Assembly (NCBI GenBank): GCA_036265815.1
Contig: DATAOI010000005.1
Span: forward strand, 62,001 to 126,000
Length of the DNA stretch: 64,000 bases
Origin: Gemmatimonadales bacterium
Lineage (GTDB): Bacteria; Gemmatimonadota; Gemmatimonadetes; Gemmatimonadales; GWC2-71-9
Direction of reading: 5' to 3'
Position 1 is the first letter of the stretch; each line of letters opens with the position of its first letter. The translations under genes were made by a program, and so were the position numbers. Under the pieces are notes generated by a model. It was not told the origin of the DNA. It worked only from the letters and a program-made list of their open reading frames with translations, and did no database searches. Shown here one piece after another: positions 1 to 64,000 of the stretch.

Positions 1-321
1 CGGCAGGCCAGGCTGTAGATGCAGGCCGAGCCGGTAGGCATCGCGGTAGAAGAGCCGATGGGGAATCTGGGTCAGCAGTCCCGCGCCATCGCCCGAATTG
101 TCGGTGGATGCGGCGCCGCGGTGGGACACCCGGGCCACCGCGTCCAAGGCCATCCGGATCACTTCGTGGGATCGGGTGCCGCTGGCCTGAGCCACGAAGC
201 CGACCCCGCAGGCGTCGCGCTCCCGTGCGGGGTCGAGCAGGCCCCCCGGGTCGGATGCGGCGTGGCGCTGGTCGTGCTGACGGGAACCGGCCGGGTGGAT
301 CCGCTGCCCAGTGGCGGCCAT
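1..321 (-). CDS. gltB: Glutamate synthase large subunit, N-terminal fragment
   Basis: Only the first 107 codons are in the window; the gene runs off the left edge on the minus strand. The start is the ATG read from 321. The fragment carries the class-II glutamine amidotransferase opening: after a propeptide of about 39 residues come DACGVGFVA, whose Cys is the N-terminal nucleophile exposed by processing, then RSHEVIRMAL, SHRGA and a GDGAGLLTQIP stretch, all typical of the glutaminase domain of glutamate synthase. Known role: transfers the glutamine amide to 2-oxoglutarate, partnering glutamine synthetase (glnA lies at 11.6-13 kb). It is divergent from the leu-ilv operon and has a terminator in its leader, so attenuation is likely. 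The enzyme family is clear; the electron donor (NADPH or ferredoxin) cannot be told from this piece. Confidence 0.9.
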   Translation of the reverse strand, partial: MAATGQRIHPAGSRQHDQRHAASDPGGLLDPARERDACGVGFVAQASGTRSHEVIRMALDAVARVSHRGAASTDNSGDGAGLLTQIPHRLFYRDAYRLGLHLQPGLP

Positions 322-370
322 GGTGCCTCCTGCGGGTGGATGCCTCGTCGGCCGGAGAGGCCGAGGCGAA

Positions 371-403
371 ACAAAAAAGGCCCGCTCCATCTGGGAGCGG
401 GCC
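371..403 (-). terminator. Intrinsic terminator in the gltB leader (candidate attenuator)
   Basis: A perfect 10-bp stem (379-388 paired with 394-403, 5-nt loop) is followed, reading leftwards, by six U residues (373-378). It sits about 50 bp upstream of the gltB start and downstream of the gltB promoter, so it should terminate gltB transcription prematurely unless an alternative fold wins. A second hairpin just upstream on the same RNA (436-441 with 445-450) shares the CGCTCC/GGAGCG sequence with this stem, so its distal arm (436-441) could pair with 394-399 as an antiterminator. Confidence 0.8.
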
Positions 404-426
404 GGGGATTGCGCGCGAGGCGCCAG

Positions 427-498
427 CTACCCGGTCGCTCCCCTGGAGCGGACGAGATTCAGAAGCACGGTAGCCGGGGCGATGCGCGTCGACTGCAT
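427..498 (-). CDS. Possible 23-residue leader peptide of gltB
   Basis: A short minus-strand reading frame (ATG at 498, TAG at 427) lies between the gltB promoter and the gltB leader terminator. It reads MQSTRIAPATVLLNLVRSRG followed by ATG and stop. The end of the frame covers the first hairpin of the leader, as in translation-coupled attenuators, and Arg-Ser-Arg codons lie on that hairpin. Against it: no Shine-Dalgarno sequence, and the ATG falls almost at the predicted transcription start, so it would have to be leaderless. It may be a chance frame; the RNA hairpins stand without it. Confidence 0.35.
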   Translation of the reverse strand: MQSTRIAPATVLLNLVRSRGATG

Positions 499-505
499 GG
501 ATTGA

Positions 506-534
506 ATTATTATGCACCGCGGTGCATTCGTCAA
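506..534 (-). promoter_or_regulatory. gltB promoter with operator palindrome in the spacer
   Basis: On the minus strand a TTGACG -35 (529-534) and an AATAAT -10 (506-511) are separated by 17 bp. The spacer is almost entirely filled by a perfect 16-bp palindrome, ATGCACCGCGGTGCAT (512-527). A factor bound there would lie between the two promoter boxes, which suggests direct control of gltB, either as a repressor or by distorting the spacer. The predicted start is near 499-500. The leuA -35 box lies only about 15 bp further right on the other strand. Confidence 0.65.
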
Positions 535-549
535 GCGGCCCGCGGCCTC

Positions 550-578
550 TTGACATATGGCCAGGCCTTACGTTAGCC
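550..578 (+). promoter_or_regulatory. Candidate promoter of the leu-ilv operon
   Basis: A consensus TTGACA box (550-555) is followed 17 bp later by TTAGCC (573-578), a weak -10. It lies just upstream of the branched-chain leader peptide and attenuator and points towards leuA. The -35 is convincing; the -10 is not, so the exact start is uncertain. Confidence 0.45.
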
Positions 579-639
579 TCTCTGGACCGTGCCGGCGGAA
601 CGCGCCGGCGGCCGATGTCACACTCCGCATCAGGTCCAC

Positions 640-729
640 ATGCTGCTCATCGGGCTCGTCGTCATTCTCGTTAGCGTCCTGCTTACCGGGCTTATCGGTG
701 AGCGAGGGCTGCGCGGCGTGCCGACATGA
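640..729 (+). CDS. Branched-chain leader peptide of the leu-ilv operon
   Basis: A 29-codon frame (ATG 640, TGA 727) opens the leader of the leuA operon. Its first residues are MLLIGLVVILVSVLLTGLIG; in total 8 Leu, 5 Val and 3 Ile make 16 of 29 residues. That composition, immediately upstream of an intrinsic terminator and the leu-ilv genes, is the signature of a multivalent attenuation peptide like those of enteric ilv and leu operons. A weak AGG precedes the ATG by a few bases. The bases at 712-718, inside the last codons, can pair with 772-778, the left arm of the terminator. A ribosome reaching the stop would mask 712-718 and allow termination; one stalled at the upstream Leu/Val/Ile codons would leave it free to antiterminate. 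Confidence 0.8.
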   Translation: MLLIGLVVILVSVLLTGLIGERGLRGVPT

Positions 730-770
730 GTAGCGTGAGACAGTAGCAGCGTCTCCCCCGAATCTCCCAG

Positions 771-806
771 GCGCCGCGACCCGACAGGCTCGCGGCGCTT
801 TTCTTT
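771..806 (+). terminator. Attenuator terminator upstream of leuA
   Basis: A perfect 9-bp GC-rich stem (771-779 with 790-798) with a 10-nt loop is followed by TTTTCTTT (799-806), about 28 bp before the leuA start. There is no gene between the leader peptide and this terminator, so its role must be in regulating the operon. The left arm is complementary over 7 bp to 712-718 in the leader peptide frame, giving mutually exclusive terminator and antiterminator folds. Confidence 0.85.
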
Positions 807-834
807 CACCCTTTTCTCGAGCACGAAAGCGCGT

Positions 835-2391
835 ATGGCCACCAAGGACGTCGTGATCTTCGATACCACCCTGCGCGATGGCGAGCAGGCCCCCGGCAAC
901 AGCCTCTCCTCCGAAGAGAAGCTCCGACTGGCGCGCCAGCTCGATGCGCTCGGCGTCGACGTCATGGAGGCCGGGTTCCCCGCGGCGTCGGAGGGGGACT
1001 ATCGCGCGGTCCGGGAGATCGCCACCGAGCTGCGGCGGCCGGTCGTCGCCGCCCTGGCGCGCTGCCACGATCGCGACATCGAGCTGGCCGGCGAGGCGAT
1101 CCGGTCGGCCGCGCGAGGCCGGCTGCACGTGTTCATCTCCACCTCGGACCTCCACATCCGGGAAAAACTCAAGACCACCCGCGAGGACGTGCTCGACCGC
1201 GCCCGGGCGGCCATCCGCCAGGCGCGGAGCTATACCGACGACGTCGAGTTCTCCGCCGAGGACGCTAGCCGGACCGATCCGGAATTCCTCTGCCGGGTGG
1301 TGGAGCTGGCCATCGCGGAGGGCGCCCGCACCGTGAACCTGCCGGATACCGTGGGCTACGCGCTGCCGGCGGAATACGCCGCCATGTTCCGCGACGTCCT
1401 GGCCCGAGTGCCCGGCGCCGACCGGGTGGTGCTGAGCGCCCACTGCCATGACGATTTGGGACTCGCCGTGGCCAACAGCCTGGCGGCGATCGAAGCCGGG
1501 GCAGGGCAGGTCGAATGCACCGTGAATGGCATCGGCGAGCGCGCCGGGAACGCCGCCCTGGAAGAGATCGTCATGGCCAGCCACGTGCGCGGCCAGGCGG
1601 TGACCTTCCGCTGCAACGTGGAGACCCGCGAGATCTACCGCACCAGCCAGCTCCTCTCCTACCTCACCGGCGCGTTTCCCCAGTCCAACAAGGCGATCGT
1701 CGGCCGGAACGCCTTTGCCCATGAGGCCGGCATCCACCAGCACGGGATGCTGCAGAACGGGCTCACCTACGAGATCATCCGTCCCGAGATGGTGGGAATT
1801 CCCCGCTCCACCCTGGTGCTGGGCAAGCACTCCGGGCGACATGCGCTGGAGCGCCGGTTCCGGGATCTGGGGTACGACCTGGGCGAGGCCCAGCTCACCG
1901 AGGTCTACCGCCAGTTCATCGCCCTGGCCGACCGGAAGCGCGAGATCCTCGACGAGGACCTGCTGGCGCTGGTGCACGAGAGCTTTCAGGATGCCGAGGA
2001 GGCCTACCAGCTCAGTCACTTGCGGGTCGTCTGCGGCAGCATCAGTCCCACGGCAGAGGTGCGGATGACCGGTCCCTGGGCCGGCGAGCGGTCCGCCCGG
2101 GGCACCGGCGATGGCCCGATCTCGGCCGCGTTCACCGCGATCAGCGAGATCCTGGGACATCAGATCGAGGTGGTGAGCCTGTCGCTCCGATCGCTCACGC
2201 CGGGGCGCGACAGCGTCGGGCAGGTCTTCCTCCAGGCCAACGTCGACGGCAAGTCGCTCTCGGGGAACGGCGCATCCACCGATATCGTGGAGGCGAGCGC
2301 GCGCGCGCTGGTGCACGCGCTCAACAAGGCCTACCACGCCGACCGGCTGGAGGCCACCTCGCTCAACTCCATCTATCTCTGGGGCGTGTGA
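835..2391 (+). CDS. leuA: 2-isopropylmalate synthase
   Basis: 518 residues, the usual length. It condenses acetyl-CoA with 2-oxoisovalerate, the first step of leucine synthesis. The HMGL-like TIM barrel opens with [13 protein letters not shown] (about 9-21), with the metal and acid residues of the family; HCHDDLGLA (about 203-211) gives the metal-binding His pair, and NGIGERAGN follows. From about residue 390 a C-terminal regulatory domain is present, so leucine feedback inhibition is expected. First gene of a seven-gene operon; its TGA overlaps the ATG of ilvB by one base. Transcription is probably attenuated through the leader peptide and terminator just upstream. Confidence 0.97.
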
Positions 2392-4112
2392 TGGCCGAGC
2401 TCCTGACCGGCTCCCAGATTCTCTGCCGGGCACTGCTGGAGGAGAAGGTGGATCTCCTCTTCGGCTATCCCGGCGGGGCGATCATGCCGTTCTACCACGC
2501 GCTGCCGGAGTTCCCCGGATTGCGCCACGTGCTGGTGCGGCATGAGCAGGCGGCGGCGCATGCCGCCGATGGCTATGCCCGCTCGAGCGGCCGGGTCGGC
2601 GTCTGTGTCGCCACGTCGGGGCCGGGTGCGACCAACCTGGTGACGGGGCTCGCCACGGCCCACATGGACAACACGCCCCTGGTGGCGATCACCGGCCAGG
2701 TGCCCCGGGCGATGATCGGGAGGGATGCCTTTCAGGAGACCGACATCATCGGCATCACCCAGCCCATCACCAAACACAATCGCCTGGTCGAAGACGTCGA
2801 GGAGCTGGCCGATGCCGTGCGCGAGGCGTTCGCCGTGGCACTTGAGGGGAGACCCGGTCCGGTGCTGCTGGACGTGCCCAAGGACGTGCAGAACCAGAAG
2901 GCGGAGTGGACCGGCGGGCGTGCCGAGACGCCGGGCGCGATCGCCGGTGCGTCCGGCGTGGGCGACCGGGCGGCCGGGATCCGGGAAGCCGCGAGACTCG
3001 TGGCCCAGGCCGAGCGGCCGCTCATCATGGCGGGACACGGAGTCATCCTGGCCGGCGCCTACGACGAGCTGAGGATGCTGGCGGAGCGGACCGGCGTTCC
3101 GGTCATCACCACCCTGCTCGGCATCAGCGCTTTCCCCGAGTCGCACCCGCTGCACCTGGGGATGCCGGGGATGCACGGCGAGGTGCACGTCAACCGGGCC
3201 ATCCAGCAGGCGGACCTCATCATCGGCCTGGGGCTCAGGTTCGACGATCGGGTGACCGGCAACCTGGCGGCGTTCGCGCGCGGGGCCAAAGTGGTGCACG
3301 TCGAGCTGGATCCGAGCGAGATCGGCAAGAACGTGCCGGTGACCGTGGGTCTGGTGGGCGACGTGGGCGAGGTCCTCCGCGAGCTGCTCGCGGCCGTGCC
3401 CCCACGCGATTGCGAGGCATGGCGGGACGAGATCGCCGGCCTCATGCGCCCCCGGGTGGAGAGCTTCCGCGGCGGGCTCTCTCCCGAGTCGATCCTCGGC
3501 GCCATCGACCAGGCCTCGGGCGGACGCTGCACCATCGTCTCCGACGTGGGCCAGCACCAGATGTGGGTGGCCAAGTTCTTTCCCTACCGGCGACCCAATA
3601 CCCATATCACCTCGGGCGGGCTCGGCACGATGGGGTTCGCGGTGCCCGCGGCGATGGGTGTGGCGCTGGCCCGTCCGGACGAGCCGGTCTGGGCCATCTC
3701 GGGTGACGGCGGATTCCAGATGAACATGCAGGAGATCGCGACCATGGTGCAGGAAGGCATCCCGGTGAAGATGGCGATCTTCAACAATGGCTACCTGGGG
3801 ATGGTGCGGCAGTGGCAGCAGTTCTTCCACGGCCGGCGCTATTCGGCCACGCCGATCTGGAGTCCGGACTACGTCAAGCTGGCGGAGGCGTACGGCATTC
3901 CCGGATGGCGGGTGGAGAGCGCGGCCCAGGTGGACGAGGTGCTGCGGGGCGCGCTGGCCCAGCCGGGGCCCGCGGTGGTGGAGTTCCTCATCGAGCAGGA
4001 AGCCAACGTGTTTCCCATGATTCCCCCCGGCGCCTCCCTCTCCGACGCCATCGAGTCGGAAGAGGCCACGGCGGCCGCGCCGTCACCTGGTCCGAAACTG
4101 GTCCGGGTATGA
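2391..4112 (+). CDS. ilvB: Acetolactate synthase large (catalytic) subunit
   Basis: 573 residues from the ATG at 2391, which overlaps the leuA stop; a GTG one codon earlier is possible but not needed. This ThDP-dependent enzyme makes acetolactate or acetohydroxybutyrate for valine and isoleucine. Seen: [11 protein letters not shown] near the N-terminus, the [15 protein letters not shown] stretch with the ThDP-activating Glu (about residue 51), and the GDGGFQMNM...[12 protein letters not shown] ThDP/metal motif near 437-470. ilvN follows with an ATGA overlap, matching the stoichiometric catalytic-regulatory pair. The C-terminal 20 residues are a poorly conserved Ala/Pro tail. Confidence 0.96.
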
Positions 4113-4621
4113 CCGGCGCCCACGCGCTCACGGTGCTGCTGGAAGACCGGCTGATCACCTTCAATCGCGCCGTCGGACTCATCCGGCGACGCAACCTGCC
4201 TGTGCGGAGCATCGCCGTCGGACCCACGACGACCCCAGGCGTCTCGAGGCTCACCATCATGATTCAATCGGACGAAGCCACGGCCAATCGGGCCGTGCAG
4301 CAGTTGCAGAAGGTGGTCGGCGTGCGCGAGGCCGCAGCGTTCGCGGCGCAGGACGGGGTGGCCCGCGAGCTGGCCCTGGTGAAAGTGCGCGCCGCCGCCG
4401 ACCGGTACGCCGAGCTGCTCGACGTGGTGCAGCTCTACCACGCATCGGTGATCGACGATACGCCCGACGCGGTGATCGTGGAGCTCACCGGCTCGGAGGC
4501 GTTCGTGCTTTCCTGTATCCGGGCACTCGAGCGGTTCGAGCTGCTCGACGTGGTCCGCAGCGGCGCCATCGCCATCGAGGCGGGACTGACCCCGGAGCAC
4601 CGGGTTCCCGCTCCCCTCTAA
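4109..4621 (+). CDS. ilvN: Acetolactate synthase small (regulatory) subunit
   Basis: 170 residues starting at the ATG that overlaps the ilvB stop (ATGA). It begins with an ACT domain ([13 protein letters not shown], about 1-75) that binds valine in this family, followed by the C-terminal small-subunit domain with LALVKVRA and the [19 protein letters not shown] region. It stimulates IlvB and confers feedback inhibition. Placement directly after ilvB and before ilvC is the standard order. Length matches the family (about 160-175). Confidence 0.95.
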
Positions 4622-4635
4622 GGAGAGACCGAGTC

Positions 4636-5724
4636 ATGACCAACCTTCCCGTGCGGGTGTACTACGACGCCGACGCCGACCGCGGGCGTCTGGCGGGCCG
4701 CACCTTTGCCATCATCGGCTACGGCAGCCAGGGCCATGCCCATGCTCTCAATCTTCGGGACAGTGGAGCCAAGGTCGTGGTGGGGCTCCGCAAGAGTGGC
4801 GGCTCCTGGGCGCGCGCACAGGCCGCGGGGCTCGACGTACGAACGGTCGCCGAAGGGGCCGCCGCGGCCGACGTGATCATGATGCTGACGCCTGACCAGG
4901 ACGGCCGCGCTGTCTACGAGGGCGGGGTGGCCGCGGGGCTCCGCCCGGGCAAGACGCTGATGTTCGCCCATGGGTTCAACATCCATTTCGGCGAGATCGT
5001 GCCGCCGGCCGGCGTGGACGTCTCTATGGTGGCGCCCAAGTCGCCGGGGCACCTGGTCCGCAGCGAGTTCGAGGGGGGACGCGGCGTGCCCGGCCTGGTG
5101 GCGGTGCACCAGGACGCGAGCGGGCAGGCGCTGGCGAACGCGCTGGCCTACGCTGCCGGCATCGGGTGCACCCGCGCCGGGGTCATCGAGACCTCGTTCC
5201 GCGAGGAGACCGAGACCGATCTCTTCGGGGAGCAGGCCGTGCTCTGCGGCGGCGTGACGGCCCTGGTCAAGGCCGGATTCGAAACGCTCACCGCCGCGGG
5301 CTACCGCCCGGAGATGGCCTATTTCGAGTGCCTGCACGAGCTCAAGCTGATCGTCGACCTGATGTACCGGGGTGGGATGCAGTTCATGCGCTACTCCATC
5401 AGCGACACGGCGGAGTATGGGGACTACACCCGCGGCCCCCGGATCATCACGCAGGAGACTCGCGCGGAGATGGGGCGCATCCTGCAGGAGATTCAGAGCG
5501 GCTCGTTCGCGCGCGAGTGGCTGGCGGAGAATCGGTCGGGCCGCGCCAACTTCGAGCGACTGCGCCAGACCGACCGGGATCACGAGATCGAACGGGTCGG
5601 CGCCCAGCTCCGGGCGATGATGCCCTGGTCGGAAGAAGGTAAAGCGGCCCAGCGCGCAGCGTCGGCCGAGTCTAAGGCCGCGTCATCCGCCCCCAGCGGC
5701 CGAAAGCCGGCGCCGGTCACGTGA
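4636..5724 (+). CDS. ilvC: Ketol-acid reductoisomerase
   Basis: 362 residues. It isomerises and reduces acetolactate to 2,3-dihydroxyisovalerate with NADPH and Mg. Seen: the Rossmann motif [17 protein letters not shown] (about 30-46), [22 protein letters not shown], the [16 protein letters not shown] acidic metal-binding segment and [17 protein letters not shown]. It is a short class I enzyme. A strong ribosome site (AAGGAGAG) lies upstream. The last 25-30 residues are a low-complexity Ala/Ser/Lys tail not needed for the fold. Its TGA overlaps the GTG start of leuC. Confidence 0.96.
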
Positions 5725-7130
5725 CGCCACGCACCCTGTTCGAGAAGGTCTGGGAGGCGCACGTCGTCCAGCAGGAGCCCGGTGGGCCCGCCCTGCTCTA
5801 TGTCGATCTGCACCTGGTGCACGAGGTGACGTCGCCCCAGGCGTTCGAAGGGCTCCGCCTGGCGGGTCGCCGGGTGCGCCGGCCGGACCTGACCAAGGCG
5901 ACCGTGGATCACAACGTCTCGACCGGAGACCGGCGGCTGCCCATCGCCGACCAGGTCTCCGCCCGGCAGCTCGATGCCTTGCGGGCCAACGCGGGGGAGT
6001 TCGGGGTGGAGCTGTTCGACCTCAACTCCCCGAACCAGGGCATCGTGCACGTCATCGGCCCGGAACTGGGGCTCACCCAGCCGGGAATGGTGATCGTGTG
6101 CGGGGACTCCCACACCTCGACCCATGGAGCGTTCGGCGCGCTGGCGTTCGGGATCGGGACCAGCGAGGTGGAGCACGTCCTGGCCACTCAATGCATCGTG
6201 CAGTCCCGTCCCCGGACCATGGAAGTTCGCTTCACCGGCATGCCCGCCCCCGGAGTCGGCGCCAAGGACCTCATCCTGGCGGTGATCCGCCGGATCGGGA
6301 CGGCGGGCGCCACCGGCCACGTGATCGAGTACACCGGCGAGGCGATCCGGGCCCTCTCGATGGAAGGCCGGATGACCATCTGCAACATGTCCATCGAGGC
6401 CGGCGCGCGCGCGGGCATGGTGGCACCGGACGCGAAGACGCTTGCCTACCTGGCCGGCCGGCCGCGGTCTGCGTCAGGGGAGGAATGGAGCCGGTCGAGC
6501 GCGGTGTGGAACGAGCTCGCCACCGATCCTGGTGCGACCTTCGACCGGGAGATGAAGCTCGATGCCGCCGCCATCGGCCCCCAGGTCACCTGGGGTACGA
6601 GTCCGGGGATGACGGCCGAGATCACCGAGTTGGTCCCCGACCCGACCGAGGCACCCACCGATGCCGACCGGCAATCGTACCAACGCGCGCTCGAGTACAT
6701 GGGACTCCGTCCCGGAACGCCATTGGAAGGCCTCAAGGTCGATCGGGTGTTCGTGGGCTCCTGCACCAACGCCCGGATCGAAGACCTGCGCGAGGCCGCC
6801 GGTGTCGCGCGCGGCCGCCGGGTGGCGAGCGGGGTGCGCGCGATGGTGGTGCCGGGTTCGCAGCAGGTGAAGGCCGCCGCGGAGCGCGAAGGTCTCGACC
6901 GGATCTTCACCGAGGCCGGCTTCGAGTGGCGCAATCCAGGTTGCTCGATGTGTCTCGGCATGAACGAGGACATCCTCGGTCCCGGCGAGCGATGCGCATC
7001 GACATCAAACCGGAATTTCGAGGGACGGCAGGGCAGGGGAGGCCGAACGCACCTGGTGAGTCCGGTGATGGCGGTGGCGGCGGCGGTGGAGGGCCGTCTG
7101 GTGGACGTGCGGGGGTATATTCGGCGGTAA
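5721..7130 (+). CDS. leuC: 3-isopropylmalate dehydratase large subunit
   Basis: 469 residues from a GTG that overlaps the ilvC stop. With LeuD it interconverts 2- and 3-isopropylmalate using a [4Fe-4S] cluster. The cluster ligands are visible: [12 protein letters not shown] (Cys about 348) and [11 protein letters not shown] (Cys about 409 and 412). The [26 protein letters not shown]-type aconitase segment and the [12 protein letters not shown] substrate-binding stretch are both present. An AT-rich 155-bp gap, unlike the overlaps elsewhere in the operon, separates it from leuD. Confidence 0.96.
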
Positions 7131-7285
7131 TCGAAGCGATATACAGAGGGCTCAAGCGCGTATGCGTCCCGCTAACGTACTTTATTAGCTTTCGCTAACT
7201 CATTTAACACTAACATATACAACATCTACTTAAAGCAAATTATGAAGGTGCACATCTTCCATCACGCATATTTATCAAATTGAGT
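7131..7285. other. AT-rich insert between leuC and leuD
   Basis: All other junctions in this operon overlap or are separated by under 20 bp, but here 155 bp intervene. From about 7170 the DNA drops to roughly one-third GC against about two-thirds around it. It contains repeated CTAAC/TTAAC motifs, an inverted pair TTAGC-TTTC-GCTAA (about 7185-7198) and a 13-codon frame ending just before leuD. I see no convincing promoter or terminator. It could be an internal promoter/leader, a processing site, or acquired DNA. Confidence 0.6.
7242..7283 (+). CDS. Possible 13-residue upstream micro-ORF of leuD
   Basis: The frame reads MKVHIFHHAYLSN and stops 2 bp before the leuD ATG. leuD has no recognisable Shine-Dalgarno sequence, so re-initiation after this micro-ORF could deliver ribosomes to leuD. 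It lies inside the AT-rich insert. It could equally be chance; only ribosome profiling would tell. Confidence 0.3.
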   Translation: MKVHIFHHAYLSN

Positions 7286-7900
7286 ATGCAACCCTTCCTC
7301 CGCCACACCGGACGCGTCGCCGCGATCCCGCGGGCCAACGTCGACACCGATCAGATCATCCCGAAGCAGTTCCTCAAGCGGATCGAGCGGACCGGCTTCG
7401 GACCATGCCTGTTCTTCGACTGGCGCTATCTCGCCGACGGCTCGCCCAATCCTGATTTCGAGCTCAATCAGCCCGCCGCCGCCGGCGCGTCGATTCTGCT
7501 CGCGGGAGAGAACTTCGGCTGCGGATCGTCCCGGGAGCATGCACCATGGGCGCTGGCGGACTACGGGTTCCGAGCGATCGTCGCCGCATCCTTCGCCGAC
7601 ATCTTCTACGGCAACTGCTGTCAGAACGGTCTGCTGCCCGTGGTATTGAGGAAGGCGGAGATGGACGAGCTCTTCCGCCGCGCGAGCGCGGCGGCGGCCG
7701 GCTACGAGCTCACGGTGGACCTCTGGGAGCGCCGGGCGCGGGATGACGCGGGCTTCGAGGCGGTGTTCAGCATCGACGAATACCGGCGGGAGATGCTGCT
7801 CGAAGGGCTGGATGAGATCGGCAAGACGTTGTTGCAGGAGCCCCGGATCGCCGCGTTCGAGCGGGCCCGGCAAGCGGCGCGCCAGGGGTCGGCCGGATGA
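7286..7900 (+). CDS. leuD: 3-isopropylmalate dehydratase small subunit
   Basis: 204 residues from the ATG at 7286, chosen because [20 protein letters not shown] aligns with the normal LeuD N-terminus; a TTG two codons earlier is less likely. It is the swivel-domain partner of Leu[17 protein letters not shown] near the start and [14 protein letters not shown] (about 75-88) are hallmark substrate-recognition motifs of the aconitase small-subunit family. It follows the AT-rich insert and overlaps leuB by ATGA. Confidence 0.96.
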
Positions 7901-8994
7901 AGCGATACACCATCGCCGTGCTCCCGGGAGACGGGATCGGACCCGAGGTGACAGCCGCGGCGGTGAAGGTGCTTCGCGCGGCAGCGGAGCTGCACGGTTT
8001 TCGCCTCGATCTCGCCGAGTACGCCGTCGGCGCCGCGGGAGTAGCGGAGGCCGATGATTCGCTGCCGCCCCGGACCCGAGGGGCGGTGACCCAGGCCGAC
8101 GCGGTGCTGCTGGGCGCGGTGGGTCATCCTTCACTGGCCGCCGCGGAAGGCCGCCGGCGCCCGGAAACGGGGCTGCTCGCGCTCAGGAAGCTGCTCGGGG
8201 CCTACGCCAATCTTCGTCCGGTCGCGGTCCATCCGGGGCTGCGTCATGCGTCGCCACTCCGGCCTGAGCTGCTCGAGGGAGTCGATCTGCTGATCGTCCG
8301 CGAGCTGCTGGGCGGGCTCTACTACGGCGAGCCGCGGAGCCTGGGTTCCGATGCCGCCGTGAACACCCTGCGCTACTCGGTGCCGGAGATCGAGCGGGTG
8401 GCCCGGGTGGCCTTCGAGGCGGCCCGCGGGCGGAAGGGCCTGGTGACCTCGGTCGACAAGGCCAACGTGCTGGAAGTCTCGCAGCTGTGGCGGGAAACGG
8501 TCACTCGAGTGGGCTCTACGGAGTATCCCGACCTCCGGCTGGAGCACCTGTACGTGGACTTCGCCGCGATGCGCCTGGTGGCCGACCCGGCGGGGTTCGA
8601 CGTACTGCTCACGGAGAATCTGTTCGGGGACATCCTGAGCGACGAAGGTGCGGTGCTTACCGGATCGCTGGGCCTCCTGCCGTCCGCCTCCATCGGTGAT
8701 GGACCCGGATTGTTCGAGCCGGTGCACGGCTCGGCCCCGGACATCGCGGGCCGGGGCATCGCCAACCCGATCGGGGCTATCGCGTCGGTCGGGATGCTGC
8801 TGCGGTACGGTCTCGCTTTGCCCGAGGCGGCCGACGGTGTCGAGCGCGCGGTGGCCGGCGTGCTCGGCGGAGGGGCCAGAACGGCGGATATCGCTCGCCC
8901 GGGAGAGGCGACGGTGGGCTCGGTGGAGATGGGGGACGAGATCGCCCGGCTGGTGCTGACCGGGCGCGGAATGGAGCGGGCGGGGGCGCGATAG
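7897..8994 (+). CDS. leuB: 3-isopropylmalate dehydrogenase
   Basis: 365 residues; NAD- and Mg-dependent oxidative decarboxylation giving 2-oxoisocaproate, the last step before transamination to leucine. Visible: [12 protein letters not shown] at the start, [11 protein letters not shown] with the substrate-binding Arg, [15 protein letters not shown], and the [20 protein letters not shown] metal/substrate segment, then [14 protein letters not shown] for NAD. Last gene of the leu-ilv operon. Downstream it converges on the PAP2 gene with a gap of about 40 bp. Confidence 0.96.
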
Positions 8995-9035
8995 CGGGGA
9001 ATTGCGCTGCCGTGCCGGGCCGCCATGGACAACCG

Positions 9036-9629
9036 CTACACCGGCGGCCGGCGCTCCCACCGGAACAGCCACACCGCGCTCCAGCCCGTGCCCAGAAGCA
9101 GTCCACCGATGGCATCGGTGGGGTAGTGCACGCCGACGTAGGCACGAGAGATTCCGATGCCGGCGGACAGCAGGATAGCGGCACCCAGGATGGCCCACCG
9201 GGCAGTCCTCCTCTGCCATGGTACCGCCCACACGATCGCGCCGAGTCCGAAGACCAGCGGCGCGAGCATGCTGTGGCCGGAGGGATAGGAATACCAGCCG
9301 GCGCCATGCATGAGGTAGGAAATGACGTGCGGCCGTGCCCGGCCCACCACCAGCTTGGCCACGGCGTAGAGGGCCCAGCCGCTGAGCACGGCTGCCGCGT
9401 AGCCCCGTGCGTCGGCCACTCGCTGGCGGGAGACGAGGACGTACAGCAGCAGGAGCACGAGCGGCGCTTCCACCGCGCCTGACCCGACCACCCCCAGGAC
9501 GGTCATCCACCAGCTGAGCCAGGGACGCCGGTCCCGCCCGAGGCTCAACATTACCTGCTGGTCCCAGCCATCGGTGCGGCCCGCCATCACCAGTCCGGTG
9601 AGCCAGCCGAAGAGCAGCAGGCACACCAC
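9036..9629 (-). CDS. PAP2-family membrane phosphatase
   Basis: About 197 residues with several hydrophobic segments. The three-part PAP2/acid phosphatase signature is intact: KLVVGRARPH, SYPSGHS and SRAYVGVHYPTD. This family dephosphorylates lipid phosphates such as phosphatidic acid or undecaprenyl diphosphate at the membrane; the substrate here is unknown. It starts about 70 bp after the ilvD stop on the same strand and may be co-transcribed. The start is uncertain: the GTG at 9629 (or the adjacent one at 9632) lacks a good ribosome site, and an open frame continues upstream. Confidence 0.85.
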   Translation of the reverse strand: MVCLLLFGWLTGLVMAGRTDGWDQQVMLSLGRDRRPWLSWWMTVLGVVGSGAVEAPLVLLLLYVLVSRQRVADARGYAAAVLSGWALYAVAKLVVGRARPHVISYLMHGAGWYSYPSGHSMLAPLVFGLGAIVWAVPWQRRTARWAILGAAILLSAGIGISRAYVGVHYPTDAIGGLLLGTGWSAVWLFRWERRPPV

Positions 9630-9696
9630 GGCGAGACCGGCGTAGCCCAGCGCCTCGCGCGATCGCGGCCGGCCGGGCCGGCGGACGACTCCCGTG

Positions 9697-11373
9697 CTAG
9701 AGATCGGTCACCGCACCAAGGCTGGCGCTCGAGACCTGCCGGGCGTACTTGTGGAGCACGCCCGCCGTGTACCGCGGAGCCGGCGCCTTCCACCGCTGCC
9801 GCCGGCCCGCCAGCTCCTCCCTGCAGACGTCGACCTCGAGCAGTCGCTGCGCGGCATCGATGGTGATGAGGTCTCCCTCCTCCAGCAGCGCGATCGCGCC
9901 TCCCACCGCCGCTTCCGGTGCCACGTGGCCGACCACCAGCCCGTAGGTCCCTCCCGAGAACCGGCCGTCGGTGATGAGCCCGACCGAGTCGCCCAGGCCA
10001 GCACCGATGATGGCGGAGGTGGGCGCCAGCATCTCACGCATGCCGGGTCCACCGCGCGGACCCTCGTAGCGGATCACCAGCACGTCGCCAGGCCGGATCC
10101 GCCGTGCCAGAATCGCCGCCAGGCAGGCCTCCTCCGAGTCGAACACCCGCGCCGGCCCGGTGATCTGGAGCGACGTGACCCCGGTGATCTTGGCGACCGC
10201 GCCCTCGGGGGCCAGGTTGCCCCGAAGCACCGCGAGGTGGCCCTGGGCATAGAGTGGGCGGGACCACGGCCGGATCACCTCCTGGTCCTGCCGAGGCTCC
10301 TCCGGGACATCGCGCAGCGTCTCGGCAATGCTCTGTCCGGTGATGGTGAGGGCGTCGCCGTGCAGCAGTCCGTGCGCGAGCAGCATCTTCATCACCTGGG
10401 GCACGCCCCCGGCGCGGTGCAGATCGGTGGCCACGAAGCGGCCCGAGGGCTTGAGGTCGCAGAGGACCGGCACCCGGGCGCGGACGGCCTCGAAGTCGTC
10501 CAGCGCGAGTGCCACGCCCGCCGAGTGCGCGATGGCGAGGAGGTGGAGGACGGCGTTGGTGGAGCCGCCCAGAGCCATGACCACGGCGATGCCGTTCTCC
10601 ACGGCCTGACGCGTGAGAATCTGTCGCGGCAGAATCTGACGGCGGATGGCCTCGACCAGCACCCGGCCGCTCTCCGCGGCGCTCTCCGCTTTCTCCTCGT
10701 CTTCCGCGGCCATGGTGGAGGAGTAGGGCAGGCTCATGCCCATCGCCTCGAACACCGAGGACATGGTGTTGGCGGTGAACATCCCTCCGCAGGAGCCTTT
10801 GCCAGGGCAGGCGTGGCGCTCGACCTCGAGCAGCTCGCGCTGATCGATCTTTCCCGCGCTGAACTGGCCGACGGCCTCGAACGCGCTCACCACGGTGAGG
10901 TCGTGGCCGTCCAGGTGCCCCGGCTTGATGGTGCCGCCATAGACGAAGATGGCGGGGATGTTCATTCGGGCGATGGCGATCATCGCCCCGGGCATGTTCT
11001 TGTCGCAGCCGCCGATGGCCACCACCCCGTCCATGCTCTCGGCGCCGCAGGCGGTCTCAATGGAATCGGCGATGACCTCCCGGGACACCAGGGAGTACTT
11101 CATGCCCTCGGTGCCCATCGAGATGCCGTCGCTCACGGTGATGGTTCCGAACACCTGGGGCATCGCCCCGGCGGCGCGGACGGCGGCTTCTGCCCGCCGG
11201 GCCAGCACATCCAGGCCCGCGTTGCACGGCGTAATGGTGGAATACCCGTTGGCGACGCCGACGATGGGCTTGCCGAAATCCTCGTCGCGGAATCCGACCG
11301 CGCGGAGCATGGCCCGGTTGGGCGCACGCTGCACGCCCGCGGTGACGACTTCGCTCCTCAGGCGCTGGGACAT
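9697..11373 (-). CDS. ilvD: Dihydroxy-acid dehydratase
   Basis: 558 residues, normal length. It dehydrates 2,3-dihydroxyisovalerate and its isoleucine-pathway homologue, completing the branched-chain set begun by ilvB, ilvN and ilvC in the operon at 0.8-9 kb. Iron-sulfur ligand cysteines are visible at C50 (TITPCNAG), C123 (GGCDKNMPG) and C195 ([13 protein letters not shown]). The C-terminal [19 protein letters not shown] is the family signature. Residues 245-256 hold a small direct repeat ([12 protein letters not shown]) in a normally variable loop. Transcribed towards the leu-ilv operon and separate from its attenuator. Confidence 0.96.
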
Positions 11374-11525
11374 GGACCGATATCTCTGCAGAGTGGATCC
11401 CGCGGCTCCGGGCTGGGGCGAGGGAGGTCAGGAATCTAATGAAGCTCGCGGGCTCGGTGAACGCTTTCGGCAGGATTCACGAGGGAAACGCCCTAGGGCG
11501 ACTGCGGCGCTCCAGTCCTGAAGAT

Positions 11526-11550
11526 GGGCCCGTGAGCAAGTCACGGGCCC
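11526..11550 (-). terminator. Hairpin downstream of glnA
   Basis: A perfect 10-bp stem, GGGCCCGTGA/TCACGGGCCC, with a 5-nt loop sits about 30 bp past the glnA stop and before ilvD. There is no U-tract on either side, so it may act as a processing or stability element or a weak terminator between glnA and ilvD. Confidence 0.45.
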
Positions 11551-11580
11551 TGGATACCACCCGGGCGCGCCGCCCGCCGC

Positions 11581-13047
<1,467 letters not shown>

Positions 13048-13113
13048 GGCGATCTCGCGCGGGTCGGGGTGGGTCGATGGCCCCGCCCCTCGGTGGGCGG
13101 TCGGCCTGGGGGG

Positions 13114-13142
13114 AGTATACGGGCCACGCGCGCTAGTGTCAA
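13114..13142 (-). promoter_or_regulatory. glnA promoter
   Basis: On the minus strand a perfect TTGACA (13137-13142) and TATACT (13114-13119) are separated by 17 bp, a near-consensus housekeeping promoter. Transcription should start near 13107, leaving a leader of about 60 nt before glnA. I found no -24/-12 sigma-54 element. Confidence 0.8.
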
Positions 13143-13320
13143 GGCAAACTTGCACGATTTGCATAAATATCTCGGCCGATGGTACCAGAAGCGGCAAAAT
13201 TGGTCAAAGTGTCACCAGATTCAGGCATAATATGCTGGTTCCTGCAGCCACCAAATCTGCCCTCGAGACAGCGCCGTCCCCCGCCCGATGCGGGGCGGTG
13301 GCCGTCGTTGTTGATTACCC

Positions 13321-15102
13321 ATGAGGCGTAGCGCTCATCCGCGGAGGCCCATGCCGGTGCTGGTCTGCTCATCCTGTCACGCGCCGTTGCCCGATGGAGT
13401 CGCGCACTGCGCCCGGTGCGGTCCTGGGAGCCTGGCGCTGCTCCGGAGCGAGGACCTGCCGCCGCGGATTCCGCCGGCCGAGGGCGACGCGCGGGACGGC
13501 CTGGCGCGGGCGCTGGGGGCGCAGTACCGGGTGGTGCGGCTGATCGGCCGCGGCGGCTTCGCGGAAGTACACGAGGTCCTCGATCTCGAGCTCCAGCGGC
13601 GGCTCGCGGTCAAAGTCCTTCGGCCAGACCTCCACTGGACGCCGGCGATGCTGGCGCGCTTCAAGCAGGAGGCGCGCGCCATCGCCCGGCTGAGCCACCC
13701 GCACACCCTCCCGATCCATTTCGTGCGCGAGGCGGAAGGCCTGGTGTTCTACGCCATGCCGTTCCTGGAAGGCCGCTCCCTCGCGGAGCTGCTCCGGGTG
13801 GAGGGACCCATCCCGGTGGCGCGCGCGCTGGCCATCGCGGGGCCGATCCTGGAGACGCTGCATCACGCGCATCAGCACGGGCTGGTCCACCGGGATGTCA
13901 AGCCGGACAACATCCTGATCGAGCAGGCCACCGGCCGCCCGCTGCTGGTCGACTTCGGCATCGTGAAGTATCTCGATGGCGCGGCCCACCACACCCAGAC
14001 CGGCTTCATCGTCGGCACTCCGCTCTACATGAGTCCGGAGCAGGCGCTCGGACGTCACGATGTCGATGCCCGGTCCGATGTCTATGGCATAGGGGTGGTG
14101 CTCTTCCATATGCTGACGGGCGCACCGCCGTACGAAGGCGAGGATTCGCAGGAGATCGTGAGCCGCCACGTGAGCGAGCCGATTCCGGTGAAGACCCTCT
14201 CGCGGGACCGGATCCCGCCCTGGCTCTCCCGCATCGTGGTTCGCTCGCTCGCCAAGCGTCCCGAGGATCGATATCCCAGCGCGCAGGCGCTGCTCGAGGC
14301 GTTGCGCGACGGTCAGGGAGCCGCGGCCAAGACCAACACGGAGCCGCTCGCCGCTGCGACTCCGGAGGCGCCGCGCCGGCCCCGGCGCGGCGGTGTGCTG
14401 ATGGCGGCGGGAGCGCTCGTCGCGGCCGCGGTGGGTTTTCTGTCACTCGCTCCGAAGAAGGCCGCCCTGGCCCCGGTCCCGCCGCCGGCCGCGGCCCCGG
14501 TCCAGACCGCCCTGGTGGTGGAGAATCGACTCCTGCAGCCGATCGCGGTCACGGTCGGAGACAGCGGGTTCACCATTCCGAGGGGAGACAGCGCTCGGGT
14601 CCAGTTGAGTGCGGGTCAGCCGGTGGAGGCGCACTGGGCGATGGTCCGCCCTGACGCGGAGGGGCGCATGCTGGGCGCGGAGCTGGAAGGGAGCATTCTG
14701 GCCGACAGCGCGCGGGGAGAGCTGCGCCGGGTGGTGACCGCCGGGAGCGGCGGCCGCTCCTGGTTCATGCCCATCGTGGTGAACGGCTCGGCTGGCCCAC
14801 TTCGCGTGTCGGTGATGAGCGGTCGCGACAGCATCGACTGTCGCTGCGGCATCGGGCCCGGTGATTCTCTGCCGCTGGGCTACTATTCGCTCGGGCCGGG
14901 CAGCGCGGTCCGGGTGACCGACAGGGGCGGCCGGACGGCGCGCTTCCAGTCGCTTGGCCTGTTGGCTGACTCGGTCACCGGTGCCGCGGTCATCCGGGTG
15001 AGCAGCCGGACCCTCAAGTCAGTGGGCGCCCCGCCGCGGGCCACTCGCCGGCGCGGCCCCGCGCCGGCCAATCCGCTCAAGTCGTTTCTCCCGGTTCGCT
15101 GA
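13321..15102 (+). CDS. Membrane Ser/Thr protein kinase with zinc ribbon and extracytoplasmic sensor
   Basis: 593 residues (or 583 from the ATG at 13351). Order: a CSSC...CARC zinc ribbon (16-33); a Hanks-type kinase (about 70-330) with GRGGFAEVH P-loop, VAIK-type Lys98, HRDVKPDN (190-197), DFG (211-213) and MSPEQ; an Ala/Pro linker; one membrane segment (about 358-377); and a C-terminal extracytoplasmic domain (400-593) with a CxC pair (C507, C509). All catalytic residues are intact, so it should be active. The C-terminal domain is clearly related to the whole extracytoplasmic part of the next gene (15138), suggesting the two proteins share a ligand or bind each other. Divergent from glnA. 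The phosphorylation target is unknown. Confidence 0.9.
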   Translation: MRRSAHPRRPMPVLVCSSCHAPLPDGVAHCARCGPGSLALLRSEDLPPRIPPAEGDARDGLARALGAQYRVVRLIGRGGFAEVHEVLDLELQRRLAVKVLRPDLHWTPAMLARFKQEARAIARLSHPHTLPIHFVREAEGLVFYAMPFLEGRSLAELLRVEGPIPVARALAIAGPILETLHHAHQHGLVHRDVKPDNILIEQATGRPLLVDFGIVKYLDGAAHHTQTGFIVGTPLYMSPEQALGRHDVDARSDVYGIGVVLFHMLTGAPPYEGEDSQEIVSRHVSEPIPVKTLSRDRIPPWLSRIVVRSLAKRPEDRYPSAQALLEALRDGQGAAAKTNTEPLAAATPEAPRRPRRGGVLMAAGALVAAAVGFLSLAPKKAALAPVPPPAAAPVQTALVVENRLLQPIAVTVGDSGFTIPRGDSARVQLSAGQPVEAHWAMVRPDAEGRMLGAELEGSILADSARGELRRVVTAGSGGRSWFMPIVVNGSAGPLRVSVMSGRDSIDCRCGIGPGDSLPLGYYSLGPGSAVRVTDRGGRTARFQSLGLLADSVTGAAVIRVSSRTLKSVGAPPRATRRRGPAPANPLKSFLPVR

Positions 15103-15137
15103 TCTTCCCACGCCGGCCGCCCGAACAAGGAGATCGT

Positions 15138-15800
15138 GTGACCCTCGCGGATCGAGGCACCGCGCCGTCCCCAGGGGATCTGCCCGGCCCCGGGGTGGCT
15201 CCCTTGCTGGCCCTGCTGCTCCTGCTGGTGCTGGCGGTAGGTGGCGGCGTCCTGCTGCTGCTCCGACCCAAGCTCGACTTCACCAACCGCCTCGCGGCTC
15301 CCGTACGCCTCACCATCGGGGCCGCAAGACCCCGGACCGTTGCCCCGGGCGAAACGGTGCGACTGGGCGTTCCCCGCGGCCGCACTCTGGTGGTCGAGTG
15401 GGAGCTGGTCCGCCCGCTCAGCGCGGATGGCACGCCGATGGGCGCCCCGGTCAAGGGGACCGCCGTGTTCCGCGGCCCGCACGGCGTGGTGCGCGCGGTC
15501 GCGACCAGCCAGGCGGGGGATGGCGCCTACTTCGCGCCGCTCATCACCAACGCCAGCAGCCAGCCGCTCCGGGTGACGGTCAACGCGGGTCTCCGCGGAG
15601 CGGTCGATTGCGGCTGCGCCGTGCGGCCGGGAACGCGGCGTGTCTTCATCGGCTACTATCGGTTGTTTCGGAACAGCACGGTGCAAGTGCGGGGCGCCGG
15701 CGGCGTCGCCGCGGCTTTCCCGGATCTGGGGCCGGAGGTGACGGCAGTGGACGGGACGGTGGGTCTCCGCTTCGAGGATCGAAATCTGCGGAAGCCCTGA
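15138..15800 (+). CDS. Membrane-anchored paralogue of the adjacent kinase's sensor domain
   Basis: 220 residues from a GTG. A short cytoplasmic N-terminus and one membrane helix (about 20-43) precede an extracytoplasmic domain that matches the C-terminal part of the upstream kinase over its whole length. Shared pattern: NRL...P(I/V)...T(V/I)G, then (W/Y)F.P(I/L)(V/I).N.S..PLRV.V, then DC.C...PG....(L/I)GYY.L....S.V.V...GG..A.F..LG. The CxC pair (C158, C160) is kept. I do not recognise the domain. It lies 35 bp after the kinase and is probably co-transcribed, so it may be a co-receptor, decoy or substrate. Confidence 0.75.
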   Translation: MTLADRGTAPSPGDLPGPGVAPLLALLLLLVLAVGGGVLLLLRPKLDFTNRLAAPVRLTIGAARPRTVAPGETVRLGVPRGRTLVVEWELVRPLSADGTPMGAPVKGTAVFRGPHGVVRAVATSQAGDGAYFAPLITNASSQPLRVTVNAGLRGAVDCGCAVRPGTRRVFIGYYRLFRNSTVQVRGAGGVAAAFPDLGPEVTAVDGTVGLRFEDRNLRKP

Positions 15801-15811
15801 TCGGTTCGGCG

Positions 15812-17008
15812 TCACTCCTCCCTGCGCGGACGCTTGGCGCGGAGCGCATTGCCCCGAGACACCGCCCCGAAGCCGAACTTCTCGCGCACCTGGTCGACCG
15901 CGGTCGTGAGCTCGCGCTGCCGCCGCCGGTCCTCGCTCTCGAAGAGATCGGCCTCCGCGGCCACGCCAAGATTGGTTGCGGCGATGCCGATCAGCCGGAC
16001 GCCGCGGTCGCGCCGGCGAACGTCGCCGAACGCCTCGCGAAACAACGCGCGGGCCGCCCCAAAGAGCTCCGCGTCGAGGTCGGTGGCCTCCGTCAGCGTC
16101 CGCCGGCGGGTCACGGTGTGGAAGTCGTCGTGCCGCAGCTTGAGCGTGACGGTGCGGGCCACCAGCCCCTCGTCCCGCAACTGCCCGGCCACCCGCGCCG
16201 TGAGGACCGCCAGGGTCGACTCGAGAACATCCGGATCGCGGAGGTCGCGTGACAGCGTGGTCTCCCTGCTCACCGACCGGGGCAGCCGGCCGCCGGTGAG
16301 CGTGCTGCCGCCGTGACCGTGTGCCCGCAGCTTGAGCACCCGCGCGTCCGCGCCGAGCAGGCGCTCGAGCGCGGCCTCCTCCATCCGCTGGACCTGCCAG
16401 ACATCAGCCAGACCGAGCTCGGCCCAACGGTCCGCCGTCTTGGGGCCGACGCCGGGCAACGCTCGGAGGGGCAATCCGGCCAGGAAGCCTTCCTCCCATC
16501 CCGCGCGCACCTCCATCAGCCCGCGCGGCTTGGCGAAGTCCGAGGCGAGCTTCGCCACCATCCGGTTGGGCCCGATCCCGATGCTGGTGGCGAGCCCGGT
16601 GTCCCGGCGCACATCGTCGCGCAGGGCCTCCGCCACCGGGAGCAGCGAGATCGGATAGAGGAGCTCGGTGCCGCCAAAGTCGAGGTACGCCTCGTCCAGC
16701 GACGCCATCACCACGGTCGGCGAAAAACGCTGGAGCACCGCGCGCACTGCCAGGGAGGCGCTGCGGTAGTGGGGGAAGGATCCCTGGAAGAAGGTGGCCT
16801 GAGGACAGAGGCGCACCGCCTGGCCGATCGGCATGCCGGCGTGAATGCCGAAACGGCGGGCGCCGTAGGAGGCCGATTGCACCACGCCCCGCTGGTCCCG
16901 CCGCCCGCCGACCACCAGCAGGTTCACGTCACGCAGCTCGGGATGCCGCTGGCGGCAGACCTCCACGAAAAAGGCGTCGAGATCCACGTGCATGATCCGC
17001 GCACCCAT
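15812..17008 (-). CDS. dinB: DNA polymerase IV (Y-family translesion polymerase)
   Basis: 398 residues. It bypasses DNA lesions. Visible: MHVDLDAFFVEV (metal-binding Asp), SYGARRFGIHAGMP, the ASLDEAYLDF catalytic motif (a Leu variant of the usual SIDE), SIGIGPNRMVAKLASDFAKP, the helix-hairpin-helix LPGVGPKTADRW and a little-finger domain up to about 360. No obvious C-terminal beta-clamp motif was identified by eye. It converges on the sensor-paralogue gene with a gap of about 11 bp and is divergent from the protease. No LexA-type box was seen upstream. Confidence 0.93.
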   Translation of the reverse strand: MGARIMHVDLDAFFVEVCRQRHPELRDVNLLVVGGRRDQRGVVQSASYGARRFGIHAGMPIGQAVRLCPQATFFQGSFPHYRSASLAVRAVLQRFSPTVVMASLDEAYLDFGGTELLYPISLLPVAEALRDDVRRDTGLATSIGIGPNRMVAKLASDFAKPRGLMEVRAGWEEGFLAGLPLRALPGVGPKTADRWAELGLADVWQVQRMEEAALERLLGADARVLKLRAHGHGGSTLTGGRLPRSVSRETTLSRDLRDPDVLESTLAVLTARVAGQLRDEGLVARTVTLKLRHDDFHTVTRRRTLTEATDLDAELFGAARALFREAFGDVRRRDRGVRLIGIAATNLGVAAEADLFESEDRRRQRELTTAVDQVREKFGFGAVSRGNALRAKRPRREE

Positions 17009-17131
17009 GCATGGAACCCCTTGGTTCGGAAGTGCAGAAATTGGCAGGGGTTGGACAGCTAGCGCCCGAGCGGCCCGTCAGTCAACTTGTAAAAGCCTGC
17101 CTTGCTGGTCCCCTGTCAGTGGAGGATACGT

Positions 17132-18439
17132 ATGACCCGGACGTCACCCGCGCTCCTCGCCTGTGGCGCGCTCGCCCTCGCCGCCTGTTCCGAGAGTCCC
17201 AACCAGCCGGAGGCCCCGGCAGCCGCCCCGGCGTTCGCGACCGCCCGGGCCGCTGGTCCCGAACGGGTCGTGCCTGGCGAGGTGATCGTCAAGCTCACGA
17301 CCGGAGCGACCGCGGCGGCAGTGGCACGGGGCCATGGTCTCGGAGTCGGTGAGCACGGTTACCACGACGCCTTCGTGGTGCTGCGCGGCGCCGCCGGCAG
17401 TGAGCGGGCCAATGCCGCCGCGCTCCGCCGGGATGCTGCCGTGGTCTACGCGGAGCCCAACTATCTCCGTCAGCCCACCGCGATCGACCCGAACCTGTGG
17501 GCGTTCTACAATCCGGGCGGCAAGAACATGAATTACACCAGCGGCAAGAACAAAGGGAAGCCGCTGCCCACGAGCTACGGCTCCACCCTCGACGCGGATG
17601 AGGACAACATCCAAGGATACGCCGCCGGCGGTGGCGACGTGGTGATCGGCAGCATCGACACGGGCGTGGACTTCACTCACGCGGAGTTTCCCGCCGGCCG
17701 GCTCATCGCCGGCAAGGACTGGTACAGCAACGACAACGATCCGACCGATACCGATGGACACGGCACTCACACCACCGGGACCATGGCGGGCTCGACGGTA
17801 GGGGTGGCGGGCGTCTCCGGCGCCGCGCCGCACGTCAAAGTGTACGTGCAGCGAGTCTGCGGCCAGCGGGGCTGCCCCACCTCGGCCATCGTGAGCGCGA
17901 TCCTCGCGGCGGCCGACCAGCCGGGCCTGGTCGCGATGAACCTGAGTCTGGGCGGGTCCAGTGAGTCGCAGGCCGAGAAGGACGCCATCAGCTACGCCAC
18001 CGGCAAAAACGTGCTGGTGATCGCGTCCGCCGGAAATGCCGGCACCAACACGGTCGAATGTCCCGCCTGCGATGCCAATGCGATCTCCGTGTCGGCCACG
18101 ACCTGGTCCGACGCGCTGGCGCCCTACTCCAGCTTCGGCCCGGGCCTCGACATCTCGGCCCCGGGTGGAAGCTGCTACTCGAACACCACGCCCGATGGCT
18201 GTATCTACAGTGCGCGCCTGGGCGGCGGGTATACCTGGATGCAGGGCACCTCGATGGCGGCACCCCAGGTGACGGGAACGGCGGGCATCGTGGCGTCGAA
18301 GCTCGGTCTGCGGGGAACGGCGTTGCGCAACCAGCTGATCGCCACGGTGGATTCCAAGGGCGATGCGACGCATTTCGGCGCCGGACGCCTCAACAGCTAT
18401 CGTGCCGTGACCAATCAGACTCTGGGGGCAGGCCAGTAA
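17132..18439 (+). CDS. Subtilisin-like serine protease, lipoprotein
   Basis: 435 residues from the ATG at 17132. A lipoprotein signal (ALLACGALALAAC, Cys about 19) is followed by an I9-type inhibitory prodomain and an S8 peptidase domain. The catalytic triad is complete: Asp176 in SIDTGVD, His210 in GHGTHTTG and Ser374 in GTSMAAP, with SAGNAG supplying the oxyanion Asn. Several Cys residues (VCGQRGC, ECPAC, GSCY, DGC) could form disulfides. It is expected to act at the cell surface or periplasm as a maturing, self-processing protease. A strong terminator follows. Confidence 0.92.
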   Translation: MTRTSPALLACGALALAACSESPNQPEAPAAAPAFATARAAGPERVVPGEVIVKLTTGATAAAVARGHGLGVGEHGYHDAFVVLRGAAGSERANAAALRRDAAVVYAEPNYLRQPTAIDPNLWAFYNPGGKNMNYTSGKNKGKPLPTSYGSTLDADEDNIQGYAAGGGDVVIGSIDTGVDFTHAEFPAGRLIAGKDWYSNDNDPTDTDGHGTHTTGTMAGSTVGVAGVSGAAPHVKVYVQRVCGQRGCPTSAIVSAILAAADQPGLVAMNLSLGGSSESQAEKDAISYATGKNVLVIASAGNAGTNTVECPACDANAISVSATTWSDALAPYSSFGPGLDISAPGGSCYSNTTPDGCIYSARLGGGYTWMQGTSMAAPQVTGTAGIVASKLGLRGTALRNQLIATVDSKGDATHFGAGRLNSYRAVTNQTLGAGQ

Positions 18440-18463
18440 GACCTCCACCCGGCAGGCAGCAAG

Positions 18464-18490
18464 ACGGCGGGCCCTTGGGCCCGCCGTTTT
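18464..18490 (+). terminator. Intrinsic terminator after the subtilisin-like gene
   Basis: A 10-bp GC stem (18465-18474 with 18477-18486, 2-nt loop as drawn) is followed by TTTT and a T-rich stretch, 25 bp after the protease stop. Confidence 0.85.
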
Positions 18491-18551
18491 GCTTGGGTAA
18501 CTTGCCACCTCGCCGAATATCGCCGCTCTTCCGAAAGGCGCACCGTCCCCC

Positions 18552-19439
18552 ATGCACGTCGGCTTTCTCGGCCTCGGGGCGATGGGCGGTCCCATGGCCG
18601 CGCATCTGGCCCGGCGGGGTCCGCTGACCGTCTGGAATCGCACCGCCGCGCGAGCCGCGGCCTTCGCCGCCGAGACCGGTGCGCGAGTGGCGCCGACCCC
18701 GCGCGCGCTGGCGGCGGACGCCGACGTGGTGATCACCTGCCTGCCGAGCTCGCGGGAGGTCGAGGCGCTGCTGGATGGGCCCGACGGACTGCTGGCCGGC
18801 CTCCCGGCCGGCGGTCTCCTGCTTGACTGCACCTCCGGCGACCCCGCGAGCTCCCGCCGGATTGCGGGGCGGCTGGCGGCGCGGGGCATCGCCTTCGCCG
18901 ACGCGCCGGTGAGCGGCGGTACCAACGGCGCCGCGGCCGCCGCACTCAGCGTGATGGTGGGTGCCGACGCGGCGACCTTCGCCCGCGCGCGACCGATCCT
19001 GGCTGCCTTCGGCAAGCGGATCGAGCATGTCGGTCCGGTCGGCGCCGGCGACGCGCTCAAGGCGGTCAACAATGCGCTGCTCGCGGTCAACATCCTCGCG
19101 CTGGGCGAGGGGTTGACGTCGCTGGTCAAGGCCGGTGTGGCTCCGCGGATCGCATTGGATGTGATCAACGCGTCCAGCGGCCGCTCGTTCGTGAGCGAGG
19201 TGCTGGTGCCGGAGCGGGTGCTGACCGGCGCCTGGCCGCGGACCTTTCGCCTGGCGCTCCTCGACAAGGACGTGGGCATCGCGCGCATGCTCCTGGCCGA
19301 GACCGGTGTGACCGCGCCGGTGCTGGAGCAGGCCGGCGCGCGCTTGGGGGCAGCCCGGGCCGAGCTGGGCGAAGGGGCGGACTACCTGGATCCGATTCGG
19401 TTGAACGAGCAGCAGGCGGGCGTCGAGATCCGCGGGTGA
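18552..19439 (+). CDS. NAD(P)-dependent 3-hydroxyisobutyrate dehydrogenase-family oxidoreductase
   Basis: 295 residues. The N-terminal Rossmann motif GFLGLGAMG (4-12), the DAPVSGG substrate loop (117-123) and the catalytic Lys170 in KAVNNALL are all in place, followed by the all-helical dimer domain. The family reduces or oxidises beta-hydroxyacids (3-hydroxyisobutyrate, tartronate semialdehyde, glyoxylate/succinic semialdehyde); the exact substrate cannot be told. The neighbours do not narrow it down. Confidence 0.88.
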   Translation: MHVGFLGLGAMGGPMAAHLARRGPLTVWNRTAARAAAFAAETGARVAPTPRALAADADVVITCLPSSREVEALLDGPDGLLAGLPAGGLLLDCTSGDPASSRRIAGRLAARGIAFADAPVSGGTNGAAAAALSVMVGADAATFARARPILAAFGKRIEHVGPVGAGDALKAVNNALLAVNILALGEGLTSLVKAGVAPRIALDVINASSGRSFVSEVLVPERVLTGAWPRTFRLALLDKDVGIARMLLAETGVTAPVLEQAGARLGAARAELGEGADYLDPIRLNEQQAGVEIRG

Positions 19440-19497
19440 CCACTTGCCGCTCCGCTCCTCCCCACTCACTTTCCGGTCACTCCTCACCACAGAGCCG

Positions 19498-19959
19498 ATG
19501 AACGACTGGGGTTTCACCAACAAGGTGCTCGCCGAAGTCGTCCTTGCCGAAGGGATCGTACTCCGGGGCGATCTCCATCTGCTCGCACGGCCGGCCTACC
19601 CGCCCGGCCCGGAGACGCCGCTCGAAATGCTCTGCCGTGCCGATCCGTTCTTCGCGCTGACCCTGTCGCTCGGCGGCGTGGCCTTCGTGCCCAAAGCGCA
19701 GGCCGCGGTGGTGGCCTGTCGCGACCAGGCCGCGCTGGTGGATCCCGACCGGGCTTCGGCGGCGCGGCTGATCGGGCTCGAGGTGGTGCTCCAGGGTGGG
19801 GCGGAGTACCGGGGACACGCCTCCTTCGAGCTGCCGCCGTCTCGCGGGCGCGCGCTGGATTACCTCAACGGCAGCGGCGCCTTCTTCTCGCTCTTTTCGG
19901 ACGACGTGACCTGGTACGTCAACAAGTCGCTCGTCCGCTTTGCCCGTCCCCTCGACTGA
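19498..19959 (+). CDS. Hypothetical protein upstream of pilT
   Basis: 153 residues from the ATG at 19498 (a TTG at 19444 would lengthen it). No signal peptide or membrane helix. It reads as a beta-rich globular protein (GFTNKVLAEVVLAEGIVLRG, then FALTLSLGGVAFVPKAQ and a C-terminal SDDVTWYVNKSLVRFA). I do not recognise the family. It ends 8 bp before the PilT-like gene, so a link with type IV pilus retraction is possible but rests on position only. Confidence 0.7.
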   Translation: MNDWGFTNKVLAEVVLAEGIVLRGDLHLLARPAYPPGPETPLEMLCRADPFFALTLSLGGVAFVPKAQAAVVACRDQAALVDPDRASAARLIGLEVVLQGGAEYRGHASFELPPSRGRALDYLNGSGAFFSLFSDDVTWYVNKSLVRFARPLD

Positions 19960-19967
19960 GATCGCCC

Positions 19968-21434
19968 TTGGCTCGACTCGATCGTCTCATTCAGGTACTT
20001 CACGAGCAGCGGGCCGACGCCCTCCAGCTCGCGCCCGGCGCGCCGGCGTCCCTGGTCGGGAACGGCGCCCGGCGGCCGCTCACCCGCGATCCGCTGACCG
20101 ATACCCAGATCCTCGGGCTCCTCCGGGAGGTGGCCTCGGCCGAGCTGGCGCCCCGGCTGGGTGGGGGGGAGGCTCTCGCCTTTGTCTACCAGTCGCCCAG
20201 CGGTCCCGTGCGGGTGGAGCTCTCGCCGGGCGCTGCGGGCCCGCAGGTGCTGCTGCATCCGGTGGTAGCGCCCGCGGCACCGGCCGCCACTCCGCTGCCG
20301 GTGGCGGCGCCGGTTGCCAGGAGCGCGCAGGACCTGGCCGAGGCGCGCGCCGCGATGGACGACCTCTTCCGGCTGCTGGTCTCCTCCGGCTCCTCCGATC
20401 TCCACCTCCGAACCGGCGAGCCGCCCTTGCTCCGCCGCTCGGGCGAGCTGACCCGCGAGCCCCTGCCCGCCATCCCTGCCGAGCGGGTCGAGGCCATGCT
20501 CACGAGCATCATGACACCCCGGGAGATCGGGGAGTTGCGCGAGACCGGCGACACCGACTGGGCCTACGAGATCGACGGCCTGGCGCGGTTCCGCTGCAAC
20601 GCCGCCCGGGACCGGCACGGGCCGATGGCGGTCTTCCGGGTGATTCCGACCACAGTCCGTACCGCGGACGAGATGGGGCTGGGCCGCGAAGTTCAGAACC
20701 TCTGCTACCTCACCAAGGGTCTGGTGGTAGTGACCGGCCCCACTGGCTCGGGCAAGAGCACCACCCTCGCCGCGCTCATCGATCTCATCAACCGCACCCG
20801 GACCGATCACATCATCACCATCGAGGACCCGATCGAGTTCGTGCACCAGAGCAAGCGCTGCCTGGTGACCCAGCGGCAGGTGGCGGTCCACACCCGCTCG
20901 TTCAAGCATGCGCTGCGGGCCGCCCTGCGGGAGGACCCCGACATCATTATGGTCGGCGAGATGCGCGATCTGGAGACGGTCTCCATTGCCATCGAGACCG
21001 CGGAGACCGGGCACCTCGTGTTCGGGACACTCCACACGACCACCGCGTCCTCCACCATCGACCGGATCATCGACCAGTTCCCCGCGGACCGGCAGTCCCA
21101 GGTGCGGGTCATGCTGTCGGAATCGCTCCGGGGCGTCATCGCCCAGACGCTGTGCCGCAAGATCGGCGGGGGGCGGGTGGCCGCCCGGGAGATATTGCTG
21201 AGCACGCCGGCGGTGTCCAACCTGATCCGGGAGGGGAAAACCTTCCAGATTCCCTCGATCATGCAGACCAATCGCAAAGCGGGGATGGTCACGCTGAACG
21301 ACGCCCTGATGGAGCTGGTGGACGCCAAGCAGGTCGAGCCCAAGGAAGCCTACATGAAATCCGTCGAGAAGGCCGGGTTCGCCGCGGCGCTCAAGGCGAA
21401 GCGGCACGATGTGTCCTTCCTCGGCGAGGGATGA
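19968..21434 (+). CDS. pilT: PilT-like type IV pilus retraction ATPase with extended N-terminus
   Basis: 488 residues from a TTG with a GAG ribosome site; usual PilT is about 345-370. Residues from about 126 on are a complete secretion ATPase: the N-terminal SSGSSDLHLRTGEPPLLRRS domain, Walker A GPTGSGKST (257-265), the Asp box EDPIEFVHQS, the GEMRDLETVSIAIETAETGH Walker B region and the FGTLHTTTASSTIDRIID His box. The extra first 120 residues resemble a degenerate second copy of the PilT N-terminal domain, followed by an Ala/Pro linker. Expected to power pilus retraction, or an accessory role if a canonical PilT exists elsewhere. Confidence 0.88.
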   Translation: MARLDRLIQVLHEQRADALQLAPGAPASLVGNGARRPLTRDPLTDTQILGLLREVASAELAPRLGGGEALAFVYQSPSGPVRVELSPGAAGPQVLLHPVVAPAAPAATPLPVAAPVARSAQDLAEARAAMDDLFRLLVSSGSSDLHLRTGEPPLLRRSGELTREPLPAIPAERVEAMLTSIMTPREIGELRETGDTDWAYEIDGLARFRCNAARDRHGPMAVFRVIPTTVRTADEMGLGREVQNLCYLTKGLVVVTGPTGSGKSTTLAALIDLINRTRTDHIITIEDPIEFVHQSKRCLVTQRQVAVHTRSFKHALRAALREDPDIIMVGEMRDLETVSIAIETAETGHLVFGTLHTTTASSTIDRIIDQFPADRQSQVRVMLSESLRGVIAQTLCRKIGGGRVAAREILLSTPAVSNLIREGKTFQIPSIMQTNRKAGMVTLNDALMELVDAKQVEPKEAYMKSVEKAGFAAALKAKRHDVSFLGEG

Positions 21435-21444
21435 CGGCGGGCGG

Positions 21445-22230
21445 GTGGCCCCGCCGATCCTGGTGCTGGTCAATCCGCAGGACATCGTCAACATCGCCAG
21501 CGCCGTCCGGATCGCGAAGAACTTCGGACTCGAGCGGATGCGCCTGGTCGATCCCGAAGTGTTCGATCCCTACCGGATCGAAGGAATCGCGCACAACACG
21601 GCGGAGTTCGTGGCGCGCATCGAACAGGTGCCGACCCTGGCCGACGCGGTGGCCGACTGTGTCTACACCGCGGTGCTGACCGGGCGAGAGCGAGCCGCCA
21701 AGCGGCACACCCTGCGGCCCCGCGAGGCGGCGGCCGAGCTGGTGAGCCGGGCCGCCGCGGGGCCGGTGGCGATCGTCGCCGGGCGGGAAGACCGCGGGCT
21801 CACCAACGCAGAGCTCGATCTCTGCCATCTGGTGGTCACCATCGCCACCGATCCGGCGCATCCCTCGCTCAACCTCGCCCAGGCGGTGGCGATCATGGCG
21901 TACGAGAGCTGGAACGCGCGTGGCGGTGAACGGCTGCCCCTGAAGCCGCCGCGGAATCAGGCGGGTCCCGCGACCGCCGCCCAGCTCGAGACGCTCTTCG
22001 CCGACTGGCAGCGGGCCCTCTGGGCCATCGACTTCTTCAAGACCCGCCGCCCCGACAGCGTCATGCGCTCCTTCCGTGAGATCGTGCACCGCGCGGACCT
22101 CGACGGCCGGGAAGCCTCCCTGGTCCGGGCCATGGGCATCGAAGTGCTGCGGTACCTGGAGCGGGCCGGCGTCCCCTTCGCGGCCGATCCCGACGATTCC
22201 ACGGGCCATTCGAGCGGGAGCGACGCATGA
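21445..22230 (+). CDS. TrmJ-like SPOUT RNA 2'-O-methyltransferase
   Basis: 261 residues from the GTG at 21445 (PPILVLVNPQDIVNIASAVR is the family start; an in-frame GTG at 21409 overlaps pilT). The SPOUT knot is clear: NIASAVRIAKNFGLERMRLV, then GREDRGLTNAEL and the deep-knot SLNLAQAVAIMAYE that binds S-adenosylmethionine. The C-terminal helical extension (about 170-260) with the FFKTRRPD segment matches TrmJ, which 2'-O-methylates tRNA position 32. It could also be another TrmH-family enzyme. The next gene overlaps by ATGA. Confidence 0.85.
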   Translation: MAPPILVLVNPQDIVNIASAVRIAKNFGLERMRLVDPEVFDPYRIEGIAHNTAEFVARIEQVPTLADAVADCVYTAVLTGRERAAKRHTLRPREAAAELVSRAAAGPVAIVAGREDRGLTNAELDLCHLVVTIATDPAHPSLNLAQAVAIMAYESWNARGGERLPLKPPRNQAGPATAAQLETLFADWQRALWAIDFFKTRRPDSVMRSFREIVHRADLDGREASLVRAMGIEVLRYLERAGVPFAADPDDSTGHSSGSDA

Positions 22231-22757
22231 CTCGTCTGCGCTCGAGCGCGTACTGGGCGGCCAATCGCTACGCGGATGCCGAGGTCGAGCCCGCCGCCGC
22301 GGCGCCGCTGGACGATCTGCCCGCGGCGGCGGCGGCGCGCTTCGCGGCGCTCCGGAAGGGCCTGCTGGCGCTTCCCGGGGTGGCGGAGAGCGTGCGCTTC
22401 ATGGGGACCAGCTGGCGCTGGGCCTGGGAATACGGCCTGGGAAACCGCAAGCTGTGCTGGGTGCACGTGGTGGGCGACGCGCTCTCCGCCACCTTCACCC
22501 TGAGCGAGTCCGAGGAGGACCGCTTCCGCCGCGCCGCCCGGCCGGCGGCGGCGATTGCCCGGGCGGTGCAGGAGGGACAGCGTACCGGTCCGGTCAAGTG
22601 GTGCTGGCTGGAGCTGGACGACCGCCGCGCCGTGGACGCGTTTCTCCGGCTGGCGGCCCGCAAGGCCGAGTGGCTGGCCGAGCGCCCGACGCCGCACCGC
22701 GCTCCCAAGCCGCGTGCTCGGCCGGACCCCGAGGATGGCGGGATCGAAGCCGAGTGA
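22227..22757 (+). CDS. Small protein, DUF3788-like
   Basis: 176 residues, overlapping the methyltransferase by ATGA. The core (MGTSWRWAWEYGLGNRKLCW...GDALSATFTLSESEEDRFRRA...KWCWLELDDRRAVDAFLRL) resembles proteins of the DUF3788/YdhG-like fold. A basic, proline-rich tail follows. Function is not known. Assignment is by pattern recollection only. Confidence 0.6.
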   Translation: MTRLRSSAYWAANRYADAEVEPAAAAPLDDLPAAAAARFAALRKGLLALPGVAESVRFMGTSWRWAWEYGLGNRKLCWVHVVGDALSATFTLSESEEDRFRRAARPAAAIARAVQEGQRTGPVKWCWLELDDRRAVDAFLRLAARKAEWLAERPTPHRAPKPRARPDPEDGGIEAE

Positions 22758-22784
22758 AACGCTCCCATTAGCCGAGGGCTCGGG

Positions 22785-22812
22785 TTGAATAATCGGATGG
22801 GTGCACTTTACT
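22785..22812 (+). promoter_or_regulatory. Candidate promoter of the act operon
   Basis: TTGAAT (22785-22790) and TTTACT (22807-22812) are separated by 16 bp, in the only sizeable gap before actA. The predicted start is about 22819. Confidence 0.5.
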
Positions 22813-22823
22813 TTGGCGCGCAA

Positions 22824-22837
22824 GTGAATCGCTTCAC
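22824..22837. promoter_or_regulatory. Inverted repeat upstream of actA
   Basis: GTGAA-TCGC-TTCAC lies about 36 bp before the actA start, just after the predicted transcription start. The same GTGAA-N4-TTCAC core, with longer arms, occurs at a similar distance before the cupredoxin gene (32980-32999), suggesting a shared CRP/FNR-type regulator. A site downstream of the start would fit repression. Confidence 0.4.
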
Positions 22838-22872
22838 GAGCAGCGGTGCGCCACTCCCTCAGCACGGGATCG

Positions 22873-23463
22873 ATGATGCGTACGTTGGCGATCGTGGTCG
22901 GCGGCCTCGGGGCCGGCGCGCTGGCGACTTTCCTGGCCTTGACCGGCCCGTCCACCCAGGCGCAGCAAGCCAAAGCGGTCGCCGATTCGATCGGGGCCCC
23001 GGTCCTCTCCGATAGCGGAGCGCTCAAGGGTCCGCGTCAGCCGATCTTCTTCCGCCACGACATTCACGCTGGACAGTTCAAGATCCAATGTCAGTACTGC
23101 CACTATTCCGTGGCGGTCTCGCCGGAGCCCGGCATCCCCTCGATGCAGACCTGCATGGGGTGCCACCTGGTCATCGGCGGCAGCGACAGCTCGGCCAAGA
23201 CCGAGATCAAGAAGGTGCGCCAGGCCTGGACCGAGAAGAAGCCGGTCGAGTGGGTGCGCGTGCATTACCTCGCGCGGCACGCCCACTTCCCCCACCAGCG
23301 GCACATCAAGGCGCTGGGACCGAACGCCTGCATCACCTGCCATGGCGAGGTCCAGCGCATGCCCCAGGTCTACCGGGTGAACAACGTCAACAACATGGGA
23401 TTCTGCATCACCTGCCATGTCCAGCGGAAGGTCTCGCGAGACTGCTCGGTATGTCATTATTGA
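22873..23463 (+). CDS. actA: Alternative complex III subunit A, pentaheme cytochrome c
   Basis: 196 residues from the ATG at 22873 (GTG at 22846 is an alternative). A signal-anchor helix is followed by five CxxCH haem sites: CQYCH, CMGCH, CITCH, CITCH and CSVCH, with extra His for bis-His ligation (FRHDIHAG, HAHFPHQRH). The protein matches the multihaem cytochrome of alternative complex III, which takes electrons from the quinol-oxidising core in the periplasm. First gene of the contiguous actABCDEF cluster. Confidence 0.92.
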   Translation: MMRTLAIVVGGLGAGALATFLALTGPSTQAQQAKAVADSIGAPVLSDSGALKGPRQPIFFRHDIHAGQFKIQCQYCHYSVAVSPEPGIPSMQTCMGCHLVIGGSDSSAKTEIKKVRQAWTEKKPVEWVRVHYLARHAHFPHQRHIKALGPNACITCHGEVQRMPQVYRVNNVNNMGFCITCHVQRKVSRDCSVCHY

Positions 23464-23512
23464 GTCTCCCGCCGCTCCGCCGAACCGCGGGCCGAGAGAA
23501 CGAGGATTCACG

Positions 23513-26512
23513 ATGACGGATGTCACTCCGGAATCACCGATGGATCGCCGGAAGTTCCTGACCGTTCTGGGGGTCACCGGCGGGGGAGCGATGGCCCTCA
23601 CCGGCTGCTCCACCAGCGGAGTGGAAAAGCTGGTGCCCTATCTGGTCCAGTCCGAGGACCAGATCCCCGGCCTGGCCACATGGTACGCCGGCACCTGCAC
23701 CGAGTGCTCGACCGGATGCGGAGTCCACGTGCGGACCCGGGAAGGCCGCGCCGTCAAGCTGGAGGGCAACCCGGAGCACCCGGTGAATCAGGGGAAGCTC
23801 TGCGCCCGGGGCCAGGCCGCGCTCCAGGGTCTCTACAATCCGAGCCGGCTCAAGGGGCCGATGGCCCGGAACCCCGCGGGGGGCTTCAAGGAGATCACCT
23901 GGGACGAGGCGATCGGCCAGCTCGCGGGAAAACTGACGGCGGCCGGCGGCAAAGTGGCGGTGATCTCCGGCGCCGGCCGAGGCACGTTCTCCGACCTGCT
24001 GGCCGACTGGACCGCCGCGCTGGGCGGGAGACTGGTGCGGTACGACTCCTTCGATCACGAGCCGCTCCGGGCCGCCAACCGCCAGGTCTTCGGCATCGAC
24101 AAGCTGCCGGCGCACGATTTCGCCAAGGCCAAATACATCGTGTCGTTCGGGGCGGACTTCCTGGAGACCTGGCTGGCGCCGATCGAGAACCAGCGGGGCT
24201 TCGCCCAGTCGCACGGCTTCAGCAGCGGCGACATGGCGAAGTTCGTCTACGCCTCCTCGCGGATGGATCTCACCGGCCTCAACGCCGACGAGTGGCTCGC
24301 CCTCCGTCCCGGGACCGAGACCGCGCTCGCCCTGGCGATGGCGCACCTGGTCGCCGCGGAGCGGGGCGCCCCGGCGGCGGTGACTGCCGCGCTCGCCCAG
24401 TTCACCCCCGGCATGGCGGCGCAGGAGACCGGCATCCCCGCGCCCCGGATCGAGCAGCTGGCCCGCGAGTTCGCCGCGGCGCGGCCGAGCCTCGCGGTGG
24501 CTGGCGGCGCCGGAGCGCAGCACGCCGGGGCGGTCGAGCTCTGCGCCGCGGTCAACCTGCTCAACTTTGTCGCGGGCAACGTCGGCGAGACCGTGCGCTT
24601 CGGTGCCGACCTTGGCTCGGGAGATGGCTACGGCGCGCTGGATAAGCTGGCCACCGCGGCGGCGGCCGGCGAGGTGGCCGTGCTGCTGGTGCACGAGGCC
24701 AACCCGGTGTACACCGTGCCCAAGGCGAGCGGCTTCGCCGACCGGTTCCGCAAGGCGGGATTCAAGGTCTCGACCTCGATGTTTCTGGACGAGACCAGCA
24801 GGCTCTGCGATCTGATCCTCCCGCAGCATCACGCACTCGAGCGGTGGGACGACCTGACGCCGCGGGCCGGGGTACGCAGCCTGATGCAGCCGGTGATGCA
24901 ACCGGTATTCAACACCATGGCCACCGGCGACCTGCTGCTCCGGGTCTCGCAGAAGGCGGGCGGGGCGCTGGCCGCGTTCAATGCGCCCTCCTACGAGGCG
25001 CACCTGCGGAGCCGCTGGCAGACCATCGCGACCCAGCATGGCGCGCCGGACGCGGAGGAATACTGGCGCCAGGCGCTGCAACGCGGCGGCGTGTTCGATG
25101 CCGTGGTCGGCGGTCCGGAAGTGACGCTTGCGGCGGGCGCCGCCCAGATGGCCTATACCAAGCCGGCATTCGAGGGCAACGGTGCGTTCGTCTTCGCCGC
25201 CTACCCACACGGGCTGCTGCACGATGGCCGCGGGGCCAACAAGCCCTGGCTGCTGGAGAACGCCGACCCGGTCACCAAGATCACCTGGCACTCCTGGGTC
25301 GAGCTCCATCCTGACGCCGCTGCCAGGCTCGATGTCCGCGACGGGGAGATCGTCCGCCTGACCTCCCCTCACGGACAGATCGAGGCTCCGGTCTTCATCT
25401 ATCCGGGGGTGCATCCCGATGTCGTGGCCGTGCCGCTCGGGCTGGGCCACACGGAGTACGGCGCCTTCGCGCAGGGACGGGGTGTCAACGCACTCGACCT
25501 GCTGGGCGCGTCCAAGGGCGAGTTCATCCCGTACGTCTCGACTCGAGTCGCGGTCACCAAGACGGGCGAGTACAAGAAGCTCGCCAGCGTGGCCGGAGTC
25601 CCCCGGCAGCTGGGCCGGGGCATCGCCGAAGCGATCCCACTCGCCGCGGCACGCAAGGGGCTCACGATCGAGCAGGCCTACCTGGAGGAGGGCGAGGGGG
25701 AGAGCGAGCTCAAAGTCGAGCGTGAGCTGCCGGCGCTCAAGGGCTGGAGCGAGGAGCAGCACCAGGCCACCCAGTACGGCAACTACCCCGGCGACCATCC
25801 CCAGTGGGGCATGGCGATCGACCTGGCCAAGTGCACCGGCTGCCAGGCGTGCGTCACCGCGTGCTACGCGGAGAACAACATCCCGACGGTGGGCGAGGCA
25901 GAGATTCTTCGCGGGCGGGAGATGACCTGGATGCGCATCGAGCGGTACTGGGAGGGCGGCGAAGCGCCCGGCGAGCCGATCTCCGCGCGCTTCATTCCCA
26001 TGCTCTGCCAGCACTGCGCCAACGCGCCGTGCGAGCCGGTGTGCCCGGTGTACGCCGCCTATCACACGCCGGACGGACTCAACGCGCAGGTGTACAACCG
26101 CTGCGTGGGCACCCGCTACTGCGCCAACAACTGCCCCTACAAGGTGCGCTACTTCAACTGGTACAAGTACAACGAGATGGCCTGGCCGGAGCCGCTCAAC
26201 CTGCAGCTCAACCCGGACGTGACCGTGCGGGCGCGCGGGGTGATGGAGAAGTGCACCTTCTGCATCCAGCGCATCCGCGGCGCCCAGAACCAGGCCCGGC
26301 TGGAGAATCGCACCATGCGGGACGGCGAGTTCACCACCGCCTGCGCCCAGGCCTGCCCGTCGGACGCCATCGTCTTCGGGAACGTGGTCGACCCGTCGAG
26401 CCGGGTGGCCGCCCTCAAGAAGGATCCGCGAGGGTACCGCGTGCTGGAGGAGGTCAACACCCGCTCGGCGATCACCTACCTCGCCAAGGTCCTGCAGCCG
26501 GTGGAGGCATAA
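23513..26512 (+). CDS. actB: Alternative complex III subunit B, Mo-oxidoreductase-like/FeS protein
   Basis: 999 residues. A Tat signal with lipobox (MDRRKFLTVLG...MALTGC) precedes a molybdopterin-oxidoreductase-like region (about 50-680) beginning with CTECSTGCGVHV, then an iron-sulfur domain with four cluster motifs: CTGCQACVTACYAENN, CQHCANAPCEPVCPVY, CVGTRYCANNCPY and CTFCIQRI...CAQACPSDA. This fusion is characteristic of ActB; in characterised complexes the first domain has no molybdenum cofactor. It sits at the membrane surface and relays electrons from quinol towards the haems. Confidence 0.94.
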   Translation: MTDVTPESPMDRRKFLTVLGVTGGGAMALTGCSTSGVEKLVPYLVQSEDQIPGLATWYAGTCTECSTGCGVHVRTREGRAVKLEGNPEHPVNQGKLCARGQAALQGLYNPSRLKGPMARNPAGGFKEITWDEAIGQLAGKLTAAGGKVAVISGAGRGTFSDLLADWTAALGGRLVRYDSFDHEPLRAANRQVFGIDKLPAHDFAKAKYIVSFGADFLETWLAPIENQRGFAQSHGFSSGDMAKFVYASSRMDLTGLNADEWLALRPGTETALALAMAHLVAAERGAPAAVTAALAQFTPGMAAQETGIPAPRIEQLAREFAAARPSLAVAGGAGAQHAGAVELCAAVNLLNFVAGNVGETVRFGADLGSGDGYGALDKLATAAAAGEVAVLLVHEANPVYTVPKASGFADRFRKAGFKVSTSMFLDETSRLCDLILPQHHALERWDDLTPRAGVRSLMQPVMQPVFNTMATGDLLLRVSQKAGGALAAFNAPSYEAHLRSRWQTIATQHGAPDAEEYWRQALQRGGVFDAVVGGPEVTLAAGAAQMAYTKPAFEGNGAFVFAAYPHGLLHDGRGANKPWLLENADPVTKITWHSWVELHPDAAARLDVRDGEIVRLTSPHGQIEAPVFIYPGVHPDVVAVPLGLGHTEYGAFAQGRGVNALDLLGASKGEFIPYVSTRVAVTKTGEYKKLASVAGVPRQLGRGIAEAIPLAAARKGLTIEQAYLEEGEGESELKVERELPALKGWSEEQHQATQYGNYPGDHPQWGMAIDLAKCTGCQACVTACYAENNIPTVGEAEILRGREMTWMRIERYWEGGEAPGEPISARFIPMLCQHCANAPCEPVCPVYAAYHTPDGLNAQVYNRCVGTRYCANNCPYKVRYFNWYKYNEMAWPEPLNLQLNPDVTVRARGVMEKCTFCIQRIRGAQNQARLENRTMRDGEFTTACAQACPSDAIVFGNVVDPSSRVAALKKDPRGYRVLEEVNTRSAITYLAKVLQPVEA

Positions 26513-26515
26513 CCG

Positions 26516-27889
26516 ATGGCCGTCGTTGCCGAACCGAAATTGCCGACCAGCGTCCACGGCGACCTGGTCATCACCCAGACGCACGCCGACGTCACCAACG
26601 ACGTCGTGGGGACGCTGAGCCGGCCGACGCGGGGATACCTGATCCTGCTGTTCGGCGCGGTCTCCCTCTTCCTGGTCGGCGTGCTCACCTTCCTGACGCT
26701 GGTCAAGGACGGCCTGGGGCACGCCGGGTACAACCCGCCGATCTTCTGGAGCGTGTACATCACCACGTTCGTGTTCTGGATCGGTATCGGCCATGCGGGC
26801 ACGCTCATCTCCGCCATTCTCTTTCTCTTCCGGTCGCCGTGGCGGACGGCGGTCTACCGCTCCACCGAGGCCATGACCGTGTTCGCGGTCATGACCGCGG
26901 GACTGTTCCCGATCATCCACATCGGACGGCAGTGGATCTTCTACTGGCTGCTTCCCTATCCCAACCAGCGGTACCTCTGGCCCAACTTCAAATCGCCGCT
27001 GATCTGGGACGTGTTCGCGATCTCCACCTACCTCACGGTGTCGACCGTCTTCCTGGTCCTCGGGCTGGTTCCGGACGTCTCGGCGGTGCGGGACAAGGTG
27101 GGCGGCTGGCGGAGGTCGGTCTATTCGCTCACGGCGGTGGGATGGCAGGGCACCGACAACCAGTGGCGGCACTACTCGCGGGCCTACCTCTATCTGGCCG
27201 CCCTGGCCACGCCGCTGGTGCTCTCGGTCCACTCGGTGGTGTCGTGGGACTTCGCCTCCTCCATCGTTCCCGGGTGGCACGGCACCATCTTCGCTCCCTA
27301 CTTCGTGGCCGGAGCCATCTACTCCGGCCTCGGCATGGTGCTCACCCTGATCATCCCGCTTCGCCGGGCGCTCCGGATCGAGCACATGATCACCCCGTAT
27401 CACTTCGACAATCTGGGCAAGCTGACCCTGTTTACCGGCTCGATCCTGTTCTACGCCTACAGCATGGAATACTTCGTCGCCTGGTACAGCGGCAGCCCAT
27501 TCGAGCAGACCACCTTCTTCCTGCGGCCCTTCGGCCCGATGTGGTGGGCGGGGTGGAGCATGATCATCTGCAACGCTTTCGTGTCGCAGCTCCTGTGGTT
27601 CAAGAAAATCCGGACCAACCTGACCTCGCTGTTCGTGATCTCGATTTTCGTCAATATCGGGATGTGGTTCGAGCGCTACGTCATCATCGCCTCCTCGCTC
27701 AGCAACGATTACATCCCGTGGGCCTGGTCCGGCATGAACCCGACCTGGGCGGACTGGGGCATCCTCGCCGGCTCCTTCGGCTGGTTCGGGATGTGGTTCC
27801 TGCTGTTCGCCAAGAGCTTCCCGATCGTCGCGATCCAGGAGATCAAGGAGATGATCCCCATGCCGCGGCTACGGGGAGGACACCACTGA
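26516..27889 (+). CDS. actC: Alternative complex III subunit C, NrfD-like membrane quinol site
   Basis: 457 residues with about ten hydrophobic helices. It is NrfD/PsrC-like; the segment YITTFVFWIGIGHAGTLISA near residue 80-100 and the following His/Trp residues lie where quinol is bound in this family. It starts 4 bp after actB and overlaps actD. It is one of two related integral membrane subunits (with ActF) in the complex. Confidence 0.94.
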   Translation: MAVVAEPKLPTSVHGDLVITQTHADVTNDVVGTLSRPTRGYLILLFGAVSLFLVGVLTFLTLVKDGLGHAGYNPPIFWSVYITTFVFWIGIGHAGTLISAILFLFRSPWRTAVYRSTEAMTVFAVMTAGLFPIIHIGRQWIFYWLLPYPNQRYLWPNFKSPLIWDVFAISTYLTVSTVFLVLGLVPDVSAVRDKVGGWRRSVYSLTAVGWQGTDNQWRHYSRAYLYLAALATPLVLSVHSVVSWDFASSIVPGWHGTIFAPYFVAGAIYSGLGMVLTLIIPLRRALRIEHMITPYHFDNLGKLTLFTGSILFYAYSMEYFVAWYSGSPFEQTTFFLRPFGPMWWAGWSMIICNAFVSQLLWFKKIRTNLTSLFVISIFVNIGMWFERYVIIASSLSNDYIPWAWSGMNPTWADWGILAGSFGWFGMWFLLFAKSFPIVAIQEIKEMIPMPRLRGGHH

Positions 27890-28419
27890 TGGCGCTCATG
27901 AGGCGGACCCCCCGCCGGGTGCCCGGACTGCTGGCGTCGTTCGTCCATGTGGACGCCGCGGCCGATGCCATTCGAGCGTTGCGCGCGCGGGGTCACCGGA
28001 ATCTGGTGGTCTACTCGGCGGCTCCCAACCACGAGATCGAGGAGGCGCTCGATCACTCGGTGAGCCCGGTGCGGCTGTTCACCCTCATCGGCGGCCTCAC
28101 CGGCTGCGCCGCGGGCTTCGGCATGACGCTCTGGATGTCCTTCGACTGGCCCACCCTGGTCGGCGGCAAGCCGATCGGCTCGATCCCGCCATACGTGGTG
28201 ATCGCCTTCGAGCTGACCATCCTGCTCGGCGCCCTCAGCACGGTGGCGGGCCTCGCACTGTTCAGCGTGCTGATGGGCAAGCGCGGGATCGCCTACGATC
28301 CCAAGTACAGCGACGACCAGATCGGGGTGTTCGTTCCCAGCGGCGCCGACCAGCTCGGCTCGCTGGAGCAACTGCTCCGCTCGGCGGGAGCGGTGGAGGT
28401 GCGTCATGAAGCCGCGTGA
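27889..28419 (+). CDS. actD: Alternative complex III subunit D (DUF3341)
   Basis: 176 residues; its ATG overlaps the actC stop. A cytoplasmic N-terminal domain (PGLLASFVHVDAAADAIRAL...LVVYSAAP) is followed by two membrane helices around the PIGSIPPYVVIAFELTILLG segment. This matches the small DUF3341 subunit of the complex. The last 14 bases overlap actE. Confidence 0.92.
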   Translation: MALMRRTPRRVPGLLASFVHVDAAADAIRALRARGHRNLVVYSAAPNHEIEEALDHSVSPVRLFTLIGGLTGCAAGFGMTLWMSFDWPTLVGGKPIGSIPPYVVIAFELTILLGALSTVAGLALFSVLMGKRGIAYDPKYSDDQIGVFVPSGADQLGSLEQLLRSAGAVEVRHEAA

Positions 28420-29122
28420 GCCGCGCTGGGCCTCGCTCGCCGTGCGGACCGCGCTCCTGGCCGCGCTGAGTCTGGGCGCGGGCGGGTGCGACTGGTGGTA
28501 CGATCGGGTGCCCTCCCCGGACGATCTCTGGCACATCATTCCGGTACTGGATCACATGATCCGTGCGCGCTACGTGCATCCCTACCAGACCGCCGGTGTG
28601 CCGCGGTACACGCCGGCGGGCGCCGTCCCGGTCAGCGGCGGTGAGCCGGACTGGTCGGGCGAGTGGGTCACCGGGAAGACGACCACGGCCGACGCGCTCA
28701 AGAACCCCTACGCGGCGGCCTCCGGCGGGCACGCCTCTCCGCCGGGGCCGAGCGTGGCGGTCATCCCCCGGGACGTCGACGCCGCGGGCGATACCCTGTT
28801 CCATACCTATTGCTCCGTGTGTCACGGGCCGGGTGGCGCCGCCAACGGCACGGTCACCTCCCGCATCGGCGCGCCGTCCCTCCTCACCGGCCGCGCCCGC
28901 GGATACAGCGACGGGTACATCTACAGCATCATTCGTTACGGTCGAGGCGTCATGCCGCGCTACGGCGACAAGGTGTACCTGCCCAGTGACCGCTGGGCCA
29001 TCGTAAACCACGTGCGCAAGCTGCAGGCGGAGACGCCGGCCGGGCCCGAGCCGGCGGGAGCGGAGAAGGGGATTCCGCCGACCGCCAGCGCCACCGGGTC
29101 GACCGGCGAGGTGGCGCCATGA
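28406..29122 (+). CDS. actE: Alternative complex III subunit E, monohaem cytochrome c lipoprotein
   Basis: 238 residues. Lipoprotein signal ending LGAGGC; one haem site, CSVCH, with the distal Met in GVMPRYGDK. It matches the monohaem cytochrome subunit that hands electrons to soluble carriers or directly to a terminal oxidase. The tail is Pro/Ala-rich. Overlaps actD and actF. Confidence 0.92.
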   Translation: MKPREPRWASLAVRTALLAALSLGAGGCDWWYDRVPSPDDLWHIIPVLDHMIRARYVHPYQTAGVPRYTPAGAVPVSGGEPDWSGEWVTGKTTTADALKNPYAAASGGHASPPGPSVAVIPRDVDAAGDTLFHTYCSVCHGPGGAANGTVTSRIGAPSLLTGRARGYSDGYIYSIIRYGRGVMPRYGDKVYLPSDRWAIVNHVRKLQAETPAGPEPAGAEKGIPPTASATGSTGEVAP

Positions 29123-30486
29123 GCCCGACGACGCTGCACGAGCGGCTGGTCCGGAGCTCCCTCGCCGGACAGTATCAGGCCTTCCTCGGCCTGGGCGGCG
29201 GGTGCGCCATTCTGGGAGCGATCCTCTTCGGCGGCGCGCTGCTGGACGGCAACCGGGACCGCGCCTGGCAACTGTTCCACGTCAACTGGCTCTACTTCAC
29301 CGGGCTGTCCCTCGGGAGCGTCGCCTTCGTGGCGGTGCAGAAGGTCACCAACGCCAAGTGGTCCGGCATGGTGATCCGGTTCGCCGAGGCTGCCGCCGCG
29401 TTCCTGCCGATCTCGCTGCTGGGACTGGTGCTGATCTTCACGGCGGGATACCAGTCGATCTACGGCCCCATGAACGCCGCCCTCCCGGAGCTGCAGCACG
29501 CCAAGGCGGTCTGGCTCTCTCACGGGTTCATGTTCGCGCGGCTGGGCATCGGGCTCACCATCCTCGCGCTGGTGGGATGGCGTCTGATCCGGGCCGACCT
29601 GGTGCCCGACCTGCTGGCCAGTCGGGCCGGTGCGGCGCCCGGCCGGCGCGCGCTGTTCGACAGCTGGACCCGGGGCTACGACGGGGGCGACGCCGCGGCC
29701 CGCGCCCAGGAAGAGCACATCCATCGCCTGGCGCCGCTCTACGTCGTGCTGTACGCCGCGGTGGCTACGCTCATCGCGTTCGACGGCGTGATGGCGCTGC
29801 AGCCCCACTGGTTCTCCAACCTGCTGGGTGCGTTCTACTTCATGGGCTCCTTCCTGGGCGCCCACATGCTGCTCGCGCTCACCATGATGTACGGGGCTTC
29901 GCACCTCGGCGTTGCCGACCTGGTGTCACCCAAGCAGCGCCATGACCTGGGCAAGCTGTGCTTCGGCTTCACCGTGTTCTGGACCTACCTCATGTGGGCC
30001 CAGTTCCTGGTGATCTGGTACGGGAACCTGCCGGAGGAGACCGGCTTCGTCTTCTCCCGGTTGTGGGGTCACTGGCTGCCGATCGGGCGGGCGGTGTTGC
30101 TGGGGATGTTCGTGATTCCGTTCTTCGGTCTGCTGGGTGTGGCGCCCAAGAAGACCCGGGTCACGCTGGGCTTCTTCGCTGTGGTGAGTCTGGTCTCGCT
30201 CTGGTTGGAACGGTTCCTCCTCGTGATGCCGTCGGTGACGGCACTTCCTGGTCCGGTGTTCTACCTGCCGGAGCTGGGACCTACCCTGCTGTTTCTGGGA
30301 TTATTCCTGCTGTCCTACGCGGTGTTCGCGCGGACCTTCCCGATGATCTCGCCACGCCTGGCGGAGATCACTCTGGAGCGAGAGCGACATCATGCGGTGG
30401 TTGCGGCGGAGTACGACCACGAGGAGAGTCCCAAAGACTATGTGCCGTCCGAGCTGCTGGAGCGCCGCGGCAAGCCCAGAGCCTGA
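29119..30486 (+). CDS. actF: Alternative complex III subunit F, membrane protein
   Basis: 455 residues with about ten membrane helices; paralogous to the NrfD-like ActC and the second large membrane subunit. Overlaps actE by ATGA. It is the last gene of the cluster and converges on the anti-sigma factor gene 14 bp away. No terminal oxidase genes follow, so the oxidase partner must be encoded elsewhere. Confidence 0.92.
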   Translation: MSPTTLHERLVRSSLAGQYQAFLGLGGGCAILGAILFGGALLDGNRDRAWQLFHVNWLYFTGLSLGSVAFVAVQKVTNAKWSGMVIRFAEAAAAFLPISLLGLVLIFTAGYQSIYGPMNAALPELQHAKAVWLSHGFMFARLGIGLTILALVGWRLIRADLVPDLLASRAGAAPGRRALFDSWTRGYDGGDAAARAQEEHIHRLAPLYVVLYAAVATLIAFDGVMALQPHWFSNLLGAFYFMGSFLGAHMLLALTMMYGASHLGVADLVSPKQRHDLGKLCFGFTVFWTYLMWAQFLVIWYGNLPEETGFVFSRLWGHWLPIGRAVLLGMFVIPFFGLLGVAPKKTRVTLGFFAVVSLVSLWLERFLLVMPSVTALPGPVFYLPELGPTLLFLGLFLLSYAVFARTFPMISPRLAEITLERERHHAVVAAEYDHEESPKDYVPSELLERRGKPRA

Positions 30487-30499
30487 GCGGCCCCCGATC

Positions 30500-31513
30500 C
30501 TACTTGGTACGCATCTCCGCGTTCAGCCGGCGGATCATGGCGCGCAGGCTGTCGGGTGGAAGCGCGCCGGTGATCGCGAGCATCCGGTCGCCGACCTGCA
30601 TGGCCATGGCCTGGTCGGTGGGCCGCGCGCCATCGGGGTTGGAATCGCTGCGGACCGTGAGCGATTCGGGATCGCCGCCGGCGCGGACCGAGAGCAAGTG
30701 GGAGACGTCGGTGGCGGAGCCCTCGATCGTGCGAATGACCTGCCCCGACGCGAGCTGTTGCGCCACCACGGTCACCGGGCGAGTCCCCTGCTGGCCCGAC
30801 TGAATCTGCACCTGCACCACCGGTAGTCCCTCGATGCGGGGCAGGGGCTTCCCGGCCTCCGCCTGCGCCCCATCCCAGGACAGCGTCCGCCACATGCCGC
30901 CGAACTCCTCGCTCCCGGAGCGGGGCGGGTCCAGTCTGCTGAGCTCAGGAGCGGGTGCGAGATCGAGCACGGCCAGCGCGGCCGAGCGGTCCTGCGCGGC
31001 CGGGCGCTCCGGCGGGGTAGTGCGGGTGGCGACCTTGGTGACCGGCCTGGACGGCCGCACGGAATCGTGGACCATCCGCGCCGGGGCTGGGGTGACCGCC
31101 TGGATCGGCGGGCGAGACGCCGCGGAGGGGACCGCAGCCGTCGCGCGAGGGCGGCGGGTGTTGCCCTCCTGCAGGCGGGTCGAGCCAGGCCTGAGGAGTG
31201 CGCTGGCGCCCCAGCCCAAGCCGACCGCGGCCACCAGACTCGCGGCCCAGGCCGCTCGCTGCAGGCGACGGCGCCGCATGGACGCTTCCTCCGCTGCCCG
31301 CTTCCGCAGACTCTCGAACACCGGCATCGGCTTGCGGGGCGGTGCCAGCCGGGCCAGAAGCGCCGTGGTCCTGTCCCGGAGAGCGGCAATGCCATCCCGC
31401 TGGGCCCGACACGAGGCGCAGTCGGCGAGATGGCTTTCGATCTCGACGCACTGCGTCCGGCTCAGCCCCTGATCCAGATAGGCGTGCAGCTCTTCTTCAG
31501 GAATGTGACGCAT
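30500..31513 (-). CDS. Membrane anti-sigma factor, zinc-finger type
   Basis: 337 residues. The N-terminal cytoplasmic domain has the HxxxCxxC zinc-binding anti-sigma signature (ESHLADCASCRAQR, about 26-39), then one membrane helix (AAWAASLVAAVGLGWGASAL, about 87-106), a Pro/Arg/Thr-rich linker and a periplasmic beta-rich domain (about 210-320). Its start overlaps the end of the sigma-factor gene by 17 bp. Expected to hold the sigma factor at the membrane until a signal triggers proteolysis or a conformational change. Confidence 0.88.
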   Translation of the reverse strand: MRHIPEEELHAYLDQGLSRTQCVEIESHLADCASCRAQRDGIAALRDRTTALLARLAPPRKPMPVFESLRKRAAEEASMRRRRLQRAAWAASLVAAVGLGWGASALLRPGSTRLQEGNTRRPRATAAVPSAASRPPIQAVTPAPARMVHDSVRPSRPVTKVATRTTPPERPAAQDRSAALAVLDLAPAPELSRLDPPRSGSEEFGGMWRTLSWDGAQAEAGKPLPRIEGLPVVQVQIQSGQQGTRPVTVVAQQLASGQVIRTIEGSATDVSHLLSVRAGGDPESLTVRSDSNPDGARPTDQAMAMQVGDRMLAITGALPPDSLRAMIRRLNAEMRTK

Positions 31514-32015
31514 CGGTTCCTGTCCGCCGATGTTGCCGGTCGTGCGCGTCCACCAGACGCTTCCGGGCGCGGGCCAGCGTAGTGCCGACCGCTCCCACCG
31601 CTAACCCGGTCTGGGTGGCGATCTCCGGATAGCTCAGCCCCGCGTCCCACAGCAGGAGAATCTCCCGGTCGCGCGGCGTCAATGTGTTGAGCGCCTCCTG
31701 CACCGAGGCAATCTGCTCGTCGTGCTCGACGGTATCGTCTGGAGCGGGGGTCAGGGTGGGCTGGGCGATGGGATCGCCCTTCAGGAGGGTCAGATGGCGC
31801 CGGCGGCGGACCGCCGCTCTGGCTTCGTCGCGTGCCAGGTTGGCGGCGACCGCGAACACCCAGGCACGGGGCTTGTCCGGCCGGTGCGAGAGGGCCCGGA
31901 CGAAGACCTCCTGGGCCAGGTCCTCGGCCCGCTCCGCGTCCCAGACCTTCCGATACAGGAAGCGCACGACCGCCGTATAGGTGCTCAGGTAAAGCTGTTC
32001 AAGCTCGTCGGGCAC
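31497..32015 (-). CDS. ECF-family RNA polymerase sigma factor
   Basis: 172 residues. Region 2 (YLSTYTAVVRFLYRKVWDAE...DLAQEVFVRAL, about 9-45) and region 4 (LTPRDREILLLWDAGLSYPE...VGAVGTTLARARKRL, about 112-155) are both clear. It overlaps its anti-sigma factor. The regulon is unknown; the Cys-rich protein upstream is the only adjacent co-directional candidate. Confidence 0.92.
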   Translation of the reverse strand: MPDELEQLYLSTYTAVVRFLYRKVWDAERAEDLAQEVFVRALSHRPDKPRAWVFAVAANLARDEARAAVRRRRHLTLLKGDPIAQPTLTPAPDDTVEHDEQIASVQEALNTLTPRDREILLLWDAGLSYPEIATQTGLAVGAVGTTLARARKRLVDAHDRQHRRTGTDASHS

Positions 32016-32108
32016 CGGACCTCCCCTGTTGGCCGGCCCCTCGCTGGCAGGGAGTCCGGAACGCTGACAAGGACGGGCAAGCTCTCAAGGCTTGCACAGT
32101 TGCGCTCC

Positions 32109-32921
32109 TTAGCCGGTGCGGCCCCGGGCACGGCGTTTCGGAGCGAACACACAGCCGGGATGCAGCCCTTGATCCTTCGGTGGCCATTCGCTGCACAGGT
32201 CGGGCTTGGCCGGCCGGCCGTCGGAGCGGACCCGGCCGTGCAAGGTGCAGGCGATGCCATCGTCCGCCAAGTATCCGCAGGAGGAGATCATCTCCACGTC
32301 GATGGAGAAGTCACCGGCCCGGACCACCTTACAGAGATAGGGCGAGCGGCGCGCGCGCACCAGGGCCTCGAGGCGGCGCTGGGCGCGGGTGCACATGATC
32401 TCCACCTGGAGATCTCGGCAGCAGGCGGCCCCCCGGGTGTTGTCGGCGGTCCGGCAGGGCGCCCCGGCGCATGGGTTGTCGCCCATTGCGGACGGCCCCT
32501 CCAGCACCGGAAGCGACCGGCGGGGGAAGGGGAGGGTCCTCACCGTATTCTGTCGGTCTTCCACGATGACGAATCGGTCTCGACCGAGTCGGAGAGGCTG
32601 CTCCTCCTGGCGCGGACCCCTGGGGATCTGGCCGGTGAAGCCATGCGCGCGGCAGGTGGCGCGGCCCAGCTCCTGATGAAGGAAACGGCAGGGCACGTGG
32701 AGAATCGCTTCGGCGTAGAGGTCCCCGTCCCCCTCCCGGAGCTCCAGGAAGGTGATGCGCTGAGTGTGTCCCAGCAGCCAGGTGGCCTCGTGATCCAGCG
32801 AGGCGGTGCCTTCCTCCAGCGCGCCCACTCGAAGCGTCACGTGCAGTCCCTGGCAATGCGATCCCAGGCTTCGGCAGGGCGGCGCGGCAACGCCGGGCGC
32901 GATCGGCAGCGTCGATGTCAT
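32109..32921 (-). CDS. Cysteine-rich hypothetical protein
   Basis: 270 residues with about 14 Cys, many in pairs or spaced motifs (GAPC...GAACC, MCTRAQ, YLCKVV, SSCGYLADDGIACTLHG, LCSEWP, GCVF). The clustering in the C-terminal half suggests zinc or iron-sulfur binding, as in small DUF3109-like proteins, but I cannot assign a family. No signal peptide or membrane helix. It lies about 94 bp upstream of the ECF sigma gene on the same strand and may be co-transcribed. Divergent from the cupredoxin. Confidence 0.65.
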   Translation of the reverse strand: MTSTLPIAPGVAAPPCRSLGSHCQGLHVTLRVGALEEGTASLDHEATWLLGHTQRITFLELREGDGDLYAEAILHVPCRFLHQELGRATCRAHGFTGQIPRGPRQEEQPLRLGRDRFVIVEDRQNTVRTLPFPRRSLPVLEGPSAMGDNPCAGAPCRTADNTRGAACCRDLQVEIMCTRAQRRLEALVRARRSPYLCKVVRAGDFSIDVEMISSCGYLADDGIACTLHGRVRSDGRPAKPDLCSEWPPKDQGLHPGCVFAPKRRARGRTG

Positions 32922-32979
32922 TGTCCGATCCCAGCTATGTCACCCTTCCCTTTGAGGGCTTCCACGATATTATTGAGAT

Positions 32980-32999
32980 CTTGTGAAAGGGTTCACAAG
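32980..32999. promoter_or_regulatory. CRP/FNR-like operator upstream of the cupredoxin
   Basis: CTTGTGAAAGGGTTCACAAG is a perfect inverted repeat with 8-bp arms and a 4-bp centre; it contains TGTGA-N6-TCACA, the CRP-family consensus. It lies 38 bp before the cupredoxin ATG in the divergent region with the Cys-rich gene. The core matches the repeat before actA. Confidence 0.6.
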
Positions 33000-33036
33000 G
33001 TGCGTGTTTTTCCTGTCATTCGGAGGCAAAGCAGCG

Positions 33037-33516
33037 ATGCGAGCGACATCCTTCGTGGCTGGGCTAGCCGTCATTGTGGCGGCCTGCGGCGGCGAGAAGA
33101 AGGCTCCAGATCAGGCGACAACCACCAGCACCACCACGCCCGAGCAGCAGCAGGCTCCCGCTGCCGCTCCCGCCGCCACCGGGGCGACGCATGACGTGAC
33201 CATGGAGCTCCAGGGCTCCACCTACAAGTTCGATCCGGCGCAGCTCACCATCAAGAGCGGCGACGTCGTGCAGTTCCACAACAAGAGTGGTGGTCCCCAC
33301 AACGTCTCGTTCTGGGGCGACAGCATCCCCAAGGGCGCCGAGGACAAGCTGAAGGCCGGCATGCCCGATCAGATGGGCCCGCTGCAGGGCCCGCTGCTCG
33401 CCGAGCAGGATGCGGTCTACAAGGTCAGCTTCGCCGGCGCGCCGGCGGGGGAGTACAAGTTCTACTGCCTGCCTCACCTCGCGCTGGGTATGCACGGCAA
33501 GATTACTGTGCAGTAA
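33037..33516 (+). CDS. Plastocyanin-like blue copper lipoprotein
   Basis: 159 residues from the ATG at 33037, which has a strong GGAGG site. Lipoprotein signal ending VIVAAC, then a Thr/Gln/Pro/Ala linker, then a cupredoxin domain. Type-1 copper ligands are visible: His in GGPHNVSFW, then Cys, His and Met in FYCLPHLALGMHG. It should shuttle single electrons at the outside of the membrane and is a natural candidate carrier for the alternative complex III encoded 3 kb upstream. A CRP-like operator precedes it. Confidence 0.9.
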   Translation: MRATSFVAGLAVIVAACGGEKKAPDQATTTSTTTPEQQQAPAAAPAATGATHDVTMELQGSTYKFDPAQLTIKSGDVVQFHNKSGGPHNVSFWGDSIPKGAEDKLKAGMPDQMGPLQGPLLAEQDAVYKVSFAGAPAGEYKFYCLPHLALGMHGKITVQ

Positions 33517-34435
33517 CCGCCTGCGGCGCCACCAGGGGCGACCCCGTGGGCTTCCAGCTCACGGGGTCGCTTGCTTTCCGGGTGGCCCAGGCCACGACGA
33601 GCCCTACCAGCAGCCCGGCAATCGCATCCACCCCATAGTGCATCTGGCAGTAGACGACCCCGACCGTCAGCAGCGCGGTCGGCATCAGGAGCAGCAGACC
33701 GAGCCTGGTGGAATGGCGCTTGGCGGCGAGGGCCGCGGCCACGGTGGCGGCCACGTGAGAGCTGGGGAACGCGGCACCGTACGAGCTTCCCGTTGCCAGC
33801 GTCTGGTACACCAGGCGGGCGGGAAAATTGTCGGTGAACCACGCGGCCGGTGGGGGGAAGACGTAGTACGGTCCGGCCACCGGAAAGAAGATGAAGATCA
33901 GATAGCAGGTCACGAAGGTGGCGATCACCGCAAGCACGAACTGGCGTACCGCACGCAGGTCGCCGCGACAGACGAAGTAGAGCGCGGGGAGCGTGACCAC
34001 GAGGTAATAAGAGAAGTAGGCGCCGTGCAGCACGGTCGACCAGAACCGGCTGGGTACCGCCTGCCACCATTCGCGGCTCACTTGAGCGCCGAACAGCGCG
34101 AGCTCCCAGCGCTGCACGGTGGCGTCATGGACCGTCGCGCCCAGACCGTTCAGCACGTCGAGCTCGCCGTACAGCCCGACCAGCAGCAGCAACGGATAGA
34201 TCTCCCGCAGGGTCTGGCCCAGACGGCCCGGCTGAGGCCGGGTGATCAACGCGAGCAGCACGAGAAAGAGCGCGTGCGCGCCGAGGAGCCACCAGCACTC
34301 CGGCTGGCTGGGGGCCCGGCGCAGCGCCACGACCGAGACGATGCCGAGGTAGCCCAACAATAGAAGGTCTACCGGCTGAAGCGTCCCGCGCCGGGCGGGC
34401 TCCGCGGCGATCGGCGCGCTGACGGCTAAAGCCAT
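33503..34435 (-). CDS. Aur1/PAP2-type membrane transferase (candidate sphingolipid headgroup enzyme)
   Basis: 310 residues from the ATG at 34435, overlapping the reductase gene by 3 bp. Eight or so hydrophobic helices. It carries the Aur1-like set rather than a plain PAP2 set: HDATVQRWELALFG, then GAAFPSSHVAATV and YCQMHYGVDAIAG, with both catalytic His. This family includes inositol-phosphorylceramide synthases, which move a phospho-headgroup from a glycerophospholipid to ceramide. As the last gene of a spt-acyltransferase-reductase operon, a ceramide headgroup transfer is the natural reading; a lipid phosphatase remains possible. Confidence 0.75.
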   Translation of the reverse strand: MALAVSAPIAAEPARRGTLQPVDLLLLGYLGIVSVVALRRAPSQPECWWLLGAHALFLVLLALITRPQPGRLGQTLREIYPLLLLVGLYGELDVLNGLGATVHDATVQRWELALFGAQVSREWWQAVPSRFWSTVLHGAYFSYYLVVTLPALYFVCRGDLRAVRQFVLAVIATFVTCYLIFIFFPVAGPYYVFPPPAAWFTDNFPARLVYQTLATGSSYGAAFPSSHVAATVAAALAAKRHSTRLGLLLLMPTALLTVGVVYCQMHYGVDAIAGLLVGLVVAWATRKASDPVSWKPTGSPLVAPQAVTAQ

Positions 34436-35394
34436 CCCGCGCTCCGATACCAGCGATAGGTCTCGGCGAGTCCGGTGCGGAGGTCCCGCGCGGCGCGCCA
34501 GCCGGTGTCTCCCGTAAGCTGGGCAGGGCTGGCGGCCCATGCCGACTGGAAAAACTCGTTGGCCTTGTCGGTGGTGAGGATCGTCGTCTGACCGGTCAGA
34601 CGGGCCGCGGTCTCCGTGATGCCCAGCAGGACACGGCCAACGGACGGAGGGATGCGGAGGAGGGCCACCGAGCTACCCATGACCGCTGCCACCGTTCGCA
34701 CGAAGCTGGCACTGGTGAACACTTCGGGGTGGCAGGCGTGATAGCTGCGCCCCGCGGTCTCGGCACAGCGCGCGACGGCCAGCAGCGCGTCGGCCAGGTC
34801 GGCACCGTGGACGGCACTGAGCTCCTGGTTGCCGTCACCGAACACCGGCGCGATTCGCAGCCGGGCGAGGCGGAACACCTTGTAGACCTCGGTGTCACGC
34901 GGACCGTAGACCATCGGCGGCCGAACGATGGTCCAGGGGAGCGAGCTGGCGGTGACCACACCCTCCGCCGCCAACTTGCTCCGGCCGTAGGCGGTGACCG
35001 GTCTTGGCGGCTCGTTGCCCCGGTGCGGTTGTCCCCTGGCGGACGGCCCCACCGCCGCCATCGACGAGACCAGCACGAAGCGCGGCCGGCCGGCGCGCTC
35101 CGCGGCGGCCACCAGGTTGGCGGTGCCGTCGCGGTTGGCGGCGAGAAAGTCGGCTTCATTCCTCGCGGCAACCACTCCGGCCACATGGTAGATCACGTCC
35201 TGTCCCTCGACGGCGCGGGTCAGGGCCGCGGCGTCATGCAGATCGCCAGGCACGACCCGCACTCCGAGTGGCGCAAGCAGCTTCGCCTTCCGGGCGGATC
35301 GGGCCAGCGCGGTGACCTCGTCGCCCTGGCGGCGAAGCGCCTCGGTCACATGACTGCCGACAAAGCCGGTGGCGCCGGTCACCAGCGCCCTCAT
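34426..35394 (-). CDS. NAD(P)-dependent epimerase/reductase, candidate ceramide reductase
   Basis: 322 residues; extended short-chain dehydrogenase. Rossmann motif GATGFVGSH at the start; YGRSKLAAE (YxxxK) gives the catalytic Tyr and Lys, with SSMAAVGP upstream supplying the Ser. Its ATG overlaps the stop of the acyltransferase gene (ATGA). In bacteria such as Caulobacter the keto group of the SPT product is reduced by an enzyme of this superfamily (CerR), and the operon context supports that role. Sterol or sugar-nucleotide oxidoreductases are alternatives by family alone. Confidence 0.75.
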   Translation of the reverse strand: MRALVTGATGFVGSHVTEALRRQGDEVTALARSARKAKLLAPLGVRVVPGDLHDAAALTRAVEGQDVIYHVAGVVAARNEADFLAANRDGTANLVAAAERAGRPRFVLVSSMAAVGPSARGQPHRGNEPPRPVTAYGRSKLAAEGVVTASSLPWTIVRPPMVYGPRDTEVYKVFRLARLRIAPVFGDGNQELSAVHGADLADALLAVARCAETAGRSYHACHPEVFTSASFVRTVAAVMGSSVALLRIPPSVGRVLLGITETAARLTGQTTILTTDKANEFFQSAWAASPAQLTGDTGWRAARDLRTGLAETYRWYRSAGWL

Positions 35395-36527
35395 ATCGGC
35401 CGGTCGTACAGTCGGTAGGTCTTGTAGACCCGAAAGGTCATCTTCTCGAGACCCGCGTTCATCGCCGGGTTGTCCTCCAGGATCCATCCGGCCTCGCCCC
35501 AGGTGATGCCCCGCGCTCCACACTGGGTCCAGATCCAGTGGTAGAGCATGGCGTCAACCCCTTTGCCCTGGTACTGGGGATCGATGCCGAGCAGCAGGAT
35601 GCGGGCGCGGCGGATCTTGCCGGTCTTGAGGCTCCAGAGCAGACGAGGAAGCACCGGCAGCAGCCGGCCCGAGCGGTTCTTCTGGAACACGACGTTGAGA
35701 TCCGGCAGCACGATCCCGAAGCCGATGACCTTTCCATCTTTCTCAGCGAACGGCACGATCTCCGGAATGACCACCGGCTTGAACTGCTCCGCCAGGTGGT
35801 CGATCTCGTGCTCGGTGAGCGGCACGAATCCCCAGTTCTTCTCCCAGGCGGCGTTGTACAGCTCCTTGATCCGCTCGACGTCCTGTTTGAACGCCTTCAT
35901 GTTGAGCGGCCGGAGCGTGATGCCCTGGCGCTGCCGAATCAGCTCGGTGCCCCGGGCCAGGCGCTCGGGCACCGGGATATAGTGATCCTCGCTGCCGCCC
36001 TGATACACCAGCAGGTCCTTGGCCTTGCGGAACCCGGCCCGCTCGATCAGCTGGACATAGTACCGGGGGTTGTGCGGCATCATGAGAGTGGGCGGAGTCT
36101 CGAACCCATCCACCAGCACGCCGCACTCGTCATTGACCGAGAACGAGGCGGGGCCGCGCATGACGTCGTGACCCTTCACCCGGCACCACTCCGCCGCCGT
36201 GCTGAAGAGGACGTCGGCGACGGCCTGGTCGTCGACGCACTCGAAGAAGCCGAAGAAGCCGACCCGGTCCCCGTGGGTGTCGTTATGGAGCCGGTTGCTG
36301 ATCGCCGCGATGCGGCCGACTACCTCCGTCGCCCGCTCCACCAGGAAGTACTCGGCCTCGGCGTGCTCGAAGAAGGGGTTCTTGCTTCGATCGAGGAGCG
36401 AGGCCACGTCTCGACGCAACGGCGGGACCCAGAGAGGGTCCCGCGCGTGCAGCCGATAGGGCAGGTCGATGAAGCGCTTGAGGTCTCGTCGGTCCCGCGC
36501 CGCGCGTACGCGCAGGGCTGCGGTCAA
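35391..36527 (-). CDS. GNAT-fold acyltransferase, candidate bacterial ceramide synthase
   Basis: 378 residues from a TTG that overlaps the serine palmitoyltransferase stop; the same frame is open far upstream but that part is antisense-like shadow over spt. Two GNAT-like halves: RFIDLPYRLHARDPLWVPPL...HAEAEYFLVE and the C-terminal LLGIDPQYQGKGVDAMLY acetyl-CoA-type loop. Proteins of this shape are widespread as N-acetyltransferases; the characterised bacterial ceramide synthase is of this superfamily. Position between spt and a reductase makes N-acylation of the sphingoid base likely. This is inference from context, not from a diagnostic motif. Confidence 0.72.
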   Translation of the reverse strand: MTAALRVRAARDRRDLKRFIDLPYRLHARDPLWVPPLRRDVASLLDRSKNPFFEHAEAEYFLVERATEVVGRIAAISNRLHNDTHGDRVGFFGFFECVDDQAVADVLFSTAAEWCRVKGHDVMRGPASFSVNDECGVLVDGFETPPTLMMPHNPRYYVQLIERAGFRKAKDLLVYQGGSEDHYIPVPERLARGTELIRQRQGITLRPLNMKAFKQDVERIKELYNAAWEKNWGFVPLTEHEIDHLAEQFKPVVIPEIVPFAEKDGKVIGFGIVLPDLNVVFQKNRSGRLLPVLPRLLWSLKTGKIRRARILLLGIDPQYQGKGVDAMLYHWIWTQCGARGITWGEAGWILEDNPAMNAGLEKMTFRVYKTYRLYDRPI

Positions 36528-37729
36528 ATGACCCCCAGGTCGCGGCCGATGCGATGGAACTGCTCGAGCGCGAAGTCGATCTGCTCGAACGTGTGGGTCG
36601 CCATCAGGCTGGTGCGGAGCCGGCACTGAGAGGCCGGGACGGCGGGTGGCGCTACCGGGTTGGTGAACACCCCGGCGTCGAACAGTCGCCGCCACATGAG
36701 GAAGGTCTTCTCCAGCGGGCCGATGAGCACGGGCACGATGGGGGTCTCGGTGGGACCGATCTCGAAGCCCAGACCGCGGAAGCCCTGGTGCAGCCGCCGG
36801 GTGTTGGCCCAGAGACGCTCCCGACGCTCGGGCTCGTCCTGCAGCACCTGCAGGGCCGCCAGCACGCCGGCCGTGTTGGCCGGGGGGAGCGAGGCGGTGA
36901 AGATGAGCGGGCGGCTGTGGTGCTTGAGGTAATGCACCACGCTGTCGGAGGCCGCCACGAAGCCGCCGATCGAGGCCAGCGACTTGGAGAAGGTGCCGGC
37001 GATGATGTCCACCTCGTCGGTCATGCCGAAGTGCGCCGCGGTGCCCTCTCCGTTGGGCCCCAGCACTCCGAGTGCGTGCGCGTCGTCCAGGGCCAGCGCG
37101 GCTCCGTACTTCCGGGCCACCCGGACCAGGCCGGGCACGTCGGCGATGTTGCCTTCCATGGAGTAGACGCCGTCCACCACGATCATCGATCCCCGACCGT
37201 TGGCGTTCCGCTCCAGCCGCCGCTCGAGATTGGCCAGGTCCCCATGGTTGAAGCGCTCGGTCTCCCCATAGGAGAGCTTGGCGCCGTCGACGATGGAGGC
37301 GTGATCCAGCTTGTCGAGATAGACGACCTCGCCACGGCCCACCAGCCCGGAGATGAGTCCCAGGTTGGCCGAGTACCCGGTGGAGAAGACCAGGCAGGCT
37401 TCCTTGCCGAGGAAGTCGGCCAGGGCGCCCTCCAGCTGTTCGTGCAGGTCGAGGGTGCCGTTGAGGAAGCGGCTGCCGGTACAGCCGGAGCCATAGCGGC
37501 TGAGCGCGCGCGAGGCGGCCTCGAGGACCTTGGGGTGGTGGGTCAAGCCGAGGTAGTTGTTCGACCCCAGCATGATGCGCCTCTGCCCATCGATGACGAC
37601 CACGGTGTCTTCCGACTCCGAGATCGGATTGAAGTACGGATAGAGGCCGACCGCCTTCAGCTCTCGCGCTTTGGTGAACTGCCGGCACTTCTCGAAGAGC
37701 GCAACCTGTTGAAGCTCTTGTGTGTCCAC
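36524..37729 (-). CDS. spt: Serine palmitoyltransferase (alpha-oxoamine synthase family)
   Basis: 401 residues from a GTG with a GAGG site. PLP enzyme: AGTFSKSLASIGGF holds the PLP Lys, DDAHALGVLGPNG the PLP Asp/His, and GSNNYLGLTHHP, GSGCTGSRFLNGT and STGYSANLG the cofactor pocket. The N-terminal LYPYFNPI segment is typical of bacterial serine palmitoyltransferases rather than BioF, HemA or Kbl. It condenses serine with an acyl-CoA or acyl-ACP. First gene of a four-gene coupled operon; an inverted repeat GTGGGA-N4-TCCCAC (37752-37767) lies in its leader. A glycine C-acetyltransferase role is less likely given the neighbours. Confidence 0.85.
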   Translation of the reverse strand: MDTQELQQVALFEKCRQFTKARELKAVGLYPYFNPISESEDTVVVIDGQRRIMLGSNNYLGLTHHPKVLEAASRALSRYGSGCTGSRFLNGTLDLHEQLEGALADFLGKEACLVFSTGYSANLGLISGLVGRGEVVYLDKLDHASIVDGAKLSYGETERFNHGDLANLERRLERNANGRGSMIVVDGVYSMEGNIADVPGLVRVARKYGAALALDDAHALGVLGPNGEGTAAHFGMTDEVDIIAGTFSKSLASIGGFVAASDSVVHYLKHHSRPLIFTASLPPANTAGVLAALQVLQDEPERRERLWANTRRLHQGFRGLGFEIGPTETPIVPVLIGPLEKTFLMWRRLFDAGVFTNPVAPPAVPASQCRLRTSLMATHTFEQIDFALEQFHRIGRDLGVI

Positions 37730-37952
37730 GGTGCCTCGGCACGAATAGGAGGTGGGAGAGTTCCCACATCACTTTGCGGCTGAACGATTTAAACTAGTGA
37801 GCCCCGGTGGGTGACACAAGTTGCACGAGGCGGGCTCGTCAGCCCTGACCGTGGCCACCCGGGCCGCCGCAAGCAGCGCGCCGCTACGCTTGACTTGGTC
37901 ATCGGGAGCGCCGACCTTACCCGAGGATTCCCCGTGGCCCCAGGAGGTCGTC

Positions 37953-38465
37953 CTGTCAAGCTCGGAACCGTCCTCACGTAGAACATTCCTCAGAACCGTC
38001 GGACTCGTGTGGGCCGGTCTCTTGGGAGGGCAGCGCCTCCTCGCCCAGGAGCGGCTGCTCCTGCTGCCGGAGCGCTGGTCCGATCCGACGGACCCCGAGG
38101 TGCCGAACGAGGAGGTCGCCCGGATCCTCCGGACCGTGGTGGGCGATCGTCCCATCCGAAAGGGACGGCTCTCGCTGGACATGCCGGCCGTGGCGGAGGA
38201 TGGACGGGTGGTCCCGGTCGTGATCGAGAGCGACCTGCCGATGACCCCGGAGCAGCACGTCACCGCCGTTCATCTGATCGTCGATCACAACCCCGACCCG
38301 CATCTCGCCGTCTTTCACCTGACGCCGGCCATTGGTAGCGTCGCATTGGAGACCCGGATCAAGATGAAGCGCACCACCTGGGTGCGGGCCATCCTGGAGA
38401 CCAGCACCGGCGAGATCTGGGGCGCCTACGCCCACGTGATCGTGTCCCTGAACGGATGCGGATGA
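37953..38465 (+). CDS. soxY: Thiosulfate-oxidation carrier subunit SoxY
   Basis: 170 residues if it begins at the CTG at 37953, which has a perfect AGGAGG five bases upstream and leaves a compact Tat signal (SSRRTFLRTVGLVWAGLLGG). The frame is open back to 37821 with TTG candidates but no such ribosome site. The mature domain (IRKGRLSLDMPAVAEDGRVV...PVVIES) is SoxY, and the C-terminus ends in NGCG; the Cys carries the covalent sulfur intermediate (GGCGG in model proteins). It overlaps soxZ. Divergent from the sphingolipid operon. Confidence 0.85.
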   Translation: MSSSEPSSRRTFLRTVGLVWAGLLGGQRLLAQERLLLLPERWSDPTDPEVPNEEVARILRTVVGDRPIRKGRLSLDMPAVAEDGRVVPVVIESDLPMTPEQHVTAVHLIVDHNPDPHLAVFHLTPAIGSVALETRIKMKRTTWVRAILETSTGEIWGAYAHVIVSLNGCG

Positions 38466-38806
38466 TGTCCGGCGCCCCCATCGGTGAAGCCAGGATCCGC
38501 CTGCCCGACCGGATCACCCGGGGTGAGGTTTTCAGGGTCACCTCCATCATCGCGCACCCGATGGACACCGGGTTCTTCCGCACCGCCGATGGCCGGCCGA
38601 TCCCCGCGTTCTTCATCAAGGACGTGGTCATCACTTACGGGGACCAGCCGGTCGCCCGGTTCGAGTGGACCTCGGGGATCAGTCGAGATCCGGTGGTGAG
38701 CTTTACCCTCCGGGCCGAGAAGGAGGCCCCGCTCACGATGGTGTGGACCGACTCGAAGGGCGGGGTCTACCGGCAGTCGGCCGACATCGCCTTCGCTTCG
38801 GCCTGA
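38462..38806 (+). CDS. soxZ: Sulfur-oxidation protein SoxZ
   Basis: 114 residues from the ATG overlapping the soxY stop (38465 is an adjacent alternative). Immunoglobulin-like SoxZ fold: EARIRLPDRITRGEVFRVTS, AHPMDTGFF, IPAFFIKDVVITY. It binds SoxY to form the carrier. No soxA, soxX, soxB or soxCD genes are in the window. Confidence 0.88.
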   Translation: MMSGAPIGEARIRLPDRITRGEVFRVTSIIAHPMDTGFFRTADGRPIPAFFIKDVVITYGDQPVARFEWTSGISRDPVVSFTLRAEKEAPLTMVWTDSKGGVYRQSADIAFASA

Positions 38807-38852
38807 CCGGCGCTGGCAGGTCGGCCCACCTTCCGATCGCCGGCTGTCCCGC

Positions 38853-39809
38853 GTGCTGCTTCCCCTCGCGCTCTTCGCCTACTCGCAGCTCGGTACCACT
38901 CCGTCCGCGGGAGATTCGCTCCGCGCTCCCCCCTTCGTCGCCCGCCGTCTGGCCGATGGGATCTACGCTGTCCCGGGCGACTCGGGACGCGGGTCCGAGG
39001 GGCGGCCAAACGCGGGATTCATCGTGACCGGGGAAGGGGTGATCGTGGTGGATGCGCTGGCGAGTCCACGACAGGGCCAGCAGCTCCTGCGCACCATCCG
39101 CCGGGTCACCCGCCAGCCGATCGTCTGGCTGGTGCTCACGCACCACCATCCGGACCATCACTTCGGGGCCATCATATTCCGCCGGGCCGGTGCCAAGGTC
39201 ATCGCCCATCCCGACGCACGCATCCTGGCTTCCGAAGCGGGTCCCGACGCGCTGGTGGCGGATTGGACACGGGTCATGGGGATCGATGCCATGCGGGGCT
39301 TCGAGTTTGCCGACGTGCCCGACCGTCCGGTTACCGGCACCGACACGCTGCACCTGGGCGGGCGAGTCGTCGTGATCACCCACCCGGGCGCGGGTCATAC
39401 GCCAGGCGATCTGATGATCTGGCTCCCGGCCGAGCGGGTGTTGTTCACCGGTGACATCCTGGTGGAGGACGGCGTCACGATGGTGGTGGACGGCAGCTCC
39501 CGCGAGCTGCTCCGGGCCCTCGCGGCCATCGACAGCCTCAACCCGCGAGTGGTGGTTCCGGGGCACGGCGCGATTCCCCGGGTGCCGGCCAAGCTGGTGG
39601 CCCGGACCAGAGAATACATCTCGGGGCTCGACGCGGACATGCGGACGGCGGTGGAGCGCGGAGTGCCGATGCAGCGCGCCATGAGCGCGCTCCCGCCGGC
39701 CGACGCGACCCGCCCGGTGTCGCTCAATTCTCGCCGGCGGCGCAACGCGGTGCGGGTCTACCTGGAGGAGGAGAAGGCGTATATGGGTCTGGGCGACTCA
39801 CTCCCATGA
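38853..39809 (+). CDS. Secreted metallo-beta-lactamase-fold hydrolase (SoxH-like)
   Basis: 318 residues from a GTG, with a likely N-terminal signal. The metal site is complete: THHHPDHHFG, the GHTPGDLMIW His, FTGDILVEDG Asp and VPGHGAIP His. This family includes SoxH-like hydrolases found beside soxYZ and quinoprotein dehydrogenases. Its substrate is not known; hydrolysis of a persulfide or thioester intermediate is a guess from context. Overlaps the rhodanese gene. Confidence 0.85.
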   Translation: MLLPLALFAYSQLGTTPSAGDSLRAPPFVARRLADGIYAVPGDSGRGSEGRPNAGFIVTGEGVIVVDALASPRQGQQLLRTIRRVTRQPIVWLVLTHHHPDHHFGAIIFRRAGAKVIAHPDARILASEAGPDALVADWTRVMGIDAMRGFEFADVPDRPVTGTDTLHLGGRVVVITHPGAGHTPGDLMIWLPAERVLFTGDILVEDGVTMVVDGSSRELLRALAAIDSLNPRVVVPGHGAIPRVPAKLVARTREYISGLDADMRTAVERGVPMQRAMSALPPADATRPVSLNSRRRRNAVRVYLEEEKAYMGLGDSLP

Positions 39810-40741
39810 CACGCCTCGGACGAGGGCTGCTCGGGATCGGCCTTCTGGTCGGGCTGGGATGCACCGGAAAGCCCACTGCAGCGCCGAGTCCCGTGGCGGG
39901 CTCGGCCCAGCCGAGGATTCTCTCCACTGAGGAGCTGGCACGCTGGCAGGCGGAGGGTACGGTGCTGGTGATCGACGTCCGCACCGACGTGTTCACCTAT
40001 CTCAAGGGGCACCTGCCCGGCGCGGAGTACCTCAATACCGAGACGATCCGGGCCAGCGAAGGGGGGATACCGACGCGGCTGCTGTCGGGCCAGGAGTACG
40101 CCGAGCTCTTCTCCCGGCTGGGGATCAGCCCGGAGCAGCCTGTGGTGATCTACAGCGCCGGGGAGACCCACAACATCGATGCGACCTTCCTGGCCTATCT
40201 CCTGGCGGCGTTCGGACATCCCAAGGTGTACGTGCTGGACGGCGGATACTTCAAGTGGGAGCTGGAGCAGCGGCCCATCGCGCGACGCTATCCGCGGATT
40301 CCGCTCACGCGGTTCCCCGCCGCACCCTTCCACCCGGAGACCGCTTCTCTGGAGGACATTCAGGGTGCGCTTCGGACCGGTGATGCCGTGTTGGTCGACG
40401 CCCGGCCACCCGATCAATTTGCGGGAGAGGCGGGAGCCCAGATGCGCCGGGGCCACATTCCGGGGGCGGTCAATCACTACTGGCAGGATGACCTGACCCA
40501 GGCGGGGTTCGGCCACGTGTGGAAGAGCCTTGACCAGCTGCGCGCAGGGTACAGGGCGCAGGGCATCACGCCGGACAAGAGCATCATCGCCTACTGCAAC
40601 AGCGCCACCGAGGCGAGCCACGTCTACTTCACCCTGCGGTACCTGCTGGGTTATTCCCGGGTGCGCATCTACGTGGGATCCTGGACCGAGTGGGCCGAGC
40701 GGGAGGACCTGCCGATCGAGATCGGCACGTCCGCCCGCTGA
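39806..40741 (+). CDS. Double-rhodanese lipoprotein sulfurtransferase
   Basis: 311 residues, overlapping the previous gene by ATGA. Lipoprotein signal ending VGLGC, then two rhodanese domains. The first (LVIDVRTDVFTYLKGHLPGAEYL) has Ser/Ala where the active-site Cys should be (VVIYSAGETHN); the second (VLVDARPPDQF...GHIPGAVNHYW) keeps the Cys in IIAYCNSATEASH. This is the thiosulfate/3-mercaptopyruvate sulfurtransferase layout. Anchored outside the membrane, it could load or unload sulfane sulfur on SoxYZ. Confidence 0.88.
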   Translation: MTRLGRGLLGIGLLVGLGCTGKPTAAPSPVAGSAQPRILSTEELARWQAEGTVLVIDVRTDVFTYLKGHLPGAEYLNTETIRASEGGIPTRLLSGQEYAELFSRLGISPEQPVVIYSAGETHNIDATFLAYLLAAFGHPKVYVLDGGYFKWELEQRPIARRYPRIPLTRFPAAPFHPETASLEDIQGALRTGDAVLVDARPPDQFAGEAGAQMRRGHIPGAVNHYWQDDLTQAGFGHVWKSLDQLRAGYRAQGITPDKSIIAYCNSATEASHVYFTLRYLLGYSRVRIYVGSWTEWAEREDLPIEIGTSAR

Positions 40742-40748
40742 GCAGCGC

Positions 40749-42182
40749 CTAGCGCATCGCGATGCCGCTGCGGAGCTGTCCCGGCCGCCAGATGCGACCG
40801 CCGCGCATGACCCACTCCACCGCTTCCAGATTGTCGAGATTGACCAAGGGATTCGCGCTCAAGAGCACCAGGTCGGCGTAGTGCCCGACCTCAATGGTTC
40901 CGATCTGGCCGCCGGGCTCGCCGCCGATGGCCCGAGCCGCGTCTCGGGTGGCAGCGAGCAGCGCCGCGGTGGGCGAGAGACCGATGGAGTCCACCAGCAA
41001 CCGCATATTCCCGAAGACCGAGGCCCGGTCTCCGACGGGGCCATACGCCACGTGGTCGCTCCCCGCGCTGATCCGCACGCCCCGGCGCACGGCCTCACGG
41101 GTGACCTCCATACCGAATCCGGACGCGGCGCGCGCGTAGCTCTCCTGCAGTGAAGGGATGTGCCGCCGCCTGGCGTCGAACGACGCCACGCTGTGCTGGA
41201 CCGCGTCGAGCGTCGGCTCGAACATGGTTCCCAGCCGTGCCATGGTGTCGAGCGCAGCGAGAACGCGGGGATCGTGCGCGGCGGCCACCGTGGCGACCCG
41301 GGCAGTGGCGATCTGCAGGTCGCCGTCTTTGACCAGCGTGTCCCGCTCTTCTATGGTGAACAGCTCTCCGGCCAGACCGGCGGCGTGGACCACGCCGTCC
41401 TGGCCCGCCGAGGCTTGCTCACGAACGCTGGCCGGCTGCACCCAGGCGTGGCCCCATACCGGCATGCCGGCCCGATGGGCCGCCGCGACCAGTTGGCGGA
41501 CCGAGCCGCTGTCGAGCTGAGCGTAGAGCTTGAGACCCATCGCCCCGACTTCCCGGGCCGTGGCAACGATCTGATCCGGATTATCTCCCGGATTGAACTG
41601 GAGCGGCGTCCACCCGAGCCACTGCATGATGACGGCAGGCGCCTGCCGCAGCACGGCGCCTCGGGCCGTCTCGGTGGCCCGGAAGCCGTTGAAGAAGAAG
41701 CGACGGCCCGCCACCAGCTGCATGGCGTAGACCCGGGGCGACGCGGGTATCGCATTCACCCTGGCCAGCAGCTCCGCCGGATTGGTCCCCATGTCACGCA
41801 CGGTCGTGACGCCCTGGGCCAGCAGGTCGCGCAGGTCGAGCGCGAGGTCCTGGCCGGCGCTGCCATTGGTCAAGAACAGCAGGTGCACATGGCTGTCGAT
41901 GATGCCGGGAATCAGATAACGGCCCTGTCCGTCGATGACCCGGGCGCCGCGGGGAACCGGGCACTCCGCGGCGGCACCGGCGCAGAGGATCCGATCGGCG
42001 CGGATGAGCGTGACGGCGTGAGGCACCGGCCCGCGGCCAGTGCCGTCCCATAGGGTGGCGCCGACGATAGCCACCGTGGAATTGATCGGCTTGGGCTCGG
42101 TGACGTGTACCCGGTGCGGCGCGCACGAGGCGGCCGACACCGCCAACAGCAGGGCAGGAAAATGCGAGACGAGGGGCTTCAT
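40749..42182 (-). CDS. Lipoprotein amidohydrolase (imidazolonepropionase/prolidase-like)
   Basis: 477 residues from the ATG at 42182; an upstream open extension is not supported. Lipoprotein signal ending AVSAASC. Amidohydrolase fold: composite N-terminal beta domain, DSHVHLL metal-binding His pair, RVISAGSDH-type Asp near the C-terminus (RRGVRISAGSDHVAYG) and the closing IEVGHYADLVLLSANPL that marks the family. The mid-barrel His (WGHAWVQ) is present. Substrate unknown; members hydrolyse cyclic amides and dipeptides. Converges on the rhodanese gene. Confidence 0.85.
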   Translation of the reverse strand: MKPLVSHFPALLLAVSAASCAPHRVHVTEPKPINSTVAIVGATLWDGTGRGPVPHAVTLIRADRILCAGAAAECPVPRGARVIDGQGRYLIPGIIDSHVHLLFLTNGSAGQDLALDLRDLLAQGVTTVRDMGTNPAELLARVNAIPASPRVYAMQLVAGRRFFFNGFRATETARGAVLRQAPAVIMQWLGWTPLQFNPGDNPDQIVATAREVGAMGLKLYAQLDSGSVRQLVAAAHRAGMPVWGHAWVQPASVREQASAGQDGVVHAAGLAGELFTIEERDTLVKDGDLQIATARVATVAAAHDPRVLAALDTMARLGTMFEPTLDAVQHSVASFDARRRHIPSLQESYARAASGFGMEVTREAVRRGVRISAGSDHVAYGPVGDRASVFGNMRLLVDSIGLSPTAALLAATRDAARAIGGEPGGQIGTIEVGHYADLVLLSANPLVNLDNLEAVEWVMRGGRIWRPGQLRSGIAMR

Positions 42183-42491
42183 CGCGGTCGCGCTCCGTGC
42201 ACGGCGGGGGTCCGCCGCCGCGTACGCGACGCCGCGGGACGCCCTGACACACTCATGATGCCACGAAACGAACAGCCGAGCGGTGACAGCCGCTCGGGCC
42301 GCGGCGTGACCCGGGCCACTATGGCCCAGGGCTGATGCAGACCGTAACCCATTGCCCGCCTCGGGGATGATTTTCCCGGGAGCGGGCACGCGGGAATGCT
42401 GTTTCGTACCAGGAATGTACCTTCACCCGTACTGATACCAACGGCAGCACCGCCTGAACGGTTCCGCTGAAGGACTCCAGCACCCCATCGT
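42183..42491. other. Intergenic region between amidohydrolase and hemB
   Basis: About 309 bp. It holds a perfect hairpin CCGAGCGG-TGACAG-CCGCTCGG (42276-42297) without a U-tract. I saw no convincing gene; promoters for both flanking genes should lie here but no strong boxes stand out. Confidence 0.5.
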
Positions 42492-43526
42492 ATGCGGTTG
42501 CGGCGGCGCCCCGCGCTCCCTAGTCTTCCCTCCGTGTCCTCCCCCGAGATCCTCCGTCCCAGACGCCGCCGTCGCACCGAGGCCATGCGGCAGCTGGTCC
42601 GCGAGCACGAGTTGAGCCCCGGCGACCTGATCCAGCCGGTATTCGTGGTGCATGGCCGCGACGTCGAGCGGGAAATCGCATCGATGCCGGGTGTCTTTCA
42701 TCTCTCGGTCGACGGCCCCCTCGACCGTGAGGCGGAGCGGCTCGAGGCGCTGGGCATTCCCGGACTCATCCTCTTCGGACTTCCCGCCGCCAAGGACGAG
42801 ATCGGCTCGGAGAACTACGCGGCCGACGGCATCGTCCAGCAGGCGTTGCGCCAGTTGAAGGCGCGGCACCCCGGCCTGCTGCTCTTCACCGACGTCTGCT
42901 GCTGCGAGTACACCAGCCACGGCCACTGCGGCATCCTGCGGGACGGCTCGGTGGACAACGATGCCACACTGGCCGTCCTCGGCCGCGTGGCCGTGAGCCA
43001 CGCCGAGGCAGGGGCGGACATCGTCGCGCCCAGTGGGATGATGGACGGCATGGTGGGAGCCATCCGGAGCGCGCTCGACCAGGCGAGCTTCACCGAGCGG
43101 GGGATCTTGAGCTACGCGGTCAAGTACGCGAGTGCGTTCTATGGTCCGTTCCGCGAAGCGGCAGACAGCGCGCCCGCGTTCGGCGACCGACGGCAGTACC
43201 AGATGGATCCGGCCAACGTGCGGGAGGCGGTGCTGGAAGCTTCCCTGGACGAGGCCCAGGGCGCCGACATGCTCATGGTCAAGCCGGCGCTCGCCTACCT
43301 CGACGTGGTGCGGGCGGTACGGGAGCGGACCACGCTGCCGCTGCTGGCCTACAACGTCAGCGGCGAGTATTCGATGGTGAAGGCCGCCGCGGCCCAGGGC
43401 TGGATCGACGAGCGCGGTGTGGTGCTCGAGGCCATGCTGGGCATGCGCCGCGCAGGTGCGGACGCGATCATCACCTATCATGCGAAGGATGTCGCGGCCT
43501 GGCTCGCCGGGGACACCAGCCGATGA
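42492..43526 (+). CDS. hemB: Porphobilinogen synthase (delta-aminolevulinate dehydratase)
   Basis: 344 residues from the ATG at 42492; a GTG at 42534 would give the more usual N-terminus ([20 protein letters not shown]) and may be the true start. It joins two 5-aminolevulinate molecules. The zinc site is of the Cys-rich type ([16 protein letters not shown]), and the Schiff-base Lys are in [13 protein letters not shown] and [12 protein letters not shown]. First gene of a seven-gene haem operon; it overlaps hemL by ATGA. Confidence 0.95.
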
Positions 43527-44824
43527 CCGAGGTACGCTCCGCTCGATCGAGCTCCGTCTCGGAGCGGCTCTTCGCGGCCGCCCGCAGGGTCCTGCCCGGC
43601 GGTGTCAACAGCCCGGTTCGCGCCTTTCGCGGCGTGGGTGGGACGCCGCGGTTCATCGAGCGGGGTGAGGGCGCCTGGCTGGTCGACGCCGACGGAAATC
43701 GCTACGTCGACCTGGTCCTGTCCTGGGGACCGCTGATCCTGGGACACGCCCATCCCGAGGTGCTCGAAGCCGTCGTCGCCGCCGCGGGGCGGGGCACCAC
43801 CTTCGGTGCGCCGACCGAGCTGGAAGTCCGACTGGCGCAGGTCGTGGTGGACACCTTCCCCGCGCTCGAGATGGTGCGGTTCGTCAGCTCCGGCACCGAG
43901 GCGGCAATGAGTGCCGTCCGGCTCGCCCGCGCCGCCACCGGCCGCAGGTTGATCCTCAAGTTCGACGGCTGCTATCACGGTCACGCGGACGCGCTCCTGG
44001 CCGCCGCCGGATCGGGCGTCGCCACGCTGGGACTGCCGGACTCGCCCGGCGTGACTCCGGCCACGGTGGCCGATACGATCATCGCCCCGTTCAACGACCT
44101 CGCGGCCGTGGAGGCGATCTTCGCCACCCGCGGCGAGGAGATGGCGGCGGTCCTGGTCGAGCCGGTGGCCGGGAACATGGGCGTAGTGCCGCCGGTGCCC
44201 GGGTTTCTCGAAGGACTCCGCGCAATCACCCGGCGCACCGGGGCGCTGCTGGTCTTCGATGAGGTGATGACCGGCTGGCGAGTGCACCGGCAGGGCGCCC
44301 AGGTGCTGTACGGCATCGACCCCGATCTCACCATCCTGGGGAAGGTGATCGGTGGCGGACTGCCGGCCGCCGCGTACGGCGGCTCCCGCGCGCTCATGGA
44401 GCAGATCGCGCCGGCCGGGCCGGTCTATCAGGCCGGGACGCTGTCCGGCAACCCATTGGCCATGGCCGCCGGCATCGCGACTCTCGACGTCCTCTCGCGT
44501 CCCGGCGTGTGGGACCGGGCCGAAGACTGGGCTCGCCGGGCCGAGCAGGCCATCCTCGCCGCGGCGTCCGGCGCCGGCGTGATGGTGACTGTGCAGCGCG
44601 TCGGGACCATGCTCACGCCGTTCTTCTCCTCCGAGCCGGTGCGCGACTACGCGGCCGCGCGCCGGAGCGACCGGGCCGCCTACGCCGCCTTCTTCCATGC
44701 GATGCTCGACGGCGGCGTGTATCTGGCGCCGTCGGCCTTCGAGGCCGCGTTTACCTCGACCGTGCACGGCGCGGCCGAGCTCGCGACGCTCGAGGCGGCG
44801 CTGGCCTCGGCATGGCCGCGATAG
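43523..44824 (+). CDS. hemL: Glutamate-1-semialdehyde 2,1-aminomutase
   Basis: 433 residues. PLP enzyme making 5-aminolevulinate from glutamate-1-semialdehyde, so the organism uses the C5 pathway. Seen: [48 protein letters not shown] and the PLP Lys in [16 protein letters not shown]. Its partner hemA is not in the window. The end overlaps hemY. Confidence 0.96.
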
Positions 44825-46200
44825 CCATCATCGGGGCCGGGGTGGCCGGCCTCACGGCTGCCTTCCGGCTCAAGCGGCGCGGCGTCAGGGTGGTGGTCTA
44901 CGAGGCGACGGAACGCGTGGGCGGCGTGATCCTCACGGAACGGCGGGAGGGTTACGTGGCGGAGCTGGGACCGAGCTCGCTCGCCGCGCCCGCGGCCCCG
45001 GTCCGCGCCCTGCTCGACGAGTTGGGTCTCCGGGCCAGTCTCATCGCCGCCTCGCCCGAGGCGCGGCACCGGTACATCGCGAAGAAGGGAAGGCTCCTGG
45101 CCCTCCCGACCTCGCCTCCCGAGCTTCTCACCACGCGACTGCTCTCCAATACCGCCAAGCTCGCCGTATTCGGGGAGCCGCTGGTCGACGCGAGCGACTC
45201 GCCGATGGAAGAGAGCGTCGGGGCCTTCGTCCGGCGGCGGTTCAATCAGGAAGTGCTCGATTACGTCGCCAACCCGTTCGTCGCAGGCGTGTTCGCGGGC
45301 GATCCGGAACAGCTCTCGGTCCGGCTGGCGCTGCCCAAGCTGGCCGCCCTGGAGCGGAGTCACGGGTCGGTGATCAGGGCGCTGGCCGGGATGGCGAGGC
45401 CCCGCCGGCGTGAGGAGGAAGGCGAAGCCGCGGGCGACGGCCTGGTTTCGTTCCGGACCGGACTGCAGGAGCTGCCTGCGGCGTTTGCCCGCGAGCTCCG
45501 CTCGGAGATCCGGCTCAAGTCCCCCGTCACCCAGCTCCGGCGAGGACCCAAGGGCTGGACCGTGGGCGCCGCCTTCCAGCCGGCCGAGCTGTACGACGGC
45601 GTGGTGTACGCCGCGCCGGCGCACTGCATCGACGACATCGATCTGGAGTTCGCCGGCGGCGATCGGCTGAAGACGCTCGCCAGCATCACCCACCCGCCGA
45701 TCGGCGTCCTGGTGCTGGGCTTCCGCCGGGAAGACGTGACCCATCCGCTCGACGGGTTCGGCTTTCTGGTGCCTGAAGTGGAGCGCCGGAGCGTACTGGG
45801 CGTGATCTTCTCCTCCACCCTCTTTCCCGGCCGTGCGCCCGAGGGCCACGTCACCCTCACCACGTTCGTCGGCGGCGTCAGGAACCCCGACCTGGCGCAC
45901 GCCGACCTGCCCACCATCACGGCGCGGGCGATGCACGATCTCCACGCCCTTCTGGGAGTCAAAGGCGAGGCGACGTTTCGCAGCTTCCAGCTCTGGCCCA
46001 AGGCGATCCCGCAGTACGATCTCACCTACGGTCGCTACAAGGACGTCATGGACGAGGTGGAGCGCCGGAACCCGGGGCTCGCGCTGGCCGGCTCGTACCG
46101 CGAAGGGGTGGCGGTCGGCGAGGTGATAACGTCGGGCGAGGAGGCGGCCGGCCGGCTGATCGAGCGGCTCGAAGCGGATGCGGCCGCAGGCACGCGGTGA
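44812..46200 (+). CDS. hemY: Oxygen-dependent protoporphyrinogen oxidase (FAD)
   Basis: 462 residues from the ATG at 44812, inside the last codons of hemL. FAD-binding [17 protein letters not shown] and the ERVGG motif at the N-terminus; the middle [23 protein letters not shown] and C-terminal [18 protein letters not shown] are typical of this family. It oxidises the porphyrinogen ring. With hemF in the same operon the protoporphyrinogen route is implied rather than the coproporphyrin-dependent route. Confidence 0.92.
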
Positions 46201-47168
46201 CGGTCGCGGCTTCGCTCAGGATCGGGACGCGGAGCAGCGCGCTGGCGCTCTGGCAGACGGAGCACGTCCGCGCCCTGCTGCACTCGGCCGGCCACCGGAC
46301 CGCGCGAGTCGAGATCCGGACCACGGGTGATCTGGTCCAGCAGGTCCCTCTCTCCCGGATCGGCAGCCGCGCCCTGTTCACCAGACAGATCGACGATGCC
46401 ATGCTCGAGGGCCGGATCGATCTGGCGGTGCATTCGCTCAAAGATCTCCCGACCACGCTTCCCACCGGCATCACCCTGGCGGCCATCAGCGAGCGGGAGG
46501 ATCCGACCGACGCGTTGGTGGGTCGGGGCCCCTGCCGCTGGGACCAGCTGCCGCAGGGCGGTCTGTTAGCCACCAGCAGTCTGCGGCGAAGGGCGCAGCT
46601 GCTGTACCTGCGCCGCGATCTCCGGGTGACCGATGTGCGCGGGAACGTGGACACCAGGCTGGCCAAGCTCGATGCTCAGCCCGAGTGGAGTGCCATCCTC
46701 CTCGCGACCGCCGGTCTGCTCCGGCTCGGCCTGGGCGGCCGGATCGGCGAGCGGCTCTCGCCGGCGTTGATGCTGCCGGCGCCGGGGCAGGGAGCGCTCG
46801 CGATCACGGTACCTGACGGCGACGCCTCCCTGGCGGCAGCCATTCGCGGCGCGCTGCACCACCGGGCGACCGCGCTCGCGGTTTCGGCGGAGCGTGCCTT
46901 CCTCCGGCGACTGGAAGGTGGGTGCCAGGTTCCGGTGGCGGCTCACGCCGAGCTTTCCGGTGCGGGTCGCGATCTTCGACTGCACGGCCGGGTGGTCAGT
47001 TTGGGCGGCGAGCGGGCCGTGGATGGCGTCGAGAGTGCGGAGGTCGTCGACGAGGCGGCGGCGGACGCGCTGGGCGTGGCGCTCGCCGAGCGGCTCCTCG
47101 CCGAAGGTGCGAGCGCGATCCTGGCCGAGGTGCGCGCCGCAACGGTTCCGGCCATACCGGAGCCCTGA
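46197..47168 (+). CDS. hemC: Porphobilinogen deaminase (hydroxymethylbilane synthase)
   Basis: 323 residues from a GTG overlapping hemY. RIGTRSSALALWQ, the HSLKDLPT motif and the dipyrromethane-cofactor Cys in LEGGCQVPVAAHA are all present. It builds the linear tetrapyrrole for HemD, which follows with a one-base overlap. Confidence 0.96.
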   Translation: MTVAASLRIGTRSSALALWQTEHVRALLHSAGHRTARVEIRTTGDLVQQVPLSRIGSRALFTRQIDDAMLEGRIDLAVHSLKDLPTTLPTGITLAAISEREDPTDALVGRGPCRWDQLPQGGLLATSSLRRRAQLLYLRRDLRVTDVRGNVDTRLAKLDAQPEWSAILLATAGLLRLGLGGRIGERLSPALMLPAPGQGALAITVPDGDASLAAAIRGALHHRATALAVSAERAFLRRLEGGCQVPVAAHAELSGAGRDLRLHGRVVSLGGERAVDGVESAEVVDEAAADALGVALAERLLAEGASAILAEVRAATVPAIPEP

Positions 47169-47920
47169 TGCGTGGCACCGTCGTGGTCACCGCGTCGGCA
47201 GGCACGTTCCCCGGCCTGCTGGCGGCGCTGCAGGCCATTCCGGTGGCGGTCGAGGAGCACCCGCTGATCTCCTTTGTCCCGCCGCTCGACTGGAGACCGG
47301 TCGATTCGGCGCTGGACCACCTGGACCGGTACGATGCGCTGGCATTCACCTCGCCGCGCTCGGCGCGGGCATTCATCGACCGCGTGCTGGGCGCGGGGAG
47401 GCAGGCGCGGCTCGAGCCGCCGCGCAGCCCGAGCGTGTGGGCCAGCGGCGTCGGCACGGCGGCGGCACTGGGCGATCTGTCCGTGCCGCTCCACACACCC
47501 GATGGGCGGCTCACCGGCTCGCTCGGCGCCGCGGGCGCCCTCGCCCGGGCGATGCTCGACGGCGGGGTCCGGGGCCCGGTGCTCTTCCCCTGCGGCGAGA
47601 TCCGGCGGGACGAGCTCCCGACCCGACTGCGCGATGACGGCATCGAGGTCGAGGAAGTGGTCTGCTACCGCTCGGTGCTGGCCGGCGAGGTCGAGGCACG
47701 CCGAGCGGTCGAGCGCGGGCAGGTGGTGGTGGTCGCGAGCCCAAGCGTCGCCGACCTGCTGGCCCGCGCCTGTCCCAGCGGGGCCCGGCCGGCCCTGCTC
47801 GCCGTCGGTCCGACGACCGCTGCGGCCGCACGCGCGTCCGGTTGGCCGCCCGCCGGCGTCGCCGCCCTCCCAACGGCGGAGGCACTCGCCGCCGGCGTTC
47901 GCACCCTGCTGTCCAGCTGA
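47168..47920 (+). CDS. hemD: Uroporphyrinogen-III synthase
   Basis: 250 residues. HemD proteins are poorly conserved; here the call rests on the two-domain pattern (ALAFTSPRSARAFIDRVL, then VCYRSVL...VVVASPSVADLLA and LLAVGPTTAAAARASGW) and on its position between hemC and hemE. It closes and inverts ring D of the bilane. Confidence 0.9.
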   Translation: MRGTVVVTASAGTFPGLLAALQAIPVAVEEHPLISFVPPLDWRPVDSALDHLDRYDALAFTSPRSARAFIDRVLGAGRQARLEPPRSPSVWASGVGTAAALGDLSVPLHTPDGRLTGSLGAAGALARAMLDGGVRGPVLFPCGEIRRDELPTRLRDDGIEVEEVVCYRSVLAGEVEARRAVERGQVVVVASPSVADLLARACPSGARPALLAVGPTTAAAARASGWPPAGVAALPTAEALAAGVRTLLSS

Positions 47921-47935
47921 CTGTCACGGGGGAGA

Positions 47936-48967
47936 ATGAACGACCTTTTTCTCCGCGCCTGCCGGCGCGAGCCCACCGACCGGCCACCAGTATGGATGAT
48001 GCGCCAGGCGGGGCGCTATCTGCCCGCGTATCGCGCCGTGCGGGAGCGGGCCGACTTTCTCACGATGGTGGGCACTCCGGAGCTCGCGGCCGAGGTTACC
48101 CTGCAGCCGGTGGATCTGGTCGGGGTGGATGCCGCGATCATCTTCAGCGACATCCTGGTCGTTCCTCAGGCAATGGGGATGGAGCTGACGGTCACCGACG
48201 GGGTCGGACCGCGGTTTGCACGGCCGCTCCGGTCGGCAGCCGACTTCGGGGCGCTCCGCGAGATCGAGCCGCGGGAGCACCTCGCCTACGTGCTGGATGC
48301 CATCCGTCTGGCCCGCCGGGAGCTGGCCGGCCGAGTGCCGCTGATCGGGTTCGCCGGCGCGCCCTGGACGCTCATGAGTTACATGATCGAGGGCGGTGCC
48401 TCGAAGGCATTCACTCAGGCCAAGCGCCTGCTGCTGCAGGATCCCGGGCTTGCGCACCTGCTGCTGGGCCGGCTGGCCCACACGGTGGGCGGGTTCCTCC
48501 AGGCCCAGGTCGCAGCCGGCGCACAGGCGGTGCAGCTCTTCGACTCCTGGGCCGGCGCGCTGGGGCCGCGCGACTTCCGCGAGTTCGCGCTGCCCTATCT
48601 CGCCGAGGCGGCGCGGCTCGCGCGGGAGGCGGGCGCGCCGGTGATCGTGTTCGCCCCGGGCGCGGCATGGGCGCTGGAGGAGATCGCCTCCGCAACCGGG
48701 GCGGACGTCGTGGGCATCGACTGGCAGACCGACCCCGCCGACGCTCGGCGGCGACTGGCCAGTCATGGGGTGGCCCTGCAGGGCAATCTCGATCCCACCT
48801 GGCTCTATGCGGCGCCTGCCACGATCCGTGAGCGCACCCGGGACATGCTGGACGCGTTCGGGGGCCGTGGCCACATCGCAAACCTGGGGCACGGCATCCT
48901 GCCTGACGTACCCGTGGCCCATGCGCGCGCCTTCGTCGATGCGGTGAAGGAGTGGAGCGCCCGATGA
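47936..48967 (+). CDS. hemE: Uroporphyrinogen decarboxylase
   Basis: 343 residues. The signature PPVWMMRQAGRYLP is at the N-terminus, followed by ALIFSDILVVPQAMG-type and GFAGAPWTLMSYMIEGG segments and GNLDPTWLYA, GHGILPDVP near the C-terminus. It decarboxylates the four acetate side chains. The last four bases overlap hemF. Confidence 0.96.
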   Translation: MNDLFLRACRREPTDRPPVWMMRQAGRYLPAYRAVRERADFLTMVGTPELAAEVTLQPVDLVGVDAAIIFSDILVVPQAMGMELTVTDGVGPRFARPLRSAADFGALREIEPREHLAYVLDAIRLARRELAGRVPLIGFAGAPWTLMSYMIEGGASKAFTQAKRLLLQDPGLAHLLLGRLAHTVGGFLQAQVAAGAQAVQLFDSWAGALGPRDFREFALPYLAEAARLAREAGAPVIVFAPGAAWALEEIASATGADVVGIDWQTDPADARRRLASHGVALQGNLDPTWLYAAPATIRERTRDMLDAFGGRGHIANLGHGILPDVPVAHARAFVDAVKEWSAR

Positions 48968-49902
48968 CTCCACTGCGCCGGCTGGTCACGGAATCGCTGG
49001 AATCGCTCCACGACGAGACCACCCGCTTCTTCACCCAGCTCGACGGCGGCGGCACGTTCCGGGAGGATCGCTGGGAGCGGCCCGGTGGCGGCGGCGGCGT
49101 GGCGCGAGTGCTGGAAGGCGTGACCTTCGAGAAGGCCGGGGTCAATCGATCGGCTGTGGAAGGAATCCTGCCCGCGGCCGCCGCGCAGCGGGTCGGGGCG
49201 CGGGCGAGCGGTTTGGAGGAGGTGGGATTCTACGCCACCGGCATGAGCCTGGTGCTCCATCCGCGGAGTCCGATGATTCCCACGGTCCATCTCAACGTTC
49301 GCTATTTCGAGATCACCGATCCGGCCGGCGAGGTTCGGGATGCCTGGCTGGGTGGCGGCACCGATCTCACGCCGACCTATCCGTTCGAGGAGGACGCCGC
49401 CCATTTCCACCGGACGCTCAAGACGATCTGCGACCGGCACCACTCCTCCTTCTATCTCCGGTTCAAGACCTGGTGTGACCACTATTTCGTGAACACCCAC
49501 CGGGGGGACGAGCGGCGGGGTATCGGTGGGGTTTTTTTCGATAACCTGCGCGACGGCGAGGCCGGGCTCGGCCTCGAGCGGCTGGTGGAATTCCTGCTCG
49601 ACGTGGGCCGGGCGCTGCCGCTGGCCTACGCGCCCATCGTCGCGCGCCGCCGCGAGCTGGAGTACGGCGAGCGCGAGCGGCACTTCCAGCTGGTGCGGCG
49701 GGGCCGGTATGCGGAGTTCAATCTGCTCCACGACCGGGGCACCGTGTTCGGACTGCAGACCAATGCCCGGACCGAGAGCGTGCTCATGAGCCTGCCGCCG
49801 GTGGCTGCCTGGGACTACGCGCCGAGCTATCCCCCCGGGTCGTTCGAGGCGGAGCTGCTGGCCATGCTGGAGCCAAGGAACTGGGCCGAGCCAGCGGGCT
49901 GA
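48964..49902 (+). CDS. hemF: Oxygen-dependent coproporphyrinogen-III oxidase
   Basis: 312 residues from the ATG overlapping the hemE stop. Family motifs: PMIPTVHLNVRYFE, GGGTDLTPTYPF, FKTWCDHYFVNTHRGDERRG-type stretch, GGVFFDN and the RRGRYAEFNLLHDRGT segment. It needs oxygen, so haem synthesis here is adapted to aerobic growth. Last gene of the operon; hemH is not in the window. Confidence 0.96.
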   Translation: MTPLRRLVTESLESLHDETTRFFTQLDGGGTFREDRWERPGGGGGVARVLEGVTFEKAGVNRSAVEGILPAAAAQRVGARASGLEEVGFYATGMSLVLHPRSPMIPTVHLNVRYFEITDPAGEVRDAWLGGGTDLTPTYPFEEDAAHFHRTLKTICDRHHSSFYLRFKTWCDHYFVNTHRGDERRGIGGVFFDNLRDGEAGLGLERLVEFLLDVGRALPLAYAPIVARRRELEYGERERHFQLVRRGRYAEFNLLHDRGTVFGLQTNARTESVLMSLPPVAAWDYAPSYPPGSFEAELLAMLEPRNWAEPAG

Positions 49903-49914
49903 GCACCCGGCCGC

Positions 49915-50394
49915 TCACCCCGAGGAGGAGTGGGAGCTCCGATATCGTGCGGGTGAGGTGCGACGCGGGTTGCTCGGTGGCCCGCCGACCACGCCGAGCA
50001 GCTCACCCAGCAGCTCATAGAGCCTGCCGAATGCCACCGGCTTCTCCAGGAACGGGAGCTCGGGATATGCGCCCAGGAGATCGGCGATTTCGCCGCGGGG
50101 GTAGCCCGACATGAGGATCAGCTTGAGGCTGGGGTCGAGATCTCGAGCCCGCTCCGCCAGTTCCCCGCCGTCCATGTACGGCATGATGACATCAGTGAGC
50201 ACCAGGTGGACCTCTCCCGGGTGCTGCTTCAAGTAGCGGAGCGCCTCCCGTCCATTCCGTGCGGTTCGTACCTGGTATCCCATTCCCCGCACCATGCGGC
50301 AGATGATGGAGCGCGGGGTCAGCTCATCGTCGACGACGAGCACGGTGGGGGCGAGTGACAGCGGGATGACCGCGTCATCCTCGGGTAGAGACAT
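49915..50394 (-). CDS. Stand-alone response-regulator receiver protein
   Basis: 159 residues from the ATG at 50394, which has a strong GAGGAGG site; an open frame continues upstream but without one. A single receiver domain (VLVVDDELTPRSIICRM...VLTDVIMPYMDGG phosphoacceptor Asp...LILMSGYPRG...FLEKPVAFG Lys) with a short Ser/Arg-rich tail and no output domain. It lies just downstream of the hybrid kinase and is a likely phosphorelay partner. Confidence 0.9.
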   Translation of the reverse strand: MSLPEDDAVIPLSLAPTVLVVDDELTPRSIICRMVRGMGYQVRTARNGREALRYLKQHPGEVHLVLTDVIMPYMDGGELAERARDLDPSLKLILMSGYPRGEIADLLGAYPELPFLEKPVAFGRLYELLGELLGVVGGPPSNPRRTSPARYRSSHSSSG

Positions 50395-50541
50395 TCCGGG
50401 CCTCCTCGCAGCGCGTGGCACTGGCGAAAGACCCTCTCCACGAAGAGGGGCGGTAGCCAACCAATGAACACTCCGGCCCAAAACTCTGGGACCTGAGTCA
50501 CAACCGAGCGACATTTTCGATGCAACTTAGCCCTGGCCAGG

Positions 50542-53310
50542 TCAGGTGGGCTGGGCGGGAGACCTCCTGGCGTCGATCATCTGGCGGACCATGCGGGCCA
50601 GCGCCTCCGGTTCGAGCGGCTTCTGCATGAAGTTCTGGTGTTCCTGCAAGAGGCCCCGGCTCACGGCGTCGAGCCCGGTGTACCCGGAGGTGAAGAGCAC
50701 GGGAATCCCGGGCCAGCGGGCCGCCAGGTGTTCCGCCAGCTCCCGGCCGCCCATGCCCGGCATGACCACATCCACGATGACCAGGGCCGGCGGGGCGAGC
50801 TGCTGCCGGGCGAGCTCCAGGGCCTCGGCGCCGTCGACCGCTTCCAGCACGGTGTAGCCGTACTCCCGGAGCGAGCGGGCGAGAATGGCGCGGACCGACG
50901 CTTCGTCCTCGGCCAGCAGGATCACCTCGCTGCCACCCTCGGCAGGGGCGGGTACCGGCGCGGACGTCGTCTCGGCAGGAGAGACGAACAGCGGCAGATA
51001 GATCTTGAAAGCCGTGCCGTGACCCGGCTCGCTGTAGACCCAGACAAACCCGCCGGTCTGCTTCACGATGCCGTACACGGTGGCCAGGCCCAGACCGGTG
51101 CCCTCGCCCACGTCCTTGGTGGTGAAGAACGGCTCGAAGATGTGGTCCAGCGTCGCCCGATCCATGCCCCGGCCGGTGTCGCCGACCATGATCATGGCGT
51201 AGGGCCCCGGTGCCAGGCTCTCGACCCCCTTGCTTGCTCCGTAGGCCTTGCCCAGCATCACGTTCTGCGTCTCGATGGTGAGGACGCCACCGTTGGGCAT
51301 CGCGTCTTTCGCGTTGAGCGTCAGGTTGAGCAGCACCTGGTCGAGCTGGCCCGGATCGGCCTTGACCGGACCCAGATCGGCGGCCTGCCGCAGCACCAGC
51401 CGGGACAGCTCGCCCAGGGCACGCTGGAGGATCGGCTGCATGCTGGTGATCACAGCGTTCAAGTCCACGATCTGCGGCTGCAGCACCTGGCGGCGGCTGA
51501 AGGCGAGCAGCTGCTGGGTGATCGCCGCGGTCCGGTGGGCGGCGCGGCGGATATGCTCGACGTCCTCGCGCGCCTCGGGAAACTGGAGGCGCCGGAGGAG
51601 AAATTCGGAGGCGCCGAGCACCACCGTCATCTGATTATTCGCCTCATGGGCGATACCGCCTGCCAGCCGGCCCACCGATTCCATGCGTTCCGCCTGCCGC
51701 AACCGCTCTTCGGCCACCCAGCGATTCTCCACATCCGTCACCGTGCCGATCCACTCCCGGACCGAGCCGTCGGCCGCGAGCACCGGTGCCGCCCGGGTGA
51801 TGAAATGACGGTATCGGTGGTGCGCCTCCATCCAGACTCGCCCTCGGGCCTCGAGAATGGACCGGTTGGTGCGGGCCCGAAGCCACGCGGCCAGCACCGA
51901 CTCACGGTCGTCGGGATGCAGGGCGTCCAGCCAGCCGAAGCCGGCATGCTCGGTCCATGACTGTCCGGTGTACTCCTCCCAGGACGGCTGCGGCTCGCTG
52001 AACCGTCCCTCCGGGTCGCTGGTCCACACGATGGAGCTGGTGGCTGTCACCAGCGCACGGTACCGCTCTTCCCGGCGCGCCAGCTCCGCGGCCGCGCGCT
52101 TCCGCTCGGTAACGTCGCGCTTGATCGAGGACGCCCCGATGACCACTCCGGACGAATCCCGGATGGGTGAGACCGTGACCGAGATGTAGATCCGGGTGCC
52201 GTCTTTTCTGATCCGCTCGGTCTCGGAGAATTCGACCCGCTCTCCTCGCCGAATCTGATCCAGCACCGACTGCTCTTCATGGTGCAGCTCCGGGGGGATC
52301 AGCAGGAAGATCGACCGGCCCACGATCTCGCTCGCGCGGTACCCGAAGATCTGCTCGGCGGCGGCATTCCAGCTGGTGACGATGCCGTCGGGCGTCTTGC
52401 CGATGATCGCGTCGGTGGACGAGGCGACGATGGCGGCAAGGCGGGTCGTGGCCTCCTCGGTCTCGCGCCGCCGGCTGACATCCTGCATCGCTCCCACGGC
52501 CCGGACGGCCTTCCCCCGGGCGTCGCGGACCACGAACGCCCGTTCCAGGATATGCGCCCAGGAGTCATCGGCACGCCGGAAGCGGTATTCCTGCTTCCAG
52601 GACTCCGCCCCGCTCTCGAAGGCAGCGCGGGAGGCCGCCTCGGTCACTGCCAGGTCGTCCGGATGGACCCGGCGCGCCCAGAGCTGGTAGGGGTTGCCGG
52701 CCAGGCCGGGCTCGCCCGGCCGGTGCGGGAAGAAACTGTCGGTGGGACCCTCCCAGGCGACCCGGCCATTCACCAGGTCCCAGTCCCAGATCAGGTCCTG
52801 GGTGGCTTGAGCCGCAAGCCGGAGGCGCGCCTGATTGCGGTGCAGGTCATCTTCGGCTCGCAATTGGTCCGTGACGTCGCGAGTGACGCAACGGGAATGG
52901 ATGAAGCGGCCGCTGTCCCGGTAGCCGCTCGAGTCGATCAGGACGTCGCGCACCGAGCCGTCCTTGCAGCGGAGCCGGGAGGGGAACTCGCGGACCACGT
53001 CACCGGCCCGGAGGCGGGCCAGCAGCTCGTCGACCACCGGCCGCTCGAGATGGAACTCCGTCACGTTGCGGCCGACGTATTCCGACCGGGCGTAGCCCAA
53101 CAGGTCGAGCTCCGCCTGATTGGCACGCAGAATCGTGCCGTCCGGTCCCACCCAGTGCAGCGGGACCGTGGCGTTGTCGAAGAAGTCGGTGGACTCCCGA
53201 TGTTCCTGGCGGGCGGCGACGAGGTCGGCACGGAGCTGGACCAGCTCGCGCTCGAGCTCATCCAGGCCAGCCGCGGGTGCCTCTACCGAGGCTGGTTCAT
53301 CGACACGCAC
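50542..53310 (-). CDS. Hybrid sensor histidine kinase with four PAS domains
   Basis: 922 residues from a GTG. Order: coiled start, four PAS/PAC units (about 46-160, 175-290, 292-415, 416-535), a HisKA-type dimerisation domain with the phospho-His in AGGIAHEANNQMTVVLG (about 553), an HATPase domain (LLNLTLNAKDAMPNGG, GRGMD, GEGTGLGLATVYGIV) and a C-terminal receiver (ILLAEDEA...VIVDVVMPGMGG...KPLEPEA). No membrane helix or signal, so it probably senses a cytoplasmic or diffusible cue. It and the receiver protein 148 bp away may form a relay. Confidence 0.93.
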   Translation of the reverse strand: MRVDEPASVEAPAAGLDELERELVQLRADLVAARQEHRESTDFFDNATVPLHWVGPDGTILRANQAELDLLGYARSEYVGRNVTEFHLERPVVDELLARLRAGDVVREFPSRLRCKDGSVRDVLIDSSGYRDSGRFIHSRCVTRDVTDQLRAEDDLHRNQARLRLAAQATQDLIWDWDLVNGRVAWEGPTDSFFPHRPGEPGLAGNPYQLWARRVHPDDLAVTEAASRAAFESGAESWKQEYRFRRADDSWAHILERAFVVRDARGKAVRAVGAMQDVSRRRETEEATTRLAAIVASSTDAIIGKTPDGIVTSWNAAAEQIFGYRASEIVGRSIFLLIPPELHHEEQSVLDQIRRGERVEFSETERIRKDGTRIYISVTVSPIRDSSGVVIGASSIKRDVTERKRAAAELARREERYRALVTATSSIVWTSDPEGRFSEPQPSWEEYTGQSWTEHAGFGWLDALHPDDRESVLAAWLRARTNRSILEARGRVWMEAHHRYRHFITRAAPVLAADGSVREWIGTVTDVENRWVAEERLRQAERMESVGRLAGGIAHEANNQMTVVLGASEFLLRRLQFPEAREDVEHIRRAAHRTAAITQQLLAFSRRQVLQPQIVDLNAVITSMQPILQRALGELSRLVLRQAADLGPVKADPGQLDQVLLNLTLNAKDAMPNGGVLTIETQNVMLGKAYGASKGVESLAPGPYAMIMVGDTGRGMDRATLDHIFEPFFTTKDVGEGTGLGLATVYGIVKQTGGFVWVYSEPGHGTAFKIYLPLFVSPAETTSAPVPAPAEGGSEVILLAEDEASVRAILARSLREYGYTVLEAVDGAEALELARQQLAPPALVIVDVVMPGMGGRELAEHLAARWPGIPVLFTSGYTGLDAVSRGLLQEHQNFMQKPLEPEALARMVRQMIDARRSPAQPT

Positions 53311-53394
53311 GCGGGAGTCCCCGTTATGGGTGAGGAAATCTGCATTGTTCAGTGGTCCCGGCGGTCACCGAGCTTCTGGTTCACAATACCCCAA

Positions 53395-53410
53395 GTGACC
53401 ATCTTGTCAC
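53395..53410. promoter_or_regulatory. Inverted repeat upstream of the hybrid kinase
   Basis: GTGAC-CATCTT-GTCAC lies 85 bp upstream of the kinase start in the divergent region with the zinc-ribbon gene. It may be an operator; spacing differs from the CRP consensus. Confidence 0.3.
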
Positions 53411-53516
53411 ATTTGAGAGCAACCGGTGGTGACGCAAGTCACGCTCAGGCCTTGACGGCCCACGCCCTTCGGGTGATTCTCACTCTCCCCTGGGCAATGC
53501 GATGCGGAGGGTCAGG

Positions 53517-53684
53517 ATGCCACAGATCACCTGCCCATCGTGCGGAATCGCGGTACGCCGCGACACGGTCTACTGCCCCTTCTGCCGGGCACTCGTCTCC
53601 AAGCCAAACATGCGGCGGCTCATGCTGTGGACGGCCGTCGTAGCCGAGTACCTGTCGATCGCGGTGCTGTCCGTCCATCACTGA
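53517..53684 (+). CDS. Small zinc-ribbon membrane protein
   Basis: 55 residues from the ATG at 53517, with a GGAGGG site. A zinc ribbon (CPSCGIAVRRDTVYCPFC, residues 6-23) is followed by one hydrophobic helix (LWTAVVAEYLSIAVLSV). Similar ribbons precede the two kinase-like proteins of this window. Function unknown. Confidence 0.65.
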   Translation: MPQITCPSCGIAVRRDTVYCPFCRALVSKPNMRRLMLWTAVVAEYLSIAVLSVHH

Positions 53685-53750
53685 CGAGGCCAGCCCGGGC
53701 GAACTGGTGGTGCGCTCCTCCGACCCGTAGATTCTGGCGTCTCCTTCAAA

Positions 53751-56729
53751 GTGTGGCGCCTGACCGCCGGCCGAACCGCGTCGCCCCCATCGCCCACGGC
53801 AGCGCAACGCCGCGCCATCGAGGCCCCCCTGGGGCCGATGCTGGTCGTGGCCGGACCGGGCGCGGGCAAAACGTTCTGCCTGATCGAGCGCATCCGGCAC
53901 CTCATCCAGCACCATGAGGTGCCGCCGGGCCGGATCTGCGCGGTCACCTTCACCAACAAGGCAGCCGACGAGATTGCCCACCGCCTCCGCGAGGCCATCG
54001 GCGTCGGAGCGGACGAGATCACCCGCGGCACGCTGCACGCGCTCTGTCATTCGGTGCTGCGTGCCCATTCCGACGCGGTAGGTCTGGCGCGTGGGTTCGG
54101 CATCGCGAGCCCGGACGACCAGCGCCGGGTGCTCCAGCGGCTCAAGATCCCGAAAAAGCGTCACCCCGCGCTCCTCGCGCTGTTTGGCCGGCATCGGCTG
54201 CAGCAGTATCAGCTCAGCGCCAGCGATCAGGACCTGCACGACCGCTATCGCGCCGCGCTCCAGCGGCGGCACCTGGTCGATTTCGATGACCTCATTGGCT
54301 TGACGGCCGAGGTGCTGCGCTCCTCCCCGGAGGCGGCCGCGGCCACGCGCGCCCGCTGGGACCACGTGCTGGTCGATGAGTTCCAGGATCTGAGTCTCGC
54401 GCAGTACGAGGTGATCACCCGCATCGCCGCGGGGCACCGCAACTGCTTCGTCGTGGGCGACGACGAGCAGTCGATCTTCTCCTGGACCGGGGCCGACCCG
54501 CACATCCTCGATCGCTTCCGGACCGAGTTCGCGATCGGCGACCCGGCGGTGCTCAATCACAACCGACGGTGCTCGATCCAGATCTTCGACGTGGCGCGAC
54601 GGCTCATCGGCTGCAATCCCTGCCTGTTCGATAAGCGCATCGAGGCCGACCGGCCTTCCGAGCACGACGTGGCCGCGCTGGTGTTCGATGACGAGGCCCT
54701 GGAGGCAAGCTGGGTCATCGCCGATCTGCGGCGCGACCGCTCGGCGTCCGGCCTCGAGTGGGGCGAGTATGCGCTGCTCTACCGCCAGCACGCGCTCGGC
54801 CAGTACCTCGAGACCCAGCTCCTGCAGGCGGACATTCCCTGCCGGCTCGCCACCGGCCAGGCGCTACTGGACGACGAGGTGATCGCGTATGTCATCGCCT
54901 CGCTTCGCCTGATCCATTCGCCGGACGACCCGTTCGCCATGGAAGCGCTGGCCGAGCGCCTGCTTCCCGGACATGTGCTGGATCAGGCCCGCGGCACGGC
55001 CGCGGCCCCCGAGCTGCTGGAGAATCTGCGTCGCCTCGCGCAGGGGCTGACCAAGGACGAGCCCGACCGGCCAGCGGCCTACCGGTTCATCTTCCATGTC
55101 GAGAATCTGGCTGCCCTGCCGCGGGCGCACCGGTCCTTGGGCACTCTGGTGGAGGAGCTGTTGGGGCAGCGGATCGGCCCCTACCGCAATCCCCTGGACG
55201 AGCACGCCGCCGAGCTCACCGATCCGGCCGAATTTCCCGAGGCACCGGCATTGGCGCGGCGACTTGCGGATGCCTTGGACCACGGCCGGCGTGTGCGGCT
55301 GGTGCGGGATCGCGGGGTCGAGATCGCCGTCGGTCGCATCCTCGCCGCCGCCGGTTTTGGAGAGGTGCTGCCCCTCGCGCCGGGCGAGGCCGCGTTGCCC
55401 GGCGACTGCGTGCTCGGTCCCACCGATGCGCGGCCGGGGCACTGGCCGCTCCTGGTGTTCAAGGCCGCTCAGCTACTCGCCACTCGGGATCAACGACGCC
55501 GCCTGCTGGATTACGTCGCCTTCGACCTCGAGACCACCGGCAAGGACCCGAGGGAATGCGAGATCGTGGAGATCGCGGCGGTGCGAGTCAGAAACGGGGT
55601 GATCGTCGATCAGTTCCATCGGCTGGTGCGCCCGGCGCGGACGATTTCCGCGGCCGCCACCAAGGTCCACGGTTATCGCGACGCCGACGTGTGCGAGCAG
55701 CCGTACTTCGCCGAGATCTGGCCCGAGTTCGTCGCGTTCGTGCAGTCCGACGTCCTGGTGGCGCACAACGGCCAGCAGTTCGATGTCCCGCTGCTTCGCC
55801 GGATGGCGGCGGGCGCGCCCGGGCTCGACCGGCTGGTGTTCTTCGACACCTTGCCGCTGGCACGCTCCCTCTGCGCGGGCAGCGCCAGGCTCGAGGACCT
55901 GGCGCGGCAGTTCGGGGTAGACGTGGGGCGTGCCCATCACGCCCTGGACGACGTGAGCATGCTGGCCGCCGTCGTGCATCGCCTGGGCGAGCTCAACCTG
56001 GCCCGCGCGCGGATTACGGCAATGGTGAGCTCGCTGGGCTATCTCGGCCTGGCCTTCGCGCTGAATGACTGCCGGGAGATGACCCTGGAGGAGCAGCTCC
56101 TCCGGGACCTCGCGGTGCCCGCCGTGCTGGGGCGGTTCAGCACCTGCCTCGAGGTCTACGCCGACGAGCGCGAGGCCGCGGGGGCGGATGCGCCGACGGT
56201 CGACGTGGTCGTCGAGCGGCTGGGCGGCGTGCGACTGCTCGAGCGGCTGCGGGCGGAGCGCTCGCCGTCCGACAGGTATCCGGCGGCCGTGGCGCGCCTG
56301 CACGCGCTGATCGGTTCGGTCCAGGCCTCGACGCTCGGGGAGAGCATCGAGCTGCTGCTCGCGCGAGCGGCGCTTTCCACCAGCGCCGATGCCGAGGTGG
56401 ACCAGCGCCGGGTGAACCTGCTGACCCTGCACGCGACCAAGGGCCTCGAGTTCTCCCGGGTGTACATCATCGGAGCGGAGGATCGGCTGCTGCCGGGTGA
56501 CCGGGAGCTCAAGAGCGACGACATCAAGGCGCTCCAGGAGGGGCGCCGGCTGCTGTACGTCGGGATGACGCGGGCGAAGGATCGGCTGGTGCTCACCCGG
56601 ACGGTGCGGCGGGAGGGATGGAGCTCTGGAGGGGATCTGTTTCTCCGTGAGGCGGGGCTCACCTCGGCGGCGCCGGGGGAGGAGTCGGGGAATGGAGCGC
56701 TCGCGTCGGGTGAGGCGGAGCTGGTGTAG
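53751..56729 (+). CDS. UvrD-type helicase with an inserted DEDDh 3'-5' exonuclease domain
   Basis: 992 residues from a GTG. SF1A helicase motifs: Walker A AGPGAGKT (34-41), FTNKAADEIAHRL, LVDEFQDLSLAQYEV (II), GDDEQSIFSWTGA (III), then LLTLHATKGLEFSRVYIIG (V, about 890) and YVGMTRAKDRLVL (VI, about 936). Between the halves, at about 585-745, is a DnaQ-like exonuclease with all acidic residues: FDLETTGK (I), AHNGQQFDVPLL (II) and HHALDDVSML (III, about 729). A helicase and proofreading-type nuclease in one chain suggests DNA end processing or repair. No AddB- or RecB-type nuclease motif is seen. Confidence 0.9.
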   Translation: MWRLTAGRTASPPSPTAAQRRAIEAPLGPMLVVAGPGAGKTFCLIERIRHLIQHHEVPPGRICAVTFTNKAADEIAHRLREAIGVGADEITRGTLHALCHSVLRAHSDAVGLARGFGIASPDDQRRVLQRLKIPKKRHPALLALFGRHRLQQYQLSASDQDLHDRYRAALQRRHLVDFDDLIGLTAEVLRSSPEAAAATRARWDHVLVDEFQDLSLAQYEVITRIAAGHRNCFVVGDDEQSIFSWTGADPHILDRFRTEFAIGDPAVLNHNRRCSIQIFDVARRLIGCNPCLFDKRIEADRPSEHDVAALVFDDEALEASWVIADLRRDRSASGLEWGEYALLYRQHALGQYLETQLLQADIPCRLATGQALLDDEVIAYVIASLRLIHSPDDPFAMEALAERLLPGHVLDQARGTAAAPELLENLRRLAQGLTKDEPDRPAAYRFIFHVENLAALPRAHRSLGTLVEELLGQRIGPYRNPLDEHAAELTDPAEFPEAPALARRLADALDHGRRVRLVRDRGVEIAVGRILAAAGFGEVLPLAPGEAALPGDCVLGPTDARPGHWPLLVFKAAQLLATRDQRRRLLDYVAFDLETTGKDPRECEIVEIAAVRVRNGVIVDQFHRLVRPARTISAAATKVHGYRDADVCEQPYFAEIWPEFVAFVQSDVLVAHNGQQFDVPLLRRMAAGAPGLDRLVFFDTLPLARSLCAGSARLEDLARQFGVDVGRAHHALDDVSMLAAVVHRLGELNLARARITAMVSSLGYLGLAFALNDCREMTLEEQLLRDLAVPAVLGRFSTCLEVYADEREAAGADAPTVDVVVERLGGVRLLERLRAERSPSDRYPAAVARLHALIGSVQASTLGESIELLLARAALSTSADAEVDQRRVNLLTLHATKGLEFSRVYIIGAEDRLLPGDRELKSDDIKALQEGRRLLYVGMTRAKDRLVLTRTVRREGWSSGGDLFLREAGLTSAAPGEESGNGALASGEAELV

Positions 56730-57123
56730 CTGGCCCGCTCATGGGCAGCAATGTCCCAGCTTGCCTAACCAGTTCCCGTAGCTTACCGTGTCACGTGAGC
56801 GCCAGGCGTATCGGCAAATGCCTTTACTGCTCCAATACGCGAAGTGCCGGAGGCGAATCAATGAGGTCAGCCCGAGCTGAGATCGCGCAGCAGGGCCGGC
56901 CAGACGCCCATCGAGCACGCCCGGCCCTGGGACGTGCAGGAAGTGCCCTCCTTGTAAATGCTGGTCGCTACCGCACCCACGTCAAAGCAACCGCACTTGG
57001 CGTAGCAGTCCCTCCACTGCCGCCGACGGCAGCAGCGGAGGCCGTGGCTCCGTGCGGTACCTCGGGAACCTTCAGCGTGACGAGTGTGGCCAGAAGACTC
57101 CGAGGGGAGAACCGCCATTGAGC
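56730..57123. other. Intergenic region before the pseudokinase gene
   Basis: About 394 bp. No gene is certain. On the minus strand (56867-57118) an 83-codon Cys-rich frame has coding-like third positions in its last 50 codons (DCYAKCGCFDVGAVA...), but it has no ribosome site. No strong promoter was found for the gene that follows. Confidence 0.4.
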
Positions 57124-59061
57124 ATGACTCTCTGTGCCCAGTGCGGAGCCGAGCACGATCCGGGCACGAGTCCCTGCCGAGATTCCACCCTGGTTGGCCG
57201 GACCCTGGGCGCCGGCATTAGAGTCAGGGAGCACCTAGGCGACACCCCGTTCGGGAAGCTCTACAGAGCAGTGTACCCGAGCGGCGCCGAAGTCGCCGTC
57301 CTGCTTCTTGGCTCGCGTGCCAGCGACCCGGCCGAGCTTGCACTGCTGCGGGAGCGCTTCCGCCAGGCGATCCAGATCCAGCACCCGAATGTCGCCGCGA
57401 TCCATGACCTGAGCGAGACCGCTGATGGGCTGGTCTACGTCGTGGCCGAGTACCTCGGGGGCGAGGGCGAGCTGCTGTCGGAAACTCTGGCCCGGCGGGG
57501 CCGTTTGTCGCAGGATGAAGCTCTGGATCTCTGCTTCCAGACGGCCGCCGGCCTGACGGCGGCGCACGCGGCGCGGTGGGTTCACGGGGATCTATCGCCC
57601 GAGACCATCCTCTTGAGCCGGACCGGCAGGGGCACCCTGGTCAAGCTGATCGGCTTTACTCAGGCCTCCGTTCTGGCGAACCCGGTGTCCACCCCATTAG
57701 TAGCGGCGGATGGAGTGGTCGAGTATGCCAGCCCGGAACGACTCGCCTGCCAGAAAATCGACGAGCGGAGCGATGTGTACAGCCTGGGCGCCGTGCTCTA
57801 TCACCTGCTCAGCGGAGTTCCACCGACGCGACCGGCCGAAGGGGTCAGGCTCCCAGAGCCAATCCGCTCCGTGCTCTCCCGGGCGCTCACCCCTTCGCCC
57901 CTGAGGCGCTACCAGACGGTGGCGGAGTTCGTGGCAGCCATCACCCCGCCAGCGGAGCAGGTAGTCCGTCTCAGGTCCGGGGCAACGAAGCGCGCTAGGC
58001 GCAAGGTCGTGTCGGTTGGGGCCGCGGCGGCCGTCCTGATTACTCTTTCGGCTGGACTGTGGCTCTGGAGTACGCAGCGGCTGACGTTCAGTGGACTCAG
58101 GCGGCCCCGAGTGCAGGAATCCGGGGCCGTGACGCAACCCCCGCGCGGGTCCGTATTGGGCTCGTCCTCGACGTCCTCGGCCCCGACGCGTCCTCCTACT
58201 AAGCCCTCGTCTGCGTCCCCGGTACGACGCAATGCCGTGAGCTTCCCAACTGCCCCCGCCGCATCCGGTCCTCGCCCTGCCGATGGCGCTGTGAGCCGAG
58301 ACTCGGCACGGGAGTCCAAGATCAGCCCCTTCCGGCGCTCACACCCATGGGTCGCAGTCGCCGGTGAGCGATTCTATTATCGGAGCAGTTGTCCGGAGGC
58401 CTTCTCGCTTCGTGACCTGATCTACTTCCGCACCGAGGAGGAAGCGCGAGCGAGCGGGTTTGTGCCTGGCCGGGTTCACGGCTGTCTTGCATCGGGTACG
58501 GCGGCAGACAAGCTACTGGTCGATGTGCGCTCCGTCGATTCGACCATCCAGGTCGATCTTCGCTATGCCACGGCGAACAACTTCACGGGGGCGCCGCTTC
58601 CCGGCTACGAGGCGCCGCGGGCGCTGCTCCGCCCGGAGGTGGCCGCCGCAGTCGGCCGGGTGCAGGCCAGGCTCCGCAGCAAGGGCTTGGGGCTCAGGAT
58701 CTTCGACGCGTACCGCCCGGTGAGGGCTACGCTCGCGATGGTCGAATGGGCTGAGCGCACAGGGCGCCGGGAGCTGCTTGAAAGCGGGTACATCGCCAAG
58801 CGGAGCCGCCACAACCAGGGCGTCGCGGTGGATCTAACCTTGGTGGACCTCGCGACGGGTACCGAGCTCCCGATGGGCACGGCCTTCGAGGAGTTAACCC
58901 CCGCCGCTCACCTGGCCAATGCCACCGGTGAGGCGCTGCGCTCCCGACACCTCCTGGTCCGCGCGATGGAGTCAGAAGGGTTCGGTACCTATGAGCAGGC
59001 GTGGTGGCATTTCAACTATTCGCTCGAAGGGGCGATGCCGCTCGACGTGGTCATTCGCTAG
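57124..59061 (+). CDS. Pseudokinase fused through a membrane helix to a VanX-like D,D-dipeptidase domain
   Basis: 645 residues from the ATG at 57124 (TTG at 57118 also possible). Order: CAQC-type ribbon; a kinase fold (about 30-275) that lacks catalysis: Leu60 replaces the ATP-binding Lys, HGDLSPET (154-161) replaces HRDxKxxN, and LIGFTQ (175-180) replaces DFG; a membrane helix (about 295-314); a Ser/Pro/Arg linker; a small Cys-containing segment (C423, C454); and a VanX/DdpX-like domain (about 465-645). The latter keeps Arg531 (DAYRPVR), metal ligands H563 and D570 (SRHNQGVAVD) and H629 (WWHFN), but the catalytic Glu three residues before that His is Ala626. It may be a D-Ala-D-Ala sensor or scaffold, not an active dipeptidase. 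Confidence 0.85.
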   Translation: MTLCAQCGAEHDPGTSPCRDSTLVGRTLGAGIRVREHLGDTPFGKLYRAVYPSGAEVAVLLLGSRASDPAELALLRERFRQAIQIQHPNVAAIHDLSETADGLVYVVAEYLGGEGELLSETLARRGRLSQDEALDLCFQTAAGLTAAHAARWVHGDLSPETILLSRTGRGTLVKLIGFTQASVLANPVSTPLVAADGVVEYASPERLACQKIDERSDVYSLGAVLYHLLSGVPPTRPAEGVRLPEPIRSVLSRALTPSPLRRYQTVAEFVAAITPPAEQVVRLRSGATKRARRKVVSVGAAAAVLITLSAGLWLWSTQRLTFSGLRRPRVQESGAVTQPPRGSVLGSSSTSSAPTRPPTKPSSASPVRRNAVSFPTAPAASGPRPADGAVSRDSARESKISPFRRSHPWVAVAGERFYYRSSCPEAFSLRDLIYFRTEEEARASGFVPGRVHGCLASGTAADKLLVDVRSVDSTIQVDLRYATANNFTGAPLPGYEAPRALLRPEVAAAVGRVQARLRSKGLGLRIFDAYRPVRATLAMVEWAERTGRRELLESGYIAKRSRHNQGVAVDLTLVDLATGTELPMGTAFEELTPAAHLANATGEALRSRHLLVRAMESEGFGTYEQAWWHFNYSLEGAMPLDVVIR

Positions 59062-59164
59062 CCATCCGGAAGCGACCGCTAGCGCGTGGTCACATTCCTG
59101 TGACTCACACCCGAGTGCGAGGCTCACACCCGAGCGCTGCGAGATCGCGATCTCCTGGCAACCC

Positions 59165-60865
59165 ATGACAATCATGCTTCGACGCGCTCTGACTCTGTGG
59201 CCGTGCCTCATGGTCGCGCTGGGCCCCGTTGCGTGCCGTCGGGGCGCCGACCCGATCGGCAAAGAGATCCGCAACCTGGTGTCGGCCGAAAAACCTCCGG
59301 CATACCTCGAGGGGATCCGCTGGAAGGTGGTCAGGCAGATCTACGAGGATCGGCAGTACCGCCCGCTATGGGTCGGAATGCGTCACGTCCCGCAGAGAAC
59401 CAAGGACTTGATCGCGAGCCTGTGTGATGCCGAACGGGAAGGACTTCGCTCCGGAGACTACCGCCTCGGTGAGCTCCGCCGCACCCTCGAGCGGTTACGT
59501 CCGAGCCTCGTCAAGCAAAGGCCGGAGTCATTCGCAGTGCTCGACCTCGAGCTCACGCGACGGTTCCTCGAGTACGGGGCTGATCTGTTCGCTGGCCGGC
59601 TCGATCCCAAGGCAGTCGCGTCCGGGTGGTACATCAGGGCGCGGCGCTCGAGTGTGGACAGCACGCTCCGGGCGGCATTGAAGGAGCAACAGTTTCACGA
59701 CATTGTGGCTCCCCTCCGTCCTCATCAGCCCGAGTATGCCGAACTGGTCAGAGCGCTTGCCGAATACCGCGAAATTTTTCGACGGGGTGGCTGGCCGGAG
59801 GTGCGGGGCCGTAGCAGACTCCGCCGGGGCGACCGGGGGGCCCGGGTAGCGGCGCTGCTTCGGCGACTCAGGACAACCGGGGACCTCCGCAGTTCGGCGG
59901 AGCCAAAGCCAGTGTACGACCGCGCTGTGGCCAAGGCGGTCGCGCGTTTCCAGGCGCGCCATGGAATCCCGAGTGACGGGATCGTAGGCGCAGCGACGCT
60001 CGCCGCGCTGAACGTGCCGGTCGAGGATCGGATTCAGCAGATCAAGCTCAACCTGGAGCGCTATCGCTGGCTCCCCGCAGAGTTTGAGCCCCGGCACATC
60101 TATGTGAACATTCCCGAATACGAGCTGTATGGCTACGATCGGGGCAAGCCGGTACTCAAGATGCGGGTCATGGTGGGCGACCAATACCAGGACGCGACTC
60201 CCGTGTTCGCGGACACGATGACGTTTGTGGTCTTCCGCCCGGAATGGTACGTGCCCCAGCGGATCCTGGTCGAGGAGATGATCCCGGAAATCAGGAAGAA
60301 GCGCTCCTATCTCGTCCGCCACCATCTCGAGGTGGTCGATGCCAATCGCGAGTCGCTGGTGCTTAACCCGCGCAGGGTCAACTGGTCCCGCGTGGACACC
60401 ACGCAAATCCGCATGCGGCAGAAAGCAGGAAGCACCAACCAGCTTGGCTTGGTGAAGTTCATGTTTCCAAACCAGTTCGCCGTCTATCTGCATGACACAC
60501 CCGACCGGGATTTGTTTACGCGGCCGAGGCGGACGCTGAGTCACGGCTGCGTGTTGGTGGAGAACCCGGTGGAGCTGGCCGACTATGCGCTGGCGGGGCA
60601 GGATGAGTGGAACGAGGAGAAGATCCGGGAGGCGATGGAAACACCGCATTCGGCAGATGAGGGGGGAGTCCTGGACAGCAACACAGTCACGCTGGCGCGG
60701 CCAGTGCCAGTCTACATCGTATACCTCACTGCATTCGTCCGAGACGGCGTCCTCAACTTTCGGCGCGATGTATATGGCAAGGATCGCGAGGCGATTGCCA
60801 GACTGGGAAAGCCGAGCCCGGGCGACCCCGGGCTGTGCGAGGAGCTCAAGAAGCTCGTTGAATGA
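59165..60865 (+). CDS. L,D-transpeptidase, YcbB/LdtD-like lipoprotein
   Basis: 566 residues from the ATG at 59165. Lipoprotein signal ending LGPVAC; an N-terminal scaffold domain; a peptidoglycan-binding helical domain (AVARFQARHGIPSDGIVGAATLAALN, about 258-285); and a YkuD catalytic domain with H460 and C462 in LSHGCVLVENP. These enzymes form 3-3 peptidoglycan cross-links and can replace D,D-transpeptidases. About 100 bp after the pseudokinase-VanX gene, so the two probably work on the same stem peptides. Confidence 0.9.
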   Translation: MTIMLRRALTLWPCLMVALGPVACRRGADPIGKEIRNLVSAEKPPAYLEGIRWKVVRQIYEDRQYRPLWVGMRHVPQRTKDLIASLCDAEREGLRSGDYRLGELRRTLERLRPSLVKQRPESFAVLDLELTRRFLEYGADLFAGRLDPKAVASGWYIRARRSSVDSTLRAALKEQQFHDIVAPLRPHQPEYAELVRALAEYREIFRRGGWPEVRGRSRLRRGDRGARVAALLRRLRTTGDLRSSAEPKPVYDRAVAKAVARFQARHGIPSDGIVGAATLAALNVPVEDRIQQIKLNLERYRWLPAEFEPRHIYVNIPEYELYGYDRGKPVLKMRVMVGDQYQDATPVFADTMTFVVFRPEWYVPQRILVEEMIPEIRKKRSYLVRHHLEVVDANRESLVLNPRRVNWSRVDTTQIRMRQKAGSTNQLGLVKFMFPNQFAVYLHDTPDRDLFTRPRRTLSHGCVLVENPVELADYALAGQDEWNEEKIREAMETPHSADEGGVLDSNTVTLARPVPVYIVYLTAFVRDGVLNFRRDVYGKDREAIARLGKPSPGDPGLCEELKKLVE

Positions 60866-60935
60866 TGCGTCGTTCCGTCTGGCTCCCCTTTCCTGAGAGA
60901 TCCCGGGCTCGCTTGTTGGCGCTCGGGAGCATCCT

Positions 60936-61439
60936 ATGGACGCGCAGGTCGCGCCGCTCGCGGTCATCTTCGACCTGAACACCGATCTTCTCCTCAACTG
61001 CCTGGACGGCCTCTCCGAGGCAGAGGCGCGGCGCCGCCTGGCCGCGGGCGGCAACAGCATCGCGTTTCTCGCGACACACCTCACCGACTCCCGGCACTTT
61101 CTGGTGACGAGTTTGGGTCACCCGCTCGCCAATCCGCTCGCCGGCTTCATCGACGACGTCCGGAGCATCGAGGAGATCAGGGAATTGCCCTCGTTGGAGC
61201 TGATCTCTGCGGCCTGGCTGGGCATCGGCGCGCACCTGCAGGCAATCCTTTCCTCGCTGAGCGCTGCCGAGCTGGCCCGGACCGACGTCCCCCGGTTCCC
61301 GGTGGACGACCGCACCGTGGTGGGAATGCTCGCGTTTCTGGGGCAACATGAGTCTTACCACCTGGGGCAGATCGGGTTTCTTCGACGCCAGCTGAACAAG
61401 CCGGCGATGTCGTACACCCGGCGGGTGCCGGTACGGTGA
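60936..61439 (+). CDS. DinB-like four-helix metal-binding protein
   Basis: 167 residues. Four-helix bundle of the DinB/DUF664 superfamily with metal-ligand-like His in THLTDSRHF and GQHESYHLGQIGFLRRQ. Members include thiol-dependent transferases using mycothiol or bacillithiol. Not a DNA polymerase despite the family name. Substrate unknown. Confidence 0.8.
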   Translation: MDAQVAPLAVIFDLNTDLLLNCLDGLSEAEARRRLAAGGNSIAFLATHLTDSRHFLVTSLGHPLANPLAGFIDDVRSIEEIRELPSLELISAAWLGIGAHLQAILSSLSAAELARTDVPRFPVDDRTVVGMLAFLGQHESYHLGQIGFLRRQLNKPAMSYTRRVPVR

Positions 61440-62032
61440 GTGCCTCATCGCCGGCGAGCCGCACCCGCTCGGAGAGCACTGCTTGGCAAGCCTGCACACC
61501 CGCGCAGACTTCACCTGTCGTCCGTAGTTCTCGTGGAAGATTCGCGCCGATTCCGTATACGTCTTCGCACACATCGCTGCACAGTCGGGTTCGGCAGCTG
61601 CGACAGGGCATTACTAAAAGGAATCCGAAATCATCTTGGGGCTCATGGCGGCCGCCATGGGCTGGAATCCACCAATTTACTGTTAGGTGGTCCACCTAAA
61701 GCCAATTGACGCCAACAGTAAACTGCTCGATCTGGGTTACGAGAAAAGAGCCCGCCGGACCGCCCAAGGAGGTACCGACTGGCTCACGTGAACCACCCCA
61801 AGGGCCCACGCCGGCAAGCTCCGGGCCGACGGCACGCTCGGCGACCTCACCGCCTAGGTCCCGTTCCTGCTGGAGCCACAGCGCACGCGAGCCCTCCGTT
61901 GGCTTCGTCGAGCACGCCGGGGGACACCGAGATTAACTGAACGCCAGAAGGCGCGCTAACTCCGGACTGAGAGCCCGGCCGCGGCCACCCAACGCCACTG
62001 GCCACTGGCCCGCCTGAGCGGGCTGACGGGCC
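61440..62032. other. Gene-poor stretch with inverted repeats and decayed frames
   Basis: About 590 bp without a convincing gene. It holds a perfect palindrome CATGGCGGCCGCCATG (61644-61659) and nested inverted repeats (next entry). From about 61720 one frame shows coding-like codons broken by at least three stops, suggesting a decayed gene of unrecognised family. Confidence 0.5.
61676..61722. repeat. Nested inverted repeats
   Basis: An outer pair TTTACTGTT/AACAGTAAA (61676-61684, 61714-61722) encloses an inner pair TTAGGTGG/CCACCTAA (61683-61690, 61692-61699). The inner and outer arms share two bases, so alternative folds are possible. No U-tract follows, so it is not an obvious terminator. 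Could be the end of a lost mobile element or an operator. Confidence 0.5.
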
Positions 62033-62494
62033 TCACCTTGGGGCTGACCGTGCCAGCTCTTTCAAGGTCACATCTCGGACAAGGAAGCTACTGACTACTG
62101 TCCCAAAATCGCTTCGCTTCGCCCCTGCCTGGCTACGTTGGCCATAGGTGCCGTAATAACGCATTGATACAGAGTCGCCTTTGGTCGCGAACGTATCGAG
62201 GGCAGCCCAGTTTTTGTACGTGAGAATGACAGCAACGTCCCAGTCTTGGGGTCCCTCCGCGGTGGTCTTCAGCCCTACGGAATAACCCTGAATCAGCCCC
62301 TGCCGCTTGTACTCGTCATAAAGGGGACGAAGATTCTGCCGCAGATCCGTCCAGAACTCTGTCCCTTTACCTGGCTTGATGTCGACAAGGGTGATTCGTG
62401 AGATCGGGCCGAGTGTGTAGTGTTCTTGCGCATGAGCCTCTTGCATTGGCAGGGCGAGGAGCAGTGGGAGCAGCACGAACGCGCATCGTGGCAT
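62033..62494 (-). CDS. Secreted hypothetical protein, NIPSNAP/dimeric-barrel-like
   Basis: 153 residues. Signal peptide (CAFVLLPLLLALPMQEAHAQ, about 4-23) and a single domain: ITLVDIKPGKGTEFWTDLRQ, then GYSVGLKTTAEGPQDWDVAV and LTYKNWAALDTFATKGD, resembling periplasmic dimeric alpha/beta-barrel proteins. No catalytic motif stands out. Codon use is AT-richer than the operons upstream, in keeping with this variable end of the window. Confidence 0.7.
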   Translation of the reverse strand: MPRCAFVLLPLLLALPMQEAHAQEHYTLGPISRITLVDIKPGKGTEFWTDLRQNLRPLYDEYKRQGLIQGYSVGLKTTAEGPQDWDVAVILTYKNWAALDTFATKGDSVSMRYYGTYGQRSQAGAKRSDFGTVVSSFLVRDVTLKELARSAPR

Positions 62495-62609
62495 CCAGCA
62501 CCTCCGTTGGCGGAATTGTTGGTTGGGAGCGCCCCTAGCTTACGGGTTGGTACAGCCCTCCTCAAGGGCTGAGAGATGGCATCAGGGCGTGCGAGGATGC
62601 CCCGGCACC

Positions 62610-62935
62610 GACGAGGACCGCGTGGTGAAGTCGGCGCGCGATCGAGTGAGCGAGGAGTTCGTCGCGTGGGAGGCGATCGACCTGCGCCTGATCTTTCCGT
62701 CGCCTTACATGACGCCGGAAGCGCCGATGGGCGATCTGCGCGACCTGTTTGATCGGGTGGTGATCCGTGCCGGGTTCCCGAAGGCCCGCATTCAAGCTAG
62801 AATGGTGCGCGTGACCTGGGGCATGGGTCGGGGAAGATGCTGCGTCGGTGTACGGCCCGCTTGGTACACTCCGCCACCGGTCCGGGGTGGTCGAGTACCG
62901 CTTCAGCACTTCGAGCGGCGTAGGATTGGGGTGGT
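62610..62935 (+). pseudogene. Frameshifted gene remnant of unknown family
   Basis: From about 62610 to 62800 one frame reads as clean high-GC3 coding sequence (VVKSARDRVSEEFVAWEAID...PMGDLRDLFDRVVIRAGFP), then the coding signal moves to another frame (GEDAASVYGPLGTLRHRSGV) and stops. There is no clear start. The two pieces look like one gene broken by an indel near 62820. I do not recognise it. Confidence 0.4.
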
Positions 62936-63031
62936 GACGAAGGCCGGCGAGGGCGTATCTGCACCATTATTCCGCACCATTGCAGTAGCGCCTGAGGCCG
63001 AAGCGGTAGAAGTTCACTCAGACAGTAACTT

Positions 63032-63104
63032 GGGGCGGTAGCTCAGCTGGGAGAGCACCTGCTTTGCAAGCAGGGGGTCGCCGGTTCGATCCCGGTCCGC
63101 TCCA
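63032..63104 (+). tRNA. tRNA-Ala (TGC anticodon)
   Basis: 73 nt with full cloverleaf: acceptor GGGGCGG/CCGCTCC (one G-U pair), D-arm with AGCTCAGCTGGGAGAGC, anticodon stem CCTGC/GCAGG around the TTTGCAA loop (anticodon TGC), and T-loop GGTTCGATCC. Discriminator A at 63104; CCA is not encoded. Confidence 0.95.
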
Positions 63105-63489
63105 TTGACTTACGTGGGTGCCCGCTACGGTTGCTGCTACGCCTGCACACCATTCGCTGCAATCTCATAATCTCACTGACCACCCGATAAAGCACCGCGT
63201 TGTCCGGCTGCATATAGCACAGGAGCCGTGTGGCCGTTGAGGCTGGGGCCCAGACTCGTCCCTTCTCGTGGCGGCACTTTACTCGGCCAGCCCCGGGAAA
63301 GCGGACCCCATCGACCTTCAGGGGGAAGCGCCTGTGGGGGCTGCGGCCCTGTGTCTGGTTTTCCGGTTCTCCCCCCCCCGCAGTTCTCCATTGAGGACCC
63401 AAGCTCACCCGCACCGGAGAGACTGCCATGGCCCGCTGCGCCCAGATCCTTCCTTCTACCGGTCCCCACCGGACCAACCCGGAGGGTCT
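63105..63489. other. Region after tRNA-Ala, no clear gene
   Basis: About 385 bp. It includes a run of nine C (63371-63379), a spot prone to sequencing or replication slippage. I see no supportable gene, integrase, attachment-site repeat of the tRNA 3' end, or RNA motif. Confidence 0.4.
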
Positions 63490-64000
63490 ATGTGGTCCCG
63501 CAGATACCGGCCTGGCTGGTGGGTCGCCGCGGCGCTGTTCCTCGGAGGCTGCGCCGTCGTACCCAGAAGCCCAGAAACGCTGGTTGCGCCGATCCGAATT
63601 TCCGGCCGCAGCTACAACCACAGTGACGTGGACATGTACCTGACGTGCGGCGTCCGCGAAGGAAGACGGCTCGCTCCATCCCGAAGAAGGGAGAGGCGGC
63701 ATTCGAGATTCCGCCTGAGGCGGCACGCTGCGCGTGCGGCGAGCGCTCCTTCCTCGCAGTGTCGGATCGCGCTGGGAGCTACTGGGCGCGTCCGGTTCGG
63801 TTTCAGGGCGGAGACCAGGTCGGCATGCCAGCAAGCGGGCCGCTTCGCTTTGCCTCCAATCGGCGGCCCTTGCCGGCTGCGCCTCCCACGCTGGCGCACC
63901 GTGAATGCACAGGTCATTTTTTCTTCCCACGACCAGATGCACCAGCCTATAGCCTGGCAGGAGCTTCCGTGAAGACCACATCCCGGTGTCTCCCATACCC
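63490..64000 (+). pseudogene. Frameshifted lipoprotein gene running off the right edge
   Basis: ATG at 63490 with GGAGGG just upstream. The first 50-60 codons give a lipoprotein signal (WWVAAALFLGGC) and a short mature part (APIRISGRSYNHSDVDMYLT). Near 63650-63680 the plausible coding frame shifts: the original frame turns Arg-rich and nonsense-like, while another frame continues with SIPKKGEAAFEIPPEAARC and stays open to the window end. So there is either a real frameshift or a sequence error. Function unknown; no residues allow a family call. Confidence 0.45.

Follow-up and report, generated by a model that had tools for sequence, protein, structure and literature searches.

Domain architecture of the fusion protein

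The window, by which we mean the whole 64,000-nucleotide stretch of Gemmatimonadales DNA analysed here, carries an open reading frame in which a kinase fold, a membrane helix and a VanX-like domain follow one another (Table 1). This arrangement had been proposed in a preliminary description of the DNA, and both the coordinates and the Pfam matches agree with it; the Ada-like segment, the zinc-ribbon-like N-terminus and the adjoining L,D-transpeptidase gene are additions to that description. The Pfam matches extend over residues 34–236 (Pkinase, E = 3e-24) and 465–632 (Peptidase_M15, E = 8e-27).

Table 1. Features of the fusion gene and its downstream neighbour, in window positions.
Feature	Position	Strand	Basis
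Pseudokinase-TM-pseudoVanX fusion gene	57124..59061	+	645 aa ORF, Pfam, structure model
Zinc-ribbon-like N-terminus CxxCxxxH...C, residues 4–18 (C4, C7, H11, C18)	57133..57177	+	Sequence
Pseudokinase domain, residues 22–275	57187..57948	+	Pfam Pkinase, PknA fold match, motif table
Leu60 for the ATP-binding Lys (VAVL, 57–60)	57301..57303	+	Motif table
HGDLSPET (154–161) for HRDxKPxN; Arg, Lys and Asn lost, Asp156 kept	57583..57606	+	Motif table
GFT (177–179) for DFG	57652..57660	+	Motif table
Predicted transmembrane helix, ~residues 295–315, KRARRK just before	58006..58068	+	Hydropathy; model helix 300–318
Pro/Ser-rich linker, residues 320–404, predicted disordered	58081..58335	+	pLDDT about 30–45
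Ada-like segment, residues 405–454	58336..58485	+	Weak PF02805 match (E 0.07, below cut-off); alignment
VanX-like M15 domain, residues 457–645	58492..59058	+	Pfam, VanX 1r44 alignment, fold match
Ala626 at the position of VanX catalytic Glu181 (ExxH)	58999..59001	+	VanX alignment; phylum motif scan
YcbB-type L,D-transpeptidase lipoprotein, downstream of the fusion	59165..60865	+	Scaffold + PG_binding_1 + YkuD, SHGC present

An AlphaFold2 model of the fusion, calculated from 51 window and locus sequences, had a mean pLDDT of 76, with values of about 94–98 for most of the VanX domain, about 80–96 for most of the kinase and 30–45 in the linker. Comparison by Foldseek gave a TM-score of 0.84 (RMSD 2.3) between the VanX domain and VanX (1r44), and of about 0.75 between the kinase domain and PknA. 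Hydropathy analysis of the 645 residues revealed a single hydrophobic segment (294–315). Because the basic stretch KRARRK precedes it, the kinase is predicted to lie inside and the VanX domain outside the membrane.

The Cys/His pattern of the N-terminus recurs in the second fusion described below and in the C41 paralogue; the match of the relatives' N-termini to Zn_Ribbon_1 is weak and below the Pfam cut-off. The Ada-like segment is common to the paralogue at L002 and absent from the second fusion. It also forms the end of a small secreted protein from a Chloroflexi MAG (WVASSRGHTYYQRGC...NLIYFRTEEEAQRAGYRRSTSRGC; L024, positions 5758–6145, forward strand). Elsewhere in the window, a UvrD-like helicase is encoded at positions 53751–56729 (forward strand), with a seeming DnaQ-like exonuclease segment (VAFDLETTG...AHNGQQFDVPLL) between the helicase parts.

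A second fusion in the same genus

The search for kinase-TM-VanX architectures, proposed in the preliminary description, found the fusion in a second species of the genus (genome G048), again with Ala at the Glu position. There, an open frame of 629 residues contains a like N-terminus, a pseudokinase, a transmembrane segment, a linker and the VanX part. Beyond these two, no fusion was found in the phylum when 249 genomes were scanned for PF01427. Ten additional long-frame places with a readable ORF, as well as G182, have the Glu and no kinase; the scan also included a stretch of G281 without a readable ORF and many other frames of ~800–1000 aa that were not read singly. A peptide-pattern scan of 84,980 genomes, which reaches close relatives only, returned none. 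The survey thus covers the phylum by sampling and the wider bacteria through close-relative patterns. None of the papers searched joins a pseudokinase to VanX.

Long proteins with an intact (EWWH) M15 dipeptidase at the C-terminus are encoded at L004 (positions 1420–3504, reverse strand; G000:C33), at L075–L078 and in many of the ~800–1000 aa frames. Their upstream part has, by eye, the look of a β-lactamase/PBP4*-type serine hydrolase, and such proteins are common in the phylum sample.

The kinase half belongs to a family of pseudokinases

The ATP-binding Lys, the Arg, Lys and Asn of the HRD set and the DFG Asp had been reported as missing from the kinase fold, and the motif table bears this out. 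The αC Glu is gone as well, and the signature of an active Ser/Thr kinase (VAIK Lys, HRD...N, DFG) is absent, while seven comparison kinases of the same genome, serving as control, read HRDxKPxN and DFG.

The domain belongs to a family with seven members in four of the ten genomes of the genus; outside the genus, a search of the order (121 genomes, E <= 1e-60) detected none. All seven lack the β3 Lys and the αC Glu, and all read HG[D/R/N]LSPxT for HRDxKPxN and [G/H]F[T/S/A] for DFG. The position of Asp156 is variable, being Arg in G048 and Asn in the others. Close homologues with intact kinase residues, which would have spoken against a pseudokinase, are therefore not found within the family. 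Since the same residues are degenerate throughout the family, the pseudokinase state is older than the fusion to VanX.

The outer parts, by comparison, vary. They consist of VanX in the window and G048, of an Ada-like segment only in C41 and of a ‘QVYLRIGLDEA’ domain in C71 and in C258 of G045; a further kind of outer domain is found at the C-terminus of L135 (G043 C460) and L137 (G045 C303). Sister pseudokinases with the outer domain QVYLRIGLDEAxRQLG are encoded at L003 (positions 1483–3021, forward strand) and L048 (413–2182, reverse strand). The former, from the window genome, lies end to end with a gene for a PP2C-like phosphatase (L003, 3024–3902, reverse strand). A whole-protein search of the window's genome (G000) gave 105 matching places, most of them kinase-like; for a genome of 4.6 Mb, such a kinome is unusually large. 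No kinase, phosphatase or FHA partner gene is present beside the fusion gene.

The VanX-like domain has lost its general base

Residues were assigned by alignment to VanX (1r44), and those relied on fall within residues 15–186, the part covered by the PDB alignment. The metal ligands and the substrate Arg recognised earlier are present, H563, D570 and H629 corresponding to H116, D123 and H184 of VanX and R531 to Arg71. Additionally, Y481, D528 and S561 (Y21, D68 and S114 in VanX) are kept in both fusions. The replacement of the catalytic Glu by Ala, also noted earlier, is confirmed by the alignment of A626 with E181. Conservation of this Ala had been put forward as a check: it is found in the only other fusion and in none of the 36 free-standing relatives, in all of which the Glu is invariant. 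Across the 395 genomes sampled from the phylum, the DNA pattern encoding GFxxYxxAWWH[F/Y] has two occurrences, one in each fusion. A chance Ala in one MAG was considered and rejected, as it is present in both fusions and Ala-WWH in 2 of 395 genomes.

At 37 invariant columns the window fusion shows four differences (L510V, D589E, F591L and E626A, free-standing residue first) and the G048 fusion two (Gly to Thr at the position of VanX G138, and Glu to Ala), so that the loss of Glu is the only change common to both. When each of the 36 free-standing orthologues was left out in turn, between 0 and 3 columns differed, with none in 29 of them. The invariant columns have been spared in the G048 fusion (2/37 hit, P = 0.0015) and, less clearly, in that of the window (4/37, P = 0.057). 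Drift within the pocket is seen as Glu589 in place of VanX Asp142 in the window fusion and as an altered form of the conserved MGTPF loop in G048. In view of these drifted positions, the ligand may differ from D-Ala-D-Ala.

Judged by its residues, the outer domain is probably catalytically inactive. This is probable and not certain because an E204A variant of LdcB retains residual activity (PMC4087270). Together with the intact zinc site and Arg, that variant would speak for slow hydrolysis, or hydrolysis of some other substrate, by the fusion itself, with zinc and Arg sufficing or another base such as Glu624 standing in. We regard this as very improbable, given that the catalytic Glu is retained by every free orthologue and that Glu624, considered as a substitute in the preliminary description, is a Gly in G048.

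Origin and evolutionary constraint

In a tree of VanX sequences the two fusions group together (support 100/98) inside the genus's own clade of free-standing VanX (99/94). This placement points to a single capture of the genus's own VanX, and to one shared history for the fusion and the loss of Glu. Evolution of the VanX domain is somewhat faster in the fusions than in the free-standing proteins: the fusion branches measure 0.15 and 0.25, on a stem of 0.13, and those of the free-standing sisters 0.14 and 0.17. Between the two fusions, dN/dS (Nei-Gojobori) comes to 0.42 in the VanX part and 0.34 in the kinase, and to 0.38 in the adjoining transpeptidase, which is intact. As the value for the VanX part is well below 1 and close to that of the transpeptidase, the dead domain is still under constraint.

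These figures bear on the question of whether the fusion is merely decaying, the captured dipeptidase having no job and drifting as a tail of the pseudokinase. The accelerated evolution, the erosion of the loop in G048 and the hits at invariant columns, four and two versus none in the four free-standing controls counted, would all fit such a course. Decay would however be at odds with the dN/dS value, with the retention of zinc ligands, Arg and pocket in both fusions, with frames free of stops and frameshifts in two diverged species and with the confidently predicted fold of the domain, and we consider it improbable.

Synonymous divergence between the fusions is 0.82 in the kinase part and 0.43 in the VanX part, an about twofold difference. 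Compared in the kinase part, the window fusion, the G048 fusion and the C41 paralogue are about equidistant (62–63%). Gene conversion or exchange with a paralogue in the kinase part is possible.

The adjoining L,D-transpeptidase gene

In both fusion species the next gene, 103 bp downstream in the window and 68 bp in G048, encodes the L,D-transpeptidase, while the other flanks of the pair differ. Within the genus, the transpeptidase was found only in these two species out of ten members (E <= 1e-60), and neither possesses another VanX of the same clade at E <= 1e-15. In G042 and G045, VanX is free-standing, retains the Glu and lies elsewhere in the genome with its own leader ahead. No VanX was seen upstream of the YcbB-type gene in L101 and L102 among the matches listed; in G063, about 3 kb separates the VanX and YcbB-type genes, which share a strand. 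A functional link between fusion and transpeptidase is suggested by their adjacency in two genomes. An assembly chimera was rejected as explanation for the fusion, since a second, diverged genome has both the fusion and its neighbour, with another flank; in the window genome the gene is far from the contig ends.

The gene pair, whose transpeptidase was found in the genus, at that cut-off, only in the two fusion species, raises the possibility that a protein, for instance the transpeptidase or another envelope protein, is bound at the dead M15 site, the fusion then acting as a trans-envelope scaffold. A precedent is Sonic Hedgehog (Shh), an M15 pseudopeptidase with the same loss whose partners bind at its pseudo-active site (PMC11266112). 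The pocket-loop changes in both fusions would agree with this as well. Most residues of the substrate pocket are nevertheless still peptidase-like (33/37 and 35/37 invariant columns), and we hold such a scaffold to be rather unlikely.

Proposed function

The suggestion that two degenerate enzymes are joined across a membrane is substantiated by the motif losses in both halves and by the one predicted transmembrane helix. We give an about even chance to the fusion being a bitopic transmembrane pseudoenzyme receptor or scaffold which binds without cutting. The base alone is lost, zinc and pocket are kept, and a constrained domain sits on a conserved pseudokinase; this argues for binding without hydrolysis outside and for recruitment of partners inside.

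According to this model, a genus-restricted pseudokinase family with exchangeable outer domains would have taken over the periplasmic lipoprotein of VanX type native to the genus, the pseudokinase taking the place of the lipid anchor. The peptidase domain would then have lost its general base while retaining zinc, Arg and pocket, and would now hold a cell-wall ligand that it no longer cleaves. The likeliest ligand would be a D-Ala-D-Ala-like stem-peptide end or a protein carrying a mimic of it. A stem peptide is what the VanX ancestry suggests, and a protein ligand what Shh and the gene pair suggest. Binding may alter how the cytoplasmic pseudokinase clusters or folds into its conformation, and the pseudokinase might in turn recruit partners or pair with active Ser/Thr kinases, as in mycobacterial MviN. 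As an outcome, wall remodelling would be adjusted, including that by the L,D-transpeptidase encoded next door. The more specific version, in which a captured D-Ala-D-Ala peptidase devoid of its general-base Glu senses stem-peptide ends and controls L,D-transpeptidase-based wall remodelling, is put forward tentatively. If stem peptides are bound, the state of the cell wall would be sensed without any kinase activity of the receptor's own.

The transition of a functional wall peptidase into a signalling domain that only binds would here be caught between closely related species, for which the free-standing relatives of the same genus with their catalytic Glu serve as controls.

Comparison with known systems

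The outer domain shares with VanX and the M15D dipeptidases the fold, the zinc ligands and the equivalents of Arg71, Tyr21, Ser114 and Asp68, whereas VanX is a free protein with Glu181 and the fusion has Ala and is tied to a pseudokinase through the membrane. The PASTA kinases (PknB, PrkC, StkP) likewise combine a cytoplasmic kinase fold, one transmembrane helix and an outer domain, which in their case is wall-binding (PMC6448482). They are however active and carry PASTA repeats, none of which is matched in the fusion by Pfam, where an inactive kinase is combined with an enzyme-derived outer domain. In GLW pseudokinases the ATP Lys is replaced by Leu as in the fusion, but these have GLW for HRD, while the fusion has HGD. 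In BlaR/MecR the outer sensor is derived from a wall-enzyme fold and is placed on a membrane receptor, which resembles the arrangement proposed here. BlaR differs in that it is acylated by β-lactams and signals through a cytoplasmic metalloprotease; its role as a membrane-bound penicillin receptor is documented (PMC3305447).

MviN (MurJ) of Mycobacterium, from the ActPs3 family, of which an activation-loop deletion and MurJ helices are hallmarks, is also a membrane pseudokinase in which all catalytic motifs are dead, and it takes part in cell-wall control: phosphorylated by PknB, it recruits FhaA and restrains wall synthesis (PMC12599244). In contrast to the fusion, it has lipid-II flippase helices, a carbohydrate-binding domain and no VanX, and belongs to a separate kinase family; Pfam gave no MurJ match in the fusion.

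A parallel to the loss in the outer domain is the N-terminal domain of Shh, which is used for signalling. As in the fusion, zinc ligands and Arg are kept and the base is replaced, by an Ala three residues before the last zinc His (PMC11266112). Shh is an animal secreted ligand of distant homology only, whereas the M15 domain described here would be the outer domain of a bacterial membrane pseudokinase. Should the reading as a pseudopeptidase receptor be correct, the fusion would be a bacterial counterpart to Shh, paralleling the relation of the Hedgehog domain to the same peptidase fold.
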